Positions 1-64,000 of a stretch of 64,000 nt of DNA are shown here, piece after piece. The first letter of the stretch is position 1. Every line of letters begins with the position of its first letter. The translations under genes and the position numbers were made by a program. This DNA is from a virus: IMG/VR virus record IMGVR_UViG_3300042319_002138, positions 124,001-188,000 of that record; one strand, given 5' to 3'. The notes under the pieces were generated by a model. The model worked only from the letters and a program-made list of their open reading frames with translations. It had not been told where the DNA came from and searched no databases.

Positions 1-1
1 A

Positions 2-1234
2 ATAAATCTTGAAGGTACAAATTATAGTAATAACCCAACAATAGACCAGTTCATTGACCCAGATTTAAGATGGTATGAAATGGATTCGTTAGCTGAAGAT
101 AAAGTTTTTATTGAAGACACTAGTAGAACTACTGATAATGAAGCGGTTAAACCTGGTAAGTATGTTCACACAACAAGAAAATTTGTTAGAGAATTTACTG
201 ATAATAATTACTGTAAATTAACTTTTGGTAGTGGTGTTAGTACAGACGATGAACAATTACAAAACATATCTACAACTGGTATAAAAATAGGTGACTTTAT
301 AAATACTACAGCTTTAGGTGAAATAATTAAACCAAACACAACCTTATTTATTAGATATAGAGTTGGTGGTGGACCTAGTAGTAATATAGGACCTAATGCT
401 ATAAACGCAATTGGTAATGTTACTTTAAATGTAAATGGACCCAACACACCAACAAATCAATCGGTAATAAGGTCGTTAAGAGTTAATAACCCAATTCCAG
501 CAATAGGTGGAGCTGGGGTACCTTCAGTTGACCAAATAAGACAATATACAAAGTATAATTTTGCCTCACAAAATAGAGCGGTTACTATTAAAGATTATGA
601 AGCTATTTTAGCTAAAATACCTGGTAGATACGGCTCACCTTATAGACATAAAATAGCTGAGGAACAAAATAAAGTAATTATTTATACACTAGGTTTAGAT
701 GCTTCAGGTAAGTTAACAAACCAATCTACTAATACTCTAAAAGAAAATATAGCAACTTGGTTATCAGATTATAGAATGATAAATGATTACGTATTAGTTG
801 GTGATGGTAAAGTAGTTAACCTAGGATTTGAAATAGACTTATTTATAGATAAACAGATTAATCAATCAGAATTAATTAATAACGTTATTACTAGTGTTAA
901 AAATTATTTTGATGTTAAGAAGTGGGAAATGGGTGATAATATTTATATCGCTCAATTGGTTGAAAACATTAATAATGTTGGTGGTGTACTAAATGTTATT
1001 GATATAAGAGCTTACAATTTAATAAGTTCTCCTTATTCATTAAACCAAACATCACAAAATTTCATACCAGAATCTTTAGTAAATGGTGTTATACCATTTA
1101 ATAATGGTAAACTAATTGATTTAGGTTCTGATTACGCTTTATTTGGTGATATAGACTCTATGTTTGAAATTAAGTTCCCTGAAAGGGATATAAAAGTAAG
1201 GATTAAGAGAAGTTCGACTGTAACTGAAGGGTAA
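2..1234 (+). CDS. Baseplate wedge protein, T4 gp6-like (5' partial)
   Basis: The frame is open from base 2 with no start codon near the edge, so the gene begins outside the window; the first ATG at 80 is internal. The middle carries the segment SQNRAVTIKDYEAI followed by a conserved-looking C-terminal half (KVIIYTLGLDASG, then a region predicted alpha/beta), which is how baseplate J / T4 gp6 proteins read. In T4, gp6 builds the wedge ring of the contractile-tail baseplate. It heads a run of large tail genes in the same orientation, two bases before the next start. The family call is by recognition and fairly confident; the exact T4 counterpart is inferred. Confidence 0.8.
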   Translation: MNLEGTNYSNNPTIDQFIDPDLRWYEMDSLAEDKVFIEDTSRTTDNEAVKPGKYVHTTRKFVREFTDNNYCKLTFGSGVSTDDEQLQNISTTGIKIGDFINTTALGEIIKPNTTLFIRYRVGGGPSSNIGPNAINAIGNVTLNVNGPNTPTNQSVIRSLRVNNPIPAIGGAGVPSVDQIRQYTKYNFASQNRAVTIKDYEAILAKIPGRYGSPYRHKIAEEQNKVIIYTLGLDASGKLTNQSTNTLKENIATWLSDYRMINDYVLVGDGKVVNLGFEIDLFIDKQINQSELINNVITSVKNYFDVKKWEMGDNIYIAQLVENINNVGGVLNVIDIRAYNLISSPYSLNQTSQNFIPESLVNGVIPFNNGKLIDLGSDYALFGDIDSMFEIKFPERDIKVRIKRSSTVTEG

Positions 1235-1236
1235 CA

Positions 1237-3051
1237 ATGGAAAGAATTGAACAACTATTGGGTAGGGCTAGATATAAAATGGCCCCTGACACTAATTTTA
1301 ACTATAAATTAAATTTAGATAGCAGCCTTAGTCCGTTAAAAAATAATTTTAATAAAATTATTTCAATCCTTAGTGCAGACCAAGTTTTTCAAGATGAAAG
1401 AGACAATTCTACAAAATATAGAATTCTAGGTAGATTAAACATTATTACCGACAATTCAATTAATTACACAGCAACAACAGTTACAACAGGGGCTAACCCA
1501 CAAACTATTGGTATAACAAGACCAAACAATTCTGATTGGACCCCACTTTTTGGTTCTGGTAATGTAATAACTAATCAAAACCCACCTATACCAAATAATT
1601 GGGTTTTACAAATACTGTACCCTAGTAAAATTGATAAATACACTAAAGTAGGAGACAATCAGGCTTATAAAGGTATTACTATAAAAAATTTAATTTCTAC
1701 TGACCCTTCTGGCACTAAAGAACAAGTTTTATTGGAGACCCAACAAAAAAATAAATTGGTTGAGGGTGATTTTTGTTACATATACAGTAACACACATAAT
1801 AGTATTTATACTGGTTTTCATGATGTAGATTTTTTAGGTGTTAACGGACAGTATTCGGAAACAAAATTTAGGTTAACAACTAAATATATTGGTCCCGATA
1901 ATGAATTGATTTTAAAAAGAGTGATAAATGTTTCTGATAACGACATAAATTTTCTTAACACACAGAACATTATAAAAGTAGTATCTACAGATTTAAGTGG
2001 AACCTCTACTAATGCAAATTATACCAAAGTAACTACAGGTAACCTATCACCCAGCTTTTCAGCATTAACACATAATTTAAGGGTTTCTGATTACATAGAC
2101 ATAAGAACCGTAAATGGACCTTTTATACTCAATGGTTTATATAGGGTTGAAAAAATTATTGATAGATACAATTTTATTATTGATTTAAAAATAAGTAATA
2201 TACCTGGGTTAAATATTAATAATTTAAGTATACCATTTAGAAGAATGGATGGTATACCGTCAGATTATTATATAAGAAAATTTACTTTGTTAACAGGTAA
2301 TGATTACGAAGTTAATAAAGCAACTTCATTTGGTACTAACATTTACCCAAAAACTAAAATTAATAAATTAGCTATAGCTAACGATACTTGGTTATTTACC
2401 TTTATACAAGACATAAATACTAAGTTTATATACAGTCATAAAGACGGTGAATTAACCCAACTATACCTAGGTACAATAAAAAGAGCAGGAGCAAATAATT
2501 TTAATTGGTCAGATGTAACCGCTAATTGGGATTTTGAATATAGTTACGCAGATAGTTCTAACAAAATAGAAACAATATCACTTAATAACCCAAGCGGTAT
2601 AGGGACTATTGAAAAAAACATACCCAAAACTAGTGAGTATTTTGGTGACTTTGTTGAATATAATAGAGGGGATATTTTAGAAAGAACAGTTTCTAAAATA
2701 ATACATAGATTTGCTTTAAATACTAATAACACACCCGAAAAAGGTTATTATATAGACCCTTTCTCTAAATTAGACATTAGGAAATTTTCTAATATTATTG
2801 AATCAGCATATGTTGGACAAAACGTTGTTGGTATTCCTGGTGATTCAGAATTAAGACCTAATGGTTCTCTTGAATGGAGGGATATTCTAGAACCAGGTTA
2901 TATAGAAAATGGTGACAATGGCGTTAATTACCCATTTTTAAATGGTGCTAACTATATATATTTAAATAAATTTATATATGTTAGGAGACAAATACCAGAA
3001 ATAACAATTGAACCTTTAACGGTGAACCCTTCAGCAACAGTTAAGTGTTAA
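1237..3051 (+). CDS. Putative baseplate/tail structural protein
   Basis: A 604-residue protein, rich in Asn, Thr, Ile and beta-branched residues, with no transmembrane segment or known motif that I recognise. It starts two bases after the gp6-like gene and its TAA overlaps the next ATG (TAATG), so it is translationally coupled within the baseplate operon. Position directly after gp6 suggests a gp7/gp8-type wedge component, but that is inferred from order only. The N-terminus (MERIEQLLGRARYKMAP) looks helical and the rest mostly beta. Confidence 0.75.
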   Translation: MERIEQLLGRARYKMAPDTNFNYKLNLDSSLSPLKNNFNKIISILSADQVFQDERDNSTKYRILGRLNIITDNSINYTATTVTTGANPQTIGITRPNNSDWTPLFGSGNVITNQNPPIPNNWVLQILYPSKIDKYTKVGDNQAYKGITIKNLISTDPSGTKEQVLLETQQKNKLVEGDFCYIYSNTHNSIYTGFHDVDFLGVNGQYSETKFRLTTKYIGPDNELILKRVINVSDNDINFLNTQNIIKVVSTDLSGTSTNANYTKVTTGNLSPSFSALTHNLRVSDYIDIRTVNGPFILNGLYRVEKIIDRYNFIIDLKISNIPGLNINNLSIPFRRMDGIPSDYYIRKFTLLTGNDYEVNKATSFGTNIYPKTKINKLAIANDTWLFTFIQDINTKFIYSHKDGELTQLYLGTIKRAGANNFNWSDVTANWDFEYSYADSSNKIETISLNNPSGIGTIEKNIPKTSEYFGDFVEYNRGDILERTVSKIIHRFALNTNNTPEKGYYIDPFSKLDIRKFSNIIESAYVGQNVVGIPGDSELRPNGSLEWRDILEPGYIENGDNGVNYPFLNGANYIYLNKFIYVRRQIPEITIEPLTVNPSATVKC

Positions 3052-4037
3052 TGAGTACGTATAGATATAAAATAAGATTAAATTACCCCACAATAACAGG
3101 TGGAACAGTAGAACCGATGGTCAACGTAGTTACGGGTACACAACAGTTTACTGATTATTTAACTACTTATGCTATTAAACCTGGGCAATCTGGCAATCAA
3201 TTACAAATACCTAAAAATATCGGTAAAAATTATTTTACCAAAAGTTCTTTTAGTAATTTAAAAACAGCATTAATTGAAAATATTGGTGGATATTTTGATG
3301 TATCAGAGGGTGGTATTTTAATTTCTTCAGGTAATACAATAAACCCTGATTATAATTACAAAAATATTAACATACCTATAAATGTTAAATTTGAGGTTGT
3401 AGATTATTCTGATGATATCGATAATTTTATTGAAAGAGAAAAGAAAAAAGCCATAAACCCAATTATAGATGGAGAAAAAGTTAAATACATCCCTGAAAAT
3501 TATAATACTGTAACTATAAATTTTAGATTTTATAATAAGGATAGTGGTATGTATGATACCCCTAATTATATTACCGCTGGATTTGTACCACAAGATATTG
3601 GTGTTAAAAATAACTTTAAAAAAAGTTTTTTTAGGTTATATTTTTATGACAGTAATAATAATAAAAAACAAAATTTATTGTCATCAGAAGATATATCTGC
3701 TAATGGTAGTACAATGCCTTCGTTTAATTTAAATAAAATTTATTGGTTAATGTCCGACAACCCAATTACAGGTACGGGTAATAAAAAAATTTATATGGAG
3801 GCTAGATTTTTTAACGCTAAAACAGGTAGAGTCCATAGATTTTTTAATGTACCAATTTATATTGCGTCACCAATAACTGTAAGTGATTTAGCTAATAACC
3901 AAACTTGGAAAACAAGCCAAATCACTATTTTAAACCCTACTACTAATAACGGTAATCGTTGGTTTAGGGTAGAACCAGGTATTGGTGCAAACACACAAAA
4001 TACAATAACAATGACAGAATTTATATTAAGTACATAA
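3051..4037 (+). CDS. Putative baseplate/tail structural protein
   Basis: A 328-residue protein, Asn/Ile/Tyr-rich, without a motif I recognise. I chose ATG 3051, which overlaps the upstream TAA as TAATG; a GTG two codons earlier (3045) lies inside the preceding gene and is less likely. The stop again overlaps the next ATG (4037). Its place between two large tail genes suggests a baseplate or tail-fibre attachment role; this is inference. Confidence 0.75.
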   Translation: MSTYRYKIRLNYPTITGGTVEPMVNVVTGTQQFTDYLTTYAIKPGQSGNQLQIPKNIGKNYFTKSSFSNLKTALIENIGGYFDVSEGGILISSGNTINPDYNYKNINIPINVKFEVVDYSDDIDNFIEREKKKAINPIIDGEKVKYIPENYNTVTINFRFYNKDSGMYDTPNYITAGFVPQDIGVKNNFKKSFFRLYFYDSNNNKKQNLLSSEDISANGSTMPSFNLNKIYWLMSDNPITGTGNKKIYMEARFFNAKTGRVHRFFNVPIYIASPITVSDLANNQTWKTSQITILNPTTNNGNRWFRVEPGIGANTQNTITMTEFILST

Positions 4038-6940
4038 TGAGTTTTTATGATAGAAAGATACCTTATTATAAGTCATTTAAATTAATTGATAGTGATGGGG
4101 ATGGTATTAAAGATACCATTGTCTATCGACCTATTTCCGATTTTTATTATATACAATTTGGTTTAGAACAAGATATTAAAAATATTGGTCATTATATAAA
4201 AGGTGAAGGAAAACCTAAATTTGAATTAGTAGATTTTAGTAGTATATGGAATGAAGGTCTTGTAATATCTAATCCAGGTCATAACACGAGTAGTTCTGGT
4301 AACACCACTACTACGCCAACACCCATTTGTATTGACATAAGAGATTGGAGTGTTTTTAATCCTTGGCCACAAGGAGACACTTTACCAATATCTGAGGGTA
4401 ATTTAATTTGGTTAACAACCACAGACATAGACGCAGCAAATTTACAAGTTGGGCAACAGATAATTTTATCTGGTATGGATGTAACCCCAGTCAACCAAAC
4501 ATGTAAAGGTGAAACTAATTTAACAACCCTTAATTTAACAACTGATATTGTTGCAATATGGGGACCATATTTAGGTAGTTGGAGTATAGCTACTTCAATA
4601 TATTTTAACACACAGACAGGTGATTACACAAATGGTTTATGTACAGCCGCAGAAAATTACGGTGTTATAAGTGTCTTAGGTAGTGGTAAAGCTTGTGTTA
4701 CTACATCATCTAATGGTGGTGACACACTACAACCAGTAGAATTTTGTAATGACCCAAGTGCGAGTAATTATGATGTTTCATTAGTTGGTGTTAATGGATA
4801 CACACCATGTTTTGACAATACTTGTTGTACTTACAATAGTGTAGAAAATTATAAAAAATCGGCTAACAGTGGTTATGATGAATTAAATTGCTTAGCATTT
4901 TATACTGATTGGGGCCCTTGGAATGATAATCTTTTATTAAACGATACACAACAATTATTTATTAAAAAAACAGATTGTACCTTAACATTAAGGTTAATAA
5001 ATCAATTAGACGGTGAGAATAACTTTACTAAAGGTGGTTGGTATGGTGCTTCTGTAAAAATAGAAATCGATGAAGGTAATGGTTTTATGCCATTATTACC
5101 TGGAAATACTTTAATACAAAATTTAGATAACGATATATCTTTTAATCAAAGTAAGGAATCTTATACGTTAGATAATAAAGTTAGAATATGGAAAGCAAAA
5201 TCAACAACTACTATTCCTAAATATTATACAACAAAACCTTATAGGGATATTATTTTAAAACCAAATACTAATACAAAAGTTAAAATTACTTACATAAATT
5301 CTGATGAAAATATCAGTGAATACGAAAAATATGCTAAATATTTAAGACTACAACTAATAAAGGGTAGTACGTCATCACCCACACCTACACCACCTACACC
5401 AACAACAGACGTGAGTAGTTTTGTATGGTCACAAAATATATCAGAAATAAATACTTTTTTAGGGACACCGAGTAACAGACAAAATAATGGTGAAACTTTT
5501 CATTATATATCTAATGGTTCGGTAGAGGTTAAAGGTAAAACGTGGTCAGATTATTTAATGGGATATAAAAACCCTAGTAATATAGTTCCTTGGGCACCAT
5601 CAACAACAGGTATAGCTGTTGGTACATTTTATGCTAACCCTATAGTTACTGTTCTAAATGATTTTGGTGATTCAATTAATACTACAGTAATCGATAATAG
5701 TAGTAATAATAGTTTAAATTATTTTAGTAATCCTAATGAATTATTAAAAGAATTAACTTTTACCTGTTCAGTAAAAGAAAATTATGTTTCTTATTTTGAT
5801 AGAAACGGTGATGGGTTTATTGAATACAGTAAAAGTTATCCTAAAATAAATTCAGAAAATAGTAGTTCAGTAGATATTGGTTTATTTAGTAAAACTAGAT
5901 ACGATTCACCTTATATATTTTTAAAACCTGGAACTAAAGATAATACAGAATTTTTAAATGATAATCCATTAACAAAAACTACGGTACAACAAAGTGACGC
6001 ACCAGTTGGACCTAGTTCCCATGGTGGTTGGAAAAACTACGCTTATGTTGCCACAAATTTAATAAACACATTAAATAATAATCTTACATATTCTTTTACA
6101 AATGTCTCACCGACATGTCAATTAGGTGGATTTAATAATTTAAGTGAGATTGATATTAATTTAGTAGACCAGTCGAATAGTAATATATTTTTACAACAAC
6201 CTTATTTTACGTTAACAACATCAAATCCAACGAAAGAAGCTACTTTTGGTACTGGGACAACAGTACCACATTTATGGAATTATGGATTCAGTAATGCTAA
6301 AGGTGGTTGTTGTGCCAAATCTTATAGTAGTTCATTAGATATATCGACATCAGGACCTTATTTTAATAGTAAGTGCTCAAGTTGTCATGGACAAATGACA
6401 CCTAGGTCAGCACAAACGGTTTTAGATAGAGGAACTAAAATAGCTATGCAAACAACAGACAGTGATGTTTATTACGGACCTTTTTATGACCCACAAAACC
6501 CAACCTATAATGGGTATGGATTAGCATTCTCTAAAGCAAATAAATTTTGTCGTGATGTAAAAAACAAAAATGGTGTTTTAGTAGATACATCTGAAATAGG
6601 TGTTAGTACAGACGCTTTATATGTTGGTGGTATATTACATGGTGGGGCTGTACAATATAAACCTAACACTGATTTCACTAATAATTATGGGGTTACGGAA
6701 GCAATACAACTAGGGTTTGATGAAATTGGGGTTACAGAAGCTAACAGTACTTGTTTAAGCGGCACCAAAATACCCCTTAAATGTAGGAGAGTTGTTAATG
6801 ACCCTAACTGTCCCAACAACAATTGTATGAAATGTCTTTTTTGTTTTAAATGTAATTCAGAAGATAAACAACCTGGCATATTTACAGGTAATAACGGGGA
6901 CTCAAATGGACCTAGTGATGGAATAACTTATTTAGGATGA
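4037..6940 (+). CDS. Large cysteine-containing tail/fibre protein
   Basis: A 967-residue protein. Near the N-terminus it has a calcium-loop-like acidic stretch (DSDGDGIKD, about residues 14-22) and a second similar stretch DRNGDGF about residue 590. Around residues 235-268 it carries C-N-D-P-S-A-S-N-Y-D followed by clustered cysteines, matching the C-x-D-P-x-A-x-N-Y-D modules of secreted Bacteroidota proteins. A Pro/Thr linker lies near 448-458, and the last 60 residues are Cys-rich (pairs CMKC and CFKC), perhaps disulphide- or metal-stabilised. It is coupled at both ends by overlapping start/stop codons. Likely a host-contacting tail component; the exact role is not known. Confidence 0.75.
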   Translation: MSFYDRKIPYYKSFKLIDSDGDGIKDTIVYRPISDFYYIQFGLEQDIKNIGHYIKGEGKPKFELVDFSSIWNEGLVISNPGHNTSSSGNTTTTPTPICIDIRDWSVFNPWPQGDTLPISEGNLIWLTTTDIDAANLQVGQQIILSGMDVTPVNQTCKGETNLTTLNLTTDIVAIWGPYLGSWSIATSIYFNTQTGDYTNGLCTAAENYGVISVLGSGKACVTTSSNGGDTLQPVEFCNDPSASNYDVSLVGVNGYTPCFDNTCCTYNSVENYKKSANSGYDELNCLAFYTDWGPWNDNLLLNDTQQLFIKKTDCTLTLRLINQLDGENNFTKGGWYGASVKIEIDEGNGFMPLLPGNTLIQNLDNDISFNQSKESYTLDNKVRIWKAKSTTTIPKYYTTKPYRDIILKPNTNTKVKITYINSDENISEYEKYAKYLRLQLIKGSTSSPTPTPPTPTTDVSSFVWSQNISEINTFLGTPSNRQNNGETFHYISNGSVEVKGKTWSDYLMGYKNPSNIVPWAPSTTGIAVGTFYANPIVTVLNDFGDSINTTVIDNSSNNSLNYFSNPNELLKELTFTCSVKENYVSYFDRNGDGFIEYSKSYPKINSENSSSVDIGLFSKTRYDSPYIFLKPGTKDNTEFLNDNPLTKTTVQQSDAPVGPSSHGGWKNYAYVATNLINTLNNNLTYSFTNVSPTCQLGGFNNLSEIDINLVDQSNSNIFLQQPYFTLTTSNPTKEATFGTGTTVPHLWNYGFSNAKGGCCAKSYSSSLDISTSGPYFNSKCSSCHGQMTPRSAQTVLDRGTKIAMQTTDSDVYYGPFYDPQNPTYNGYGLAFSKANKFCRDVKNKNGVLVDTSEIGVSTDALYVGGILHGGAVQYKPNTDFTNNYGVTEAIQLGFDEIGVTEANSTCLSGTKIPLKCRRVVNDPNCPNNNCMKCLFCFKCNSEDKQPGIFTGNNGDSNGPSDGITYLG

Positions 6941-7377
6941 TAATAACAGGATTTACAGACTCAAAATTAAATTTAGTTAAGACATACGACGATAATAATC
7001 CATATCAAGTAGGGATTAATGGAGTTACAGAAGTTGTTACTGAGGGTGATAGTTTATCTTATGTAGAATATACCATAAATGGTATCAACTACAAGACTTC
7101 AGTATTAAAACCTTTATTTGAAGATTCTGACCTTTTCTTTAAAACCCAAACAGTTTATTTTTTTGAAGCTAATGGTTTAACGCAACAAAACATTAATGTT
7201 GTAAAAAGAGAAGCAGAAATGGGTATAGCTTTTCCACCTAAAATTAAAACAGAGATATTTATTGAAAGACAGTCAATATCTGTTTTTGAAAGACATCTTA
7301 GAATGGAAGAAATAGAAACAATTGAACAATTAACTGATTATAAAAATGGGTATTACAATATTTTTAATATAGAATAA
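6937..7377 (+). CDS. Small tail-region protein
   Basis: A 146-residue protein that starts by ATGA overlap with the preceding stop. It has a beta-rich N-terminal half and a helix-prone C-terminal end (FERHLRMEEIETIEQL). I recognise no family. It sits between large structural genes and is probably a baseplate component (inference from context). Confidence 0.7.
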   Translation: MIITGFTDSKLNLVKTYDDNNPYQVGINGVTEVVTEGDSLSYVEYTINGINYKTSVLKPLFEDSDLFFKTQTVYFFEANGLTQQNINVVKREAEMGIAFPPKIKTEIFIERQSISVFERHLRMEEIETIEQLTDYKNGYYNIFNIE

Positions 7378-7378
7378 C

Positions 7379-8281
7379 ATGGCTACAGGCAACTATGGAA
7401 CGGTAAGACCGGCTAACGTATCAGCAGATGATATAGATATTTTTTATACCTATTCACCTAGTAGAGACGTACCGCCATCTGTACCTGTAAGAGTTTTAGA
7501 CGCAAACTCTTTTTTAACACAATTTAATAACCCATTAAATATTAATGGGGTACAACCATTATTGAGTGGTTTATATAATTTAAATCTACCTTCGAATTTA
7601 TTTTCGTCAAAGGGATTTTATACAATAATGATAAGACCAAAACAATATTACGTTACAATAGCGGATTGTGGTGTTTTATCAGCTTACCCCGACATTAAAG
7701 GTTTAGTATTTGATACTAATAGTTTACCACCTGTTTTGGGTCAAAATGACTCTATGGTTGGGTATCGAATTGAATATATTGATAACACAAATCAAATCAT
7801 ACCTAATTTATATAGAATAGTTACTTCAGCTAATTTAACTGAAGCAGTAAATCAAAATTTATCTAATACATCACAAAAAGCTATTAGATATAGATTTAAT
7901 GACAACTCAAATTTATTGTTTTGTACATTAACACCGTCTTCACCTTCAGTGGTTACACCAAATAAAATACCTTTTATTGGTTCACCTGGTCAGGCTGTTG
8001 TTATTACAAATACCTTTTTTAATCCCGTAACAATTGAATTAGAAATGGTTGAATATGATGTTGAGACTCTTGCTTATGGTTTGTTTGGGAATCAAAGTAA
8101 AAGTATTGTTGATGGTAAATATACTATCTACGACTTTGAAAATAGAATTTACAAACAATACAATCTTTATGAGGTACAAGATACATTTAATAGTGAACCA
8201 CTTTATGAAATTAGAGAAGAAGTTAATGAGATTGATGACACAAAAGATTTTGACACGATAACTAATATAGGAAATATTTAA
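7379..8281 (+). CDS. Putative tail structural protein
   Basis: A 300-residue protein beginning one base after the upstream stop. It is beta-rich and Asn/Pro-rich, with an acidic C-terminal end (EEVNEIDDTKDFD). No recognised domain. Its size and position between baseplate genes suggest a structural protein. Confidence 0.7.
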   Translation: MATGNYGTVRPANVSADDIDIFYTYSPSRDVPPSVPVRVLDANSFLTQFNNPLNINGVQPLLSGLYNLNLPSNLFSSKGFYTIMIRPKQYYVTIADCGVLSAYPDIKGLVFDTNSLPPVLGQNDSMVGYRIEYIDNTNQIIPNLYRIVTSANLTEAVNQNLSNTSQKAIRYRFNDNSNLLFCTLTPSSPSVVTPNKIPFIGSPGQAVVITNTFFNPVTIELEMVEYDVETLAYGLFGNQSKSIVDGKYTIYDFENRIYKQYNLYEVQDTFNSEPLYEIREEVNEIDDTKDFDTITNIGNI

Positions 8282-8288
8282 AAATTAA

Positions 8289-11200
8289 ATGTCTAAAAAA
8301 GTAGTACCTGGTTCAATAACGGAACCATATAAAAAAGGGCAAGGTGACTTTTCACCAAACCTAGTAGGACAACAATTTACTAATGGTGTAACACTTTTTA
8401 CATTAGGCAATTTTGCTATTACAACAAATGCTTCAGCTAGTTTAAGTAAGGTTTATAACACCGGTAGTTTTTCTGACGCATATACTTTAAATGATTTAAA
8501 TCTAACTATAGATGAATCACAAGTTCTTTCAAACGAGAGTTTAAAAATATCACTAAACATAGACCCTAATAGATTAGAAGGTTATGTTTATTTTGGTAGT
8601 TTTTTCCAATTCATTAAAAGTAATATCGAACAAATTTTATTAAAATGGAAAGGTTCTTTATACGTCGATAATTTAATAGACGATGACCCAGAAAGAATAC
8701 CAAGAAATACTGTATTAAACTATAACTATGATAGTATATCAGGAACCTCTACATTCAAAATACCCGTATCATTAATAAAAAATAAATTTGGTTTAGTCTT
8801 TGCACAAAACCCATTATTTAATATTAATAATTACGGTGATATATCCGACTTAAATAATAGCTTTTTGGATTACCAAGTCACAAATATATTTGGTGATTTT
8901 TATGTTTTAGGTTTTACTGGTAGTACAAGTTTAGATAATTACGTTTATCTACAAGTTAATGGTAATCCATGGCCTAATTTAAATGGTGTTGGTTTTGGTA
9001 GTTTTGTCTACCACGTTAGACCTAAAGAGGAATTAATAAACAAATATTTCTTCAGCCGTTTAAATGAATTTGAGTCTAACATGTTAAATAGACTTATAAC
9101 CCCACAATATACAATAGCTGTTAATTTACCTATAAGAACTGAATCAGGTACACTATTCAGTAGTAATAGAAGATTAACTTGGCCAACAAGTGATGGTTAT
9201 AATCTTGATAATGGTTCAACTGAATTCACAAACTACCTTAATGATTGGATTGATATAGGAATTCAAATGGATGCAAATAAAACAGACCTTATTGCTAGAA
9301 GATTTGTTTCCGATTCAATCATAGAGTTTGATACTGAAGGTGATAACACAGACGTTTATGGTAGAAAAGTTAACAAACTTTTAAGAATTTACGGTAGAGA
9401 ATTTGATGAGGTTAAAAAATATATTGATGGGATATCCATTTCAAGAATAGTAACATACGATAAAAAAGATAATACCGCAGATGAATTAGTTAAAGTTTTA
9501 GCATCTGAATTAGGGTTAGATGTGTTATTAAGTTTCTTTGACAATAATCTATTTAATAATACTTTACCTGGTAATTCTGGTGAAGAAGGTTATGGTAATC
9601 CATATAATGTACCTTTTTCAGGGTACTCAAGAAACCTTTCACCTAAAGAAATGGATTTTGAATTATGGAGAAGATTAGTTATAAACGCATGGTGGCTATT
9701 TAAATCTAAAGGCCATAGAAAAGTATTGGAATTTTTCTTAAACCTTTTTGGAATCCAAAAGTGTGTGGTTAGTCTTGACGAATATCTTTATATAGCTAAA
9801 GATAAATTGAATGCTGATAAGGTATATACTTTATTAGCCGAATATTTTGACCAACCGGTAGACGATTTTATATCTAGTTTAACCGCTGGTGAAATATCAT
9901 ACCCGATAGACCAATACGGATTTCCAAAAGTACCAGCAGACGGTGATGCTTTTTATTATCAGATGAATGGTTTTTGGTATAATGGTGGTAATTTATCCGA
10001 AATTGGTAATAACCCACATATTGGGCCTTACGATTACGGTAAAATGTATTTGGATAGGTTTAGGTGTTTCGTTGAAGATTTTCAAGGGACTACAACAGGA
10101 ACTACAACATTTATTACTTTAGATAATTTATTTAAAGATTTTAATAATGGTGACATAGAAGACGGGGTTTCAAATTACGGTGGGGATTACGCACAAATAC
10201 TAAACGACAATAATCAAATATCATCTAATGCTACTGTAGTTATGGCAGGTGGTGTTGGTGATGTTACGTATGGTCATAGTGGAGCTTCATTAAGAATAAC
10301 ATTTAGTTATGGTGGGTCTAATTGTGAATTAACTTGTCCTACAGATTTAATATATTACGATAATGGGATTATATTTGCCAACGATTTAACTCCAGTAGCT
10401 GTTGATTTAACAAATATCTATAGTTTACTAAATACAAACCAACAAGATTTAATAGTTGCCTCACAAATAACTGAACAATGTTGTTCTAATATAGGTGGTT
10501 ATTATTTACCTAGTAGTGTGTCAACAATAACTACTATATGTCCCACAGAAGGACAAATTTCTATTTTACCTAGTGGTTTAGTCTTTGGAGTAGAAAACGA
10601 AACTTGTTGTACTAATATTGTTGTGGGTACTGATGTTTATTGGGATGGGACTAGATGTATATTAGCGGACATAAATTCTAACACAGTTGTAGATGTATTT
10701 ACTGCTGATGAATTATTTTACGACCCAATAATCCAAACAAACAATACTAATTTTGTTTGTTATTGGTGCCCACCAACAAATGTTTATTGTGGTACAGAAT
10801 ACTATGATTTATTAATAAATTCAAATAAACAATTAAAAGTTCCAAGTGGTACAAACGGTAACGGTGGGGGTGGAGGTCCGATTAATTTTGGTTGTACTCT
10901 TGGTGTTGGAACCACTTATAACGATACTGATGGGTTTAGTTATATCATTAGTAGTTCTAGTGAACCTGCTCCGTCAGGATACCAAATGTGCGCTAGCTTT
11001 TACACAAGTCAATGGACACCGATACTTGGTACAAGTCCTTTATTATATGAAAAGGGATGTTGTAGAGGATATAGAAATAATAATAATACAGGTGGTGGAG
11101 CTACTGGTGGAGCTATTGGTGAAGTACAATTAGGTCCAGCTAGTTTAGTGTATTGTCCTAATATTTCAGACATTATAATTAATAATAACATTGTTTATTA

Positions 11201-12623
11201 TAATTACACGGCTAACCCAAATACATCGACAGTCCAAAAATTAGGTGAGTTATGTTGTACACAAAGTGTGGTAGGCCAACAAGTTGTGTGGGATGGTACT
11301 AATTGTGTATTAGCAAATCCTGTTAATATTAAATGTCCAGATATAACTAATATAGCAATTAGCCCAACTGGGGTTGTTTATTATGTCAATAATGGCACAA
11401 CACAACTATTATCCGCAGAATGTTGTACAAAAGACGTTGTTGGTAATGACGTAACAATATCAATTAATGGTGAGTGTGTTGTTAGTAATAGTCCTAGTAA
11501 CTGTACCTTTACTATATTACAAACTGGACTTGTTTCAGGAATATCGACACCAGATTGTTGTACAGAAAGTGTTGTAGGACAACCCGTTATATGGAATGGT
11601 AATTCTTGTAACTTAATACCAAACGACTTTTGTGTTATAATGAGTGTTAGTGACGAGAACATATCAAATCTTGAATGTTGTAAAGCTAAAGGTGGTTATA
11701 TTGGTTTAGATGCTTTTGGTAATCAAGTCTGTCTTGATTTAGCTGACACTTCTATAAGTGTTTCCACAACAAATTGCCCAACTACTTTTACATTTTTAGA
11801 TAATTTAGTTTTAATAGGTACAGATACTTTTATACAAACAGAAGTATTGGGTTCTGATGGTTCTCCTTTAGATGCCAATTGTTGTAAAAATTATACAACA
11901 ATTACTGGTGATTTAAATTATCATTATGATGTTAATACTAAAAAATGTGTTAAAACTGAAATTGCTGAATTTACTTCTTGTAGACATACTTTAATAGAAA
12001 CTTACATGTCCTTATTATACCCACAATATCATGTTGGTAGTAATTATGGTATTTACGGTTTAAATGAAAGAGTGTACGTCAAACTTAAGAAATTGATAAT
12101 AAATGGTTACGATTATTTATCGGGATATTCAAATTTACCGAGTACGGTATTAGACGCAAATTATTTACCACCTGATAAATGGAATTCAGTACTTTTCATA
12201 CAAAAAACATTAAATGATTTAAGTATAGATTTTTCTAAAGCACAACTACCTGGACAACCATTAAATTTATCTAATACACCTAACACACAAGGTACTTTAA
12301 CAAATATTTTTAATAATGGTTACGGATTCTATTTTATTGGTTTAAACAATTATTCATATAAAATTGAGTTGGAAGTCTACACAATATCTAACCCTAGTGA
12401 CGTAAAAACAATTTACTACTCATCAAGTTCATCAGGTATTGTTGTTAGTGACGTTGATATACAAGATGTCACACTAAAAACAGAGTGTGGTTACCAAGTC
12501 AAAAGAACAATAAATACTTCAAATGAATCATGTTATACTGTAGGTATGAACATAACGGCAGGAATAGATGTAGAACCATCACAATGTTATCCATATATTC
12601 TTGGTGGAAATACTTACTTATAA
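8289..12623 (+). CDS. Giant tail protein with P2-I-like segment and CC-repeat modules
   Basis: A 1444-residue protein. Residues about 1-520 resemble a baseplate/tail-tip protein; the stretch around WWLFKSKGHRKVLEFFLNLFG reads like phage tail protein I. From about residue 730 to 1230 it contains six or seven cysteine modules of roughly 45 residues, each with a CP...G-x-V/I part and then CC-x3-V-V-G-x-x-V-x-W-D/N-G-x-x-C. A poly-Gly patch lies near residue 856. The same modules occur in the next gene, so the two share a duplicated region. Probably a tail-tip or receptor-contacting protein with a disulphide-rich stalk; this is inference. Confidence 0.8.
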   Translation: MSKKVVPGSITEPYKKGQGDFSPNLVGQQFTNGVTLFTLGNFAITTNASASLSKVYNTGSFSDAYTLNDLNLTIDESQVLSNESLKISLNIDPNRLEGYVYFGSFFQFIKSNIEQILLKWKGSLYVDNLIDDDPERIPRNTVLNYNYDSISGTSTFKIPVSLIKNKFGLVFAQNPLFNINNYGDISDLNNSFLDYQVTNIFGDFYVLGFTGSTSLDNYVYLQVNGNPWPNLNGVGFGSFVYHVRPKEELINKYFFSRLNEFESNMLNRLITPQYTIAVNLPIRTESGTLFSSNRRLTWPTSDGYNLDNGSTEFTNYLNDWIDIGIQMDANKTDLIARRFVSDSIIEFDTEGDNTDVYGRKVNKLLRIYGREFDEVKKYIDGISISRIVTYDKKDNTADELVKVLASELGLDVLLSFFDNNLFNNTLPGNSGEEGYGNPYNVPFSGYSRNLSPKEMDFELWRRLVINAWWLFKSKGHRKVLEFFLNLFGIQKCVVSLDEYLYIAKDKLNADKVYTLLAEYFDQPVDDFISSLTAGEISYPIDQYGFPKVPADGDAFYYQMNGFWYNGGNLSEIGNNPHIGPYDYGKMYLDRFRCFVEDFQGTTTGTTTFITLDNLFKDFNNGDIEDGVSNYGGDYAQILNDNNQISSNATVVMAGGVGDVTYGHSGASLRITFSYGGSNCELTCPTDLIYYDNGIIFANDLTPVAVDLTNIYSLLNTNQQDLIVASQITEQCCSNIGGYYLPSSVSTITTICPTEGQISILPSGLVFGVENETCCTNIVVGTDVYWDGTRCILADINSNTVVDVFTADELFYDPIIQTNNTNFVCYWCPPTNVYCGTEYYDLLINSNKQLKVPSGTNGNGGGGGPINFGCTLGVGTTYNDTDGFSYIISSSSEPAPSGYQMCASFYTSQWTPILGTSPLLYEKGCCRGYRNNNNTGGGATGGAIGEVQLGPASLVYCPNISDIIINNNIVYYNYTANPNTSTVQKLGELCCTQSVVGQQVVWDGTNCVLANPVNIKCPDITNIAISPTGVVYYVNNGTTQLLSAECCTKDVVGNDVTISINGECVVSNSPSNCTFTILQTGLVSGISTPDCCTESVVGQPVIWNGNSCNLIPNDFCVIMSVSDENISNLECCKAKGGYIGLDAFGNQVCLDLADTSISVSTTNCPTTFTFLDNLVLIGTDTFIQTEVLGSDGSPLDANCCKNYTTITGDLNYHYDVNTKKCVKTEIAEFTSCRHTLIETYMSLLYPQYHVGSNYGIYGLNERVYVKLKKLIINGYDYLSGYSNLPSTVLDANYLPPDKWNSVLFIQKTLNDLSIDFSKAQLPGQPLNLSNTPNTQGTLTNIFNNGYGFYFIGLNNYSYKIELEVYTISNPSDVKTIYYSSSSSGIVVSDVDIQDVTLKTECGYQVKRTINTSNESCYTVGMNITAGIDVEPSQCYPYILGGNTYL

Positions 12624-12637
12624 AATATTTAAAATAA

Positions 12638-14950
12638 ATGGGACAAAATAATAATATAGCAATAGGTGGTGGAAAAGGAGGGGGAGGTGGAGGACCACTA
12701 ACACAATCCTGTACACTTACATACCAACCAGGGATAGGTAATGTAATCCCAGGACCACAAATTATTAACCAATTACCACCTTCTTATCAAAATCAAGGGT
12801 ACTCTACAACTACCGCAACTCTTAGAGTGTATGGTGGTACACAAGCTGTATCTGGAGATATTATGTGTACTTCATATAGTACCGCAGCACAATGGACGTA
12901 TGTGGTAGGTTCAGAAACTACAGCAGCAGGTCCTACTTATACAAAAGGTTGTTGTACAGCTAGATGGCTTCCTGGTGATAATAATGGAACGGGAGGTTCA
13001 ACAGGAGTTTCAGCAGGTGGTGCAATAGGAACATTACCATCTTTAGAAATTTCGAATGTTTGTCCAGATGCCACACAAATATACATAACTTTATCGGGTG
13101 ATATTTTTTACACCACAAACGGAAATCAAATACCGTTATCACAAGAATGTTGTAACAGGAATATTGTTGGTTCCGATGTTATATGGATTTCACAAGGTAA
13201 TACAGGTTTTTGTAAAGTATTAAAAAACTCATGTCCACCAAATATTGCTATTTCAATAAGTAAAGATACTGTTATTGGTGTAACTAGTCCTGATTGTTGT
13301 ACACCTGAAGTTACTGGTATACCTAATGTTTATTGGGATTCTACCCATAACTTATGTAAAATACCTTTAACAAATTATGGTTGTTTATATAGTGATTTTA
13401 CAACACAACCAGCCAATATACCTGACAGACCTAATGTAGAACAAGTTTTCGGTACAATTTCAAAAATTAATGAAAGTTTAAATGAGTCTTGTTGTACTAA
13501 AGAAATTGTTGGTTTTGATGTAGTTTGGAACCCAATCCTAGGAATCTGTGAAAAAAGTCCTGATTTAACTATTGGTGGGCCAGACTCCATCAACATCACT
13601 TTAAATAGTGAACCAATAAAACCCGATGGTTGTGATGATTTAGTTGTTTCAGCTAAAATATTTTTTACACAACCATCAGAAATTTGTTTTACTGAATTTT
13701 TAACTGCGTCGTTATTAACAAATAACCCGAATGTTGTAATTTCACAATTTGGGGTCTTTGATTCAAGTGTAGACGGTTTTAATACTTGGGTTGATTTAAG
13801 TGCTAGATTTACTGTTAATTCTGGTGAAACTTTTAATTTAATGTTAAATATCGGTGGTGGAATAATACCTTGCTGTGAATATGATGTTAGAGTAGATAAT
13901 ATTAGGATTGATTGTTATAAAGAAGAAGATAGATTATTTTTTGATACTAAAAAATGTGTTGGATTTGATTTAGTAAGAGTTATTGATAATAAAAGGTCTT
14001 GGGTATATAACCCAGGTTTAGAAAATATCGGGGAATCAACACAGGATAATTTAATAAGAGATAGGGGTCAGGTAGGGTTAATACAAGGTTATGGTTATGT
14101 GAATAGAACATTCGCACCTAGTGCTGATGCAGATATTCCGTGGAGATATACAGATTATTTTGAACAATCTAACATATTAGAACCACATAGTAATTCCGTT
14201 ATTATCAGTAAGGAAATGGAACTTACATTTAACATGTGTAGTGATTGTTGTGTTGAATATAGTAAATGCCCTGATGGGTATTCACTTGTAACAACTACAG
14301 GTGGGACTGAATATTGTACAAAAACTGAGACTTATTGTCCTAGTGGATATACTTTAAGTGCTGGAACTTGTTATAGTGGAGTCACTACTGCAAGTACGAT
14401 AGTAGAAACAGTAACAGCATCAACAGGTTCTTATTGTGTAAAAACAGCCACACTATTACAATTAGAAGAGTACAAAAAAGTTTTCCAAAGTTTTTGGGTT
14501 AGGATGATTGAACAATTTGTACCAGCAACCACAATATTTGTCTCAGGTGAAAAATGGTGTAATAATGATTCATTTATTTGCCCACAATTTGATGTGTGTG
14601 ATTTTGATTTTGAATATGTTGAATCTGAAATAACAGTTATTGAATATGGCACTAATTTTGTTCCATATACAGGATTCACACTTAATGGTGGGGATGTTGT
14701 AACTAGTAATGTTGATAGTACTGTTTTATCTGGTACTAGTTCGGGGACACCACACGATTCAACTAACGGACCTATAATTACTGATGGTACAGTAGTAATT
14801 TCAACAACACAAGACCCGACAGGGGGTGGTGGAATCGTGGTAGTAAATGTTGTTACATTAACACAACCACAATTAGAACCTTTACTTAAACAAAAACAAG
14901 AATATTATAATAACTTAATTAGAGGTGGAGTAAAAGAAGTATTTGTATAA
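12638..14950 (+). CDS. Tail protein sharing CC-repeat modules with its neighbour
   Basis: A 770-residue protein. It starts with a glycine-rich segment and then follows the same order as residues about 855-1010 of the preceding giant protein: Gly patch, C-T-L, G-C-C, G-G-A-I-G, then CC-x3-I/V-x-G modules near residues 170, 225 and 285. Further on it has a second Cys-rich patch (about 545-590, CPDGY...CPSGYTLSAGTC) and a C-terminal helical/coil region. The stop overlaps the next ATG (TAATG). Likely a fibre or tail-tip paralogue formed by partial duplication; function inferred. Confidence 0.8.
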   Translation: MGQNNNIAIGGGKGGGGGGPLTQSCTLTYQPGIGNVIPGPQIINQLPPSYQNQGYSTTTATLRVYGGTQAVSGDIMCTSYSTAAQWTYVVGSETTAAGPTYTKGCCTARWLPGDNNGTGGSTGVSAGGAIGTLPSLEISNVCPDATQIYITLSGDIFYTTNGNQIPLSQECCNRNIVGSDVIWISQGNTGFCKVLKNSCPPNIAISISKDTVIGVTSPDCCTPEVTGIPNVYWDSTHNLCKIPLTNYGCLYSDFTTQPANIPDRPNVEQVFGTISKINESLNESCCTKEIVGFDVVWNPILGICEKSPDLTIGGPDSINITLNSEPIKPDGCDDLVVSAKIFFTQPSEICFTEFLTASLLTNNPNVVISQFGVFDSSVDGFNTWVDLSARFTVNSGETFNLMLNIGGGIIPCCEYDVRVDNIRIDCYKEEDRLFFDTKKCVGFDLVRVIDNKRSWVYNPGLENIGESTQDNLIRDRGQVGLIQGYGYVNRTFAPSADADIPWRYTDYFEQSNILEPHSNSVIISKEMELTFNMCSDCCVEYSKCPDGYSLVTTTGGTEYCTKTETYCPSGYTLSAGTCYSGVTTASTIVETVTASTGSYCVKTATLLQLEEYKKVFQSFWVRMIEQFVPATTIFVSGEKWCNNDSFICPQFDVCDFDFEYVESEITVIEYGTNFVPYTGFTLNGGDVVTSNVDSTVLSGTSSGTPHDSTNGPIITDGTVVISTTQDPTGGGGIVVVNVVTLTQPQLEPLLKQKQEYYNNLIRGGVKEVFV

Positions 14951-16554
14951 TGTGTATATTATGTAAAAATAAAAAAACAGATATCCCTACAGTAAATTTA
15001 ACTTCTGTAGAACAAACTAATGTTGATAGGTCTTTGGGTTTATCTAACATTTACAATATTAGTAATAGTTTAGCTTTTTTAGAAGAAACTTTTTTAAATC
15101 CTTTATATAATTTAAGTGGAACAACTAAACCTACATCAGGATTTACAACAATAAACTGTAGTGGTTTTACTACGGGTAGTTCTTATTCTACGTCAGCTTG
15201 TACTGCCGTTTATAACTTATCTGATGTTGATGAAATAGACTTAGTATTCCAAATTACGGGTAATACACAGTATAGTGCATACACTGGTAATTTTTGTTAC
15301 CACACATTCCAATTAGCTAAATTACCCAAAAATCGTGATTACGTCACAAAAATAGATTCAACATATTCAAATTGTTTTGGTTATTCAACAATAACCGCTA
15401 ATACAATTTATGAAACTATAAATAAATCATCATTACCTGTTATTGATGCTGAATATATCATAAAAGATTATAATATATTCCAAACACAAAATCTTGTAGA
15501 TAATCTTAAGGTAAACACTTTTGATATGTCTACACAAACAAAAGAATCTTTATTTGATGATGGTTGGTATTTTGTAACAACAGTTAATCCTGATAAACCC
15601 ACAATTGGTCAAATCAATACTTTTGATATATTACAAAACGCTACCTTAATTACAGAAACCCCTAATTTGTTAGAAGGTTACACATCCGTGTTTAAAATTG
15701 GTGGATATGCTTTAAATAATAAATTTATTGTATTTGTTAATGGTATTTTATTGACAGAAAATTTAGATTGGGTTTATTTAAGTAATTTGGGTAATGGTTA
15801 TTTTGAAATCATTTCAGGTGAAATAGAACCAACAAAAGATGTAATCCAAGTTGTTTATTTAAACAATCCAGATGTAACTGTTGATAGTATTAATTTATAT
15901 GAAAATTATTTGAATATAGATGCGGGAATTGTTAATACTATAACAACTGGTATTACATCAGGGGTGACAAGTTTAACAGTAAATTACAACCCTGTAAAAA
16001 ACAGACAAGAAATATTATTAACAAAACTAAATAGAAGTGAGTCTAGTTTAATAATTGTAATTAACGGGGTTAAACTACAAGAAAATGTTGAGTACTTTCT
16101 TAGTTCTACGGACAACTCAAAATTAATAATAAACCCTTTAAATCAAATACAAATAAATGATGCTATATCTATTTTTTATTTTACAGATTTAGGTTCTAAG
16201 TATTTTGACTTAGGGTATTATAGAACATTAACACCAACTATTTTATGGGAAGCCCCACAATCATATTCTTCTATTAAGAGTGAGGATGGTAAATTCCTAA
16301 TACAAGTAACTACTTTTGATGATACCCAATTTTTAAATTTAGTACAATCCAAATTATATGGATTTGATAGATTACAATCCGAATATTCTACAACATTAGA
16401 CCAATTACCTACAAATGTAGGTGAAAAATTTTTACTTAGGATATGTTTTTTCAAAAATTACCATATATTATTTGATAATGTGGTAACAACTAGAAGTGTA
16501 AGTGATACAGTATCATTTAAAGTTAACATTGACTATGCTAAAAACAGTTATTAA
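14950..16554 (+). CDS. Putative tail/fibre structural protein
   Basis: A 534-residue protein starting in a TAATG overlap. The N-terminus has C-I-L-C, a possible metal or disulphide pair. Two related beta-rich units occur near residues 250-310 (VFVNGILLTENLDWVYL) and 365-425 (IIVINGVKLQENVEYFL), an internal duplication resembling phage fibre or neck beta-modules. No transmembrane segment. Structural role inferred from repeats and context. Confidence 0.75.
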   Translation: MCILCKNKKTDIPTVNLTSVEQTNVDRSLGLSNIYNISNSLAFLEETFLNPLYNLSGTTKPTSGFTTINCSGFTTGSSYSTSACTAVYNLSDVDEIDLVFQITGNTQYSAYTGNFCYHTFQLAKLPKNRDYVTKIDSTYSNCFGYSTITANTIYETINKSSLPVIDAEYIIKDYNIFQTQNLVDNLKVNTFDMSTQTKESLFDDGWYFVTTVNPDKPTIGQINTFDILQNATLITETPNLLEGYTSVFKIGGYALNNKFIVFVNGILLTENLDWVYLSNLGNGYFEIISGEIEPTKDVIQVVYLNNPDVTVDSINLYENYLNIDAGIVNTITTGITSGVTSLTVNYNPVKNRQEILLTKLNRSESSLIIVINGVKLQENVEYFLSSTDNSKLIINPLNQIQINDAISIFYFTDLGSKYFDLGYYRTLTPTILWEAPQSYSSIKSEDGKFLIQVTTFDDTQFLNLVQSKLYGFDRLQSEYSTTLDQLPTNVGEKFLLRICFFKNYHILFDNVVTTRSVSDTVSFKVNIDYAKNSY

Positions 16555-16556
16555 TA

Positions 16557-18989
16557 ATGGAGAATAAGAGTATAAGAATAAGAACAACACCTGGTGTAGA
16601 TAAAAATATTAGTTTTGAGTTAAAACAAGACTTTGATTTTATTGAAATCTTAAGTTTAAAAATAACACAACAAGATGTTTATGAATCTTTTTGTGCTGAT
16701 TATGGTGTTGTAGTTGGACGTGTAATATCTAATGAAGGTTTTGGTGTCCCGAATGCTAAGGTTTCTATATTTATACCTGTTACTAGCGAAGACCAAAAAA
16801 ATGATTTAATAAATACTTTATACCCTTATAAAACAGTAACTAGTGTTAATGGTGAGGGATATAGATATAATTTATTATTAGAACAGTCAACTTGTAGTCT
16901 TAATCAGGCCGTAGGAACTTTCCCAACAAAAGAAACGTTATTAAATAATGAAATTTATTTAGAAATATTTGATAAATATTATAGATATACAACAGTCACT
17001 AATGACGCAGGAGATTATATCATATTTGGGGTTCCACCTGGACAACAAACAATACACATGGATGTTGATATAAGTGACATAGGATTTTTAAGCCTTAGAC
17101 CTTATGATTTAAAATCACAAGGATTCACTGATTCTTTATTTGATGGTAAAAATTTTAAAAAATCTACTAACCTAGATAGTTTGGCACAAATTAAAACACA
17201 AAATAAAGGTGTTGAAGTTGTTCCTTTTTGGGGTGATGAGGAAAGATGTAATTTTGGGATTACTAGAGTTGATTTTAATATTGGTAACGATTTAGTTGCT
17301 AACGCTATTTTTATGGGTTCAATCTTTACCGATTCTGATAAGAATTATTTAAAGAAAAGTTGTAGAATTAAAAGATTTATGGGAGACCAAACACAGTTAA
17401 TTACCGCTTCAGGACAAGTAGATATTCTAAGATTAGAAGTTAATGATGATGGTGACCCCATAAACATATCAAGATTACCCTCGAAAGAAATTGATGAAAA
17501 CGGTGTTTATGTATTTACATTACCATTGTATTATGATAAGGTAGTAACAGATGAATTCGGTAATTTAGTTAAATCACCAGACCAAACCAAAGGTGTACCC
17601 ACTAAAGGTAAATATAGATTTAAATTAAAATTTAATGACAATTCAGCCACTTTTAAAGGTAGAAAAACTTTTAGAACAGCTAGTTTAATAACACCTAGTA
17701 CAAATAGTTCTGTTAGATTTACTGACGACATTGATAGTTATGCAATGATTAATGTTAATACAGATTTTCATACTTTTGAATGGAAACAAGTTTATACTAC
17801 AACACAATTTATAAGAAAGTTAAAGAAAAGGAAATCTGGTAGATTTGACTTTATTGGGTTAAAAAATTGTGGTGAATTTGTAATTACCCCAGTTTCGTTA
17901 AGTAATGAGGATGATGAGGATGATACACAATCTGAAGGTGGTAACAAAAACCTTGATGTCCCTTATAATGTTTTCATAAAAAGACCTTTTTCAGGCTTTT
18001 CTAAGAGAAAAAAAGTTAAAGCTTGTTTTTATGATGCATGGTTAAATGGTGGGTGTTACTTACCAAAATTTCAAGTAAGAACAAAAAATAATGGCGATTA
18101 TGATTGTTGTGGTTTTGGTCATAACGCTAATGTTGACCGTTACTTTATGGTGGAAGGGGATATCCAATACACCATAAACACCACACAATACCCAAATGTA
18201 CTAGCCACAAACCCGAATTCTTGGGCTAATGCTCAAGCAAATGGAACTGAAATGCCAGAAGGTACTAGATGTACATTCATTACACCAAAATCAATTCCAG
18301 GTGTATTAAATGGTGCTAACGACACAGAAGAATTTGTTTATTGTAAATGGGGTTCGGACACAAGAATTATGAATATTGGTTCTATGTTAATGTGTCAAGA
18401 AATATTGGATACGTTAAAAGATAGTTTATCTAATAATGTTGGTAGCGTTTTAAAACCTTTCTTTAAACCGACTGGTGCTAGATTTTGTATGACTACTAAT
18501 GTTGAAAATGGAATTAGAACACAAAATCTAATACCATTTTTATCACCAACAACTTACCTAGACCCCAATGATTTTTTTCCTTATCAGAATAATGATATGA
18601 ATAATTTACCCAATAATTTACCTGGTAAATGGGGTAAGAACCTTTCAATTTGGGCAACAGACGCTTTTTTAGATGCACAATACGCTGATAAAGAGTTAAA
18701 ACAAAATCACGGAGGTTGTTGGTTAAAATATTACTGTAGGATAGACTTCCAGCCAATATACGGTTCGGATGGTAACCCAGTAGTCTCACATTGTAACAAC
18801 ACAAGTCCAGTTATAGCACCAACAAGTGGGGGTTATTTAGATTTAACACTTAATAGATTGTTTGGTTGTCCCTACAATTGGAACGCTGACCTTTATTACG
18901 CTTCTCGTTACGATTTGGTATATTTTTACTTTGGTATAACGGCTGGTAGTACGGCATTGGATAAATTAAAAAAAGATTTTTTTGAATAA
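16557..18989 (+). CDS. Tail protein with carboxypeptidase-regulatory-like domain
   Basis: An 810-residue protein. Residues about 48-170 read as a CarboxypepD_reg / transthyretin-like beta fold (VVGRVISNEGFGVPNAKV, then NDAGDYIIFGVPPG), a type common in Bacteroidota surface proteins and phage baseplates. An acidic loop (NEDDEDDTQSE) lies near residue 450. The C-terminal third has scattered Cys and Trp residues. It starts two bases after the upstream stop. Likely a baseplate-periphery or host-contact protein; the domain call is by recognition, the role is inferred. Confidence 0.75.
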   Translation: MENKSIRIRTTPGVDKNISFELKQDFDFIEILSLKITQQDVYESFCADYGVVVGRVISNEGFGVPNAKVSIFIPVTSEDQKNDLINTLYPYKTVTSVNGEGYRYNLLLEQSTCSLNQAVGTFPTKETLLNNEIYLEIFDKYYRYTTVTNDAGDYIIFGVPPGQQTIHMDVDISDIGFLSLRPYDLKSQGFTDSLFDGKNFKKSTNLDSLAQIKTQNKGVEVVPFWGDEERCNFGITRVDFNIGNDLVANAIFMGSIFTDSDKNYLKKSCRIKRFMGDQTQLITASGQVDILRLEVNDDGDPINISRLPSKEIDENGVYVFTLPLYYDKVVTDEFGNLVKSPDQTKGVPTKGKYRFKLKFNDNSATFKGRKTFRTASLITPSTNSSVRFTDDIDSYAMINVNTDFHTFEWKQVYTTTQFIRKLKKRKSGRFDFIGLKNCGEFVITPVSLSNEDDEDDTQSEGGNKNLDVPYNVFIKRPFSGFSKRKKVKACFYDAWLNGGCYLPKFQVRTKNNGDYDCCGFGHNANVDRYFMVEGDIQYTINTTQYPNVLATNPNSWANAQANGTEMPEGTRCTFITPKSIPGVLNGANDTEEFVYCKWGSDTRIMNIGSMLMCQEILDTLKDSLSNNVGSVLKPFFKPTGARFCMTTNVENGIRTQNLIPFLSPTTYLDPNDFFPYQNNDMNNLPNNLPGKWGKNLSIWATDAFLDAQYADKELKQNHGGCWLKYYCRIDFQPIYGSDGNPVVSHCNNTSPVIAPTSGGYLDLTLNRLFGCPYNWNADLYYASRYDLVYFYFGITAGSTALDKLKKDFFE

Positions 18990-19002
18990 AATAATAATTT
19001 AA

Positions 19003-19017
19003 ATATTTATAAAAAAA
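19003..19017 (+). promoter_or_regulatory. Candidate phage late-promoter motif
   Basis: ATATTTATAAAAAAA starts 23 nt before the GTG at 19026, in one of the few gaps of the tail region. It matches a motif that recurs before many genes here and resembles the T4 late box TATAAATA. Confidence 0.5.
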
Positions 19018-19025
19018 CATAAGAA

Positions 19026-21062
19026 GTGAGTTATATAGATAAAAATTCAAATATTGTAGTAAGTGCAAGACTTACAGATAAAGGTAGAAATTTATTGGCT
19101 AACGGAGCGTTAACTTTTAACACCTTTAAATTAGGTGATTCAGAGATTGATTACACAACTTTGGGGCCAACATATGATATTACGTTAGAGAATATCTTAA
19201 GAGCCAAAGCCAATCAACCTGAGATGAAGACGGTTTTGTTACCAACATTAACAAGTTTACCTAACCAAGCGGCTTTAGGTCTAACACAAGTTACGGCATT
19301 AGAGTTGGTTACAATAACACAAGCACCTGAATTGGGTTTCTTTGAAATAACATCAGGTGGAACAGAATATAGTGCTTATACAACCACTAATTATGTTTTA
19401 CAGACTGATACGATTGTTCCTTTAAGTGGTTTAACAGGTTCAACAACCGTAATACCTGTCTTACAATCAGCAACTTATGGAACTAACACATATGAACCAT
19501 CTATTGGTGATTTTATGTTAGTTAAAATGAGTAATGATGAATTGAGTGTTACACAAAGAGATGCTGTTATCGACCAAAATATACCTGTACCTTACTTATG
19601 GTATAGGGTACAAAATAAAACTGGTTTATTATCAGCAAATACTTTAAACGTAACTTTAGATAGAAATTTTGCTTACTTCCCTGGTTATACAGGAACCAAT
19701 TATTGTTGGTCAGCATTTTACCCAACAGGAAATACTTTTAGTACTGACGGAATATATTCAGCAGGAACAGTATGGAACCAAAACAATGTATGGTCATATC
19801 CTATGGCAGGTATTGATGATGGTATTGGTACTTTTGAGAATTTTAATCTATACGGAAGTGAAAGTTATGTTGGTTCAAAAGAATATTTTGGATATACTTC
19901 TGAAATAACTAGTAATTGTGAAGATGAAAGGTCAATTGCTTTAGTTCACTACACTAACGTACAGACTTGTAACAACCAATCTGAAAGTGTTTACGGACAA
20001 AGACTTTATATCGATACAACAGTACCAGCATCACCGATACTTAATATGCCTACATTGATGTGGCATGGTAGAGTATTCTCAGGTTCGGGTACAGCAGATA
20101 TGATTGGTGAGACATTCTCAGGTACTGGTGTTGAAAAATACGTAACCTTTAGTGGTGTTTCTACTGAGGTTAGATATTATGATTTAGTTGATAGTAGTGG
20201 TATTAATTATGTTGGTAGGATTTTTCCTGACCAACAAGTTATGACAATAGACGACCAAGAATTAGTGGCAGCAATGTCATATAAATCTAATAGGAATTGG
20301 ACTTTACCAACTTTAGGATATGGTTTAGTTACGGCTACAGATGGTTTAATTGGCCAAACACAAGATTTATATGTATCATACATGTTGGCTAGTAGTTCTG
20401 GTTATACAACAGGTTTACACGCACAAAATTATACATGTGTTGTTTTAACTGAACAAGAATGTCCTGATAACGCTAAAAAAGACGTACAAATCACATTCCC
20501 GACTTCGGGACTACCGTACATGACGGTTAGTGGTGGAACTGGATTTGAAGCTGATAAATTATATTTAATCGCACAAAGAGTTTCTTCAGGTGAAAAACCT
20601 GTTTCTGATGGTTGGGTAATTATGGATTACACAAACCAAATTAATGGCCAAGTAGTTGGTGATACTATTAACCCGTTAAATTTAGAAAACACAACATTTA
20701 CAATTAATAAAAATATGTATTTGTCAGCATCTACACAATATATTGTGAACAACTATTTGACAGTACCAACAACAATACAACAAAATTTACTACAATTTGG
20801 TGACGAAAATTTCTTCTTCGGTAATGTTAGTTCCGCAGGTACAACAAGAAAATGGAGAACTAAATTTAATATTGTTGTACCACCTACCTTATTTAACTCA
20901 ACAACAAACCCAACGTGGTTTAATAGTGGCCAAAATGTCCACATTTCTGAAGTTGGTATTTATAGTACAGGTGGTGAATTAGTTGCTATTGGTAAACTAA
21001 ACCTACCGATAGAAAAAAATAACACAACAACGGTTATAATTGAAATAGCTTTTGATTTATAA
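19026..21062 (+). CDS. Tail/fibre protein with shared N-terminal domain
   Basis: A 678-residue protein starting at GTG (no ATG fits the N-terminal homology). Residues about 9-45 (ARLTDKGRNLLANG...FKLGDSEIDY) resemble the N-termini of the next two genes, L-T-x-x-G-x-x-x-L-x-x-G...F-x-x-F-x-x-x-D. The C-terminal 50 residues (EVGIYSTGGELVAIGK...) resemble the C-terminus of the gene at 22754. So it combines an attachment-like head and a beta tail module. Likely a tail fibre or baseplate appendage protein (inference). Confidence 0.75.
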   Translation: MSYIDKNSNIVVSARLTDKGRNLLANGALTFNTFKLGDSEIDYTTLGPTYDITLENILRAKANQPEMKTVLLPTLTSLPNQAALGLTQVTALELVTITQAPELGFFEITSGGTEYSAYTTTNYVLQTDTIVPLSGLTGSTTVIPVLQSATYGTNTYEPSIGDFMLVKMSNDELSVTQRDAVIDQNIPVPYLWYRVQNKTGLLSANTLNVTLDRNFAYFPGYTGTNYCWSAFYPTGNTFSTDGIYSAGTVWNQNNVWSYPMAGIDDGIGTFENFNLYGSESYVGSKEYFGYTSEITSNCEDERSIALVHYTNVQTCNNQSESVYGQRLYIDTTVPASPILNMPTLMWHGRVFSGSGTADMIGETFSGTGVEKYVTFSGVSTEVRYYDLVDSSGINYVGRIFPDQQVMTIDDQELVAAMSYKSNRNWTLPTLGYGLVTATDGLIGQTQDLYVSYMLASSSGYTTGLHAQNYTCVVLTEQECPDNAKKDVQITFPTSGLPYMTVSGGTGFEADKLYLIAQRVSSGEKPVSDGWVIMDYTNQINGQVVGDTINPLNLENTTFTINKNMYLSASTQYIVNNYLTVPTTIQQNLLQFGDENFFFGNVSSAGTTRKWRTKFNIVVPPTLFNSTTNPTWFNSGQNVHISEVGIYSTGGELVAIGKLNLPIEKNNTTTVIIEIAFDL

Positions 21063-21295
21063 TGGGATTTTTAGATAACAATATTGATGAAGTAAAATTA
21101 ATCTTAACTCCATATGGTAAAACAAAGTTTTTAACTAATGGGTTCAAAGATACGTTTAGATACTTTAGTTTTTCGGATGATACAGTAATATATCATTTAT
21201 GTGTTGAACCACAAGGTATTCTAGAAATAACGGGTAGTCATAAAAGTTCTACAACTAAAAGTGAACCAAGATATAAAGTAAAAATAAAAGAATAA
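21062..21295 (+). CDS. Small protein made only of the shared tail N-terminal domain
   Basis: A 77-residue protein in TAATG overlap at both ends. Residues about 8-45 (VKLILTPYGKTKFLTNGF...FRYFSFSDD) align with the N-termini of the flanking 678- and 381-residue proteins, so it appears to be a free-standing copy of that domain. It may be an adaptor or a remnant of duplication; I cannot tell which. Confidence 0.7.
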   Translation: MGFLDNNIDEVKLILTPYGKTKFLTNGFKDTFRYFSFSDDTVIYHLCVEPQGILEITGSHKSSTTKSEPRYKVKIKE

Positions 21296-22440
21296 TGGCA
21301 AATAATGTAAGTTTAAAATTAACCAATTACGGATTACGTAGAGTAATGACTAATGGTGCTGAACAGAGTTTTAAGTATTTTAGCTTATCTGATATGAATG
21401 AACTTTATTACGTCACTACGGACCCAAATCTGGAAGACATAATGAATATAACAGGTTCTAAAAATTTATTTACAGCAAGAAAATCATGTACTGACGCTAT
21501 CCCAACGGAAGCACAAGTCACACCACCACCAATGCAAGAAATGGTAAAGACTGCACAGAGATGGGTTGTTAATTTTTACAAACAAGACTGTGGTGTTAAT
21601 GATTACACTAGTAGTAATCTAACAATGACAATAAACTTACACGAATACTTTGCTTGGTTAACGGATGTAACAACTTATTCAGCTTATACAGAAAATCTAG
21701 AAACAAGTTTAAAATTATTCCAAGGGATTTATTTAGTAAAACAAGAACAAGACTTTGTGACTAATGCTTGGTCTAATTTAGATACAACAAATAACTTTGT
21801 TACTTCATATGAATTCTTTGGTGATGAGGATAAAAAGAACTACGTAAACTTTAATAGTAAGTATATAAGTTTTGATAACGGTGTTAGAACCCAATCAGAT
21901 AAATCTTTTGATAGATTCTATACTGGATTACTATTTGGTTTTGGTGCTAATATAGAAGGTAATAATTACTTAGAAGGTCATAACTCATTTTTAACATTTA
22001 ACGCCCCACAATTTGGGTACGTTGTTAATGGTTTAACAAACTTTATTCCATTTAACAAAATGGGTACAGCTTCTAGTTATAAGGAAATTAGACCGGCAGT
22101 ATTACTTGGAAGTAATGGTTCTAAAGATGTTTATTATTTAAAAGAACCTAGAACATATAATTCAGTTGATTTAAATGGTTTTATGGCTCAAGCCATTTGG
22201 GGGTACCAAAATTCAGATGAACAATCTTTAATTATCGGTATGATTGAAAAAGCTAAAAATCATGTTGAGTTTTATTTTAAAGAAACTTCATTTGATAAAT
22301 GGGAGATGCCAATTAATCTTAGACTAAGACTTAACGATACTGGAGACCTACCGATTATAGGTGGTAATGTAAGTTTAAACTTCGTTTATGAACCTAATGC
22401 AACAATATTAGGATATAACAATATATTAATAGTTAACTAA
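21295..22440 (+). CDS. Tail/fibre protein with shared N-terminal domain
   Basis: A 381-residue protein. Residues about 4-40 (VSLKLTNYGLRRVMTNGA...FKYFSLSDMNELYY) match the head domain of the two preceding genes. The remainder is beta-rich with many aromatic residues and no known motif. It is coupled by TAATG at both ends, so it is likely made in fixed ratio with its neighbours. Tail-associated by context. Confidence 0.75.
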   Translation: MANNVSLKLTNYGLRRVMTNGAEQSFKYFSLSDMNELYYVTTDPNLEDIMNITGSKNLFTARKSCTDAIPTEAQVTPPPMQEMVKTAQRWVVNFYKQDCGVNDYTSSNLTMTINLHEYFAWLTDVTTYSAYTENLETSLKLFQGIYLVKQEQDFVTNAWSNLDTTNNFVTSYEFFGDEDKKNYVNFNSKYISFDNGVRTQSDKSFDRFYTGLLFGFGANIEGNNYLEGHNSFLTFNAPQFGYVVNGLTNFIPFNKMGTASSYKEIRPAVLLGSNGSKDVYYLKEPRTYNSVDLNGFMAQAIWGYQNSDEQSLIIGMIEKAKNHVEFYFKETSFDKWEMPINLRLRLNDTGDLPIIGGNVSLNFVYEPNATILGYNNILIVN

Positions 22441-22742
22441 TGGTAAAGATATATTACAATACTTTAAGTGATTATAATAATCAGAATAAATTTAATGACT
22501 TAGTTGAAGGAAACAATAATGCTGAATACAACGCTTTCCTTTCGTCAAGTTCTGTCGACCTTTACTATAAAGTTAATGATAGGTTACAAACAATTAATTT
22601 AGGAGCAGCAGATGTGATACCTTTAGGTCTTAATGGAATGAGGTTATTACCCGTTTCATTCACTGTTCAAAAAGTTAATAATAGTGGTATAGCTATTTCA
22701 TACGATAGTACCACAAACACTCAAACAATAACAACAATTTAA
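22440..22742 (+). CDS. Small tail-region protein
   Basis: A 100-residue protein, soluble, without a recognised motif, starting in a TAATG overlap. Its place between fibre-like genes suggests a structural or assembly role. Confidence 0.65.
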   Translation: MVKIYYNTLSDYNNQNKFNDLVEGNNNAEYNAFLSSSSVDLYYKVNDRLQTINLGAADVIPLGLNGMRLLPVSFTVQKVNNSGIAISYDSTTNTQTITTI

Positions 22743-22753
22743 ATAAAAAATTA

Positions 22754-23905
22754 ATGAGTTCATTAGTACCTGTAGAAAATGTTAACATAAAAACAACCGA
22801 AGAGGAAAGTTCATATTTTTATGCAATCCCTGGTAATGAAATAGAATGGACATACGTACCATCTTCTTCAAATTCAGGATTTACAACTAATGTGTGGTCA
22901 CATTTCTACGCTAATCTTGGTTTATACACAGATGAAATAGCTGATAACTATAATATATCTTTTAATAATGGTGGTTATTTAGGTACCTCATTAGAAAAAC
23001 TTTATGAAGCTTATAATAGTACTGGTATTATTGTTGGTTTAATTAATAACGAAACATATAGACAAGCTTTAATTGGTAGAGATGGGGCACTTGTAATACC
23101 GACATCCTTTACGGGAAGTACTTTATCAGGTATAACCGCTTTAACTAATTATTTTACTTTTTATAATACACCTGAAATCTTAACTAGAAACACAGCTGGT
23201 GTTTGTGCTAAAACTGTTGGTGATACTAGAAAATTTGAGTCACTAAAAGAGGCTGTTATTGATACAGGTATGGGCCAAGAAACTGGTAGGGGTAATAACG
23301 GACCTACTTATGAAAGTGGAATTGTATTTTTATTTAATGATTATACAAGTTTAACTACAGGGTCTACTTCAGGATTCAGTCAGGCACATAAAGTCACAAA
23401 TCCTTACGCAAACGGTAAATTAACTGCTAGATTTAATGGTAGTGGTTATCATTTAGCGGCTGGTATGGTAGATTGTATTAGTGGTATAGTTACTCTTTGG
23501 GACCCAACGATTGTTCAAGGATTTAATTTTGCTTTAGCAACAGGAGGTACGGGAACAACAAGAGCAACATTCGCACCAAATATTTCTTACACAGTTGTTA
23601 CAGACTATGATAGTAGTGTATCAGCAGATGTTAGAATTAATGCTTCACCAGATATTTTAAAATTCACAACTAACCCATCTAGAAAACAAGCTATTGCTAA
23701 TGGTGAGACTAATTGTGAGGAAGTGGTTAAAGTAACACAAGTGTGTCTATATGATACAGCTGGACAAGTTACCGCTATTGGAACACCAACAAGTATTATT
23801 GAGAAAACTGACAACTATGTTGTATTGAATCTTAGTGTTAAATTGGATGGTGGAATTGGAACTGTATGGGGTACATCAGTAAATACTTCTGTATACCCAT
23901 CATAA
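22754..23905 (+). CDS. Putative tail fibre/collar protein
   Basis: A 383-residue protein. Its C-terminal part (VCLYDTAGQVTAIGTPTSIIEK) resembles the C-terminal module of the protein encoded at 19026 (E/C-x-x-Y-x-x-x-G-x-x-x-A-I-G). The middle is Gly/Thr/Asn-rich beta. It is the last gene of the tail block; a RuvC-like gene follows after 21 bases. Structural role inferred. Confidence 0.7.
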   Translation: MSSLVPVENVNIKTTEEESSYFYAIPGNEIEWTYVPSSSNSGFTTNVWSHFYANLGLYTDEIADNYNISFNNGGYLGTSLEKLYEAYNSTGIIVGLINNETYRQALIGRDGALVIPTSFTGSTLSGITALTNYFTFYNTPEILTRNTAGVCAKTVGDTRKFESLKEAVIDTGMGQETGRGNNGPTYESGIVFLFNDYTSLTTGSTSGFSQAHKVTNPYANGKLTARFNGSGYHLAAGMVDCISGIVTLWDPTIVQGFNFALATGGTGTTRATFAPNISYTVVTDYDSSVSADVRINASPDILKFTTNPSRKQAIANGETNCEEVVKVTQVCLYDTAGQVTAIGTPTSIIEKTDNYVVLNLSVKLDGGIGTVWGTSVNTSVYPS

Positions 23906-23926
23906 TATAAATAAAAAATGTTTTAA

Positions 23927-24559
23927 ATGTCAAGAATACTCGGACTAGATGTGTCAACAAAAACCATTGGTATGGCTTTATTTGAAGCTGACGGAAAATT
24001 GTTAGAATTAACGCACATCACACCAAAAATTAAACCTCAACCTGAAACAAAACTAGAAGAATTGTTTAAAAAGGTTGATGCTTTTGAAAGATTAATAACT
24101 CGTTATATTGAGTTTGATATTGAGAAAGTTATAATTGAAGAACCTTTATTGAATAGTAATAACGTATATACTGTTGCCACATTACTTAAGTTTAATGGGA
24201 TGATATCTAAGGTAGTATCAGAGGTATTAAATGTCATACCAGACTTTGTATCATCAAACGACGCTAGAAGGTACTCCTTCCCTGAATTGGTTCAATTAAG
24301 AACACATAATAAGAAAGGTGAACCATACAAACAAAAAGATATTGATAGGGCTACACCTGTTTTATTTGGTGCTTTCTCTTGGGAGGTTGATAAAAAACAA
24401 ATTATTTGGGAAAAAATAGCTGATTTGGAACCACAAATTGTTTGGGAGTATGATAGAAACCAAAAACTTAAAAAAGAAAATTTTGATATGACGGATAGTT
24501 ACGCCGCTGTCAGAGGGTTTATGTGTAAAGAAAACCATTGGGATTGTACCAAAAAATAA
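23927..24559 (+). CDS. RuvC-like Holliday-junction resolvase (RNase H fold)
   Basis: A 210-residue protein. It shows the RuvC-type acidic residues: D in ILGLDVSTKTIGMAL (about residue 8), E in KVIIEEPLL (about residue 68) and a C-terminal acidic motif FDMTDSYAAVRGF (about residue 185). RuvC-family enzymes cut four-way DNA junctions; in phages they debranch replicating DNA before packaging, a job done in T4 by gp49, which is unrelated. Start ATG 23927 is chosen because the ATG at 23918 is followed at once by a stop. A terminator hairpin follows. Confidence 0.85.
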   Translation: MSRILGLDVSTKTIGMALFEADGKLLELTHITPKIKPQPETKLEELFKKVDAFERLITRYIEFDIEKVIIEEPLLNSNNVYTVATLLKFNGMISKVVSEVLNVIPDFVSSNDARRYSFPELVQLRTHNKKGEPYKQKDIDRATPVLFGAFSWEVDKKQIIWEKIADLEPQIVWEYDRNQKLKKENFDMTDSYAAVRGFMCKENHWDCTKK

Positions 24560-24582
24560 CCCACATTATATAAAAAATTATT

Positions 24583-24614
24583 AAATATCGGCCAATTTTG
24601 ACCGATATTTTTGT
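24583..24614 (+). terminator. Rho-independent terminator after resolvase gene
   Basis: AAATATCGG (24583-24591) pairs with CCGATATTT (24602-24610) around a 10-nt loop, followed by Ts. It ends the tail/resolvase transcript and overlaps the next promoter. Confidence 0.75.
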
Positions 24615-24640
24615 TTTATTGAAAAAATATACTATATTTG
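24611..24640 (+). promoter_or_regulatory. Bacteroidota-type promoter TTG-N19-TATATTTG
   Basis: TTG at 24611-24613, 19 nt, then TATATTTG at 24633-24640: an exact fit to the Bacteroidota -33/-7 consensus (TTG, TAnnTTTG). The ATG at 24645 follows after only 4 nt, so the transcript should have almost no leader. Confidence 0.75.
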
Positions 24641-24644
24641 TATT

Positions 24645-25121
24645 ATGACTGAAAATAAAAAACTAGCATTAGAATGTTTATGGGAAGAGGCTAAGATGTA
24701 TTCTAAATTATATTATGAAACAAAAGATGAATATAAAAAACATAAATACGTTTCACACTTTAGAAGTCCAATCTATGACGAAACAAACACAACATTCTTT
24801 CAAAAAGAATTTATTTCTTTAAGAGCCTTTAACAAAGAAGGTAGAGTTACAGAGGAACACTGTAATGGTAGAACTAACTGTTCTAAAAAATTATTAGAAA
24901 AAATACATTCAGAAGAAATCGTAACTTTTGATGAGTTCATTAATTTCCTAAAAGACTATTGTTATACAATAAAAATATTGTCAGAGGAAAATGTTTCTGT
25001 ATCAACGTACCTTAAAAAACATAAAGAAAAAAACTTTATAGAGGCTTATAGTGACTTGGGTATTATAATTTGTGACCAAGAAGGTACAGTAATCGAAGAA
25101 CTTAACTTACCTATTATTTAA
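24645..25121 (+). CDS. Hypothetical protein, first gene of replication operon
   Basis: A 158-residue soluble protein, Lys/Glu-rich, with no family I recognise. It directly follows a strong Bacteroidota-type promoter with only 4 nt between the -7 box and the ATG, and the primase gene starts one base after its stop. It is therefore probably an early/middle gene, expressed by host RNA polymerase, with a replication-linked or host-takeover role (inference). Confidence 0.75.
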   Translation: MTENKKLALECLWEEAKMYSKLYYETKDEYKKHKYVSHFRSPIYDETNTTFFQKEFISLRAFNKEGRVTEEHCNGRTNCSKKLLEKIHSEEIVTFDEFINFLKDYCYTIKILSEENVSVSTYLKKHKEKNFIEAYSDLGIIICDQEGTVIEELNLPII

Positions 25122-25122
25122 T

Positions 25123-26088
25123 ATGGTTGAAAACTCACTCATTTACGGTATAATTTTGGATGTCTTAGGGAAACCTAAAAAGACAAATGTTTCTAAACAA
25201 CAATATAGTTTTGATTGTCCTGTTTGTTCTGCCGAAAAAGGTGAATATGAAGGTGATGGTAAAGGTAATTTAGAGGTTAACTTATCTGAGGGTGTTTATA
25301 ATTGTTGGGCTTGTGGTGAGGTTAATGGAACCAAGGGTAGTCTTAAAAAATTATTCAGAAGTTTTGCTAACAAACAACAAGTTAAAAAACTAAAAATGAT
25401 TGGTTACACTTTAGATGATTTTAAATCTAAAGTAAAAGATGCCAACGTTATCGAAGACTTAACCTTACCAAAAGGATTTATTAGTTTTGAAGAAGGTAAC
25501 CCTAAATCACTGTTATATAAACAAGCTTGGAATTATCTTACTAAAGAAAGAAAAATTAAAAAAGAAATAATCCAAAGATATAAAATGGGTTATGTTAGTG
25601 GGGGACAGTACGACTCTAGGGTTGTAATTCCTTCTTATGATATTAATAATGAATTAAATTATTGGGTAACAAGAACTTATGTTAATGCAAAACCAAAGTA
25701 CTTAAATCCTGATTCGGATAAAGAAATTTTAATATTTAACGAATGTTGTGTAGATTGGGATTCAGATGTTTATTTGGTTGAAGGACCTTTTGACCATATT
25801 GTAGTTCATAACTCAATCCCACTATTGGGTAAAAAAATTTCTGATAAACTAATGCATTCTTTATTCCATAAAACAAACGGTAATGTAATAATTCTCTTAG
25901 ATGATGATGCATGGGAAGACGCTAAAAAACATTATGCAAAGTTGAATGTTGGAAAATTATTTGGTAGAATTAGAATTGTTAAAATGAAAGAAGGTTATGA
26001 TATAGCCAAAATTCATGAAGACTTTGGTAGAGAAGGTGTGATTGAATGTATGAAAAGTGGTATTATTCTTAAAGAAAGTGAATTGTGA
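25123..26088 (+). CDS. DNA primase (zinc finger + TOPRIM)
   Basis: A 321-residue protein. An N-terminal zinc-binding region has CPVC (C32, C35) and CWAC (C61, C64). A TOPRIM domain follows: VYLVEGPFDHI with the catalytic Glu near residue 217, and VIILLDDDAWEDA with the Asp cluster near residue 260. This is the arrangement of DnaG/T4 gp61-type primases, which make RNA primers for lagging-strand synthesis, and it lacks an attached helicase domain. It overlaps the next gene as TGATG. No replicative helicase or polymerase is visible in this window. Confidence 0.85.
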   Translation: MVENSLIYGIILDVLGKPKKTNVSKQQYSFDCPVCSAEKGEYEGDGKGNLEVNLSEGVYNCWACGEVNGTKGSLKKLFRSFANKQQVKKLKMIGYTLDDFKSKVKDANVIEDLTLPKGFISFEEGNPKSLLYKQAWNYLTKERKIKKEIIQRYKMGYVSGGQYDSRVVIPSYDINNELNYWVTRTYVNAKPKYLNPDSDKEILIFNECCVDWDSDVYLVEGPFDHIVVHNSIPLLGKKISDKLMHSLFHKTNGNVIILLDDDAWEDAKKHYAKLNVGKLFGRIRIVKMKEGYDIAKIHEDFGREGVIECMKSGIILKESEL

Positions 26089-26297
26089 TGGGATTTAATA
26101 AAAGAATTATTAAGAAAGAAATTTTATTAGAAAGATTTAGACTTGAGGGTTATCAAGGAATTATAAATTATATAGGTAATGCTGATGCATTACTTGGTTT
26201 AACTGATGAAATAAGGGAGATATTGGATATCACTTACTGTGATAATTGCCCAACTAAAAAGAATGTTGAGATTAATAAAGTAATAAATGGCAAATAA
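26088..26297 (+). CDS. Small hypothetical protein with CxxC
   Basis: A 69-residue protein starting at ATG 26088 in the TGATG junction with primase. Helix-rich, with C-D-N-C-P near residue 52. It overlaps the following nuclease gene by 11 bases. Function unknown; co-expression with primase suggests a replication accessory role. Confidence 0.65.
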   Translation: MGFNKRIIKKEILLERFRLEGYQGIINYIGNADALLGLTDEIREILDITYCDNCPTKKNVEINKVINGK

Positions 26298-27036
26298 ATG
26301 GGAAACACAAGTTTGGTTAGAACCGATAGAACATAAATATTATCATAAGGAAACTAACGAAGTTTTTAAATCAGTAACAACAATTTTATCATTATTGGAA
26401 CCTCATTTCGATAGTGACTCAGTGGCTTACGCAATATCCCAACAGTCGGATGATGTAAAAAAACCTGAGTATGTTGGTATGACCAAGGGTGAGATATTAG
26501 TAGAATGGGAACGTATTAATCGTGAGGCAAATGAATATGGTACTGAAGTCCATGAAATATTGGAGAGGTACCTATTGGCTGATAGGATATACATACCTAA
26601 AAACGATTATGAAAGAGAGGTAATAAGTAAATTCCAAGAAGTAGATGATATGTCTGGTACAGTTTACCCAGAAGCAGTTTTATTTAGTGAAAAATATAAA
26701 ATTTGTGGAACAGCGGATATTGTAGAGGATTGTGGTGATTATTTTAATATATTGGACTTTAAAACAAATAAAGAACTAAATTACATATCAAAATACAATC
26801 AATGGTTAAATAAACCAGTATCACATTTATCAGATTGTCAATACAACGTATACGCTCTACAACTATCTATATATGCATACATGATACAAATGCAAACAAG
26901 AAAAAAAGTTGGTAAACTACAGATATTTTATTTAAACCCACAAAAAGATTATACCTTTGAAAAAATTAATATGCCCTATTTGGGTAGGGATGCCAAAGCA
27001 ATTTTGGACTATTGGTTAGAAAAAAATAAAAAATAA
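26287..27036 (+). CDS. PD-(D/E)XK nuclease, RecB/Cas4-like
   Basis: A 249-residue protein with the motifs of the RecB-type nuclease fold: helix with H-E (TEVHEILERYL, about residue 82), G-T-A-D (about 140), then I-L-D-F-K-T (D-x-K, about 157) and Q-x-x-x-Y (QLSIYAYM, about 198). No iron-sulphur cysteine cluster as in Cas4. Such phage enzymes are exonucleases for recombination or for degrading DNA; the substrate here is unknown. In operon with primase. Confidence 0.8.
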   Translation: MANKWETQVWLEPIEHKYYHKETNEVFKSVTTILSLLEPHFDSDSVAYAISQQSDDVKKPEYVGMTKGEILVEWERINREANEYGTEVHEILERYLLADRIYIPKNDYEREVISKFQEVDDMSGTVYPEAVLFSEKYKICGTADIVEDCGDYFNILDFKTNKELNYISKYNQWLNKPVSHLSDCQYNVYALQLSIYAYMIQMQTRKKVGKLQIFYLNPQKDYTFEKINMPYLGRDAKAILDYWLEKNKK

Positions 27037-27088
27037 AGTCTTTAGTGTTTAATATTTTTTGTCTATTATTTATTAAATAAACAGATAT

Positions 27089-28240
27089 ATGAGTGATAAA
27101 ATAGAATTCGAACCTAAATTAACTTTAGAGGAGACAATTGGAATAAAAGATAGATTTATAAATTTTTACCGAGACCTTGAGTCAATCCAAGACTATTTTT
27201 TGGCTAGAAAAAAAGAAAAAATTGTGGATATTAACCACGATAAATACACTAAAAACATGTTTGATGATTATAGTGTTGAGCCAAAAAACATGGAATTTGA
27301 AATCGAGGTGATTGAGGGTAATTTATTTAATCCTTCTACACAGATTATCACTTCACTACCTTTAGAATCACAAATCGGTAGACAAATCATGATGGGTATT
27401 AGAGAAAAAACCACTAACAAATATGTTGGGTTTATTCGTGTGGCTTCACCTGTTTTATCTATTAAACCTAGAAATGATTTCTTTGGTGAAACAATTAGAG
27501 CTACAGCTGTTAATAGACATATGATTAATGGGGCCATTATTGTTCCTGTACAACCTTTTGGGTATAACTACTTAGGTGGTAAACTATTAGCTTTAATTTC
27601 ATGTTCACACGAAATTAAAAATATGTTAAAAGAAAAGTATGGTGATAAAATCGATACTTGTTTTTTTGAAACAACCTCCCTTTATGGTGACATCAAAGGT
27701 ATGAGTCAATACGATGGTTTAAAACCATATATCCGTTACCAAGACATGACAGAATCAGATTTGTTTTTATTCCCAACAGAAGAAGTTTATGGGCCGATTA
27801 GAGCTAAAATGAGAGAGTTATACGGTAACCCTGAATGGGGTGGAAATACTGTAGACCCTGTACCATCAGGACCAAAGATGAGAGAGTTTAATAAGGCAAT
27901 ATCAGTCCTTAAAAATCACCTTAAACATTATGATATCGATGCTTATAATGAGTTTCATTCTTTCACCAAAACACATATGAAAGCCAAAACCAAAAAGAGA
28001 TATTATTATTCAAACTTTGGATACGACAATGTTATTGAACATGTTAATTCTGGTGGTGAAATTCCTTTAATTGAAGGACAAAATTTCCATAAACACAAAC
28101 TTTCTCATATGATTGAGTGGTGGAAAGGGAAAGCACAAAAAAGATACGAGAAACTTGTTGAGGAAAATAAACTAAGACACGAAATGGAAATCTACACTCT
28201 TGAAAGAATAGAGAATAACGATATAGACATGGTGAGATAA
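27089..28240 (+). CDS. Phage protein with possible DUF4338/DruA-like domain
   Basis: A 383-residue soluble protein. The centre (RATAVNRHMINGAII, then FGYNYLGGKLLALISCS and TTSLYGDIKGMSQYDGL) resembles phage proteins I recall as DUF4338, the domain family of Druantia DruA; this is tentative. The C-terminus is helical and basic. It lies between a nuclease and a P-loop gene, after a 52-nt gap holding an AT-rich ATTATTTATTAAATAA element. A role in DNA metabolism or host interaction is possible. Confidence 0.75.
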   Translation: MSDKIEFEPKLTLEETIGIKDRFINFYRDLESIQDYFLARKKEKIVDINHDKYTKNMFDDYSVEPKNMEFEIEVIEGNLFNPSTQIITSLPLESQIGRQIMMGIREKTTNKYVGFIRVASPVLSIKPRNDFFGETIRATAVNRHMINGAIIVPVQPFGYNYLGGKLLALISCSHEIKNMLKEKYGDKIDTCFFETTSLYGDIKGMSQYDGLKPYIRYQDMTESDLFLFPTEEVYGPIRAKMRELYGNPEWGGNTVDPVPSGPKMREFNKAISVLKNHLKHYDIDAYNEFHSFTKTHMKAKTKKRYYYSNFGYDNVIEHVNSGGEIPLIEGQNFHKHKLSHMIEWWKGKAQKRYEKLVEENKLRHEMEIYTLERIENNDIDMVR

Positions 28241-28657
28241 ATGTACGTCGAAGTAAGTGGTAGACAAACAGGTAAATCAACTAGGATGGTTGAGGACATA
28301 GTTCTTTTTTTAGAAGAAAATGGTGGAAAAACAGCTTTAGTGGTTTCACCAACAGGGGCTAGTAGAAAACTAATAAAAGAAAAGATATTTCAAAAATGTG
28401 GTTACTGTATAAACAGAGTAATTACATCACATAAGATGTTACCACCCATGAATACCATGAAACAATATGTAGATGAGTTTTTTTATGTAAAAGAAAAAGA
28501 TTTATTTATTGACGGAAGTGCTTATTATGCTGGTACACCTAAATTAGAAGGTTTCACTGGAAAATACCAAGATATAATAGACCTATTTAACCAAAAAATG
28601 GGTAAAATGGTACAATTAAAACCAATAAAAAAACATGGATTTGGAGGAAGTGATTGA
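28241..28657 (+). CDS. Short P-loop protein
   Basis: A 138-residue protein with GRQTGKST at residues 7-14, a Walker A variant of the kind seen in terminases and phage helicases, followed by a strand ALVVSPTG. No clear Walker B beyond DLFIDGS. Too short for a terminase or helicase, so probably a small nucleotide-binding protein or a domain remnant. It starts right after the preceding stop and overlaps the next gene by 23 bases. Confidence 0.7.
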   Translation: MYVEVSGRQTGKSTRMVEDIVLFLEENGGKTALVVSPTGASRKLIKEKIFQKCGYCINRVITSHKMLPPMNTMKQYVDEFFYVKEKDLFIDGSAYYAGTPKLEGFTGKYQDIIDLFNQKMGKMVQLKPIKKHGFGGSD

Positions 28658-29036
28658 AAAGTGGGGTAACTTAGGTTTTTTAGATGGGTTAACCGAAGAG
28701 TTTAAAGGTAATACAGCTATAACCTATGAAAAGGCTGCCACTATATTAATTAGTGATGGTCCTTTATTTGGTAGTGGTGATTTTTTAATAACTACTATAT
28801 TCCCTATAATATATAGAATTTGTAAAACAGGTTTAATTATTAAAAATGTCCCAAATTTAATACAAAAATTTGACCAGTTTATAACTGATAATAGAGAGGT
28901 TATTAGTGATTTACATGGAACAAATTTTGATGCTGAGGCTGAGTTATGTAGTTTTTTTGCTGAAGACTATTGTGAATGGATTAAAGACAATCCTGAAATG
29001 GACCCAATAAAATATATACCAAAACATAAATTATAA
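28635..29036 (+). CDS. Hypothetical protein, paralogue of gene at 30781
   Basis: A 133-residue protein. It shares with the protein at 30781 an N-terminal E-V/I-I-x-K-W-x-x-x-G-x-L-D-x-L, a central F-P-I-I/V-x-R-I, and the ending Y-x-x-K-H-K-L. Function unknown. It lies in a cluster of small overlapping genes ahead of gp47. Confidence 0.7.
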   Translation: MDLEEVIEKWGNLGFLDGLTEEFKGNTAITYEKAATILISDGPLFGSGDFLITTIFPIIYRICKTGLIIKNVPNLIQKFDQFITDNREVISDLHGTNFDAEAELCSFFAEDYCEWIKDNPEMDPIKYIPKHKL

Positions 29037-29329
29037 TGAATTTATCATACACCACATTCAAAAATTGGTTTTTAGATAATTACGGACATTTAGGATTTGA
29101 TTTATCACCACTTTACCAAGACACACAAGATTTAAAATTTTATTTTGGTGTTTTATATAATAACAATAAAACACAGATGGTTAGGATAAGTTTGGAAAGA
29201 GTTTTAGATTTTACTGTTGGTGATAAGGAACTTAGAAAATTAATATTTGACACATTATTAACAACTTATGGTTATAGATTAGATGGTGATTTTATACCAA
29301 TAAAAAAAATTAAACAATTTGAATTGTAA
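29036..29329 (+). CDS. Hypothetical protein, tandem paralogue of next gene
   Basis: A 97-residue protein with W-F-x-x-x-x-G-H-L-G-F near the start, G-V-L-x centrally, and a C-terminal I-P-I-K-K-I-K-x-F-x-L. The next gene has the same pattern. TAATG overlaps both sides. Function unknown. Confidence 0.7.
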   Translation: MNLSYTTFKNWFLDNYGHLGFDLSPLYQDTQDLKFYFGVLYNNNKTQMVRISLERVLDFTVGDKELRKLIFDTLLTTYGYRLDGDFIPIKKIKQFEL

Positions 29330-29658
29330 TGGATGAAATTTCACAATGGTTTGAAAATGAGTTTGGTCATTTGGGGTTCACGGTTACACCTATAATGTAT
29401 AACCCAGATAACTTTTCTCCCGTTAGGGGAGTTTTATTTAGGCATCCACGAGTAAGTAGTAATTATACTTTTAAAACTAATATACAAATTTCAGTTCAAC
29501 TCACAGATGACGTATATCATTCTAATTTTAATGTTGAAACTGAATATAAAGAATTACTTACAGAGGCAGTAATTCAATTTTTAAATATACACGGATTATC
29601 AATAGAGGATTTAAAAGACTTTAAACCTATAAAAAAAATTAATAAATTTAAATTATGA
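29329..29658 (+). CDS. Hypothetical protein, tandem paralogue of previous gene
   Basis: A 109-residue protein: W-F-E-N-E-F-G-H-L-G-F at the start, G-V-L-F in the middle, K-P-I-K-K-I-N-K-F-K-L at the end, aligning with the preceding protein. It overlaps the gp47-like gene by ATGA. Function unknown. Confidence 0.7.
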   Translation: MDEISQWFENEFGHLGFTVTPIMYNPDNFSPVRGVLFRHPRVSSNYTFKTNIQISVQLTDDVYHSNFNVETEYKELLTEAVIQFLNIHGLSIEDLKDFKPIKKINKFKL

Positions 29659-30464
29659 TAAAAATAATCTATCACTGTGCTGATTTACACATCAGACTTT
29701 ATAAAAGACACGATGAATACCGTGAACAATTTCAAAAGTTCTTTGATTCAGTTAAAGAACATATGGAAGAAAACAACCTTAACAGAGAAGAGGTTAGGAT
29801 TGTTATTGCTGGTGATGTGGTACACTCTAAGAATCAGTTAACACCTGAACTAGTAGATTTAACAACATGGTTCTTTAAAAATTGTTGTGACATTTGTGAT
29901 ACCATAGTTATTTTGGGTAACCACGATTTCTTAGCCAATAACTTAGATAGAATGGATGCGTTAACACCCATTATTGATACAATGAATGATGATAGACTTA
30001 AGTTTTTAAAACACACAGGATGTTTTGAGGATGAGAATATTGTTTGGTGTTTATATGGTCATATCGAAGGTTCACAGAGACCTGAAATAGAAAAGGCCAA
30101 AGAGGACTTTGGTGATAAGACATACGTTGGTTTATATCATGACCCTTTAATTGGTTTAAAGACAAATGTTGGGTTTGAATTTGAGGACGGACAAGACATT
30201 TCTATTTTTGATGGTTGTGATTTTGTTTGTTGTGGTGATATTCACTTATACCAAGTGATGAATTATCATGGAACTACTATCGTACAACCCTCATCAATGA
30301 TACAACAAGATTTTGGTGAGTCTGTAGATAAACACGGGTTTGTTATATGGAATGTAGAAACTAAAAAACATAAACATATTAACTTAGAATCCGATTATGG
30401 GTTTTATACTTTTAAAATAAGCTCAATAGAGGATATTGAAAATGAAATAGAAAGGTTAGTATGA
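29655..30464 (+). CDS. Recombination endonuclease subunit, gp47/SbcD/Mre11-like
   Basis: A 269-residue calcineurin-like metallophosphoesterase: ADLHIR (D-x-H, about residue 9), AGDVVHS (G-D, about 52), GNHDF (about 85), then CLYGHIEG, YHDP and CCGDIHLY. This is the order in SbcD/Mre11 and T4 gp47, which with gp46 processes DNA ends for recombination-dependent replication. The partner gp46-like gene is about 2.5 kb downstream, separated by small genes. Starts in an ATGA overlap. Confidence 0.85.
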   Translation: MIKIIYHCADLHIRLYKRHDEYREQFQKFFDSVKEHMEENNLNREEVRIVIAGDVVHSKNQLTPELVDLTTWFFKNCCDICDTIVILGNHDFLANNLDRMDALTPIIDTMNDDRLKFLKHTGCFEDENIVWCLYGHIEGSQRPEIEKAKEDFGDKTYVGLYHDPLIGLKTNVGFEFEDGQDISIFDGCDFVCCGDIHLYQVMNYHGTTIVQPSSMIQQDFGESVDKHGFVIWNVETKKHKHINLESDYGFYTFKISSIEDIENEIERLV

Positions 30465-30775
30465 TAAAACCTAAAAAATATATAAAAAAATACCATTTTG
30501 GTGATTTTGATTATGAAAAGGAGTTAAATAGACTTTTAAATGAATTATCTGGACAGATTCAAAGTAGTAATAGAGGGGGACCTGCCAATTGGATTGTTTG
30601 TTCACCACAAGTAGCTGATTCAATAAACTCAATGATTATGGAATCCCAAATAGGTGATTGGAGGATAGAAGATAACAGTTTTATACAAGATATACAATTA
30701 AGACCTAGAAGAGTACCTCAGTATCTTAACTTGGATATTAGTATCACTAACACAGATAATAATTATTTTTTATAA
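30461..30775 (+). CDS. Small protein resembling a segment of gp23-type capsid protein
   Basis: A 104-residue protein starting by ATGA overlap with gp47. The middle, LNELSGQIQ...GPANWIVCSPQVADSI, resembles a T4 gp23 segment I recall as an E-I-A-R-Q-T-G-R-G-A-G-N-F-V-I-like stretch in the C-terminal half. It is far too short to be a capsid protein. Other short genes near 61.5-62.2 kb resemble other gp23 segments. The resemblance is from memory and needs a profile search. Confidence 0.6.
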   Translation: MIKPKKYIKKYHFGDFDYEKELNRLLNELSGQIQSSNRGGPANWIVCSPQVADSINSMIMESQIGDWRIEDNSFIQDIQLRPRRVPQYLNLDISITNTDNNYFL

Positions 30776-30780
30776 ATAAA

Positions 30781-31095
30781 ATGGCAAATTTTTCAGGATT
30801 AACAACACAAAGAGAAGAAATTATTAAAAAGTGGATGGACTCTGGGTTGTTAGATTGTTTAGACACTAATAATGAAACAAAAATAAATATAGCCTCATTA
30901 CTTGAGGGTCAGACATCACAGTTAATTAATGAAGTGGATGAAGTACCTAGCACTGGTGGTTTTGATACTATAGTGTTCCCAATAGTAAGAAGGATTTATC
31001 CTAGAACATTATTTCAAGACTTACAGTCACATTACGTGGAATTTAAAAAAGATGGTTTAACACCATATAATTACGTTAAAAAACATAAATTATGA
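30781..31095 (+). CDS. Hypothetical protein, paralogue of gene at 28635
   Basis: A 104-residue protein sharing E-I-I-K-K-W-x-x-x-G-L-L-D-x-L, F-P-I-V-R-R-I and the ending Y-V-K-K-H-K-L with the protein at 28635. It starts 5 nt after the upstream stop and overlaps the next gene by ATGA. Function unknown. Confidence 0.7.
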   Translation: MANFSGLTTQREEIIKKWMDSGLLDCLDTNNETKINIASLLEGQTSQLINEVDEVPSTGGFDTIVFPIVRRIYPRTLFQDLQSHYVEFKKDGLTPYNYVKKHKL

Positions 31096-31313
31096 CAATA
31101 GGGGATAAAGTAAAATATGAGAATTCTTTTTCAGATACTATGATAGGTACTATAGTTAGTAAAGAACAACCTACTTGTAAATGTAAAGGAATGGGTAAAT
31201 GGGTTATTGACTTTAGTGGTGAAATTAAAAAAATAAAAATAAGTGATGAAAGATTAAGTCTATATAATATAGAACCAACTATGACTAATTTAAATTTTAA
31301 TTTTGGAAAATAA
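31092..31313 (+). CDS. Small hypothetical protein, SH3-like beta
   Basis: A 73-residue protein: GDKVKYENSF...IGTIVSKEQPTCKCKGMGKWVIDF reads like a small SH3/KOW-type barrel with a C-K-C pair. ATGA overlap upstream; its last 11 bases overlap the next gene. Function unknown. Confidence 0.65.
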   Translation: MTIGDKVKYENSFSDTMIGTIVSKEQPTCKCKGMGKWVIDFSGEIKKIKISDERLSLYNIEPTMTNLNFNFGK

Positions 31314-31704
31314 TAAAAAATATCCTGATAATATTGTCTTTAATGAAAAGACAGATAAATTTGATGCTAACCTAAAGCATTACCCAACAACGGTGGGTGC
31401 TCAAAAGTTTGAAATTTTACAGATAGATAAATCAGATGCAATAAAGGCTGATAAATATTTTAATAAAAAATTAGAAGAATTAAAGGAAGAGTATGATAAG
31501 TTGCTGAATGAGTATGAGTCAACCAAGTTATTATACAACACCAAATATTCATTTCAACCTATATTAGGTGAGATTTATTATATCTATAAGAATAATAATG
31601 ATGAAAACTTTTTAAGTATCATAAAACCTAATGAATGGAATAAACCATGTTATGGTAGTTATAAACTAAATACTAATGGAACATGGGAAGAGATAGAGTA
31701 TTAA
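31303..31704 (+). CDS. DUF2452-like protein
   Basis: A 133-residue protein. The pattern YPTTVGAQKFE, a central coiled helix, then FQPILGEIYYIY and FLSIIKPNEW matches how DUF2452 proteins read (a bacterial family of unknown function with F-x-P-x-x-G-x-x-Y-x-L-Y and L-S-x-I-x-P-x-E-W). There is no ATG in the frame; TTG at 31303 is the best start and overlaps the preceding gene. Family assignment is by recognition. Confidence 0.7.
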   Translation: MENNKKYPDNIVFNEKTDKFDANLKHYPTTVGAQKFEILQIDKSDAIKADKYFNKKLEELKEEYDKLLNEYESTKLLYNTKYSFQPILGEIYYIYKNNNDENFLSIIKPNEWNKPCYGSYKLNTNGTWEEIEY

Positions 31705-31711
31705 TAATAAT

Positions 31712-32302
31712 ATGAATAGAAATTTAACCCTACAAGAAAAAATAGTAAAATTAACCACAAATAGTTTTCATAACATAGATAATAACATAAGACAAGGTGA
31801 ACAAATTACTCGTGAAAACTATGAAACTTTAAGAGAACAAATAATTGGTCTTTTGGAATATCTTGAAAATGAAAAGGTATATGTTTTAGATTTACCAGGT
31901 AATATAATACCACACCCTGAAGCTAGAAGAAGGATGGTAGACCCTGAGTTAGCTAACACACCAACAACAAAAACTTTAGTAGTTGGTACTCAAAATTTTA
32001 ATACTTTTTATGATTTAGTTATAAAAATAATGGAAGATTTAAGTAGTAATAAAGAAGTTTTTATATACACAATAGACACCGTTAGGATATTCAACCCGAT
32101 AAATTTTGAACCTGATTATAGATACATAGTTAGATATAGTACTATCGATATGGATTATTGGTATAACCCACAATACGTAGAACAAATAAATAACCCTATA
32201 CAACCTGAACAATATTTTGAAAGGTATTCAAATACAAGAACAGATGAAAAATCTAATAAACCAAAATCTATTGGTGATAGTAAATTGATACACAAATTTT
32301 AA
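31712..32302 (+). CDS. Hypothetical protein
   Basis: A 196-residue protein with a helical N-terminal third and a mixed alpha/beta remainder; no motif recognised. The stop overlaps the next ATG (TAATG). Function unknown. Confidence 0.7.
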   Translation: MNRNLTLQEKIVKLTTNSFHNIDNNIRQGEQITRENYETLREQIIGLLEYLENEKVYVLDLPGNIIPHPEARRRMVDPELANTPTTKTLVVGTQNFNTFYDLVIKIMEDLSSNKEVFIYTIDTVRIFNPINFEPDYRYIVRYSTIDMDYWYNPQYVEQINNPIQPEQYFERYSNTRTDEKSNKPKSIGDSKLIHKF

Positions 32303-32892
32303 TGGAACTACCTAAAGATTTAAAAGATGAAATATGGGAATACTGTAGATTAAACGATATAACCGATTTGAATGCTTTTATGGTTAGGATGTTAAAACAA
32401 GGTTACAATATTGAAAAATATGGTGCCACCCCTTTTAAAATGGGGCAAAAAGAACCTGAAATTATTGAAAAAGAAATCATCAGGGAAGTGATTGTAGAAA
32501 AAGAGGTGATTAAAGAGGTTATTGTCGAAAAAGAGAAGATTGTTGAGGTAATTAAAGAAGTCCCTGTTGAGGTTATAAAAGAAATAATCGTAGAAAAAAT
32601 TGGTGGTATTACTGAAAATAGAGTGGAAGTACCTGTTGAAGTAATAAAAGAAGTTATTAAAGAGGTTATAGTAGAAAAAATTGTTGAGGTGCCAATTAAA
32701 AACGATAAACAATTTAAAGAATTAGAACAACAAGTTGAAAACCTTAAAATAGAGTTAGAGTTGGAAAAAAATAGAAACTATAAACCAACTAAAACAGAAA
32801 AACCAAAAGAAGAAAATTCAAAAACACCAACTAGCAACGTTATTAGTTGGATATCCAAATCTGAAAGGGATACTGATTTATATGGAGAGTAA
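32302..32892 (+). CDS. Val-Glu-Lys repeat protein
   Basis: A 196-residue protein. A short helical N-terminus is followed (about residues 52-130) by degenerate repeats of E-V-I-V-E-K-E / E-V-P-V-E-V-I-K, then a coiled coil (KQFKELEQQVENLKIELE) and a Lys/Pro/Ser/Thr tail. The repeat alternates hydrophobic and charged residues, which suits a beta fibre or long charged spacer. It directly precedes gp46. Function unknown. Confidence 0.7.
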   Translation: MELPKDLKDEIWEYCRLNDITDLNAFMVRMLKQGYNIEKYGATPFKMGQKEPEIIEKEIIREVIVEKEVIKEVIVEKEKIVEVIKEVPVEVIKEIIVEKIGGITENRVEVPVEVIKEVIKEVIVEKIVEVPIKNDKQFKELEQQVENLKIELELEKNRNYKPTKTEKPKEENSKTPTSNVISWISKSERDTDLYGE

Positions 32893-32946
32893 ACAAGTCT
32901 TTATTTAATCAAAAATTTAAAGTATATTTTTATAAATTAAAGAAAT

Positions 32947-35325
32947 ATGGAAAACTTGGTAAAAGAAGTTAAAACTGTTGTGCCTGAAAAGGCTAAAATC
33001 AGAGTTATATGGGATGATAGTCCAGAAAATTACACCCAGGAACGTGCAAAAAGAATTGCTAAATACTTTACTGAGAAATATAACAACCCTAATGTACAGG
33101 TTATTTTTAAACCTAAAAAAGTACTCACTGAAAATGGTGAAGTAGAAATGACCGTTGCTGATAATGTAATGGATACTAATTATCAAAGAAAGTTATTTAA
33201 ACAATGGATTACTGATAATAAAGTAGATGTTGATTGGGATAGACTCTTACGTTTAGATGATAAAGTAAACGAAAAATTATCACAAGAAAGAGAAACAGAT
33301 TATAGATATCGTAATTGGTATATAAAGGAGTTAGAGTGGTCTAATTTCCTTTCTTATGGTGATGGTAATAAAATCTCTTTTAAAGAGTTAGAGGGTATTA
33401 CAGTGATTACTTCAGACCCGTTAAATATGGGTGGTAAAACAACTCTTGCTTTAGATTTACTTTTATTCCTTTTCTTTAATACCACCACAAAAGGTAGTAC
33501 CGCAATTAAAATGTTTAATCTTTTTAGAGAAGATAAAAATGAAGTAGTTGTTAAGGGTAAAGTTGCTATTGATGGTGTAGATTATATCATCGAGAGAACT
33601 GTTGTACGTAAAGCTAAAAGGACTGGTGATGAGTATACCACTAGAACAGACTTATCTTTCTATAGAACCTTACCTGATGGTAGTATTGAAAACTTAGAAG
33701 GTGAACAAAGAAGAGAAACAGAAGAATTTATAAAAAAATCGGTTGGTTCAGTGAATGATTTTTTATTAACAATTATTGCTGATGCCGACAATCTTGAGGA
33801 CATCATTCACACCAAACCGACTGAAAAAGGGCGAATCCTATCTAGATTTATTGGATTAGAAGTTATTGAAGACAAAGAAACTATTGTCAAAGAAATGAAA
33901 TCTAATTGGTCAAAAGGATTAAAATCAGACCAATACAATATTACAGACTTAAATTCTGAGATTGGTGAACTAAAAAGTTTAATTTCTGAAAATGAAAACT
34001 CGATTAAAGAAAATGAATTAGAAATTAAATCCCTAGAACTTAATATTGAGTCTTCCACAGTCAAAAAAGAAAATTTAATTGGTAAAAAAATAGAGATAGA
34101 TTCTGATGTTATTAATTTAAGACCCGAAGATATTGATAATGAAATTGATAGAATCGAATTGTACGGTAAGAAGAAAAAGAGTGAGTATGAGGATACTAAA
34201 AAATCTTTTGATTCTATGACAGAACCAGTTTATGATGAAGATTTACATGAGGAATATGTAAAACAAGAACGAGGATTTAGTTTAGAAGTAGAGAGAGCTA
34301 AATCTAAAATAAAGGAAACTCAAAAAACAATTAAAAATTTAGAAGAGGGTGAGTTCTGTTCTTTATGTAAACAACCTTTAGCTGATGTAGACCATTCAGA
34401 TGAAATTGAGGAAAATAAAGTATTATTAGATACTTTGGGTAGTGATTTATTGTCTTTATCCGAAAAATTAGTTGAGATTACAAATCTAGTTAAAGAACAA
34501 GATAACATTAAATCTTCTGTTTGGGAATACGATAGAACTTCTTTAACGGTTTCTAAACTAGAATTGGATTTAGAAAAATTAAGATTAGAAAGAAAAGAAA
34601 AATTAGACCTTAAAAAACGTTATGAAGATAATCTAGACAATATCCAAAAAAATAAAGATTTGGAGAGTCAGATAATAGGTTATAATTCTAAAATAAGTGG
34701 ATTAGAATTGGAAAAAACTAATAAAATTAAATTAGGTGAAAGATTATCTAATGAAATTGAAACTTATAAAACAAAGATAAATAAGAACGAGGAATACATT
34801 AAAACTATTAAAGCAGAAGAAGAAATTAAAATAATTTTTGATGTTTATGCTAGAATGGTTGGTAAAAATGGTATCCTTAAAATAATAATGAGAAGTGTTA
34901 TGCCTTTAATTAACTCAGAATTGGATAGATTACTAGTAGATACGGCATCATTTAAATTAGAAGTGGATATTAACGATAAGAAAGAAGTTGAATTTTTAAT
35001 AGTAAAAGAAAACGAAAAAGGTGAGGCTATCAAATACCCTATTAATGAAGGTAGTGGATTTGAAAAAACAGTGTCATCATTAGCTTTACGTTGTGTAATG
35101 TCAAAAGTCAGTTGTCTACCAAAACCTAACATAATTGTTTTTGATGAGGTTTTTGGAAAGGTTGCTAACACTAATTTAGAGTTAGTTGGAAACTTCTTTC
35201 AGAAATGTTCAGAAATGTTCCCTAACATTTTTATTATAACACATAATGAAATTGTTAAAGATTGGGCGACTAAAATAATAACAATTAAAAAGAAAAATAA
35301 CATATCATCATTAATGGTACAATAA
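32947..35325 (+). CDS. Recombination endonuclease subunit, gp46/SbcC/Rad50-like
   Basis: A 792-residue SMC-like ATPase. It has an AAA N-half with Walker A-type NMGGKTT near residue 160, long coiled coils, a zinc hook CSLC near residue 471, a signature-like GSGFEKTVSSLALR near residue 700, and Walker B IIVFDEVFGK near residue 728. Rad50/gp46 works with Mre11/gp47 on DNA ends. About 135 extra residues precede the ATPase, making it longer than T4 gp46 (about 560). An ATATTTTTATAAATTAA element lies before the ATG. Confidence 0.85.
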   Translation: MENLVKEVKTVVPEKAKIRVIWDDSPENYTQERAKRIAKYFTEKYNNPNVQVIFKPKKVLTENGEVEMTVADNVMDTNYQRKLFKQWITDNKVDVDWDRLLRLDDKVNEKLSQERETDYRYRNWYIKELEWSNFLSYGDGNKISFKELEGITVITSDPLNMGGKTTLALDLLLFLFFNTTTKGSTAIKMFNLFREDKNEVVVKGKVAIDGVDYIIERTVVRKAKRTGDEYTTRTDLSFYRTLPDGSIENLEGEQRRETEEFIKKSVGSVNDFLLTIIADADNLEDIIHTKPTEKGRILSRFIGLEVIEDKETIVKEMKSNWSKGLKSDQYNITDLNSEIGELKSLISENENSIKENELEIKSLELNIESSTVKKENLIGKKIEIDSDVINLRPEDIDNEIDRIELYGKKKKSEYEDTKKSFDSMTEPVYDEDLHEEYVKQERGFSLEVERAKSKIKETQKTIKNLEEGEFCSLCKQPLADVDHSDEIEENKVLLDTLGSDLLSLSEKLVEITNLVKEQDNIKSSVWEYDRTSLTVSKLELDLEKLRLERKEKLDLKKRYEDNLDNIQKNKDLESQIIGYNSKISGLELEKTNKIKLGERLSNEIETYKTKINKNEEYIKTIKAEEEIKIIFDVYARMVGKNGILKIIMRSVMPLINSELDRLLVDTASFKLEVDINDKKEVEFLIVKENEKGEAIKYPINEGSGFEKTVSSLALRCVMSKVSCLPKPNIIVFDEVFGKVANTNLELVGNFFQKCSEMFPNIFIITHNEIVKDWATKIITIKKKNNISSLMVQ

Positions 35326-35348
35326 TTTTTTAGTATCTTTGTTGGTAT

Positions 35349-35363
35349 ATATTTATAAATAAA
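35349..35363 (+). promoter_or_regulatory. Candidate late-promoter motif plus TAnnTTTG box
   Basis: ATATTTATAAATAAA, 22 nt before the ATG at 35371, contains the T4 late box TATAAATA. A TATCTTTG box (35334-35341) just upstream could be a second, host-type promoter, but it lacks a clear TTG at -33. Confidence 0.55.
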
Positions 35364-35370
35364 AGAAGTT

Positions 35371-35820
35371 ATGGATGCAAGATATATGATTGTTATCCTA
35401 GGTTCCTATAAAGGAATTGAGGAAGATTTAAACAACATAGCTAACGGTGAGGATGGTGTTAATTATGTCGATGGTAACGGTATATTTATGGGTACTTTTT
35501 ATAGTGTTTATAATACTATAGAGATATACGAAAACTTAGTTCATATACCAGCTTTTTTATTGTTTGAGATATCTGACCCCTCACATAGTGCTATAAGTCT
35601 ACCAACGAAATATCTAAAGGGTTTGTTTCCTGAGATTGAAAAAACGTTAAACGAACTTACAGGTGAACCTAAAGTCAAAACTAGAAGAAAAGGTAAGAAA
35701 AAGGTTGAGGTTGAGGAATACAATAATGTTGATGATATTTTGGATAAACTTAGTAGAAACAACTATGATAGAGGCTGTTTGACAGAGAGTGAAATTGAAA
35801 TTTTAGAAAAAAGTTCTTAA
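35371..35820 (+). CDS. Hypothetical protein
   Basis: A 149-residue protein. An alpha/beta N-terminal half is followed by a basic linker (VKTRRKGKKKVEVEE) and a short helical C-terminus. No family recognised. It stands alone between two promoter-containing gaps. Confidence 0.7.
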   Translation: MDARYMIVILGSYKGIEEDLNNIANGEDGVNYVDGNGIFMGTFYSVYNTIEIYENLVHIPAFLLFEISDPSHSAISLPTKYLKGLFPEIEKTLNELTGEPKVKTRRKGKKKVEVEEYNNVDDILDKLSRNNYDRGCLTESEIEILEKSS

Positions 35821-35824
35821 TTTT

Positions 35825-35855
35825 TTGATTTTTAAAAAAGTATTCATTATATTTG
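35825..35855 (+). promoter_or_regulatory. Bacteroidota-type promoter TTG-N20-TATATTTG
   Basis: TTG 35825-35827, 20 nt, TATATTTG 35848-35855. The ATG at 35866 follows after 10 nt. Confidence 0.65.
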
Positions 35856-35865
35856 TAAAAAAATT

Positions 35866-36060
35866 ATGAATATGGAAAGTAAGGAATTAAAAAATGAAAT
35901 GAATAAATTACGTCAAGTAAAAGACGTAGTTTTCAAAAATGAGGTTAACAATAATTGTGTTTCTACTCTCAGTGAGATTGAAAAATTAATCAAAAAATAC
36001 CCTAACGATTACGACTTGGGTCAAAATTTAAGAAAATTTTATTTGGAATCGATTAAATAA
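35866..36060 (+). CDS. Small hypothetical protein
   Basis: A 64-residue, highly charged helical protein placed right after a Bacteroidota-type promoter. A second in-frame ATG lies two codons in. Function unknown; likely early by promoter type. Confidence 0.65.
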   Translation: MNMESKELKNEMNKLRQVKDVVFKNEVNNNCVSTLSEIEKLIKKYPNDYDLGQNLRKFYLESIK

Positions 36061-36072
36061 TTATTATCTTTG
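36043..36072 (+). promoter_or_regulatory. Bacteroidota-type promoter TTG-N19-TATCTTTG
   Basis: TTG 36043-36045, exactly 19 nt, TATCTTTG 36065-36072. The ATG at 36079 is 6 nt downstream, which fixes the start codon and predicts a near-leaderless mRNA. Confidence 0.75.
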
Positions 36073-36078
36073 TATTTA

Positions 36079-36492
36079 ATGGATAGGGAAAAATACACTA
36101 AGATATTAAAAACGGGTGAACGGGTAGATTGGCACGGCGCTAATGTGCCCAATGAACTAATAACTAGTTCAGTTAGACTTTGGTCTGACGCGTTATCACA
36201 TGAAATAGACAAAATTGAGAGTGAGTTAGACGACTTAAAAGGTGTTTCTTTAGATAAACGTAAAGCTTATTTACAATCATTAAAAAACAATTTAAAAGAT
36301 TGTCCTTATACTTTGAATGGTGATTTCTACCTCATCAAAAAAAGAGCTATTGAGAAAGAAATGGCTGAAGATAAAAAAGTAGAGAAACCTAAAAAAACAA
36401 AAGAAAAGGTAGTTAAAGAGACAACCAAAAAAGAAATAGTTAGTTCTAGAACTAAAAACAGTGATTTAATATTCGGTAAAAAAACAAAATAA
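36079..36492 (+). CDS. Hypothetical basic protein upstream of sigma factor
   Basis: A 137-residue protein. The start is ATG 36079; the upstream in-frame TTG at 36070 lies inside the -7 promoter box and cannot be used. Helical N-terminal 90 residues, then a Lys-rich tail (about residues 95-137). The sigma gene follows 4 nt later, so both share the promoter; it could modulate that sigma factor, but this is a guess. Confidence 0.7.
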   Translation: MDREKYTKILKTGERVDWHGANVPNELITSSVRLWSDALSHEIDKIESELDDLKGVSLDKRKAYLQSLKNNLKDCPYTLNGDFYLIKKRAIEKEMAEDKKVEKPKKTKEKVVKETTKKEIVSSRTKNSDLIFGKKTK

Positions 36493-36496
36493 ATAT

Positions 36497-37312
36497 ATGG
36501 TATCATACAAACGTTACATTGACACAACAGAGGACTCTATTTCTAACTATTTAAAAGAGGTTAGAAAGATTGATTTGGTAACACCCGAAGAAGAGTTGGA
36601 GTTAGCTAAAAAAATTGCTGAGGGGGACAAAAGGGCATTAGATAAATTGGTTAAAGCTAATCTTAGATTTGTTATCTCAATAGCTAAAGAATATCAAGGA
36701 CAAGGGATTCCTTTGGTAGATTTGATTTCTGAAGGTAACTACGGATTGATAAAAGCTGCAGGTAAATTTGACCATACAAGAGGTTTTAGGTTTATTTCTT
36801 ATGCTGTTTGGTGGGTTAAGCAATCGATTCTACAATCTTTGTGTGAAAATTCAAGAACAGTAAGACTTCCTGTTAATATCACAAACCAGTTATCAAAAAT
36901 TAAAAAAGAGATTGCTGTCTTCGAACAAGAAAATCAAAGAATGCCAATCAACGGTGAGATGGATTTATCTGTACTAAATCACCCTACATGTACTTCATTG
37001 AATGATAAAATAAATGAAGAAGGTGATGAGATTATGGACTTAATTCCTGATTTAACATTTGCTAGACCTGACGAGGACACTATGTCTGATGAAATCTTAA
37101 AAAACGAATTGGAAAAAACTTTATCAATTTTAAGTGATAGAGAAAGAAAAATTGTTGACATGTATTTTGGTGTTGATGGTGGTGCTTTAACTCTTGAACA
37201 AATTGGTGATGAGTTTGGTCTTACAAAAGAACGTATTCGTCAGATTAAAGAAAAGGCTTTAAGAAAGTTGAAGAATAATAGTGAAAATCTTTTTGAATTT
37301 GTACAAAAGTAA
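36497..37312 (+). CDS. Sigma-70 family factor, Bacteroidota RpoD-like
   Basis: A 271-residue protein with region 1.2 (NYLKEVRKIDLVTPEEELELA), region 2 core (NLRFVISIAKEYQGQG, LISEGNYGLIKAAGKFD, FISYAVWWVKQSI) and a region 4 helix-turn-helix (TLEQIGDEFGLTKERIRQI). Its size and wording are those of the short Bacteroidota primary sigma factor, unlike T4 gp55. Region 3 looks trimmed (around residues 145-175). It probably redirects host RNA polymerase, perhaps to the recurring ATATTTAT promoters; that link is inference. TAATG overlap with the sirtuin gene. Confidence 0.9.
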   Translation: MVSYKRYIDTTEDSISNYLKEVRKIDLVTPEEELELAKKIAEGDKRALDKLVKANLRFVISIAKEYQGQGIPLVDLISEGNYGLIKAAGKFDHTRGFRFISYAVWWVKQSILQSLCENSRTVRLPVNITNQLSKIKKEIAVFEQENQRMPINGEMDLSVLNHPTCTSLNDKINEEGDEIMDLIPDLTFARPDEDTMSDEILKNELEKTLSILSDRERKIVDMYFGVDGGALTLEQIGDEFGLTKERIRQIKEKALRKLKNNSENLFEFVQK

Positions 37313-38037
37313 TGAAAATAGTTGTTTTTACAGGGGCAGGAGTTTCTAAGGAATCAGGTATTGATACATTCAGAGATGCTGGTGGTACATGGGAAAATGA
37401 AGATGTTGAAGCTGTTGCCACACCTGAAGGTTGGAGAAAAGACAGAGAAAGAGTATTGGATTTTTACAACAAAAGAAGGCAACAGTTACTTGGTGTCGAA
37501 CCCAATGAGGCACATAAACTTATTGCTGAATTAGAAAAAGAACATGAGGTAACCGTTATCACACAAAATGTAGATAATTTACATGAACGTGGGGGTTCTA
37601 CAAACATCTTACATTTACATGGTGAGTTAACTAAAGCACAGAGTAGTTTAAACCATAAGAAAGTTATTGATGTTGGTTATAAACCAACTAATATTGGTGA
37701 CAAACATGAAGACGGTTCACAATTAAGACCACACATTGTTTGGTTTAATGAGTACCCCAATAATATAAATGAATCTGTAATAGCTCTTAGAAATTGTGAT
37801 GTTTTATTAGTTATTGGCACCACATTATTTATAAGTTATACACTTGGTCTATTGAGGTCTTGTAAAGATTTACATAACCCTAATATGGGGGTGATAGACG
37901 TTGTTTGCATCGACCCCAACCCTCCTAAAGGTGAACTAGATGGTATGTTTAGAGATGTTAATTATATTGAAAAACCTGCCACTGAGGGTATGAAAGAATT
38001 TATTGAAAATTATTTGCCTAAATTTATTGCTAATTAA
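37312..38037 (+). CDS. Sir2-family NAD-dependent deacylase (sirtuin)
   Basis: A 241-residue sirtuin: GAGVSKESGI (residues 8-17), TQNVDNLHE, catalytic His in LHLHGEL, and a C-terminal LLVIGTTLF Rossmann motif. The zinc-ribbon cysteines are missing. The segment DFYNKRR carries Y52 and R55, the Tyr/Arg pair of CobB/SIRT5-type enzymes that remove succinyl or malonyl groups. Coupled to the sigma gene by TAATG. It may alter host protein acylation or NAD status; phage sirtuins are uncommon and the role is unknown. Confidence 0.85.
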   Translation: MKIVVFTGAGVSKESGIDTFRDAGGTWENEDVEAVATPEGWRKDRERVLDFYNKRRQQLLGVEPNEAHKLIAELEKEHEVTVITQNVDNLHERGGSTNILHLHGELTKAQSSLNHKKVIDVGYKPTNIGDKHEDGSQLRPHIVWFNEYPNNINESVIALRNCDVLLVIGTTLFISYTLGLLRSCKDLHNPNMGVIDVVCIDPNPPKGELDGMFRDVNYIEKPATEGMKEFIENYLPKFIAN

Positions 38038-38056
38038 AATAATACCCTTATATTTG
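38027..38056 (+). promoter_or_regulatory. Bacteroidota-type promoter TTG-N19-TATATTTG
   Basis: TTG 38027-38029 (inside the end of the sirtuin gene), 19 nt, TATATTTG 38049-38056. Downstream lies only a short stretch before a terminator. Confidence 0.7.
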
Positions 38057-38061
38057 TATTA

Positions 38062-38142
38062 TAGATAAGGAAATAAATTAAATGTTCTTATTGTCAGAAT
38101 ACATTAAGAACAGCCACGGTCAGAACACCGTGGTTTTTTTTT
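38062..38142 (+). ncRNA. Candidate small RNA between promoter and terminator
   Basis: The consensus promoter ending at 38056 and the terminator at 38114-38142 bracket about 80 nt with no conserved gene. A short ORF (38082-38195, 37 codons, hydrophobic C-terminus) starts inside and runs through the terminator up to the next ATG, so a leader peptide is an alternative. The transcript start is estimated. Confidence 0.4.
38114..38142 (+). terminator. Rho-independent terminator
   Basis: CCACGG (38114-38119) pairs with CCGTGG (38128-38133), 8-nt loop, then nine Ts. Confidence 0.85.
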
Positions 38143-38173
38143 GCATAAAATTTTTTTTATACTTTATTCTTGC

Positions 38174-38190
38174 ATATTTATTAATAAAAA
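38174..38190 (+). promoter_or_regulatory. Candidate late-promoter motif
   Basis: ATATTTATTAATAAAAA begins 22 nt before the ATG at 38196. Confidence 0.5.
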
Positions 38191-38195
38191 AGTAA

Positions 38196-38618
38196 ATGAG
38201 TGTAAAGTATATTATCGACAACGCCGACAGTTTATTATCAGAACAAATAATAACGGGTGATTTATTAGTGACTAACATAATATCAGGAGCAACCTTTTAT
38301 GGTGATGGTTCTGGTTTAATTGGTGTTAGTGGTTCTTTTACTGGTGGTACTGTAACAGGACCTACTGAGTTTACAAGTGGTTTATCAGCTGACACAATTT
38401 ACGCCAATTATTTTATTGGGGACGGTTCTCAGTTAGCTGGGGTAGTTGGTCTTACTTATACCGATTTAGGGTTTACAGTAACATCACCGGCACCCTCAAC
38501 TATAAATCAAAATGTAGTTTTACCTTATAATTCAACAGTAACTTATCCAACACCTTTAACAGTTGACCCAGGTTTTTCTGTTACAGTACCATCTGGAACA
38601 ACATTATCAGTAATCTAA
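38196..38618 (+). CDS. Short tail-fibre-like protein
   Basis: A 140-residue protein. The N-terminal 50 residues (YIIDNADSLLSEQIITGDL, then GATFYGDGSGL) match the N-terminus of the gene at 39434, and Y/I-G-D-G-S-x-L occurs twice, a repeat typical of phage fibre shafts. The rest is Thr/Ser/Val-rich beta. Preceded by the ATATTTAT motif, so probably late. A virion fibre or decoration protein is likely. Confidence 0.7.
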   Translation: MSVKYIIDNADSLLSEQIITGDLLVTNIISGATFYGDGSGLIGVSGSFTGGTVTGPTEFTSGLSADTIYANYFIGDGSQLAGVVGLTYTDLGFTVTSPAPSTINQNVVLPYNSTVTYPTPLTVDPGFSVTVPSGTTLSVI

Positions 38619-38663
38619 TATATAAAATAATAATAAAATAATAATAAAATAAAAAAAAACAAA

Positions 38664-39410
38664 ATGAGTCAAATTAATGTAAATACAATAAATTCAGCTG
38701 GAGACCCAAGTATATCAATAAGTGTTCCGTTTAGATATTCATCATCAGTAGCTACAGGTGGTAGTTCTTCAGCTATAGGAAGTTCTGTTACAGCAACAGG
38801 TTCTGGTTCACATGCTGAAGGATGGCAAACTTTAGCTTCAGGAAATTTTGGTTCACATGCTGAGGGGTATCAAACTTCAGCAACAACACAATCATCACAC
38901 ACTGAGGGTTCACAAACTTTAGCTTCAGGAAATAACGCACACGCTGAAGGGGAACAAACTATAGCTTCTGGTGCTTCTTCACACGCTGAAGGGGAGGATA
39001 GTGTAGCTTCAGGTACTTCTTCACACGCTGAAGGTAAAACTACAATAGCATCGGGAAATTATTCACATTCACAAGGATACCAAACAACAGCGGGAGGTGA
39101 TTACTCACACGCGAGTGGTTCTGCTACTATTGCTAGTAATACATCTTCATTTATTCATTGTAATTCTGGTACTGTTGATGCTATTGCTGGAGCCGTTTTG
39201 GGTGGTACAAGTAATATTTTAACTAATACAGCTACAAATAGTGCTATTATAGGTGGTAATAATATTACAGGGTCAACATCAAACACAGTTTATGTACCAG
39301 AACTAGAAGTGACATCAGTTGGTTTTGGTATAATATTACAATCTTCTAATGGTACTAGATATAGAGTAACAGTATCGAATGGTGGTGCATTGACTGTAAC
39401 AGCAGCATAA
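38664..39410 (+). CDS. Fibre protein with YadA-head-like SHAEG repeats
   Basis: A 248-residue protein. From about residue 45 to 150 it repeats a 14-residue unit, S-H-A-E-G-x-x-T-x-A-S-G-x-x, seven or more times. This is the left-handed beta-roll pattern of trimeric autotransporter (YadA) heads and some phage fibres. The C-terminal part is Thr/Asn-rich. Likely a trimeric surface-binding fibre; the match to a host adhesin fold is by pattern only. Confidence 0.75.
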   Translation: MSQINVNTINSAGDPSISISVPFRYSSSVATGGSSSAIGSSVTATGSGSHAEGWQTLASGNFGSHAEGYQTSATTQSSHTEGSQTLASGNNAHAEGEQTIASGASSHAEGEDSVASGTSSHAEGKTTIASGNYSHSQGYQTTAGGDYSHASGSATIASNTSSFIHCNSGTVDAIAGAVLGGTSNILTNTATNSAIIGGNNITGSTSNTVYVPELEVTSVGFGIILQSSNGTRYRVTVSNGGALTVTAA

Positions 39411-39426
39411 AATTTATTAATAAAAA
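39410..39426 (+). promoter_or_regulatory. Candidate late-promoter motif (variant)
   Basis: AAATTTATTAATAAAAA starts 24 nt before the ATG at 39434, one mismatch from the ATATTTAT core. Confidence 0.4.
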
Positions 39427-39433
39427 GAAAATT

Positions 39434-39925
39434 ATGTCTACACAATACATTATTAATAATAACGACGGTCTATTATCTGGACAAACAATTAGTGGAGATT
39501 TAACGGTAACTAATTCTTTATCAGCCACAACATATTATGGTGATGGTTCTGGTTTAAGTAACATAGGAGTTAGCCAACCTTATAAAGTTTATACGGCTTT
39601 ATTAAATCAGGGTGGTGTTGGTATTGCTCCGACAGCTAGGGTATTAGAGAATACTTTAGGTGTTATAACTTGGGAGTATATCGATGCAGGTATATATTAT
39701 GGGACATTAACTAGTGCTTTTACACCTTCTAGTAGTGCTTTTACTTATGACAAAACAGTTGTGTTTGTACAAAGGTATCTATCTCTTTCTGCCGCAGGAG
39801 GTGGTAAAGATGTTGTTGCGTATAGGGGCAGTGATGAGAGTATTACTGTTGTAACAATGGACAATGTTGATTACATTAATAATGTTTTATATGAACAAGG
39901 AATAGAAATAAGGTTGTATGATTAA
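39434..39925 (+). CDS. Short tail-fibre-like protein, paralogue of gene at 38196
   Basis: A 163-residue protein. Its first 50 residues (QYIINNNDGLLSGQTISGDL, then ATTYYGDGSGL) parallel those of the gene at 38196; the C-terminal part differs. It ends just before a bidirectional terminator. Likely a fibre with a shared attachment domain and variable tip. Confidence 0.7.
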   Translation: MSTQYIINNNDGLLSGQTISGDLTVTNSLSATTYYGDGSGLSNIGVSQPYKVYTALLNQGGVGIAPTARVLENTLGVITWEYIDAGIYYGTLTSAFTPSSSAFTYDKTVVFVQRYLSLSAAGGGKDVVAYRGSDESITVVTMDNVDYINNVLYEQGIEIRLYD

Positions 39926-39931
39926 AATATA

Positions 39932-39964
39932 AAAAAACCACAATTAATGTTGTGGTTTTTTTTA
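39932..39964. terminator. Bidirectional terminator between convergent genes
   Basis: AAAAAACCACAA, loop TTAATG, TTGTGGTTTTTTTT. A-run and T-run on both flanks allow termination from either side; convergent genes end at 39925 (+) and 39965 (-). Confidence 0.85.
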
Positions 39965-40360
39965 TTATGGAACAAATATTTGTAATTGTCCAGCACTTAC
40001 AGTAAAATCAGGTTTTTTCATCACGGTGATTGTGACCAGATTCCAATGATTTGTTTCTAATTTTTCAGGATTAATAATAACATTTAAATTATCACCACCT
40101 TCTCTTGAAACTATAAATCTTCTATTAGGTCTTATTTCATTATCTATAATACTATAAATTATTTCATCTTTAGCATCCTCAAGTAGGTTAATAATGTCAT
40201 AATCATATATTTTTTCACCACTCCCGTGTCTCCATTTTCTTTGTGCTGTATGACCACCTGTATCATGATATAAGTCAAAAGTAAAAGTAATTTCACTACT
40301 TAACTCATGAAATTTTTCTTCCCTTAAGATAGTTTCTTTTATTAAAGATTTAATATTCAT
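39965..40360 (-). CDS. Hypothetical protein with N-terminal LIKE-type peptide
   Basis: A 131-residue protein on the minus strand. It begins M-N-I-K-S-L-I-K-E-T-I-L-R-E-E, the amphipathic N-terminal peptide repeated in several proteins of this region. The rest is alpha/beta with charged residues; no family recognised. A palindromic late-motif lies 5-18 nt upstream of its start. Possibly packaged into the phage head (inference from the peptide). Confidence 0.7.
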   Translation of the reverse strand: MNIKSLIKETILREEKFHELSSEITFTFDLYHDTGGHTAQRKWRHGSGEKIYDYDIINLLEDAKDEIIYSIIDNEIRPNRRFIVSREGGDNLNVIINPEKLETNHWNLVTITVMKKPDFTVSAGQLQIFVP

Positions 40361-40364
40361 ATTT

Positions 40365-40378
40365 TATAAATATTTATA
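40365..40378. promoter_or_regulatory. Palindromic bidirectional late-promoter candidate
   Basis: TATAAATATTTATA is a perfect palindrome between divergent genes. On the minus strand ATATTTAT lies 13 nt from the start at 40360; on the plus strand it lies 68 nt from the ATG at 40438. Confidence 0.5.
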
Positions 40379-40437
40379 TAAGTATTAAACGATATACTTT
40401 TAAAATAAAATTAATTAAAATTAAAAATAAAAAGGCT

Positions 40438-40767
40438 ATGAAAAAAATTATTGAGTTTGTAAAAAAATATAAAATCTACATTTTATCGGGATTATTATTT
40501 ATCTTCTTTTTCCGTTCTTGTATTAAATCAGGTGAGGTAAGAAAGTTGGATAAAATTAAAACTAAAAATGAAAGAGTTATTGATAGTTTAACTTCTGTTG
40601 TTAACGGACAAAAAGACACTATTAATAATATTTCTGAAGTAATTAGAATGGAAAAAATTAGAGTCCATAGAAATTATGATAATTATATTTCTTCTAAAGA
40701 CAGGGGTGACCAATTAATGGAACTCCATATGGTTGTGAAAAAAAATATTAAAGAACTAGAAAAATGA
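40438..40767 (+). CDS. Single-pass membrane protein with coiled coil, spanin-like
   Basis: A 109-residue protein. A basic N-terminus (MKKIIEFVKKYK) precedes one membrane segment (about residues 13-27, YILSGLLFIFFF), then a charged helical domain. N-in topology with a periplasmic coiled coil is what inner-membrane spanins show, and amidase follows two genes later, but no lipoprotein partner is clear. It overlaps the next gene by 4 bases. Confidence 0.65.
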   Translation: MKKIIEFVKKYKIYILSGLLFIFFFRSCIKSGEVRKLDKIKTKNERVIDSLTSVVNGQKDTINNISEVIRMEKIRVHRNYDNYISSKDRGDQLMELHMVVKKNIKELEK

Positions 40768-41723
40768 GAAAAATAATTAATTGGGTTAAGGACAACCCAA
40801 ACAGAAGTATGTTCTTGTTACCTATTATATTGGTAGCAGGAATTTCTATTTCACACGTTGTTTCTTGGTATGATATTACTAACCCATTTAGTTGGGCAGT
40901 TTACTTATCAGTCGCTATTGAAATAGGTGCTATGACAGCTTTGGTCGCAGCAACAAATAAAATGAAAGGTGGGGTTTGGTTTATGTTTGGATTGATTACA
41001 CTAATCCAAATGATTGGTAACATATTCTTCTCATTTAAAGAAATTGACGCAAACGGTTCTTTATTTAAATCTTGGGTTGAACTTACGGGTCCACTTTGGG
41101 ATATGATTGGTTCAGATTCTACCGATGTTGTTTCCATGAAAAGATGGTTGGCATTTTTAGAGGGTGGATTACTACCTATTATATCACTAACCTCACTACA
41201 TTTCTTTGTTAAGTATGAAAAATCTAATTCCCCAAAAAAGGAAGAGATTTCTCCAAATGAAGAGGTAATTACTGTAAATCAAGTACAAATTGAAGAAACC
41301 AATTCCCCAAAAGAAGATGAAAACTTGTTTCAAGAAGAGGTTTATTTACCTACAAAGGAAGAGGCTTTAATCGAAATAAATGAGACTCTTAATAAAGAGG
41401 TTAAAAAAGTTTGGGCAAAAGTTGAGGAATTAAGAGAAGAAAGTAAATTACCTGAAACAACAGAAGAGGATGATTCATCTGAACCTACCACTTTAGCTAA
41501 TTCTGAATATAGACTAGAAGAAATTAATGAGGAGGATGATGAACAACCATTGTTAGTTGAAGAAGAAAATCCTGAAGATGAAATAATTATTCCCATGACA
41601 GGAGACACTAGAGTAGTTGAAGTTGGAACAGATATTAAAGCTGGAAAAACTTTGGGTGATGAATTAACTAAAAGTTGGAATAGAATAATCAAAAAAAATA
41701 ACACTATCGATAGATTAGGTTAA
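40764..41723 (+). CDS. Multi-pass membrane protein with long acidic tail
   Basis: A 319-residue protein with about four membrane segments within residues 15-155 (for example MFLLPIILVAGISI, AVYLSVAIEIGAMTALVA, FMFGLITLIQMIGNIFF, LLPIISLTSLHFFV) and an acidic cytoplasmic-looking tail of 160 residues rich in Glu, Asn and Pro. Overlaps the amidase gene by TAATG. Could be a holin-like or host-membrane-remodelling protein; not assignable to a family. Confidence 0.7.
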   Translation: MRKIINWVKDNPNRSMFLLPIILVAGISISHVVSWYDITNPFSWAVYLSVAIEIGAMTALVAATNKMKGGVWFMFGLITLIQMIGNIFFSFKEIDANGSLFKSWVELTGPLWDMIGSDSTDVVSMKRWLAFLEGGLLPIISLTSLHFFVKYEKSNSPKKEEISPNEEVITVNQVQIEETNSPKEDENLFQEEVYLPTKEEALIEINETLNKEVKKVWAKVEELREESKLPETTEEDDSSEPTTLANSEYRLEEINEEDDEQPLLVEEENPEDEIIIPMTGDTRVVEVGTDIKAGKTLGDELTKSWNRIIKKNNTIDRLG

Positions 41724-42307
41724 TGATTAACGAAATATCATATCTTTTAGGTGAAAATAATTACTACAAACAAACCTACGAAAAAACTCAAATAGTAGTT
41801 GGTCATAATAGTAGAAAAGATATGCGTCACTACCATTCATGGATTAATAGGAGAAATGGTGGTTATAAAAAAACAGCCACCTTCTCAATAGATAAGGATG
41901 GTTCTATTTATAAACATTACGACCCAAAATACTATTCAGATTTTTTAGGTTGTGAACAAGATAAATGTAATATATCAATAGTATTAGTTAACGAAGGTTG
42001 GGTAAAATTAAACGATATGAACGTGTTTGTTGACTGGTTAGGGCATACTTATAGTAAAAATAGTGATTTATTAGAAAAGAATTGGAGGAACTATAAATAT
42101 TGGATAAAATACACCGAAAAACAGTTTGATTCCCTTAATTATTTAATAAATCATTTATGTGAAAACTATAATATTAAAAATAAATTTATTGGTCATAATG
42201 TTTATGATGAAAATATAGATTTATTTAAAGGAATAACTTTTAGGAGTAATTACTTTAAGGATATAACGGATGTAAGTCCGGCTTTTGAATTTGAAAAAAT
42301 AAAATAA
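41723..42307 (+). CDS. N-acetylmuramoyl-L-alanine amidase (endolysin)
   Basis: A 194-residue amidase_2 (T7 lysozyme-like) protein: first zinc His in IVVGHNS (H28), HYHSWINRR, FSIDKDGSIYKHYD, NISIVLVNEGW, and the later His in KFIGHNVYDE. It cuts the bond between muramic acid and the peptide stem. There is no signal peptide, so release needs a holin-type partner. It is one of at least three cell-wall enzymes in this region. Confidence 0.85.
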   Translation: MINEISYLLGENNYYKQTYEKTQIVVGHNSRKDMRHYHSWINRRNGGYKKTATFSIDKDGSIYKHYDPKYYSDFLGCEQDKCNISIVLVNEGWVKLNDMNVFVDWLGHTYSKNSDLLEKNWRNYKYWIKYTEKQFDSLNYLINHLCENYNIKNKFIGHNVYDENIDLFKGITFRSNYFKDITDVSPAFEFEKIK

Positions 42308-42308
42308 A

Positions 42309-42860
42309 ATGGATGATAGAAAATTTTTAGACAAAATTAGAAAATTACAAGAAAGTGGTCAAAAAATTGGTCTAACAGAATCTACTGTAGGTAAATCTAC
42401 ATTAAAAGACTCTAGTTTTAGAAGACTTTTAAAAGAGTACGAGGAAAATACTAATATACAAACAGTTGAACCTGACGAACAAAGAGACGAAGAAAATAAG
42501 TTTAAAGATACTGTATCTAAATTGGTTAAATTTAACCCAATTAAGGTACATAAAGAAAACGTTGAGTGGTCAGGAAATCTTGTAAGAGAAAAGATTCAAT
42601 GGAACTACTCACTAGATGAAAAAATTGGTTGTTATATTCAATCAATGACAGATGGAGGTACTTCAGCACCAATTCAATTAACGGATGATACTTTAGAAGT
42701 TATTAAAAAACTTAGAGGTTATTATGATGTATGGAGTGATGAATGGTCAGCAAGATTAACGGGTGGTTCAGCAGAAGAAACAACCGAAGAAACACCAGTA
42801 GAAACTGCACCCACAGAAGCAGGTACAGAAGGTAAAGAAACAGGAGGATTTGGATTTTAA
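42309..42860 (+). CDS. Hypothetical protein with acidic PTE-rich tail
   Basis: A 183-residue protein. A helical N-terminus is followed by a compact central part and a low-complexity Thr/Glu/Ala tail from about residue 153 ending G-G-F-G-F. Such tails are common in phage head core/scaffold proteins. No family recognised. Confidence 0.65.
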   Translation: MDDRKFLDKIRKLQESGQKIGLTESTVGKSTLKDSSFRRLLKEYEENTNIQTVEPDEQRDEENKFKDTVSKLVKFNPIKVHKENVEWSGNLVREKIQWNYSLDEKIGCYIQSMTDGGTSAPIQLTDDTLEVIKKLRGYYDVWSDEWSARLTGGSAEETTEETPVETAPTEAGTEGKETGGFGF

Positions 42861-42862
42861 TT

Positions 42863-43669
42863 ATGAAAGGTATTAATTTAAAAGACACCATTTTATTTGG
42901 TGGTATTATGTTTTTAATCATTTTACTTATGATGAGTAGATGTGAAAAAACTAAAATGGAAAAAGACTTGTATGAACAAGTTAGAGCAACAAATAAAGAA
43001 ATTGTTAAAAACAGTAAACTAATAAAAGAAAAAGACGGGCAATACTCTAAGTTTGTCAATAATTTCAACGACCAAAAAGATTTACTTAAACAATTAAAGG
43101 AAGAAAATAAAGATTTATATAAAACAATCAAAAAAAGTGATGAAAAACTTTTAATGATTAATAATACATTGATTACACTAGAAGGACAAGTTTCGGAAGG
43201 TTTTGGTAAAATTAATCCTAGTGATAGTAATTTAATTGATTTAAAATTAAAATACCCTAACGACAAAGATTGGTTTATTTCTTGGGATGGTACAGTACAT
43301 AAGAAGACAGCTTTCTATAAAGGTGACTGGACTTTTGGTAAATTACCTTTACAGATTATTTTAACTGAAACAGATAAAGGTATATGGAATAGTAGATTAA
43401 TTGGACCAGAATGGTTAAAGGTTGATAAAATGGAGGTTAATGCTATTAAACCTGAAGACATTACATCACCATATGTACCACAACCACGTAATTTTGGACT
43501 TATGTTAGGTGGTGGTTATGTAAAAGGATTTGCTAATCCAACAACTAACGCACTTTCAATAGGTATAGGTGGGTTCTTTAAAAATCATTCAGTAATAGTT
43601 AATGGAACAACTAATAGTACGATAGGCTTTAATTATTATTACAGATTTGTTACTTTTAAGAAAAAATAA
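42863..43669 (+). CDS. Membrane-anchored coiled-coil protein with beta C-terminus
   Basis: A 268-residue protein: one membrane segment (about residues 9-24, TILFGGIMFLIILLMM), coiled coil (about 30-110), then a beta-rich domain ending with alternating strands (GLMLGGGYVKGF, LSIGIGGFF, GFNYYYRFV) that resemble an outer-membrane beta barrel edge. The layout, inner-membrane anchor plus outer-membrane-like end, suits an envelope-spanning lysis factor. Inference; no lipobox (the Cys follows Arg). Confidence 0.65.
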   Translation: MKGINLKDTILFGGIMFLIILLMMSRCEKTKMEKDLYEQVRATNKEIVKNSKLIKEKDGQYSKFVNNFNDQKDLLKQLKEENKDLYKTIKKSDEKLLMINNTLITLEGQVSEGFGKINPSDSNLIDLKLKYPNDKDWFISWDGTVHKKTAFYKGDWTFGKLPLQIILTETDKGIWNSRLIGPEWLKVDKMEVNAIKPEDITSPYVPQPRNFGLMLGGGYVKGFANPTTNALSIGIGGFFKNHSVIVNGTTNSTIGFNYYYRFVTFKKK

Positions 43670-43674
43670 TTGTC

Positions 43675-44001
43675 ATGAGTAGTAATTTACAGGTTAAAAG
43701 ATTAATAGAAGAAATACAAGAAAACAGTCACAAAAAAGTTATTGTTTACGCATTAGATGGTTGTCCAGCGTGTGAAGAGTTTAAAAGTAAGATTGATAAA
43801 ATAGGTCTTGTTTTTGAAAATATCGGTATGGATGGTAACGACGTTATGTGGAAAATGTTAAGTGAAAAAGGTGGTAGTGACTTTGTTCCACAAGTTGAAG
43901 TGGAGGGTTATTTGATTAAAGAGGAAGAATATGAAACTGTTAATGAGTTGGTTAGTAAGACCTTATCGAGACTCTTAGAACGAAAAATTATAATTAAATA
44001 A
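43675..44001 (+). CDS. Glutaredoxin-like protein
   Basis: A 108-residue thioredoxin-fold protein with strand VIVYALDG, active site CPAC (about residues 30-33), and the cis-Pro motif in FVPQVEVEG. Phage glutaredoxins (T4 nrdC) reduce ribonucleotide reductase or protein disulphides. Many tail proteins here are Cys-rich, so disulphide handling is another possibility. A terminator follows. Confidence 0.8.
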   Translation: MSSNLQVKRLIEEIQENSHKKVIVYALDGCPACEEFKSKIDKIGLVFENIGMDGNDVMWKMLSEKGGSDFVPQVEVEGYLIKEEEYETVNELVSKTLSRLLERKIIIK

Positions 44002-44011
44002 TTAAAAAATT

Positions 44012-44041
44012 AAAACCACTTAAAATTTAGGTGGTTTTTTT
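44012..44041 (+). terminator. Rho-independent terminator after glutaredoxin gene
   Basis: AAACCACTTAAA pairs with TTTAGGTGGTTT (one G-U pair) with a tight loop, followed by Ts. Confidence 0.75.
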
Positions 44042-44052
44042 ATGCTCAGAAG

Positions 44053-44071
44053 ATATTTATCTAATAAATAA
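44053..44071 (+). promoter_or_regulatory. Candidate late-promoter motif
   Basis: ATATTTATCTAATAAATAA just after the terminator, 44 nt before the ATG at 44097. Confidence 0.45.
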
Positions 44072-44096
44072 TAATCGATTATTAAAAAAACACAAA

Positions 44097-44261
44097 ATGG
44101 CAAAGGTATTAAGATACAATGAAGAAGAATTCGTAACTCTATTAGAGAACATCGTAAAAAGAGTTAAAAAAGAACAAATGTTAGAAGAGGCTAGAAAAAA
44201 TAGAAAAGCTAACCTATCTGAAAATTTCAATAGACTTAGAGAAAGAAGAAGTCGTAATTAA
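44097..44261 (+). CDS. Small basic helical protein
   Basis: A 54-residue protein, start ATG 44097 (M-A-K-V-L-R-Y-N). The frame is open further upstream but through the terminator and promoter. Arg/Lys/Glu-rich helices ending R-E-R-R-S-R-N. Could bind nucleic acid or act as a head core peptide. Function unknown. Confidence 0.6.
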   Translation: MAKVLRYNEEEFVTLLENIVKRVKKEQMLEEARKNRKANLSENFNRLRERRSRN

Positions 44262-44263
44262 TA

Positions 44264-44533
44264 ATGAAAAGTCTTATTAAACAAGTCCTTAAGGAAGAAC
44301 TAACTCGTGCCGATAAAGCTGAAATTAAAAAAATAGCAAGGACCGAGTTTGAAGACATGCTTAAAAGTTCCAACATCAAATCAAAGATAGAGGATATTGT
44401 TAAAAAACAACTTAAAAACGATAAAGCAACCCAAAAAGAAGTTGCTGATATCACACAAAAAGTATTAGTACAATTCTATAAAACCCTTTGGACTAGAAGA
44501 AGTTTTTGGGCTAATAAATTAGATAACATATAA
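44264..44533 (+). CDS. Helical protein with N-terminal LIKE-type peptide
   Basis: An 89-residue, nearly all-helical protein that begins M-K-S-L-I-K-Q-V-L-K-E-E, the recurring N-terminal peptide. Alternating Lys and Asp/Glu. It overlaps the next gene by TAATG. Possible head-internal or core protein (inference). Confidence 0.65.
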   Translation: MKSLIKQVLKEELTRADKAEIKKIARTEFEDMLKSSNIKSKIEDIVKKQLKNDKATQKEVADITQKVLVQFYKTLWTRRSFWANKLDNI

Positions 44534-46161
44534 TGTCATATAATTTAATTAATAGAGACCCAATAGCTAAAGTAGGGATGAGAATCCGTATGGGTGAATT
44601 TGATGCCAACAATCCATCTAAAAAAAATTCTGAATGGAAACCTGATGTAAGTGCAGTAAAAAAAGATTTAGAAGGTACTATATATAAAATAGATGACATT
44701 GGTACCTTACATGTTAAGTGGGACAACGGGAGTACAATGGGGATTATACCTAATATAGACACTTATACGTTATTACCATCTTTAAAAGACCAGGTAGATT
44801 TTAATGTTTTTGAGGCTGAAGATAAACCTATTTTAAATAATAGTAAGGCAACTCCAGCAGGAAAAAATCTATCAAAAAAGTTTAAAGCACCAATGAAAAA
44901 ACTTGGTGTAAAATCTGAATCTGAGGAAAAAAATCTATCAAAAGAGGTTGATTGTGAAATGTGTGACCATTCTTGGGACATAGAACCAAAAGAAAAACAC
45001 CCATACTTATGTCATGATTGTGGTTACGATAACAAATCTAAAAAATATAACTACAAAGAACTTGAAAACTTTCGGAAGAAACATAAAAAAGAGGGTGAGT
45101 TAGAAGAAACTATGACAGCCGGTGGAGGAAATGGTTTAGCTGGTGCATCAGGTTATGCATTTACAGGTTCATTAGGTGGTACCAAAAAAACAAACGAAAA
45201 CAAAATCATTAAAGTAAAAGATTTAATGAAAGAAGAAACTACCACAAGTGCTATTTCAGCAACGGTAGATTTTGTGGTAGCTAATTTATTGGGTTGGGGT
45301 ACAAAGGAGGATATGAGTCCACCTTGGCCTTCACCTAAAAGAAAAGCTGATAATAATGAAATAGAAGATTGGTGGTGGCAAAAAATACCAACATACAATG
45401 GTGGTGTTATAACAGACCCTTATGCCAAAACAAACGAAACTTGGGACGACGACCAATTAGAGGTTCATATTGACGGTGATATGACGCAATTTCAAAAAGA
45501 CGTTTATAAAAACCCTAAAAAATATAAACAATCTGTTATTACAATTGACAAGGGGTTTGACCTTAACGTTAGTCCACCAAATAATGATTGGAAAACATCA
45601 TTACAAAAAGGGGTAACTTTAAAAAACCAAAAATCAGAAGAACCCGCTGAACATTTTCGTAATAGACACTATTCAAGAACCATCAAGAAAGAAGAGGTAT
45701 CTAATTTTGTAAATGATTTACTTTCAGAATCTAAGAAAAAAGAAAAGGAAAAAGAGGATTTAGAAGAAACAACAACATTTGGTTCTGTATTTGGTGGTGG
45801 TTTCCCTGTAGGTCCTGCTTTTGCAGCTAAGAAAGGGAAATGGACACCATCTAAAAAACCTATATGGAAAGGTGGTAAAATCATCCAAAGATTAGATAAT
45901 ACTGGTATTCTAGGTGAAAACACTTTATTTACTGAAATAAATAAAATTAAGTTTGTCCCAAAAGGAGGTAAATTTGTTAAGATTAAAGACAAATGTGCTA
46001 AATATAATAACCAACCATGGTGTAGTCAGGGAGCAATAGATAAACCTTTAGAACTTAGTAATAATACCTTTGAAAGTATTAAAAAAGTCTCTAAAGAAAC
46101 TGGTTTACCTTTTAATATTATCTTAGATAAAATCAAATTAAAGATACTAAACAATAAATAA
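44533..46161 (+). CDS. Multidomain protein with DUF4314-like barrel and zinc ribbon
   Basis: A 542-residue protein. Residues about 13-75 read like DUF4314 (VGMRIRMG...GTIYKIDDIGTLHVKWDNG). A zinc ribbon follows (CEMC, CHDC, residues about 142-165). Then come Glu-rich linkers with LMKEETTT and Gly/Phe-rich patches (GGGNGLAGASGYAFTG; GGGFPVGPAFAAKKGKW), alternating with compact parts. The patchwork and its setting among LIKE-peptide genes suggest a head core or virion-internal protein that may be cleaved; this is inference. Confidence 0.7.
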   Translation: MSYNLINRDPIAKVGMRIRMGEFDANNPSKKNSEWKPDVSAVKKDLEGTIYKIDDIGTLHVKWDNGSTMGIIPNIDTYTLLPSLKDQVDFNVFEAEDKPILNNSKATPAGKNLSKKFKAPMKKLGVKSESEEKNLSKEVDCEMCDHSWDIEPKEKHPYLCHDCGYDNKSKKYNYKELENFRKKHKKEGELEETMTAGGGNGLAGASGYAFTGSLGGTKKTNENKIIKVKDLMKEETTTSAISATVDFVVANLLGWGTKEDMSPPWPSPKRKADNNEIEDWWWQKIPTYNGGVITDPYAKTNETWDDDQLEVHIDGDMTQFQKDVYKNPKKYKQSVITIDKGFDLNVSPPNNDWKTSLQKGVTLKNQKSEEPAEHFRNRHYSRTIKKEEVSNFVNDLLSESKKKEKEKEDLEETTTFGSVFGGGFPVGPAFAAKKGKWTPSKKPIWKGGKIIQRLDNTGILGENTLFTEINKIKFVPKGGKFVKIKDKCAKYNNQPWCSQGAIDKPLELSNNTFESIKKVSKETGLPFNIILDKIKLKILNNK

Positions 46162-46163
46162 AG

Positions 46164-46181
46164 ATATTTATAATAAAAACA
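46164..46181 (+). promoter_or_regulatory. Candidate late-promoter motif
   Basis: ATATTTATAATAAAAACA, 23 nt before the ATG at 46187. Confidence 0.5.
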
Positions 46182-46186
46182 TAGAC

Positions 46187-47155
46187 ATGTCAAATAAGAT
46201 TAATAAACTAGTTAAAAAGAACTTAAATACTTTACTTGAAACTAAAGGATTTGAGGATATGGAAGTTGCTTTTGGTGTTAAACACAAAAGTGATAACCTT
46301 TCTGACGCTGAAAAAGGCCAATTTGGTTCAATGGAGTCAATCCAAGACAAAGAAAGTGGTGTTGTTAAATTAGGTACTTCTACTGTACAACCAGCATTAA
46401 ATAAAGTACATAAAGAAGATGTGAAAGATGCTGAAGAGTATTACAAAATGGTTTTGGATAGAATGAGAAACTTCCAAAAGACAGATACTTCTGAACCATC
46501 ACAAATTGGTGAGGCTTTTAAACCTAAAAAGGTTAATAGAGAAGATGACCAAACAAAAGATTATGATGTATATGATACTGAAGCTTTAGGACCTGGTATG
46601 TTAGCACTAAAATATGATAATGAAGGAACACCTGTTCACGATGAATTCGTGAAAAGACAAGATGAGTTAAACGGTAACGACTCTACATATCTAAAATTAA
46701 GAGGTTATTCAGAAAAGTATTTAAAACACAAATACGGAACACCTGATGAATACCACTACTCACCAAAAGTTAGAACAACTGATAAACCTATTGCTGAATC
46801 AGATAAAAAATACTCTGACGTTATTGAAGAAAATATATTCAAAACAAAAAGTAAGATAACATCAAAAGAACAGGTTATTAGATTAACAGAAAAGTTACCT
46901 TCTAGAGTTAAGATTGATGAGACAGTATTTGCTGTTACTGACGGTAATAACTATTATAGATTGATTTGGGAAGGTGAAGAAGACGGTGAAGCGGTTATTA
47001 CACACGAAAAAAATACTAAGGTAGTTAGTGAGTCGATTGATAAAATGAAACATTTGTGGGGTTATAAAGCATCGGATTCTATTTCCACTAAAAACATTGT
47101 TAAAGAAAACGAAGAAGATAAGTTTAAAACATTATTTAGACAAATGAAAAAATAA
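46187..47155 (+). CDS. Hypothetical protein, possible head-internal
   Basis: A 322-residue acidic protein with a helical basic N-terminus (M-S-N-K-I-N-K-L-V-K-K-N-L) loosely like the recurring peptide, many charged residues and no membrane segment. Preceded by a late motif. Function unknown. Confidence 0.65.
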   Translation: MSNKINKLVKKNLNTLLETKGFEDMEVAFGVKHKSDNLSDAEKGQFGSMESIQDKESGVVKLGTSTVQPALNKVHKEDVKDAEEYYKMVLDRMRNFQKTDTSEPSQIGEAFKPKKVNREDDQTKDYDVYDTEALGPGMLALKYDNEGTPVHDEFVKRQDELNGNDSTYLKLRGYSEKYLKHKYGTPDEYHYSPKVRTTDKPIAESDKKYSDVIEENIFKTKSKITSKEQVIRLTEKLPSRVKIDETVFAVTDGNNYYRLIWEGEEDGEAVITHEKNTKVVSESIDKMKHLWGYKASDSISTKNIVKENEEDKFKTLFRQMKK

Positions 47156-47160
47156 TCACT

Positions 47161-47487
47161 ATGGCAAATGAAAAAAAAATAAACACGGAACCAACAAAAA
47201 AGAAGTGGTATTCAGTAGCAGCAGAAAAAATTAAATGGTTTTTTACTGAAGTTATGAATATGTATTCAGCTAGTGATTCTTATTTTTCTAAAAAAAGAAT
47301 TGAATCTGGTGTAGCTTTTGTTATAGCTCAATGGGGGATGATATTTTTTTTAATGGAAAAACATAGTAAACTAAGTATGGGTGAATTTCTATTATGGGCT
47401 TCAGCGGAATTTGCGGTCGCGGGATGGATGATTACTAAAATACAGAAAGAAAAAAATACAAATCATAACGAAGAAAACCCTCAGTAA
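47161..47487 (+). CDS. Two-pass membrane protein, holin candidate
   Basis: A 108-residue protein with a basic soluble N-terminus, two membrane segments (about residues 57-75, GVAFVIAQWGMIFFLM, and 78-99, FLLWASAEFAVAGWMI) and a polar C-terminus. Small two-pass proteins close to a lysozyme gene are often holins; the lysozyme lies two genes on. The stop codon sits in the loop of a terminator. Confidence 0.65.
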   Translation: MANEKKINTEPTKKKWYSVAAEKIKWFFTEVMNMYSASDSYFSKKRIESGVAFVIAQWGMIFFLMEKHSKLSMGEFLLWASAEFAVAGWMITKIQKEKNTNHNEENPQ

Positions 47488-47499
47488 GAGGGTTTTTTT
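47474..47499 (+). terminator. Rho-independent terminator
   Basis: AACCCTC pairs with GAGGGTT around AGTAA (containing the stop codon), followed by seven Ts. Confidence 0.85.
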
Positions 47500-47509
47500 A
47501 TTTATAATC

Positions 47510-47520
47510 ATATTTATGTA
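47510..47520 (+). promoter_or_regulatory. Candidate late-promoter motif
   Basis: ATATTTATGTA, 13 nt before the ATG at 47523; a second TTATTTAT copy lies at 47498, 25 nt from the start. Confidence 0.4.
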
Positions 47521-47522
47521 AT

Positions 47523-47906
47523 ATGAAAAAAGTAATTAGACTTACAGAATTAGATTTAACAAGAATTGTCAAAAGAATTCTTAAAGAAGAGGCTGAAGAA
47601 AAAGTTGAGGTAACATATAGTACTTCACATGGTGATATAACTTATATTGGGCAATTAGGTAGAAACCCTAACGAAGATTTATATTATTTTAAACCAGAGG
47701 AAGGTGGGTTTGAATTTATGTCTAATAGTAGTATGAAACCTAATTGGGGTCTTGAAAAAGAATTTAATAGATTAGTCGGAAAAAAATTAACTGTTGATTA
47801 TGAATATGGTCCTTCTATTAAATTAGGTGGTCAAATAAATCATGGTAAAATGTTTATTAAAGGCCTCTTAAACGGTGAGGAGAATGTTAAAATAAAAAAA
47901 ATTTAA
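47523..47906 (+). CDS. Hypothetical protein with N-terminal LIKE-type peptide
   Basis: A 127-residue protein beginning M-K-K-V-I-R-L-T-E-L-D-L-T-R-I-V-K-R-I-L-K-E-E, an extended form of the recurring N-terminal peptide, followed by a beta-rich domain. Bounded by terminators on both sides, so it is its own transcript. Possibly a packaged internal protein. Confidence 0.65.
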   Translation: MKKVIRLTELDLTRIVKRILKEEAEEKVEVTYSTSHGDITYIGQLGRNPNEDLYYFKPEEGGFEFMSNSSMKPNWGLEKEFNRLVGKKLTVDYEYGPSIKLGGQINHGKMFIKGLLNGEENVKIKKI

Positions 47907-47912
47907 TTTATT

Positions 47913-47945
47913 AAACCCCATCTTTATATAGTTAGGGTTTTTTTT
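47913..47945 (+). terminator. Rho-independent terminator
   Basis: AAACCC (47913-47918) pairs with GGGTTT (47935-47940), then Ts to 47945. Confidence 0.7.
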
Positions 47946-47955
47946 ATGTCTAAGA

Positions 47956-47974
47956 ATATTTATAAATAAAAACA
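47956..47974 (+). promoter_or_regulatory. Candidate late-promoter motif
   Basis: ATATTTATAAATAAAAACA, 21 nt before the lysozyme ATG, containing TATAAATA. Confidence 0.55.
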
Positions 47975-47976
47975 TT

Positions 47977-48435
47977 ATGAAAATTACAAAAACAAGTGAG
48001 AAAGGTATTGATTTAATTAAATCTTTTGAAGGATTTATGTCAAAACCTTATTTATGTCCAGCTAAAATCCCAACAATTGGGTATGGAGCAACTTTTTACC
48101 CTGACGGTAAAAAAGTAACCTTAAATGACAAAGCGATTACTGAAGCGGAAGGTGTTGCGTTATTAAAAAGTATGTTAGTAAAGTTTGAACAATACGTTGA
48201 TTCTTACTGTGTGGATACAATTAATCAAGGTCAATTTGATGCATTAGTTTCTTTCGCCTATAACTTAGGTCCAGCTAACTTAAAATCTAGTACATTACTT
48301 AAAAAAGTTAATACTGACCCTAACGACCCAACTATTGAAGTTGAATTCTTAAAATGGACTAAAGCTGGTGGTAAAACACTTAAAGGTTTGGTAAGAAGAA
48401 GAGAGGCTGAAGTTAAATTATATTTTAATAAATAA
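47977..48435 (+). CDS. Lysozyme, glycoside hydrolase family 24 (T4-type)
   Basis: A 152-residue T4-lysozyme-like protein: catalytic Glu18 in SFEGF, then C27 where T4 lysozyme has Asp20, and Thr33 in IPTIGYGAT. This E-8-C-5-T spacing is known from other GH24 endolysins (YLCPA-type). It cleaves the glycan strands of peptidoglycan. No signal or anchor sequence, so a holin is needed. Directly preceded by a late-type motif and followed by a YkuD-like gene. Confidence 0.85.
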   Translation: MKITKTSEKGIDLIKSFEGFMSKPYLCPAKIPTIGYGATFYPDGKKVTLNDKAITEAEGVALLKSMLVKFEQYVDSYCVDTINQGQFDALVSFAYNLGPANLKSSTLLKKVNTDPNDPTIEVEFLKWTKAGGKTLKGLVRRREAEVKLYFNK

Positions 48436-48441
48436 AAAAAA

Positions 48442-49032
48442 ATGAGTTATACAAGAGAACAAATTGAAACAGCAGTTAAATCAAAAGGATACGTTTGGTT
48501 TGAAGGCACTAAAGATTACGATGTGAACATTGTAGGGGTAAGAAATTCCGCTACTGGAGATAAAGTTACTAATGTATTTGATGATACAATGACTATATCT
48601 TATAAAGAAAATGGTGAATGGAAATTCCGCACTTGGTCATGTACAACAGACCCAGGTAAAAAAGGGGTTATGGAGTATCATAACGCAGCTGGTGTAGCTA
48701 GATTAGTGGAAGGTCAGTACAGAGGTTCACACACAATTAGATTACACCAAGGTAAGTATGAGGCGTTAGGTCAAGCAAAGAATGTTAAAGTTTATCGTGA
48801 TGCTAATCGTGATATGAAATATGATGAGACTAAAATTACTGAAGGTGTTTACGGTATCAATATTCATAAAGCAGGTGCTGATTCTACTTACGTAGAGAAT
48901 TGGTCAGAAGGTTGTCAAGTATTTAAAAAATCAGCTGATTTTGAAGAATTTATGAAAATCTGTAGAAAAGCTAAAGATATTCATGGAAATTCATTTACCT
49001 ACACTCTTATTGAGTCAAAAGATATTGTTTAA
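48442..49032 (+). CDS. L,D-transpeptidase/YkuD-like cell-wall enzyme
   Basis: A 196-residue protein. The segment GINIHKAGADSTYVENWSEGC carries the His and S-x-G-C signature of the YkuD active site (Cys near residue 159), followed by QVFKKSADFEEFMKIC. In phages, similar proteins appear next to lysozymes and probably act on peptide cross-links, as carboxypeptidases or endopeptidases. No signal peptide. Assignment by motif, fairly confident; the reaction direction is inferred. Confidence 0.7.
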   Translation: MSYTREQIETAVKSKGYVWFEGTKDYDVNIVGVRNSATGDKVTNVFDDTMTISYKENGEWKFRTWSCTTDPGKKGVMEYHNAAGVARLVEGQYRGSHTIRLHQGKYEALGQAKNVKVYRDANRDMKYDETKITEGVYGINIHKAGADSTYVENWSEGCQVFKKSADFEEFMKICRKAKDIHGNSFTYTLIESKDIV

Positions 49033-49086
49033 CAATATTTAAACAGTAAACCTATAAATCTAAGAAATAGTCATTAATATTAATAA

Positions 49087-49566
49087 ATGGGTAAAATTAA
49101 TAAGATATCAAAGACTATAGATTTTATAGAGTACATATCAAAAAATATGGAAAAAGACGATTTAATGTTGTTATATAAAATTAATAATATAACACAAGAA
49201 AAATTAGAGTTATTTTTCGATTTTATATACTCACTAAATGAGTTAGTTTTAACTACATATATGGGTGATGATGTTACTATCGGTGAAGAAAAGAATAATC
49301 ATTTTAAATGGTGTTGGTCAAAAGTGATTAGTTCCTTTAAAGAAGAGAGAATCTACTTCATCGATGTAACAGAATTATTTAATTATTTTAAAGAGTTTTA
49401 TAAAGAATCTTTTTATTACGAAGAAGATAAAGATATTGATAGTACAAAAAAGATAACCGAGTTTTGGGGACAGTTGTTTGATTTTAGTAAAGGTAAAACA
49501 ATGTCTGAATATGAAACTCTTTTAGAACTCTACAAAATATTTAATAAAAGTTTTGTAGTAAATTAA
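49087..49566 (+). CDS. Hypothetical protein
   Basis: A 159-residue soluble acidic protein rich in Phe, Tyr and Lys; mostly helical. No family recognised. It follows a 54-nt AT-rich gap and is read with nothing recognisable on either side. Confidence 0.65.
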   Translation: MGKINKISKTIDFIEYISKNMEKDDLMLLYKINNITQEKLELFFDFIYSLNELVLTTYMGDDVTIGEEKNNHFKWCWSKVISSFKEERIYFIDVTELFNYFKEFYKESFYYEEDKDIDSTKKITEFWGQLFDFSKGKTMSEYETLLELYKIFNKSFVVN

Positions 49567-49630
49567 TATTATTTTAACCCAATACTGTTTAATTTTAAAC
49601 AAATTAGGTTAATTTAAATAAAAATGTTTT
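49567..49630 (+). other. Intergenic inverted repeat
   Basis: GTTTAATTTTAAAC with outer AACC/GGTT forms a nested hairpin between two hypothetical genes, but without a T tract, so a terminator is doubtful. Confidence 0.3.
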
Positions 49631-49870
49631 ATGAATTTTAAAGATTTAAATATTGTAAGTAACGAACTTATACAGGAAAAATTAAAAGCCGAATCCAATA
49701 TCGAACACTTGATATTAGATAAAAATTTAAATCCAGAAGAAAAAATAAAAAGCATAATCAAGGAATTAGGTAGACTAAAAGACGCGTCATTAATGATTAC
49801 GTATTGGGAGTCTTTTATATCTAATAATTTAATAACCCCTAAAAACGAAGGGGAAAATAATAATGAATAA
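49631..49870 (+). CDS. Small helical protein
   Basis: A 79-residue, charged, helical protein. The ATG at 49624 is closed by a stop after four codons, so 49631 is used. Function unknown; it precedes the Hc1-like gene by 12 nt. Confidence 0.6.
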   Translation: MNFKDLNIVSNELIQEKLKAESNIEHLILDKNLNPEEKIKSIIKELGRLKDASLMITYWESFISNNLITPKNEGENNNE

Positions 49871-49882
49871 AAAATAATTAAA

Positions 49883-50068
49883 ATGGAAAAAATTATTGAA
49901 CTAGAAAATCTTGTAAAATCTTTTAGAGATGATTACGAAAAATTTATTGAAAAAGGTAATAAAACTGCTGGTACTAGAGCAAGAAAAACTTTACAAGACA
50001 TTCGTAATGTGGCTAAAGACACTAGAGATGAAATTAGTAACACTAAAAAACAAATGGTAACACCGTAA
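49883..50068 (+). CDS. Histone H1-like protein (Bacteroidota Hc1-type)
   Basis: A 61-residue protein. The segment DYEKFIEKGNKTAGTRARK followed by T-L-Q-D-I-R-N-V-A-K-D matches the small histone H1-like proteins of Bacteroidota (K-F-Y-x-K-G-N-x-A-A-G-T-R-x-R-K-x-M-Q-x-x-K-x-L-A). Those proteins bind DNA. In a phage it could compact phage DNA or bind the host nucleoid. Its presence argues for gene exchange with a Bacteroidota host. TAATG overlap with the next gene. Confidence 0.8.
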   Translation: MEKIIELENLVKSFRDDYEKFIEKGNKTAGTRARKTLQDIRNVAKDTRDEISNTKKQMVTP

Positions 50069-50271
50069 TGGGAGAATTTTTTTTAAATAAAGTTTTATTA
50101 GTTATATTCATAATGGGTGTCTTTAATGTACTTAAACACTCTTGGAATATAATAAATGGGTTGAGGTCGGAAGTACCCACTAAATACGAAATCTCTACTT
50201 GGGACAGGTTTTTATTGGGTCTTTCTATCTCATACATTATCACAGCATTACTCACAGGAATTCAATTATAA
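50068..50271 (+). CDS. Small membrane protein
   Basis: A 67-residue protein with two likely membrane segments (about residues 5-20, VLLVIFIMGVFNVL, and 47-65, LLGLSISYIITALL). TAATG overlaps both ends. Possible holin/antiholin or host-membrane protein; unassigned. Confidence 0.6.
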   Translation: MGEFFLNKVLLVIFIMGVFNVLKHSWNIINGLRSEVPTKYEISTWDRFLLGLSISYIITALLTGIQL

Positions 50272-50720
50272 TGATACAAAAAAGAATAGACAAACTACAA
50301 CCTTTTTTTAAGGGGTTAAAAGTTGCTGAAGGTTATAGAATAGTTGAGGTTAACTTAAGAAAGACTTGGGAAATAGAGGAAACAGATGAAATTCAGGTTT
50401 CACAAAAAGAAACCAAAGAACAAGGTTCTCTTTATAATATGTTTTATTCAGATACAAAAAGTTTTGATGAAATTTTAGATTATATTGAAGAAAAGGTAAT
50501 TAACTATAATCTAGAAATTGAGGAAAAAGAAAGATTACTTAAAGCTAAGGTTGAGGAACTTAAAAGAGTTTTTGAAACAAAAAGTTTAGATGAACTTAAT
50601 CACCTTAAATTCACTACAGAAGAGAATAATCTAAAGTTGAACGCAAAAAACATTATCGCTAATGTTACTACAACAAACGAACAACAAGATAATAACAAAA
50701 CAACAGAAAAAATTTCTTAA
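50271..50720 (+). CDS. Hypothetical coiled-coil protein
   Basis: A 149-residue protein. Start ATG 50271 fits the TAATG overlap; the upstream frame extension lies in the previous gene. Charged N-terminal half, then a long helix (about residues 65-120) and an Asn/Thr/Gln tail. Function unknown. Confidence 0.65.
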   Translation: MIQKRIDKLQPFFKGLKVAEGYRIVEVNLRKTWEIEETDEIQVSQKETKEQGSLYNMFYSDTKSFDEILDYIEEKVINYNLEIEEKERLLKAKVEELKRVFETKSLDELNHLKFTTEENNLKLNAKNIIANVTTTNEQQDNNKTTEKIS

Positions 50721-50721
50721 A

Positions 50722-51120
50722 ATGGGGGTTCCTAAAAATTTTCACCAAACAGTTAATCTACCTAAAATGGCTGAGGCTTTAAATGAACTAAGTTTTTATG
50801 ATTTTGAGTATTCAGTGGTTTTAACCGAAAATTATAATAAACAATTACGTGAAGCCGAAATCCTAGGTCACATCATTGAAACCGATTTAAATGTTATTGG
50901 TAGAGGTGGTGATTTAGAATTTAGATGTACAAAAAGTTTTAGTGCTTTAGATGACGAAACCGCTAATAATAAAATTACAGAATGGTTAGACACTAAAGTA
51001 GATAAGGGTGAGATATCACACTACGAAATAAATGGGATGAATTCTAACACTTTTTATGAAGAACTAGAAGAAAGACATTTGGATAAATTATTTGTTAAAG
51101 AAGAAAAAGGGACTAATTAA
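50722..51120 (+). CDS. Hypothetical protein
   Basis: A 132-residue alpha/beta protein; start ATG 50722, one base after the upstream stop. No family recognised. Its stop codon lies in the loop of the following terminator. Confidence 0.65.
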   Translation: MGVPKNFHQTVNLPKMAEALNELSFYDFEYSVVLTENYNKQLREAEILGHIIETDLNVIGRGGDLEFRCTKSFSALDDETANNKITEWLDTKVDKGEISHYEINGMNSNTFYEELEERHLDKLFVKEEKGTN

Positions 51121-51133
51121 GTCCCTTTTTTTA
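51105..51133. terminator. Bidirectional terminator between convergent genes
   Basis: AAAAAGGGAC, loop TAATTA, GTCCCTTTTTTT. The loop holds the TAA of the + gene and the hairpin's right side runs into the end of the minus gene at 51131. Confidence 0.85.
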
Positions 51134-51475
51134 TTCCTCATTAAAGGCTCTTTCAGCCATTTCCTGAAATGTATGGATTAACCAAGTAGTACCTGAGGCT
51201 AACATACCGTCAAAAAATACGGAAGTAACTTCATTAGGTATTGTAAAAAATCCAAGATTTAAATCTCCTAAACCATAGTACAAACTAGGTGAGAAAAATG
51301 TTAATGAAAGGAAGAATCCTGCCCATGTAGGAAAACACATCATACAAGAAACTAGTTTACCCCAAAAATTAGGGCTCTTCTTAGTCAAAAACTCTCTCAT
51401 ACTGCCAAATATTGTTCCATAAACAATGATATTTGACAATCCATAACAAACTAAAATAAATAATAATGTATTCAT
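51131..51475 (-). CDS. Membrane protein with CxxC, DUF1360-like (tentative)
   Basis: A 114-residue minus-strand protein with three or so membrane segments and C-M-M-C-F-P-T-W-A-G near residues 44-53, a pattern seen in DUF1360-type phage/host membrane proteins. Function unknown. A TATACTTATAAATATA stretch upstream (51490-51504 on the + strand) is shared with the divergent Nudix gene. Confidence 0.65.
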   Translation of the reverse strand: MNTLLFILVCYGLSNIIVYGTIFGSMREFLTKKSPNFWGKLVSCMMCFPTWAGFFLSLTFFSPSLYYGLGDLNLGFFTIPNEVTSVFFDGMLASGTTWLIHTFQEMAERAFNEE

Positions 51476-51489
51476 ACTGTATTGTTTTT

Positions 51490-51504
51490 ATATTTATAAG
51501 TATA
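51490..51504. promoter_or_regulatory. Candidate late-type motif in divergent gap
   Basis: ATATTTATAAGTATA lies 32 nt before the Nudix ATG and is nearly symmetric, so it could serve either divergent gene. Confidence 0.4.
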
Positions 51505-51521
51505 ATGAATTTATATATATA

Positions 51522-51956
51522 ATGAAAGAGTCTGTAGGAATTTTAATAATAGCAAGAGATACAAATAACTTTCTTTTGTTACATAGGTCTGATAGGCCAA
51601 TAGTATGGTCCATTTTAACGGGTACTATGGATGTTGAAGGTGAGACACCATTAGATTGTGTTAAAAGAGAGATTGAAGAGGAAATAAGGGTAGATTCTAG
51701 TCAAATACAAAACATTAAGTTATTAGATACAATAACAAATGATTACGGTCTTTTTCATGTCTTTGTTGGGTTTGTTGATGAAGAATTTAAACCTAATCTA
51801 AAATTAGATGAAAATGATGATTATATGTGGTCTAATGAAAATAATTTACCAAAACCAATACATAAAGGTTGGAATAAAACTTTCCAATTAGTAGAACCCA
51901 TATTAAATTTAAGAGAATCAATTAACAGAAAATTAAACAAATTGTTATATGAATAG
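51522..51956 (+). CDS. Nudix hydrolase
   Basis: A 144-residue protein with a Nudix box at about residues 35-57: G-x5-E (GTMDVEGE) and REIEEEI. Nudix enzymes split nucleoside diphosphates linked to another group; phage members may clean nucleotide pools or act on NAD/ADP-ribose or capped RNA. The substrate cannot be told. Overlaps the next gene by 8 bases. Confidence 0.8.
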   Translation: MKESVGILIIARDTNNFLLLHRSDRPIVWSILTGTMDVEGETPLDCVKREIEEEIRVDSSQIQNIKLLDTITNDYGLFHVFVGFVDEEFKPNLKLDENDDYMWSNENNLPKPIHKGWNKTFQLVEPILNLRESINRKLNKLLYE

Positions 51957-52146
51957 AGAAGAATGGGAAATAGAACAAGAAAGAAGAAAAATTGTACAAG
52001 ACCAATTAGTAACTGAACATAAAAAAAATAAGTTCATTAATGAGATAATGGGTGGTTTGGGTGAAATCATTAAAAAAGAACCAAATACAGTTCAAAAAAA
52101 ACTCACTAAATGGGAAAAATTTAAAAAATTAATAGGATGGAATTAA
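51949..52146 (+). CDS. Small charged helical protein
   Basis: A 65-residue protein, Lys/Glu-rich, helical, overlapping both neighbours. Function unknown. Confidence 0.6.
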   Translation: MNREEWEIEQERRKIVQDQLVTEHKKNKFINEIMGGLGEIIKKEPNTVQKKLTKWEKFKKLIGWN

Positions 52147-52373
52147 AAAGTTTTGTTGATTTTGCTTACTCCATGGTCAATATGGATGAAGTAAAAGCAG
52201 GTAAATTCCTTTTACCAAAAGAAATAGTATATGATTTACGTGATGATTTACATAGAGAAATCCATAGAGAAATCCAAAGAGAAATTAAAAAAGATAACAA
52301 CACTAATTTAGACCAAGAGTTTGAGGTAGAAATTTATAACATAAATTTTAAATTCTTAAAAAACACTATATAA
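52137..52373 (+). CDS. Small hypothetical protein
   Basis: A 78-residue protein with a repeated helical stretch REIHREIQREIKK near residues 41-53. It overlaps the RNase HII gene by TAATG. Function unknown. Confidence 0.6.
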   Translation: MELKSFVDFAYSMVNMDEVKAGKFLLPKEIVYDLRDDLHREIHREIQREIKKDNNTNLDQEFEVEIYNINFKFLKNTI

Positions 52374-52975
52374 TGGGTTTAAAATCATATTTACACACAG
52401 ATTTAGTAGAATGTGGTGTTGATGAGGTCGGTAGAGGTTCGTTAGCTGGACCTGTTTTTGCGGCAGCAGTAATCCTACCCAAATATTTTACATCTGAACA
52501 AATTAAAGACTCAAAAAAACTAACAGAAAAAGGTAGACAAAGAGCTCTTAAAGAAATTGAAGAAAATGCGATAGCTATTTCAGTTGAGATGGTTGATGTG
52601 GAAGGTATCGACACCTACAACATCCAAAACGCAACATTTGGTGCAATGAATAAAGCTATTACTTCTTTATCAGTTAAACCTGAACATATCTTGGTTGATG
52701 GTAATATTTTTGATTCTTTTGAAGAGATACCTTATACTTGTGTTATTAAAGGTGATAATGAATATCTTTCTATTGCTGCTGCTTCAATTGTAGCTAAAGT
52801 TTATCGTGATGAATACATGAACTTTCTCCACGAAAAATTTCCTTCATATAAGTGGGATAAAAATAAGGGGTATGGAAGTAGTCACCACATTCAAACTATA
52901 AAAGAAGAAGGTATAACTAGTCACCATAGAAAAAGTTTTTTAAAGAAAATTTTAACGACTACTACTTCTATATAG
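52373..52975 (+). CDS. rnhB: Ribonuclease HII
   Basis: A 200-residue RNase HII: GVDEVGRGSLAGPV with the D-E pair (about residues 16-17), the motif SKKLTEKGR, a third acidic residue in ILVDGN, and ASIVAKVYRDEYM with the last Asp. It cuts RNA in RNA-DNA hybrids and at single ribonucleotides, such as primer removal. T4 uses an unrelated FEN-type RNase H, so this is probably host-derived. Its last 24 bases overlap the convergent minus gene. Confidence 0.85.
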   Translation: MGLKSYLHTDLVECGVDEVGRGSLAGPVFAAAVILPKYFTSEQIKDSKKLTEKGRQRALKEIEENAIAISVEMVDVEGIDTYNIQNATFGAMNKAITSLSVKPEHILVDGNIFDSFEEIPYTCVIKGDNEYLSIAAASIVAKVYRDEYMNFLHEKFPSYKWDKNKGYGSSHHIQTIKEEGITSHHRKSFLKKILTTTTSI

Positions 52976-53593
52976 TCTATTGTAACCTACACCAGTTACT
53001 GAATTCAATTTTTTGTACCATTCTTTTTTATTTTCTTTAGGTACAGAACCAAAGAAAATAATGTGTTTAACTCTGTTGTCATAGCAATGGATACGTAATC
53101 TATTGTACAATCTAGTGGCCTCACTAACATCCTTACAAGTAACCATATTTAAAGCTAAACCTTCTATAACAATTTTATTATTTAAAATAACAACCTGTTT
53201 AGGGTTTTTATCACTTAATTTACTCAACAAAACGTAACTAATAATCTCTTGGGTGTTTAATTTTCTATTTGCACCCGTTACCGAAAATTGTTCCTCTATT
53301 TGATATTCAGAACGGCCTAAAACAACCCAATCAGGGTCCTCCATAAATGATTCTAATAATTTACCATATTTATCCCGTAGAATAATACTTTTATCACCCT
53401 CACCTCTTTTCTTTAAGAGTAAGACATGATAAACTACCTCCGTTAAAACTTTGTTTTTATAAACTTGTTTTTTCGGATATTGTATTTGTTTATTACTTAC
53501 GTTTGTAAAACGATAAAGAGCATCATATTCCCGACTATATTTGTATAGTGTTTTGACTTTCTTATCATTTTCTGTTAATATTATTTCGTACAT
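52952..53593 (-). CDS. Hypothetical protein
   Basis: A 213-residue minus-strand protein, basic, alpha/beta, with VKHIIFFGSVPKENK near the C-terminus. No family recognised. Convergent with and overlapping RNase HII by 24 bases; divergent from DnaJ with a 58-nt gap that has no clear promoter box. Confidence 0.65.
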   Translation of the reverse strand: MYEIILTENDKKVKTLYKYSREYDALYRFTNVSNKQIQYPKKQVYKNKVLTEVVYHVLLLKKRGEGDKSIILRDKYGKLLESFMEDPDWVVLGRSEYQIEEQFSVTGANRKLNTQEIISYVLLSKLSDKNPKQVVILNNKIVIEGLALNMVTCKDVSEATRLYNRLRIHCYDNRVKHIIFFGSVPKENKKEWYKKLNSVTGVGYNRLYRSSSR

Positions 53594-53651
53594 ATTACTT
53601 TTTAATATTACATACGTTTACAAAAAATGTCCACACTATTATTATTAACAA

Positions 53652-54584
53652 ATGAAAGAATATTATGATATTTTAGGTTTAAATGAAGGAGCTAAAGAAG
53701 AAGATATAAAAAAGGCATATAGAAAAATGTCTAAAAAATATCACCCAGATTTAAACCCAAACAACAAAGAGGCTGAAGAAAACTTTAAAAAGGTTGTTGA
53801 AGCTTACGAAATATTAACAGGGAAACAAAAACCAAAAAACCAAGGAAATCCTTTTGGTGGTTTTAACCCTTTCCAAGGAGGTCCACAAAAAGCTAGACCT
53901 TTAAAATTAGTTATAGAATTAACCCTTGAGGAATCTTATTATGGTTGTGATAAGATTATTAATTTCCATTCTACCGAAGCTTGTGACAAATGTCATGGGG
54001 AAGGAGGTTTTGAACCACAACAGTGTAACCAATGTGGTGGGAATGGTCATATACAACAAGGCCCATTTTTATTTATGTGTAATAATTGTGGTGGTAACGG
54101 TAAATTATTTAAATCTGTTTGTTATCACTGTAATGGTAATGGTGCTGTTAAAACGATTAGAAGTGTTGAGGTTAAAGTACCTAGTGGAACAGTTGATGAT
54201 TCTTTCTTTACCTACCCTGGTTTAGGTGATTGGGTTAAGAATGCCCAAAGGGGGGATTTGTATTTTATTACCAAGTTAAAACCACATGATGTTTATACTT
54301 TAGAAGGTTTAAATCTTAAAAGAAAATTAGACATTCCAATCCTAGACATTTTATTAGGTATTGAAAGTGAGTTTAGTACTTTAGATGGTAGTGTTAAAGT
54401 AAAGATACCTAAGTTATCTGAGACAAATAAAACGTTTAGATTACGTGGTAAGGGTTTTGTGGATGGTTCTACTGGTATAACCGGTGATTTATACGTTACA
54501 TTAAACCCAATAATACCAAAAGAATTATCTGATATTGAAGAATATAAGATAAGGGAGTTAAAAAATATGCCCAACTTTAGTTAA
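53652..54584 (+). CDS. dnaJ: DnaJ-type co-chaperone
   Basis: A 310-residue type I J-protein: J domain with HPD at residues 31-33, a short G/F region (NPFGGFNPFQGG), four zinc-finger C-x-x-C-x-G-x-G repeats (CDKCHGEG, CNQCGGNG, CNNCGGNG, CYHCNGNG), and a substrate-binding C-terminal part that is shorter than in cellular DnaJ (about 370 residues). It would recruit host DnaK to phage substrates. A full-length type I DnaJ is rare in phages and probably host-derived. Confidence 0.85.
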   Translation: MKEYYDILGLNEGAKEEDIKKAYRKMSKKYHPDLNPNNKEAEENFKKVVEAYEILTGKQKPKNQGNPFGGFNPFQGGPQKARPLKLVIELTLEESYYGCDKIINFHSTEACDKCHGEGGFEPQQCNQCGGNGHIQQGPFLFMCNNCGGNGKLFKSVCYHCNGNGAVKTIRSVEVKVPSGTVDDSFFTYPGLGDWVKNAQRGDLYFITKLKPHDVYTLEGLNLKRKLDIPILDILLGIESEFSTLDGSVKVKIPKLSETNKTFRLRGKGFVDGSTGITGDLYVTLNPIIPKELSDIEEYKIRELKNMPNFS

Positions 54585-54587
54585 AGG

Positions 54588-54605
54588 ATATTTATAATAA
54601 AACTT
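54588..54605 (+). promoter_or_regulatory. Candidate late-promoter motif
   Basis: ATATTTATAATAAAACTT, 20 nt before the ATG at 54608. Confidence 0.5.
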
Positions 54606-54607
54606 TA

Positions 54608-55807
54608 ATGAAAAAAGTAGAATTACTTAACGAGATAATGGGTGTCCCTAAAGATTTGGACCCATGGGTTGAATCTTTAACAAAATTACTATTGGATGAG
54701 ATTAAATCTGAAATAAGAGGTGGTTGGGCCGAAGAAGGTAGATTTAACTACACAGACCCAAACACAGGAGAAGAAATAGAAGATTTTGCTAATAAATCAA
54801 ATGATGTTGAAATATCTGGTGGTGAGGTAATGGATTTTGTTATGAAAGACAATGGTTTTAGTGATATGAAAGATTTCCTAAATTCAAAAATGTTTCAATC
54901 ATTGCCAATATGGAAACCTAGGATAACTTTTAATGTTGTAGGAATACCTTCGATAGTGTTAAAACAAGAGGATGGGACAATACAAGCCTCTGTAGGTGGT
55001 GAGATAACCCAAAAACTAAGTAAACTAGGTAAACATATGGTTTTATCAAAACTATACCTAGATTTTAATGTAATTATTGAAAAAGAAGGTATGTCTACTA
55101 AAGATGTTAATGAATTAAGAGAAACTATAGCTCACGAACTTTTACACGTTTATCAAAAATGTAAACAATTAAAGGCTGGTAAAGATGTACATTTTGGTAA
55201 AGAAACCGCTCTAAATGCTGTGGCTAATAACCATTATTTTAGGGAAATAGGTATTGATTGGTGGCGTGATTTTCTTAATTTAGTATACCTACACTTATCT
55301 TTTGAGATTAACGCTAGAATTGAACAGTTATATTATAAATTAAAAAATAAGGACATTAAAACAACTGATGATTTTGTAAGAGAATTACATAAATCAGAGG
55401 TTTGGCGTCAAATGAAGATGTTGGAAGATTTTAACGCTGAAGAATATTTAAAAAGTTTCCAATTACCGTCAGCTGGTAGTAAACGTAATCCATTATATAT
55501 GTTACATAAATTAATGAGAGATACACAACTTAAGTCTATGGGAGTAGACACAAGTTCCAAGGATAGTGCTATAAAATCTTTAATAAACCTTTGGGATACT
55601 GTATTAGAGAACGGTGTAAAAGGAATTCAATCTGTTGGGGTAAATATTAGTATGGATAAAGTTCCACAAAAAGCTAAAGAAGACCCTTACGTATTTTTTA
55701 AATTCTTTGAAAAACGTTTTCATAAAAAAGCTGAAACATGGAAGAAAAAAATGTACCGAGTTGGTGCATTAATTTTACAAGAAAACAATGAAGGTACTTT
55801 ACAATAA
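54608..55807 (+). CDS. Putative zinc metallopeptidase (HExxH)
   Basis: A 399-residue protein with RETIAHELLHVYQK (H-E-x-x-H near residue 180), the core of zincin metallopeptidases; an Asp/Glu in the following helix (SFEINARIEQ) could be the third ligand. The N-terminal half is acidic, the C-terminal part basic. It could be a virion or maturation protease or a lytic enzyme. A lone HExxH can occur by chance, so the peptidase call is moderate. Confidence 0.65.
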   Translation: MKKVELLNEIMGVPKDLDPWVESLTKLLLDEIKSEIRGGWAEEGRFNYTDPNTGEEIEDFANKSNDVEISGGEVMDFVMKDNGFSDMKDFLNSKMFQSLPIWKPRITFNVVGIPSIVLKQEDGTIQASVGGEITQKLSKLGKHMVLSKLYLDFNVIIEKEGMSTKDVNELRETIAHELLHVYQKCKQLKAGKDVHFGKETALNAVANNHYFREIGIDWWRDFLNLVYLHLSFEINARIEQLYYKLKNKDIKTTDDFVRELHKSEVWRQMKMLEDFNAEEYLKSFQLPSAGSKRNPLYMLHKLMRDTQLKSMGVDTSSKDSAIKSLINLWDTVLENGVKGIQSVGVNISMDKVPQKAKEDPYVFFKFFEKRFHKKAETWKKKMYRVGALILQENNEGTLQ

Positions 55808-55857
55808 GTTTTTTTAATAGTAGATTTAATATATAATAAAAATAAAATATTGTTAAA

Positions 55858-56271
55858 ATGATTAAAGAAGGAAGTAAAGTAAAAGTACATTACACAGGTA
55901 AATTTGAAGATAATAATGTTTTCGATTCATCTACAGGTAAAGACCCAATCGAATTCGTTGTTGGTGAGGGTAATTTGATTCTTGGTTTTGAACAAGGTGT
56001 TATGGGGTTGTCGGCAGGTGATAAAAAAACTGTTGAATTAGAACCAGAGCAAGCTTATGGACCATATAACGAAGAACTAGTTAACCAAGTACCTCTTGAT
56101 AGAGTACCTGAAGGAGTACAAGCAGGTCAAATGTTGGAAGCACAAACAGAAGCGGGGCCAATTCCTGTTGTTGTTACTGATGTAAACGAAGAAACTGTTA
56201 CCATCGATGCTAATCACCCATTGGCTGGTAGAAAATTGATTTTTGAATTGGAAATTGTTGAAGTAGCGTAA
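55858..56271 (+). CDS. FKBP-type peptidyl-prolyl isomerase, SlyD-like
   Basis: A 137-residue protein: SKVKVHYTGKFEDNNVFDSS, then EFVVGEGNLILGFEQGVMGL, then an insert-in-flap domain (about residues 70-120) ending in a second half of the FKBP fold. This is the SlyD arrangement without the metal-binding tail. It catalyses proline isomerisation and chaperones folding. With DnaJ nearby it suggests a phage-encoded folding set. A terminator follows. Confidence 0.85.
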   Translation: MIKEGSKVKVHYTGKFEDNNVFDSSTGKDPIEFVVGEGNLILGFEQGVMGLSAGDKKTVELEPEQAYGPYNEELVNQVPLDRVPEGVQAGQMLEAQTEAGPIPVVVTDVNEETVTIDANHPLAGRKLIFELEIVEVA

Positions 56272-56296
56272 TTTTTAAAAAAATCATAAAAAAAAT

Positions 56297-56330
56297 AATC
56301 CTATATGTTAATCATGTGGGATTTTTTTTT
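56297..56330 (+). terminator. Rho-independent terminator
   Basis: AATCCTATATG pairs with CATGTGGGATT (two G-U pairs) around TTAAT, then about nine Ts. Confidence 0.8.
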
Positions 56331-56337
56331 ATCTTTG
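56330..56337 (+). promoter_or_regulatory. TAnnTTTG -7 box
   Basis: TATCTTTG ends 4 nt before the ATG at 56342. No clear TTG lies 19 nt upstream, so the call rests on the -7 box and spacing. Confidence 0.5.
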
Positions 56338-56341
56338 TGTT

Positions 56342-56515
56342 ATGAAAAAACCCTGTAAAGAATGTCCTCACTTTATCCGTAATCGTCATAATGATATGAT
56401 TGTGGAGTTCGGTGAAAAAACGGGAAAGAAACACAATTGTCACATGACGGAAGGAAAAAAAGATTTGTGGAATGTGACGGATAAAAAACTTGAATGTTAT
56501 GGAAGTAAAAACTAA
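56342..56515 (+). CDS. Small Cys/His-rich protein, CxxC type
   Basis: A 57-residue protein: M-K-K-P-C-K-E-C-P-H-F near the start, H-N-C-H-M and E-C-Y further on, enough ligands for one zinc site. The opening K-P-C-x-x-C-P resembles DUF6283-type phage proteins. It follows a -7 promoter box by 4 nt and overlaps the next gene by 17 bases. Role unknown. Confidence 0.65.
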   Translation: MKKPCKECPHFIRNRHNDMIVEFGEKTGKKHNCHMTEGKKDLWNVTDKKLECYGSKN

Positions 56516-56828
56516 ATTTGGAACATATATAGAAATGGAAACAGAAACTAGTACAAAAATAAGTACAGATAAACTCGGAGTGTTTGTTGAACGACTTAAA
56601 AAAATAGGAATTGATGTAAAACTATCAGGAAATTTTCCTTGGGTTTATCTTGGTAAAATCAATGGTGTTAGAGTTACTGAAACATTTTATGCTAATCACG
56701 GGTTTACTGTGATGTTTCTTCCTAGTAGAATGGATAGTCCACCATCCGAGTTTACAGACATTACGGAGATTTTTAAATTAATTAGAAAATATACAAAAAA
56801 ACCTATTGACAAATCAGAAAATAAATAG
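56499..56828 (+). CDS. Hypothetical protein
   Basis: A 109-residue alpha/beta protein; ATG 56499 preferred over an upstream TTG. No family recognised. Its end lies inside the promoter of the Ro60-like gene. Confidence 0.65.
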   Translation: MEVKTKFGTYIEMETETSTKISTDKLGVFVERLKKIGIDVKLSGNFPWVYLGKINGVRVTETFYANHGFTVMFLPSRMDSPPSEFTDITEIFKLIRKYTKKPIDKSENK

Positions 56829-56834
56829 TATAAT
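56806..56834 (+). promoter_or_regulatory. Perfect sigma-70 consensus promoter
   Basis: TTGACA (56806-56811), exactly 17 nt, TATAAT (56829-56834). It drives the Ro60-like gene at 56877 and probably the structured RNA. It is unlike the TAnnTTTG promoters elsewhere in the window. Confidence 0.75.
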
Positions 56835-56876
56835 TTATAACTGTTTTAAAGAAACCTAATTAAAAAAATAGAAATT

Positions 56877-58319
56877 ATGTCAAGATTAACTGAAGCATTA
56901 CAAACTGAAAACACAACCACTAAGAACGGGATGGAAACTAATTCATCTTCTCTTAATGAGTGTGTTAACCTTTTCTTCTCCATTGGAGCAATGAGAGGTA
57001 AAAGTTCTGAGAGTGTTGTAAAACTTTTCTCAAAGGCTTTCAGTGAAGAACCAACTACAGCATTAAGAATCCTTTTTTGGGCAAGAGATGTTAGAGGTGG
57101 TGCTGGTGAGAGAAAAATCTTTAGAGATATTTTATCTTACCTAGTTGATAACTACTCAAAAGTAGTTAAAGTTAATCTTAACTTAATTCCTGAATACGGG
57201 AGATGGGATGACGTTCATATCCTTTTCGGAACTGAATTGGAAAATGACGCCATCACACTTCTTGTAGAAGGTTTAAAAAGTGGTAATGGTTTATGTGCTA
57301 AATGGATGCCCCGTAAAGGTTTGGTATTTAATAAAGTACGTAAAGCACTTAAGTTGGACCCAAAATCCCTTAGAAAATTACTTGTGTCTTTGTCAAACAC
57401 GGTAGAACAAAAAATGTGTTCGAAAAGTTGGGCAGAGATTGAGTATTCAAAGACACCATCTTTGGCTATGTCAAGGTATACAAAAGCTTTTGGCAGAAAC
57501 GACCAAGAAAGATTTGGTCAATTTATTGAAGCCCTTCAAAAAGGTGAAACTAAAGTTAACGCCGGAGCTTTGTATCCTTACGATGTTACCAAGAATCTTA
57601 GATTCGGTAATAAAGATTTGGCTAATGAACAATGGAAAGCCCTACCAAATTATATGGAAGGTTCAACAGAACTTGTCCTACCTTTGGTTGACGTTTCAGG
57701 TTCAATGGATTGTTCGGTAGGAGGTAATCCAAACCTTACATGTATGGAGGTGGCTATTTCTTTGGGTATGTACATCTCTGAAAGAAATGAGGGAGCATTT
57801 AAAGATATGTTTATGACATTTTCTTCAAATCCCGAAATTCAAAAATTGATGGGTCCACTTAGTGACCGTTACAATCAATTAGCTAGAGCTAAATGGGGTA
57901 TGTCAACTAATTTAGAAGCAGCGTTCAAGACTATCTTGAATCAAGCAGTTAAATTTGGTGTTCCACAGGAAGAGATGCCAACAAAGATTCTTATCCTATC
58001 CGATATGGAGTTTGATTCCGCTACTAGTAGTGGTTGGGGAAATGAATCTGATTGGAATCCCTCGGCTATGTCGATGATTGATGAAATGTACACTAACGCT
58101 GGTTATGTAAAACCTGGAATTATTTTCTGGAACCTACATTCCAACGGGGGTAATTTCCCAGCAAGATTTGATGAGGTTGGAACTGCTTTAATTAGTGGTT
58201 TCAGTCCATCAATCTTGAAATCGGTTCTGAATAATCCTAACAGTTTAACACCTGTTAATATTATGAATGAAACCGTACATTCAGAAAGATATGAACCTGT
58301 AAAGGTTTGGATTCTTTAA
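56877..58319 (+). CDS. Ro60/TROVE-like RNA-binding protein with vWA domain
   Basis: A 480-residue protein. The N-terminal two thirds is helical and carries ALRILFWARDVRGGAGERK, the repeat-type motif of TROVE/DUF2828 proteins. The C-terminal third is a vWA domain with a complete MIDAS: D-x-S-x-S in LVDVSGSMD (about residue 274), Thr in MSTNLEAAF, Asp in LILSDMEFD. Ro60 proteins are rings that bind Y RNAs and misfolded RNAs, and bacterial members handle rRNA and RNase complexes. Directly downstream lies a structured RNA, a likely partner. Confidence 0.8.
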   Translation: MSRLTEALQTENTTTKNGMETNSSSLNECVNLFFSIGAMRGKSSESVVKLFSKAFSEEPTTALRILFWARDVRGGAGERKIFRDILSYLVDNYSKVVKVNLNLIPEYGRWDDVHILFGTELENDAITLLVEGLKSGNGLCAKWMPRKGLVFNKVRKALKLDPKSLRKLLVSLSNTVEQKMCSKSWAEIEYSKTPSLAMSRYTKAFGRNDQERFGQFIEALQKGETKVNAGALYPYDVTKNLRFGNKDLANEQWKALPNYMEGSTELVLPLVDVSGSMDCSVGGNPNLTCMEVAISLGMYISERNEGAFKDMFMTFSSNPEIQKLMGPLSDRYNQLARAKWGMSTNLEAAFKTILNQAVKFGVPQEEMPTKILILSDMEFDSATSSGWGNESDWNPSAMSMIDEMYTNAGYVKPGIIFWNLHSNGGNFPARFDEVGTALISGFSPSILKSVLNNPNSLTPVNIMNETVHSERYEPVKVWIL

Positions 58320-58320
58320 A

Positions 58321-58848
58321 ATATTGTGGTATTGAGGAATAATTGCAGCAAAATTAAAATCTTAAATTTATAGCTACATAAGAGAGGGCTTTGATAACCC
58401 GTCTAACCACAAGGGTGTAAAGGTGAAAGCCGGGGACCACTCAGAGTTAGACAAAAGAGTCAAACGATTCTGTTACCACAAAATTATTAAAAAGGTGTAA
58501 TGGGTACGTCAAACGAGACTATAAGACCCAATAAACGAATGGTTTCTGCAAATTCTTCTAGAAACTTGTAAGAACGACGAGGGGTTTTACCGATTTACCC
58601 CAAATTAAATTATAAATTGGCGACCATAGGAGAGTTTAAACGTGGGAAAATCTCACACTTGAGGTCGTAAAACATACCTCTTGATTATCACAAGTAAAAA
58701 TGGTAGTTGGATTTGTCTCAATCAAATAAAAGACACCCGAACCAAAATGGGTTAATAATATTGGGGTGGTTACTCAGCCACCGAAAATAACAAAAGGACC
58801 ACCATTCCGACACCTAATTTTTTAAAGGGAGCTTGTCTCCCTTTTTTT
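58321..58848 (+). ncRNA. Large structured non-coding RNA candidate
   Basis: About 590 nt here have no gene. The region folds on paper into many helices: TTGTGGTA/TACCACAA (58324-58331/58474-58481), GTCTAAC/GTTAGAC (58401-58407/58446-58452), AGAGTC/GATTCT (58456-58461/58466-58471), TGGGT/ACCCA (58501/58526), GTTTCT/AGAAAC (58542/58560), GGGGT/ACCCC (58581/58597), CGACC/GGTCG (58621/58663) enclosing GTGGGA/TCTCAC, AATGGT/ACCATT (58699/58801), GGTGG/CCACC (58765/58778). One 60-nt block (58381-58440) is 53% G+C, against 23% just before it. It is bounded by the Ro60-like gene and a terminator. Family unknown; ROOL/GOLLD-type giant RNAs or a Ro-bound RNA are possible. Confidence 0.7.
58824..58848 (+). 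terminator. Rho-independent terminator of the structured RNA
   Basis: AAAGGGAG, loop CTTGT, CTCCCTTT, then Ts to 58848. Confidence 0.9.
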
Positions 58849-58881
58849 ATTTTACTATACTTAATAATTAACGGTTTTATT

Positions 58882-58897
58882 ATATTTATTTAATATT
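58882..58897 (+). promoter_or_regulatory. Candidate late-promoter motif
   Basis: ATATTTATTTAATATT, 28 nt before the ATG at 58910. Confidence 0.4.
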
Positions 58898-58909
58898 AAA
58901 TTATTGGAA

Positions 58910-59128
58910 ATGACTAGAATAGAAGAGATATTTTTTGAGGCTTTTGAATTGGGTATTCAAAATAAAATGTACGACACAGTATCTAAAATGGTTGGTAGTG
59001 GCGATTATAAATACGTGGAACTCCGCCAAATTTATGAAATTGCTTTTGAAAAAGAAAAAAAGGTTTTAATTAATAATAATTTATATGAACAAACAAACAG
59101 TTCAGAAGTTTATCAACCGAGAGCTTAA
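58910..59128 (+). CDS. Small hypothetical protein
   Basis: A 72-residue helical protein; ATG 58910 preferred over the TTG at 58904. It overlaps the next gene by 44 bases. Function unknown. Confidence 0.6.
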   Translation: MTRIEEIFFEAFELGIQNKMYDTVSKMVGSGDYKYVELRQIYEIAFEKEKKVLINNNLYEQTNSSEVYQPRA

Positions 59129-59816
59129 GGCTAAAGATATTTTCTATTTAAAAGAAGTTACCAAAAAAGAGGCTTACGATTTTGTTAAAACTTATCACTA
59201 CTTGGGTGAAGCTAAATTTTTTGCTAAATTTTCTTATGCTGTAATTGATAGGGAGACTGAAGATATCATTGGTGTTGCTACTTTCTCTAATCCACAAGGT
59301 AATGTAGCTTTAAAGGGTTGGTTTGGTTTATCCAATGATAACCAAACGGTTTTAGAACTTAGTAGACTTTGTGTTTTACCTGAATTAAATGGTACAAACC
59401 TAACTTCATACCTATTAGGTGGTAGTATTAGATTACTAAAAAAAGAAGGTGTTAAGGCAGTTATAACATTAGCGGATGATAGTAGACATAGCGGTAGTAT
59501 ATATCAGGTCTGTAACTTCACCTATTACGGCTTAACAGATAAGAAATCAGATTTTTTTAGATGGGATGGTAAGGTTAACCCTAGAGGTTCAACAAAAGAA
59601 GTCCAAGGTGTTTGGATTCCTAGAACAAGGAAACATAGATATGCTTATATTATTGATAAATCTTTAAAGTGCTTATATATTGAAGAAATGAGACCACAAA
59701 AAGGTGATACAAATGAATATGATTGTTGTGCCGGTAAAAAACAAATTTACGACAATAGATTTAAAAAATGGTATTCTTGCCCCAAATGTGATGAAATAAC
59801 TGAATTAGCTTTTTAA
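59085..59816 (+). CDS. Mom-like GNAT-fold DNA modification protein (A)
   Basis: A 243-residue protein: KTYHYLGEAKFFAKFSYAVI, GVATFSNPQG, ELSRLCVLPELNG, ITLADDSRHSGSIYQVCNF, and HRYAYIID near the end, the wording of the phage Mu Mom / GNAT-like family that adds carbamoylmethyl-type groups to adenine. A C-terminal zinc-like knuckle (CCAGK...YSCPKC) is extra. Such changes protect DNA from restriction enzymes. A second, divergent relative follows one base later. Family by recognition; chemistry inferred. Confidence 0.7.
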   Translation: MNKQTVQKFINRELKAKDIFYLKEVTKKEAYDFVKTYHYLGEAKFFAKFSYAVIDRETEDIIGVATFSNPQGNVALKGWFGLSNDNQTVLELSRLCVLPELNGTNLTSYLLGGSIRLLKKEGVKAVITLADDSRHSGSIYQVCNFTYYGLTDKKSDFFRWDGKVNPRGSTKEVQGVWIPRTRKHRYAYIIDKSLKCLYIEEMRPQKGDTNEYDCCAGKKQIYDNRFKKWYSCPKCDEITELAF

Positions 59817-59817
59817 A

Positions 59818-60612
59818 ATGAAATATTTTTTTGAAATTAAAGAGATAGATAAAACTCTTGCTATAGAATTTGTACAAGAAAGACACTATTCAAAAGTAAT
59901 GCCTAAATTAACCAAACATTGGTTAGGTTGTTTTTTAAACAATGAGTTAGTTGGTGTTGTTACATTGGGGTGGGGGACACAACCCTTACAAACAATTAAA
60001 AAGTTATTCCCGAACTTAAAATCAGAGGATTATTACGAAATTGGTAAGATGTGTATGGATGATTCTATGCCTAGAAATTCAGAGTCACAGATGTTAGCTC
60101 AAGTAGTTAGATGGATGAAAACTAATTTACCTGAAAAGAAATTTCTTTATACATGGGCAGATGGAATTGTGGGTAAAGTTGGGTATGTGTACCAAGGGTC
60201 TAATTTTTATTATGGTAATTTTATTTGGACCGATATCTACATATCACCTTTAGGGGAGAAAATACACCCAAGAAGTTCAAAAGCTTTATTGAAAGAAAAT
60301 GCTGAATTTTCGGGTAAAGAAAAATTATTTTGGATGACCCCTGATTTTATAAAAATAAAAGGTATTCGTAGAATTAGAGGAAAACAATTTAGATATATAT
60401 ACCCCCTGAATAAAAAATCAAAAGAACTTTTAAGAAGAGAATCTACGGTAGTATGGAACAAAATATACCCAAAAGAAGTTGACCTGTTATGGAAAGAACA
60501 AAAAGGTAAAGGTGATTATGTTTTATTAACGAGTAAACCTGAAATGAATTTAAGTGTTGTTGAATATAATCAAAACAATGTTAATGCACATAAAAAGTTA
60601 AAGAAATCTTAG
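59818..60612 (+). CDS. Mom-like GNAT-fold DNA modification protein (B)
   Basis: A 264-residue protein: ERHYSKVMPKLTKHWLGCFL, GVVTLGWGTQPL, YEIGKMCMDDSMPRNSESQM, LYTWADGIVGKVGYVYQG, IHPRSSK and FRYIYPLNK, again like Mom-family proteins but clearly different from the gene before. Tandem Mom-like genes suggest a two-step or two-site modification, or specialisation. Start ATG 59818 is one base after the upstream stop. Chemistry inferred. Confidence 0.7.
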   Translation: MKYFFEIKEIDKTLAIEFVQERHYSKVMPKLTKHWLGCFLNNELVGVVTLGWGTQPLQTIKKLFPNLKSEDYYEIGKMCMDDSMPRNSESQMLAQVVRWMKTNLPEKKFLYTWADGIVGKVGYVYQGSNFYYGNFIWTDIYISPLGEKIHPRSSKALLKENAEFSGKEKLFWMTPDFIKIKGIRRIRGKQFRYIYPLNKKSKELLRRESTVVWNKIYPKEVDLLWKEQKGKGDYVLLTSKPEMNLSVVEYNQNNVNAHKKLKKS

Positions 60613-60613
60613 G

Positions 60614-60624
60614 ATATTTATTAT
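60614..60624 (+). promoter_or_regulatory. Candidate late-promoter motif
   Basis: ATATTTATTAT, 13 nt before the ATG at 60627. Confidence 0.4.
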
Positions 60625-60626
60625 TG

Positions 60627-61529
60627 ATGAAAAAAACTATTAGAAAAGTATTAAGAGAAGAACAATTATCATTGTTCGATGATTACGAAGACACCAGTTA
60701 TAAAATATGTTCCCATTTTAAAGATGAGGACCAGCAGAACCTATGTTCAAATTTAAATTCTCTTGGTAAATTTTTATATTCAGAGGATGGTTTAGGTTTA
60801 CAAAGAATCATTGATTTTAAAACCAACCAAATGAAAAAACTTGTTGATTTAAACAATCAATACCAAGAACCACTAGCTATTTTATGGGAAACAGGTAAAT
60901 ACAATCAATCAGGTAGATATGATTATATCTCAAAAGAAAATGACTACTATCAAAATGAGGCCATGAAATCTGTTAATAGAGTTTATGATGATAATGGTAA
61001 ATGGGATTCTATTAATAAATTAAACACAAATTATTCTGATTTAGCTGAACTATTAACAGAATTATTTATCAGAGGTAATATGGTAGGTACCCTAAAAGAT
61101 AAAAACGCTTTAGGATTAAGGAAGTATCTTATATCTATTAAAGATAAGTTAGAAAGAGTTATAGATAAGTATATAAAATTAGATGAGTTTAAATCTTTCG
61201 TAAGAAATACAAAACACTTATCAAAAATAGGTGAAAAAGCTGAAAACGATGTTAAAAACATTTTAACAAAGGCTCAAATAGATACAGTGTATCAGGGGGG
61301 TGATGGGGACTTTGTTGATATGATTTTTGGTGTAGACCTTATAGTGAATTCTGGTGGTGAGGTTTATACGATACAAGTTAAGAGTAATGAGATTCAGGCA
61401 AAAGAATCTAGAGGATTAAAAAAATATGGAAAGATTGACTTTACTGCTTCACCTACCGATTATGGTATTATTATGTTTGATATAGATAATAACGAATTAA
61501 AATTCGATAAAAATGGTGATGAAATCTAA
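60627..61529 (+). CDS. PD-(D/E)XK-like protein with N-terminal LIKE-type peptide
   Basis: A 300-residue protein starting M-K-K-T-I-R-K-V-L-R-E-E, the recurring N-terminal peptide (ATG 60627; the in-frame TTG one codon earlier is not needed). A helical middle leads to GDGDFVDMIFGVDLIV and then EVYTIQVKSN near residues 228-257, spacing that fits the D...(D/E/Q)-x-K core of restriction-fold nucleases. If the peptide directs head packaging, this could be an injected nuclease. Both parts are inference. Confidence 0.65.
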   Translation: MKKTIRKVLREEQLSLFDDYEDTSYKICSHFKDEDQQNLCSNLNSLGKFLYSEDGLGLQRIIDFKTNQMKKLVDLNNQYQEPLAILWETGKYNQSGRYDYISKENDYYQNEAMKSVNRVYDDNGKWDSINKLNTNYSDLAELLTELFIRGNMVGTLKDKNALGLRKYLISIKDKLERVIDKYIKLDEFKSFVRNTKHLSKIGEKAENDVKNILTKAQIDTVYQGGDGDFVDMIFGVDLIVNSGGEVYTIQVKSNEIQAKESRGLKKYGKIDFTASPTDYGIIMFDIDNNELKFDKNGDEI

Positions 61530-61532
61530 TAA

Positions 61533-61769
61533 ATGGAACCAAAAAAACTTTTAAAAATACATAGTTTTTTATATGGTATAAATGAAATCTTAGGATATAA
61601 GGGTAATACTATTATAGAGACTGATTATATCTACGCACCATATTTACCTATGTTTATAGAAGAAGATTTTAGACCTAGGCAAGGGATTGCTTCAAGGTAT
61701 GCACGAAAAATCGTGAATAACAATTTTTATGGGAGAGTTACACTTGGAGCCGATACGCAAAATACCTAA
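61533..61769 (+). CDS. Small protein resembling C-terminal segment of gp23 capsid
   Basis: A 78-residue protein. TDYIYAPYLPMFIEEDFRPR followed by Q-G-I-A-S-R-Y resembles the end of T4 gp23 (Y-S-P-Y-V-P-L...F-Q-P-V-L-G-F-x-T-R-Y-G). Too short for a shell protein. The next gene resembles an earlier part of gp23. It overlaps that gene by 41 bases. From memory; needs a profile search. Confidence 0.6.
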   Translation: MEPKKLLKIHSFLYGINEILGYKGNTIIETDYIYAPYLPMFIEEDFRPRQGIASRYARKIVNNNFYGRVTLGADTQNT

Positions 61770-62154
61770 ATTTAATTTTGACAATTCAATAAATTTTAAT
61801 TTTAATTCTTACACTGTTAATGCGGGTGCAAGAACAATACGTGCAACATGGTCACCCGAATTAGCACAAGATTTACAAGCATACCACGGGATAGACGCTG
61901 AGGCTGAATTAACGAGGTTATTATCTGAGGAATGGGCTAGAAGTATTGATAGAGAAATTATTAATACTCTTCTTGCTCAAGATTTAATAACCGTACAACC
62001 ATTAGGCCGACCAATCGGTCATCTTTTTTATTTCGATTCCCAATACGAAACATTCGAACCTAAAGTTTATGACGATGGTTCTTGGAGTCTAAAAAATATT
62101 TTTGAAAGTTCCATTGGTTTTAAAATAGAAATATCCCCACATAAGTTTATTTAA
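61729..62154 (+). CDS. Protein resembling internal segment of gp23 capsid
   Basis: A 141-residue protein. Residues about 35-85 (RTIRATWSPELAQDLQAYHG, then DAEAELTRLL and REII) closely resemble the gp23-family stretch E-L-A-Q-D-L-x-A-x-H-G-x-D-A-E-A-E-L...N-R-E-I/V. The following part (PLGRPIGHLFYFDSQYE) is not gp23-like. ATG 61729 overlaps the preceding gene by 41 bases. Together with the neighbour and the gene at 30461 it covers three gp23 segments as separate genes. Confidence 0.65.
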   Translation: MGELHLEPIRKIPKFNFDNSINFNFNSYTVNAGARTIRATWSPELAQDLQAYHGIDAEAELTRLLSEEWARSIDREIINTLLAQDLITVQPLGRPIGHLFYFDSQYETFEPKVYDDGSWSLKNIFESSIGFKIEISPHKFI

Positions 62155-62166
62155 TTAATTTTGCCG

Positions 62167-62174
62167 ATATTTAT
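62167..62174 (+). promoter_or_regulatory. Candidate late-promoter motif
   Basis: ATATTTAT in the short gap before the gene at 62174-62512. The exact start of that gene is uncertain, so spacing cannot be judged. Confidence 0.35.
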
Positions 62175-62512
62175 TGTTAAATGAATTTAACGTGCAAAAT
62201 AACCTTTTCAATAGATTTTTATTGTTATTGGGATTTTTTAAATTTAAAAAAACTGAATCAAAAGATGAGGCTTTTAATAGATTAAAAAAATTAGTTCTTT
62301 CTGTTAAAAATAGGGAGGATTTAATTAATGCTGTTAAACTAATAAACCACTTTAATAAAACTTATGAAATAAATCCTGAATCAGCGGAATTTATTTATTT
62401 TAACAAAATAGTTAATTTAATGAGATTGATTATTCGTAAAAAACATAAGAAAAGTGGTGACAAAAATGACGAGGGTCAGTGGAAATGCGAAATAGAATTA
62501 GAAAGATATTAA
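62174..62512 (+). CDS. Hypothetical helical protein, start uncertain
   Basis: A protein of up to 112 residues in a frame with no ATG; possible starts are TTG 62174 or GTG 62192. The ATG at 62181 belongs to another frame that stops after 34 codons. A hydrophobic stretch (FNRFLLLLGFFKF) is followed by a helical basic domain. It overlaps the next gene by 28 bases. Function unknown. Confidence 0.55.
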   Translation: MLNEFNVQNNLFNRFLLLLGFFKFKKTESKDEAFNRLKKLVLSVKNREDLINAVKLINHFNKTYEINPESAEFIYFNKIVNLMRLIIRKKHKKSGDKNDEGQWKCEIELERY

Positions 62513-63855
62513 AAGAAAATTCTGATGAGTTAGGTAATTGGTTTAATGAAATCGAACCGACCTTTAAAAATTGGAATTTTGAGTTTGATGGTAAACACGA
62601 ATATTGGGTCGATTTAACTAAAATGACTAAAGATGAAATTAGTGTTGTTGCTGATTACATTTTAAAATGTTTACCAAACATTAGTGGGTTACGAAAAACT
62701 AAGTTTAAAAATTTAGGAGATTATGATGGTGTTGTCATTCATTGCGGTAGTGAAGATAATGATTATTATCCCACAGAAAATTATGTATGTTTTATGGAGT
62801 TTTCTTTTGATGATGACGAAGAAAAAAATAATAGTATTTATATTGACGGTAGAGAAGTGTATGAGTACATCAAAATCAAAGAAGAACAAAATTTAAAAGA
62901 AAGTTTAAATTGGTCTGATAAAGACACAATTAATTGGGATAAAGACCCTAATTGGGGTACTGATAACTATTATGGCCCTGACACTAACAATTGGACAACC
63001 GATACAGCAAAAAGCCAATGGGTACAAGGTGATGGAGGTGGTGTCTCAAAATCATCAGAAGATACAATGTCAGAAGAAGATGAAATAGAATTTGGTGACG
63101 ATTTTGATTGGGCTAAAAATACTGGGGTACAACCAAATTATAATGGACATCCACAAGGTGTGGTTTATCTTCGTGACCATGATGAAATTGATGAATTTTG
63201 TGATATTATAGAAACTTATAATGGTGGTGAATTACCTAGAGGTAATGTAAGAGAAAATTTACATAGTGGTTTAGAAAATAGTAGGGATGAATTAGAGGGT
63301 AGTGACTATAACCCTTCTAATGCTGTAATATCAGTCTCATTTTTTGTAGAAAAAAACAAACCCAGTTTATTGTCCGTTGGTTATTGGGGTTATGATGTAG
63401 CTGACAGGTCAATTTTTGAATGGTTAGAAGATGGTGACACATTTAACAATGAATATGAATTATATACCAATTTAAATCAAGTTAAAAAGGTTTTTGAAGA
63501 TTATCAAAATCCTGAATTAGTGAAAGAATCTACTGACCCAGAATGGGAGTGGCTAAATGATGTACCTGTTACAATCCCATTTGAAATGGTTGAATTACAT
63601 AAAAAATATAAAATAGAAGTAAAAGAAGATTTACGAGACGCTATTGAGTCATGTGGTGATAATTCAAGAATATTTGTACAAGGGTATTACGGTGTTGTCA
63701 CCAAAACTGATACAATATCTTATAATCGAATACATTGTGATTCAGAAATAGAAGATGAAGTTTTTACTTTACAATTATATTTTTATGATATAGATGATAA
63801 TAAAATTAGTTACTTTTGGGTATCCTCTAATATGGTAGATTTTTACGAAATATAA
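62485..63855 (+). CDS. Large acidic protein with N-terminal LIKE-type peptide
   Basis: A 456-residue protein starting M-R-N-R-I-R-K-I-L-K-E-N (ATG 62485, inside the end of the previous gene). It is very acidic, with an Asp/Trp/Asn-rich middle (DKDPNWGTDNYYG) and, near residue 345, KESTDPEWEWLNDVP, which reappears at the start of the next gene. So it may be a fusion or duplication of smaller LIKE-type units. Function unknown; possible virion-internal protein. Confidence 0.65.
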   Translation: MRNRIRKILKENSDELGNWFNEIEPTFKNWNFEFDGKHEYWVDLTKMTKDEISVVADYILKCLPNISGLRKTKFKNLGDYDGVVIHCGSEDNDYYPTENYVCFMEFSFDDDEEKNNSIYIDGREVYEYIKIKEEQNLKESLNWSDKDTINWDKDPNWGTDNYYGPDTNNWTTDTAKSQWVQGDGGGVSKSSEDTMSEEDEIEFGDDFDWAKNTGVQPNYNGHPQGVVYLRDHDEIDEFCDIIETYNGGELPRGNVRENLHSGLENSRDELEGSDYNPSNAVISVSFFVEKNKPSLLSVGYWGYDVADRSIFEWLEDGDTFNNEYELYTNLNQVKKVFEDYQNPELVKESTDPEWEWLNDVPVTIPFEMVELHKKYKIEVKEDLRDAIESCGDNSRIFVQGYYGVVTKTDTISYNRIHCDSEIEDEVFTLQLYFYDIDDNKISYFWVSSNMVDFYEI

Positions 63856-64000
63856 TGAGAAATTTAATTAAAAAAATATTAAAAGAATCTACTGACCCAG
63901 ATTGGGCATGGCTAGATGAGATACCACCAATTATAGATGGTTGGGATTTATATCATAACAAATTAAAAGGTGAATCTTTTACAATAAATCTTAAATCTGA
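63855..64000 (+). CDS. LIKE-type protein, 3' partial
   Basis: Starts in a TAATG overlap and runs off the window. It begins M-R-N-L-I-K-K-I-L-K-E-S-T-D-P-D-W, matching both the recurring N-terminal peptide and an internal segment of the preceding protein. Function unknown. Confidence 0.65.
   Translation, partial: MRNLIKKILKESTDPDWAWLDEIPPIIDGWDLYHNKLKGESFTINLKS

Follow-up and report, generated by a model that had tools for sequence, protein, structure and literature searches.

A structured two-module RNA encoded directly behind a Ro60-like gene in a phage genome: a candidate Ro ribonucleoprotein

Introduction

Ribonucleoproteins (RNPs) of Ro proteins and Y RNAs are an already known kind of particle, and Chen et al. 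2014 reportedly described Y RNAs in bacteria and mycobacteriophages. In Deinococcus, a Y RNA tethers the Ro protein Rsr to PNPase (as cited in PMC7790460). Y RNAs or TROVE proteins in phages are mentioned in PMC7824862 and PMC7765460, and overproduction of a mycobacteriophage Ro-like protein was found to be toxic (PMC13148394). The closest described case is Listeria phage CKA15, where, according to the relevant passages of PMC12282133, a protein homologous to the one studied here is found in virions, and abundant non-coding RNAs, the most abundant region being named as 26,236-26,727, lie just upstream of the Ro-like gene; the authors guessed these to be Y RNAs. Among the papers searched that name DUF2828, the Pfam family of the protein described below, the titles and abstracts were about plants, and we found no study of its RNA there.

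Here we analyze a stretch of 64,000 nucleotides ("the window"; bases 124001-188000 of a 226,303-base virus record, IMGVR_UViG_3300042319_002138) and demonstrate, by sequence comparison, the structure, conservation, module content and genomic linkage of an RNA encoded directly behind a Ro60-like gene.

Results

A Ro60-like gene and the RNA behind it

In the 480-residue protein, Pfam recognizes DUF2828 (E = 6.5e-35; 121 bits against a curated cut-off of 29) and DUF7788 (E = 1.1e-45; 156 bits against a cut-off of 27). The MIDAS motif of its vWA domain (DVSGS; DxSxS) is intact, with D272, S274 and S276 invariant across 27 phage proteins. An AlphaFold model built from 31 relatives reached moderate confidence (pLDDT 77), and the sole matches below 1e-3 that Foldseek retrieved for it from the PDB were two Ro60 structures, 9nfa (1.7e-5) and 9nep (2.5e-5), both with probability 1.00, TM scores of 0.45-0.55, about 12-14% identity and similarity over the full length. 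A PDB sequence search with the single protein gave no match, and a search with the protein profile retrieved TROVE/Ro60 alone, at E values of 0.012-1. The PF05731 TROVE model matched neither this protein nor any other part of the record, the control genome being positive. Given the Foldseek matches and the missing Pfam TROVE match, the protein is Ro60-like by its modelled fold and not TROVE by sequence family. An earlier note on this DNA, which spoke of a TROVE/vWA-type protein, was thus right about the vWA domain with its MIDAS and about the Ro60 fold, and wrong in the TROVE label, as Pfam files the protein under DUF2828; it also placed the start at 56806, some 70 nt ahead of the actual ORF. 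Overall, 682 phage records in one collection encode a DUF2828-type protein, mostly annotated as "hypothetical" or "RNA-binding", and a single-protein scan of 84,980 species genomes retrieved just four close relatives, all in metagenome-assembled bins.

The sequence behind the gene is occupied by a structured RNA (Table 1) that forms two closed domains, P1/P2 and P3/P4, with one module (described below) in each. Module 2 is complete, and the helix of module 1 has 4 bp, with mismatches on either side. Much of what the earlier note had read from the letters holds: an ORF search of 58320-58855 found none of at least 50 aa, in keeping with a gene-free stretch; the RNA follows the gene with practically no gap, its first helix beginning 5 nt past the stop codon; the two long exact helices, UUGUGGUA/UACCACAA with its 158-nt span and GUCUAAC/GUUAGAC, are present; and a strong terminator, a hairpin followed by a T-run, ends the RNA. 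The locally raised G+C that it described stands in comparison with the DNA just downstream (0.34-0.39 against about 0.26-0.30), but the Ro-like gene itself is equally G+C-rich. No promoter was identified for the RNA.

Table 1. Features of the gene and RNA (window positions)
Feature	Position	Strand	Basis
Ro60-like protein gene (DUF2828 + DUF7788, vWA with MIDAS DVSGS)	56877..58319	+	480 aa; ORF, Pfam, AlphaFold, Foldseek
Structured non-coding RNA, ~525 nt: two Ro modules, ornate interior, terminator at end	58324..58848	+	nhmmer homologues behind gene; covariation in 22 relatives; no Rfam match
P1 5' strand UUGUGGUA, pairs with 58474-58481	58324..58331	+	UA to AU and GC to AU changes in relatives; 4/8 pairs with two-sided change
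P1 3' strand UACCACAA, 158-nt span with P1 5' strand	58474..58481	+	Exact helix present; covariation
Module 1, 5' side: helix strand GAAU, linker AAUUG, CAGCAA box (58346-58351)	58337..58351	+	GAAU..C.GCAA invariant in 22 relatives; family motif
Module 1, 3' side: helix strand AUUC, then UG	58467..58472	+	AUUC-YG invariant in 22 relatives
P2a GUCUAAC (58401-58407)/GUUAGAC (58446-58452), inner hairpin 58422-58431	58401..58452	+	5/7 pairs with two-sided change; missing as a unit in some relatives
P3 5' strand GGUGU, pairs with ACACC 58810-58814; closing helix of 3' domain	58494..58498	+	2/5 pairs with two-sided change; 100% paired
Optional hairpin P3a/P3b	58502..58529	+	5/6 pairs with two-sided change; missing as a unit in 7 relatives
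Module 2, 5' side: GAAUGG, UUU, CUGCAA box (58546-58551)	58537..58551	+	Family motif; relatives' alignment
Module 2, 3' side: CCAUUC, then CG	58802..58809	+	Family motif; relatives' alignment
P5 hairpin CCGAUUU/AAAUUGG	58590..58620	+	3/7 pairs with two-sided change
P6/P7/P8 arm; P8 wholly and P7 mostly lost as a unit in L015, L016	58621..58667	+	6/14 pairs with two-sided change
P11 hairpin; loop 58742-58744 probably pairs with 58762-58764 (pseudoknot)	58735..58764	+	3/4 P11 pairs change on both sides; covariation
Intrinsic terminator, AAAGGGAG/CUCCCUUU hairpin (58824-58844) and T-run	58824..58848	+	Sequence; position conserved in relatives

The surroundings of the RNA hold further features. 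It is followed by a tandem pair of Mom-family (DNA modification) genes (window 59085-59816 and 59818-60612). The match of a short ORF further on (61533-61769) to Gp23, the major capsid protein of T4, is confined to the C-terminal part (304-366 of 376); this ORF overlaps a second one (61729-62154) and represents either a gp23 fragment or a split gene. The record also carries 25 tRNA genes (G000:188908-212674), most of them grouped in clusters that begin some 6 kb beyond the RNA, and scanning the genome for Ro modules yielded none among these tRNA genes.

Conservation of the RNA structure

An RNA-profile search (nhmmer) over all fetched loci retrieved 25 distinct copies of the RNA, 22 of which were aligned; relatives still have the sequence behind this gene when their protein has fallen to 73% identity. 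RNAalifold predicted 50 pairs on this alignment, 21 of them with two-sided change. The structure that we tested comprises 78 pairs in 17 helices, and was written from the window sequence and partly chosen on these same relatives. Across the 22 relatives, 92.0% of its cells were paired, as compared to 84.7% in shuffled alignments, and sliding the partners by one column reduced pairing to at most 46%; because of the partial choice on the same relatives, this slid control flatters the structure. Two-sided changes were seen in 33 of the 78 pairs, a count reached by none of 500 shuffles, and the helix TTGTGGTA changes by compensation in several relatives.

In a tree-aware covariation test the top covarying pair of the RNA (columns 480-502) joined a hairpin loop to a downstream strand, so that the P11 loop probably forms a pseudoknot. 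Beyond the top few pairs, all-against-all covariation was weak because the alignment splits into two clades, and we therefore counted changes over the named structure instead. Whole hairpins, moreover, are gained and lost as units among the relatives. We regard this comparative evidence as decisive for RNA structure: the covariation among homologues that the earlier note had asked for is strong, and its picture of an ornate, multi-helix RNA is supported in the 22 relatives, probable pseudoknot included. That a spacer without function, or with a short ORF, folds by chance would fit the single-sequence result, in which the advantage over shuffled sequences was modest (z = -2.1; 3 of 100 shuffles), but this reading is refuted by the two-sided covariation, the sequence retention over the range of protein identity given above, the hairpin turnover and the lack of a conserved ORF, and its probability is practically negligible.

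The RNA could not be assigned to a known class. An Rfam search of 58324-58848 gave no match up to E = 1, and the Rfam matches in the window, two weak chance ones and a terminator-like RsaF, all lie outside the RNA. Neither the covariance models of ROOL, GOLLD, OLE and other large RNAs nor those of group I and other self-splicing introns matched it, and it interrupts no gene. The permuted tRNA-like domain of YrlA (RF02553) was absent from it up to E = 1 and was seen only in other phages (e.g., L098). A DNA search of the named phages with the RNA retrieved no meaningful match. In its sequence the RNA is neither a GOLLD nor a ROOL nor one of the classical Y RNAs, and the match to an unrelated Rfam family, which the earlier note had named as a refutation, did not appear. 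The remark of that note that it could not name such a pairing was fair: the RNA is Y-RNA-like but of an undescribed, ornate form.

A recurrent module beside Ro-like genes

Reading the gene-free stretches of more distant relatives revealed a shared module, composed of a 6-nt 5' helix strand, 3 nt, the box C(A/U)GCAA, and a complementary strand 14-350 nt later that is followed by YG. We found 33 anchors of this module in 24 stretches, against a mean of 0.22 in first-order Markov sequences, and none in 34 kb of coding gene. In 25 non-redundant loci downstream of the gene, 35 of 55 C(A/U)GCAA boxes had a perfect 6-nt complement with YG at a spacer of 3, and each of the other spacers from -1 to 8 yielded 0 or 1 box. 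Nearly all perfect complements (42/43) were followed by NG (21 UG, 14 CG and 7 AG). Since the helix letters vary widely (GGAUCG, GGUUCC, GAAUGA, GACCGU, GGGUAU and others), it is the pairing itself that is conserved.

The linkage to the gene is equally consistent. The window-type RNA lies behind the gene in all 22 close relatives with upstream sequence available, the comparison that the earlier note had proposed, and modules of the same geometry are found downstream of it in 23 of 25 non-redundant relatives. The module adjoins the gene in Felix-O1-like, Listeria, Staphylococcus, Vibrio, Campylobacter, Enterococcus and Cronobacter phages, and further instances occur in loci from metagenome-assembled genomes assigned to Endomicrobium and Roseiflexaceae. 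When searches were started from the RNA, using GGATCGGTACAGCAAA, they retrieved 47 modules; for 36 of these the fetched stretch included the gene, and most of the others were cut by contig ends. Three loci considered as gene-less RNAs (L213, L252 and L259) were rejected, all three being one coding coincidence.

A scan of both strands in eight complete named phages placed 23 modules no more than 3 kb from the gene, without exception on its strand, and 22 modules in the remaining 930 kb, with 15 in the reversed control; four of these 22 form an ordered array in the tRNA cluster of phage S13. Seven of the eight phages carry a module near the gene and on its strand, and the eighth, Faith1, has none near its gene. 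No module was found near the Ro-like genes of Aeh1, Ahp1 and Erwinia phage pEa_SNUABM_12, or adjoining 13 cellular TROVE genes beyond chance-like matches. In one group of loci (L044:4452-4817 and its relatives L062, L063, L065, L066 and L081) the RNA is separated from the Ro-like gene by an ORF of 121 aa.

This linkage bears on whether the RNA is a free-standing ornate RNA of the ROOL/GOLLD type that sits next to the Ro-like gene by chance. Its size and ornate fold would suit such an RNA, and Listeria phages do have a true ROOL some 1 kb away from their Ro-like gene; but besides the missing Rfam match, the module is common to unrelated RNAs whose sole common factor is the Ro-like gene, and searches that start from the RNA lead back to that gene. 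A chance neighbourhood is therefore highly improbable. In the Listeria P100-like phages ROOL adjoins the Ro-like gene with 91.5 bits (L094:968-1519; OR088597.1:26195-26746), and the region of CKA15 reported as most abundant falls inside this ROOL, the Ro modules of that phage being at 25551-25289. The unexplained abundant RNA of CKA15 is therefore, by position, probably ROOL.

Modules were also found in leaders of Ro-like genes. In KVP40 and phage 1.081.O (L083:2466-2507 and L084:2466-2507) the leader reads GACAUU-NNA-CAGCAA .. AAUGUC-AG, with the AUG of the closing strand being the start codon of the gene, and forms a candidate autoregulatory operator; leader modules are likewise present in phiM7, DLP6, CP30A and LR756501. 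Since the KVP40-type module overlaps the start codon, binding there would be predicted to hide the start site, and autoregulation of the Ro-like gene is predicted. The window RNA might alternatively be a cis-acting 3' UTR through which the protein stabilizes or represses its own mRNA, with no separate trans-acting RNA. The leader modules, two of them with the start codon inside the closing strand, speak for such a reading, as does the position of the RNA 5 nt past the stop codon; the closeness of gene and RNA could also reflect cis-regulation. However, in many relatives another ORF intervenes (L044, L062, L063 and L065) or the RNA lies upstream of the gene or among tRNAs, the window RNA has its own terminator, and 17 helices with a pseudoknot go far beyond the needs of an operator. 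We therefore consider a purely cis-acting role unlikely.

Relation to tRNAs and Y RNAs

In other phages the module is associated with tRNA-like bodies. The RNA that it encloses in Enterococcus phage A2 is YrlA-like (E = 8.5e-7, below the gathering threshold); in Cronobacter phage S13 and a Felix-O1-like phage it encloses, by visual examination, a T-arm, acceptor hairpin and D-arm in permuted order. A reversed form, with the 3' strand, UG, a short loop, the 5' strand, NNN and CAGCA in this order, makes up the anticodon arm of tRNA-like RNAs, 113-121 nt long, from S13 and Vibrio phage MS02. The enclosing form and the reversed one are related by circular permutation: in both, the Ro module takes the place of the anticodon arm in a tRNA body. 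In S13 (L082:4359-4601) the RNAs annotated as tRNA-Ser (121 nt) and tRNA-OTHER (113 nt) carry the permuted module as their anticodon arm, and are probably Y-RNA-like and not working tRNAs. Four more modules lie between tRNA genes of this phage (L313:1078-3080; S13 120478-122480), two of them enclosing more than 100 nt.

Chloroflexota TROVE genes are accompanied by tRNA-like RNAs of 107-149 nt that carry, by visual comparison of the motifs, another recurrent arm in the place of the module. In six loci (L335, L336, L337, L339, L340 and L341) this long arm reads CUUCUACGUC..UUCCUCG..CGAGGUGAUAGUAGGAG. These RNAs are apparently cellular Y RNAs, which Rfam scores as tRNA only.

The tRNA mimicry raises the possibility that the window RNA is a decoy or sensor of tRNA damage directed against host anticodon nucleases, with the Ro-like protein serving as carrier or repair platform. 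Its sister RNAs are tRNA mimics and located in tRNA arrays, in some phages the neighbourhood of the Ro-like gene includes RNA ligases or a tRNA splicing ligase, and a TROVE platform has been linked to RNA repair in jumbo phages (PMC7824862). The window RNA itself, however, is without a tRNA-like part, and RtcB and the PF09414 RNA ligase were not found in its own record. We consider this role rather unlikely; it would be compatible with the Ro RNP that we propose below.

Discussion

Our results point to a locus that probably encodes a phage Ro RNP, in which a Ro60-like protein is paired with an RNA made just behind its gene, a Y-RNA-like scaffold with two modules. The earlier note had proposed that the RNA is the partner of the protein; conserved neighbourhood and shared motif stand behind this, and binding is what we infer from them. 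The Ro60-like HEAT-repeat/vWA protein would bind RNA transcribed from the DNA just behind its own gene. The putative site at which phage Ro-like proteins dock is the module, with its 6-bp helix, the C(A/U)GCAA box joined to it by 3 nt, and YG next to the closing strand. As the window RNA carries the module twice (P2 and P4), in each case on top of an outer helix (P1 and P3), one scaffold would have room for two protein copies and may well hold both. Some observations count against this reading: the 4-bp helix of module 1 with its neighbouring mismatches, the missing tRNA-like domain of the window RNA, the phage Ro-like genes that lack a module in their vicinity (Aeh1, Ahp1, Erwinia phage pEa_SNUABM_12 and Faith1), the cis-regulation that the closeness of gene and RNA could equally reflect, and the moderate confidence of the protein model. 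Its ornate interior would replace the tRNA mimic as effector; in the clade of the window, the mimic of other phages appears to have been swapped for a large compact fold, pseudoknot included.

Since the Y RNA of Deinococcus tethers Rsr to PNPase, the most likely role of the window RNA, by analogy, would be that of a tether or gate: it probably tethers the Ro-like ring to a partner (a nuclease, the ribosome or a tRNA enzyme) or gates RNA cargo during infection. In a broader reading, to which we lean only slightly, the DUF2828 phage proteins would form a Ro RNP system of their own, with one docking code placed on interchangeable bodies: permuted tRNAs, anticodon arms, compact hairpins, the start-codon region, and the ~525-nt two-module RNA, which would build a multi-protein particle, perhaps in virions.

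With a precise RNA signature, an unnamed family of RNA-binding proteins becomes a testable RNP. The signature locates RNAs in laboratory-grown phages (Felix-O1-like, KVP40, P100-like and SEP9) and accounts for some peculiar annotations of phage S13, its "tRNAs" of 113-121 nt. The window RNA is an undescribed structured RNA, and Y RNA biology gains natural variants in which the tRNA mimic is swapped for a large ornate fold.

Among known systems, ROOL (RF03087) and GOLLD resemble the window RNA in being large ornate phage RNAs that often lie near tRNA genes; the window RNA differs in bearing Ro modules, and matches them in neither sequence nor structure as modelled in Rfam. The protein shares its overall fold and a vWA domain with MIDAS with Ro60/TROVE proteins (PF05731; PDB 9nfa, 9nep), and its phage relatives carry the annotation "Ro-like RNA binding protein"; it differs from them in sequence (~12% identity) and is matched by the DUF2828/DUF7788 models and not by the TROVE model. 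The putative Y RNAs of CKA15 were suspected near the same protein family, there found in virions; the relevant passages of PMC12282133 give neither motif nor structure for comparison with the present module.

Bacterial Y RNAs (YrlA, RF02553, with Rsr/Ro60) are, as here, encoded beside a Ro-family gene. In YrlA a helical arm on the Ro side is joined to an effector domain, which in the sister phages is likewise a permuted tRNA; the window RNA, in contrast, is ~525 nt long and has two modules and no tRNA-like domain. The phage motif, C(A/U)GCAA .. YG, also differs from the consensus stem of YrlA and from the arm of the Chloroflexota TROVE-linked RNAs. We take this to mean that the phage module RNAs have the Y RNA architecture in common with these RNAs, and a different docking sequence that would fit their divergent protein.
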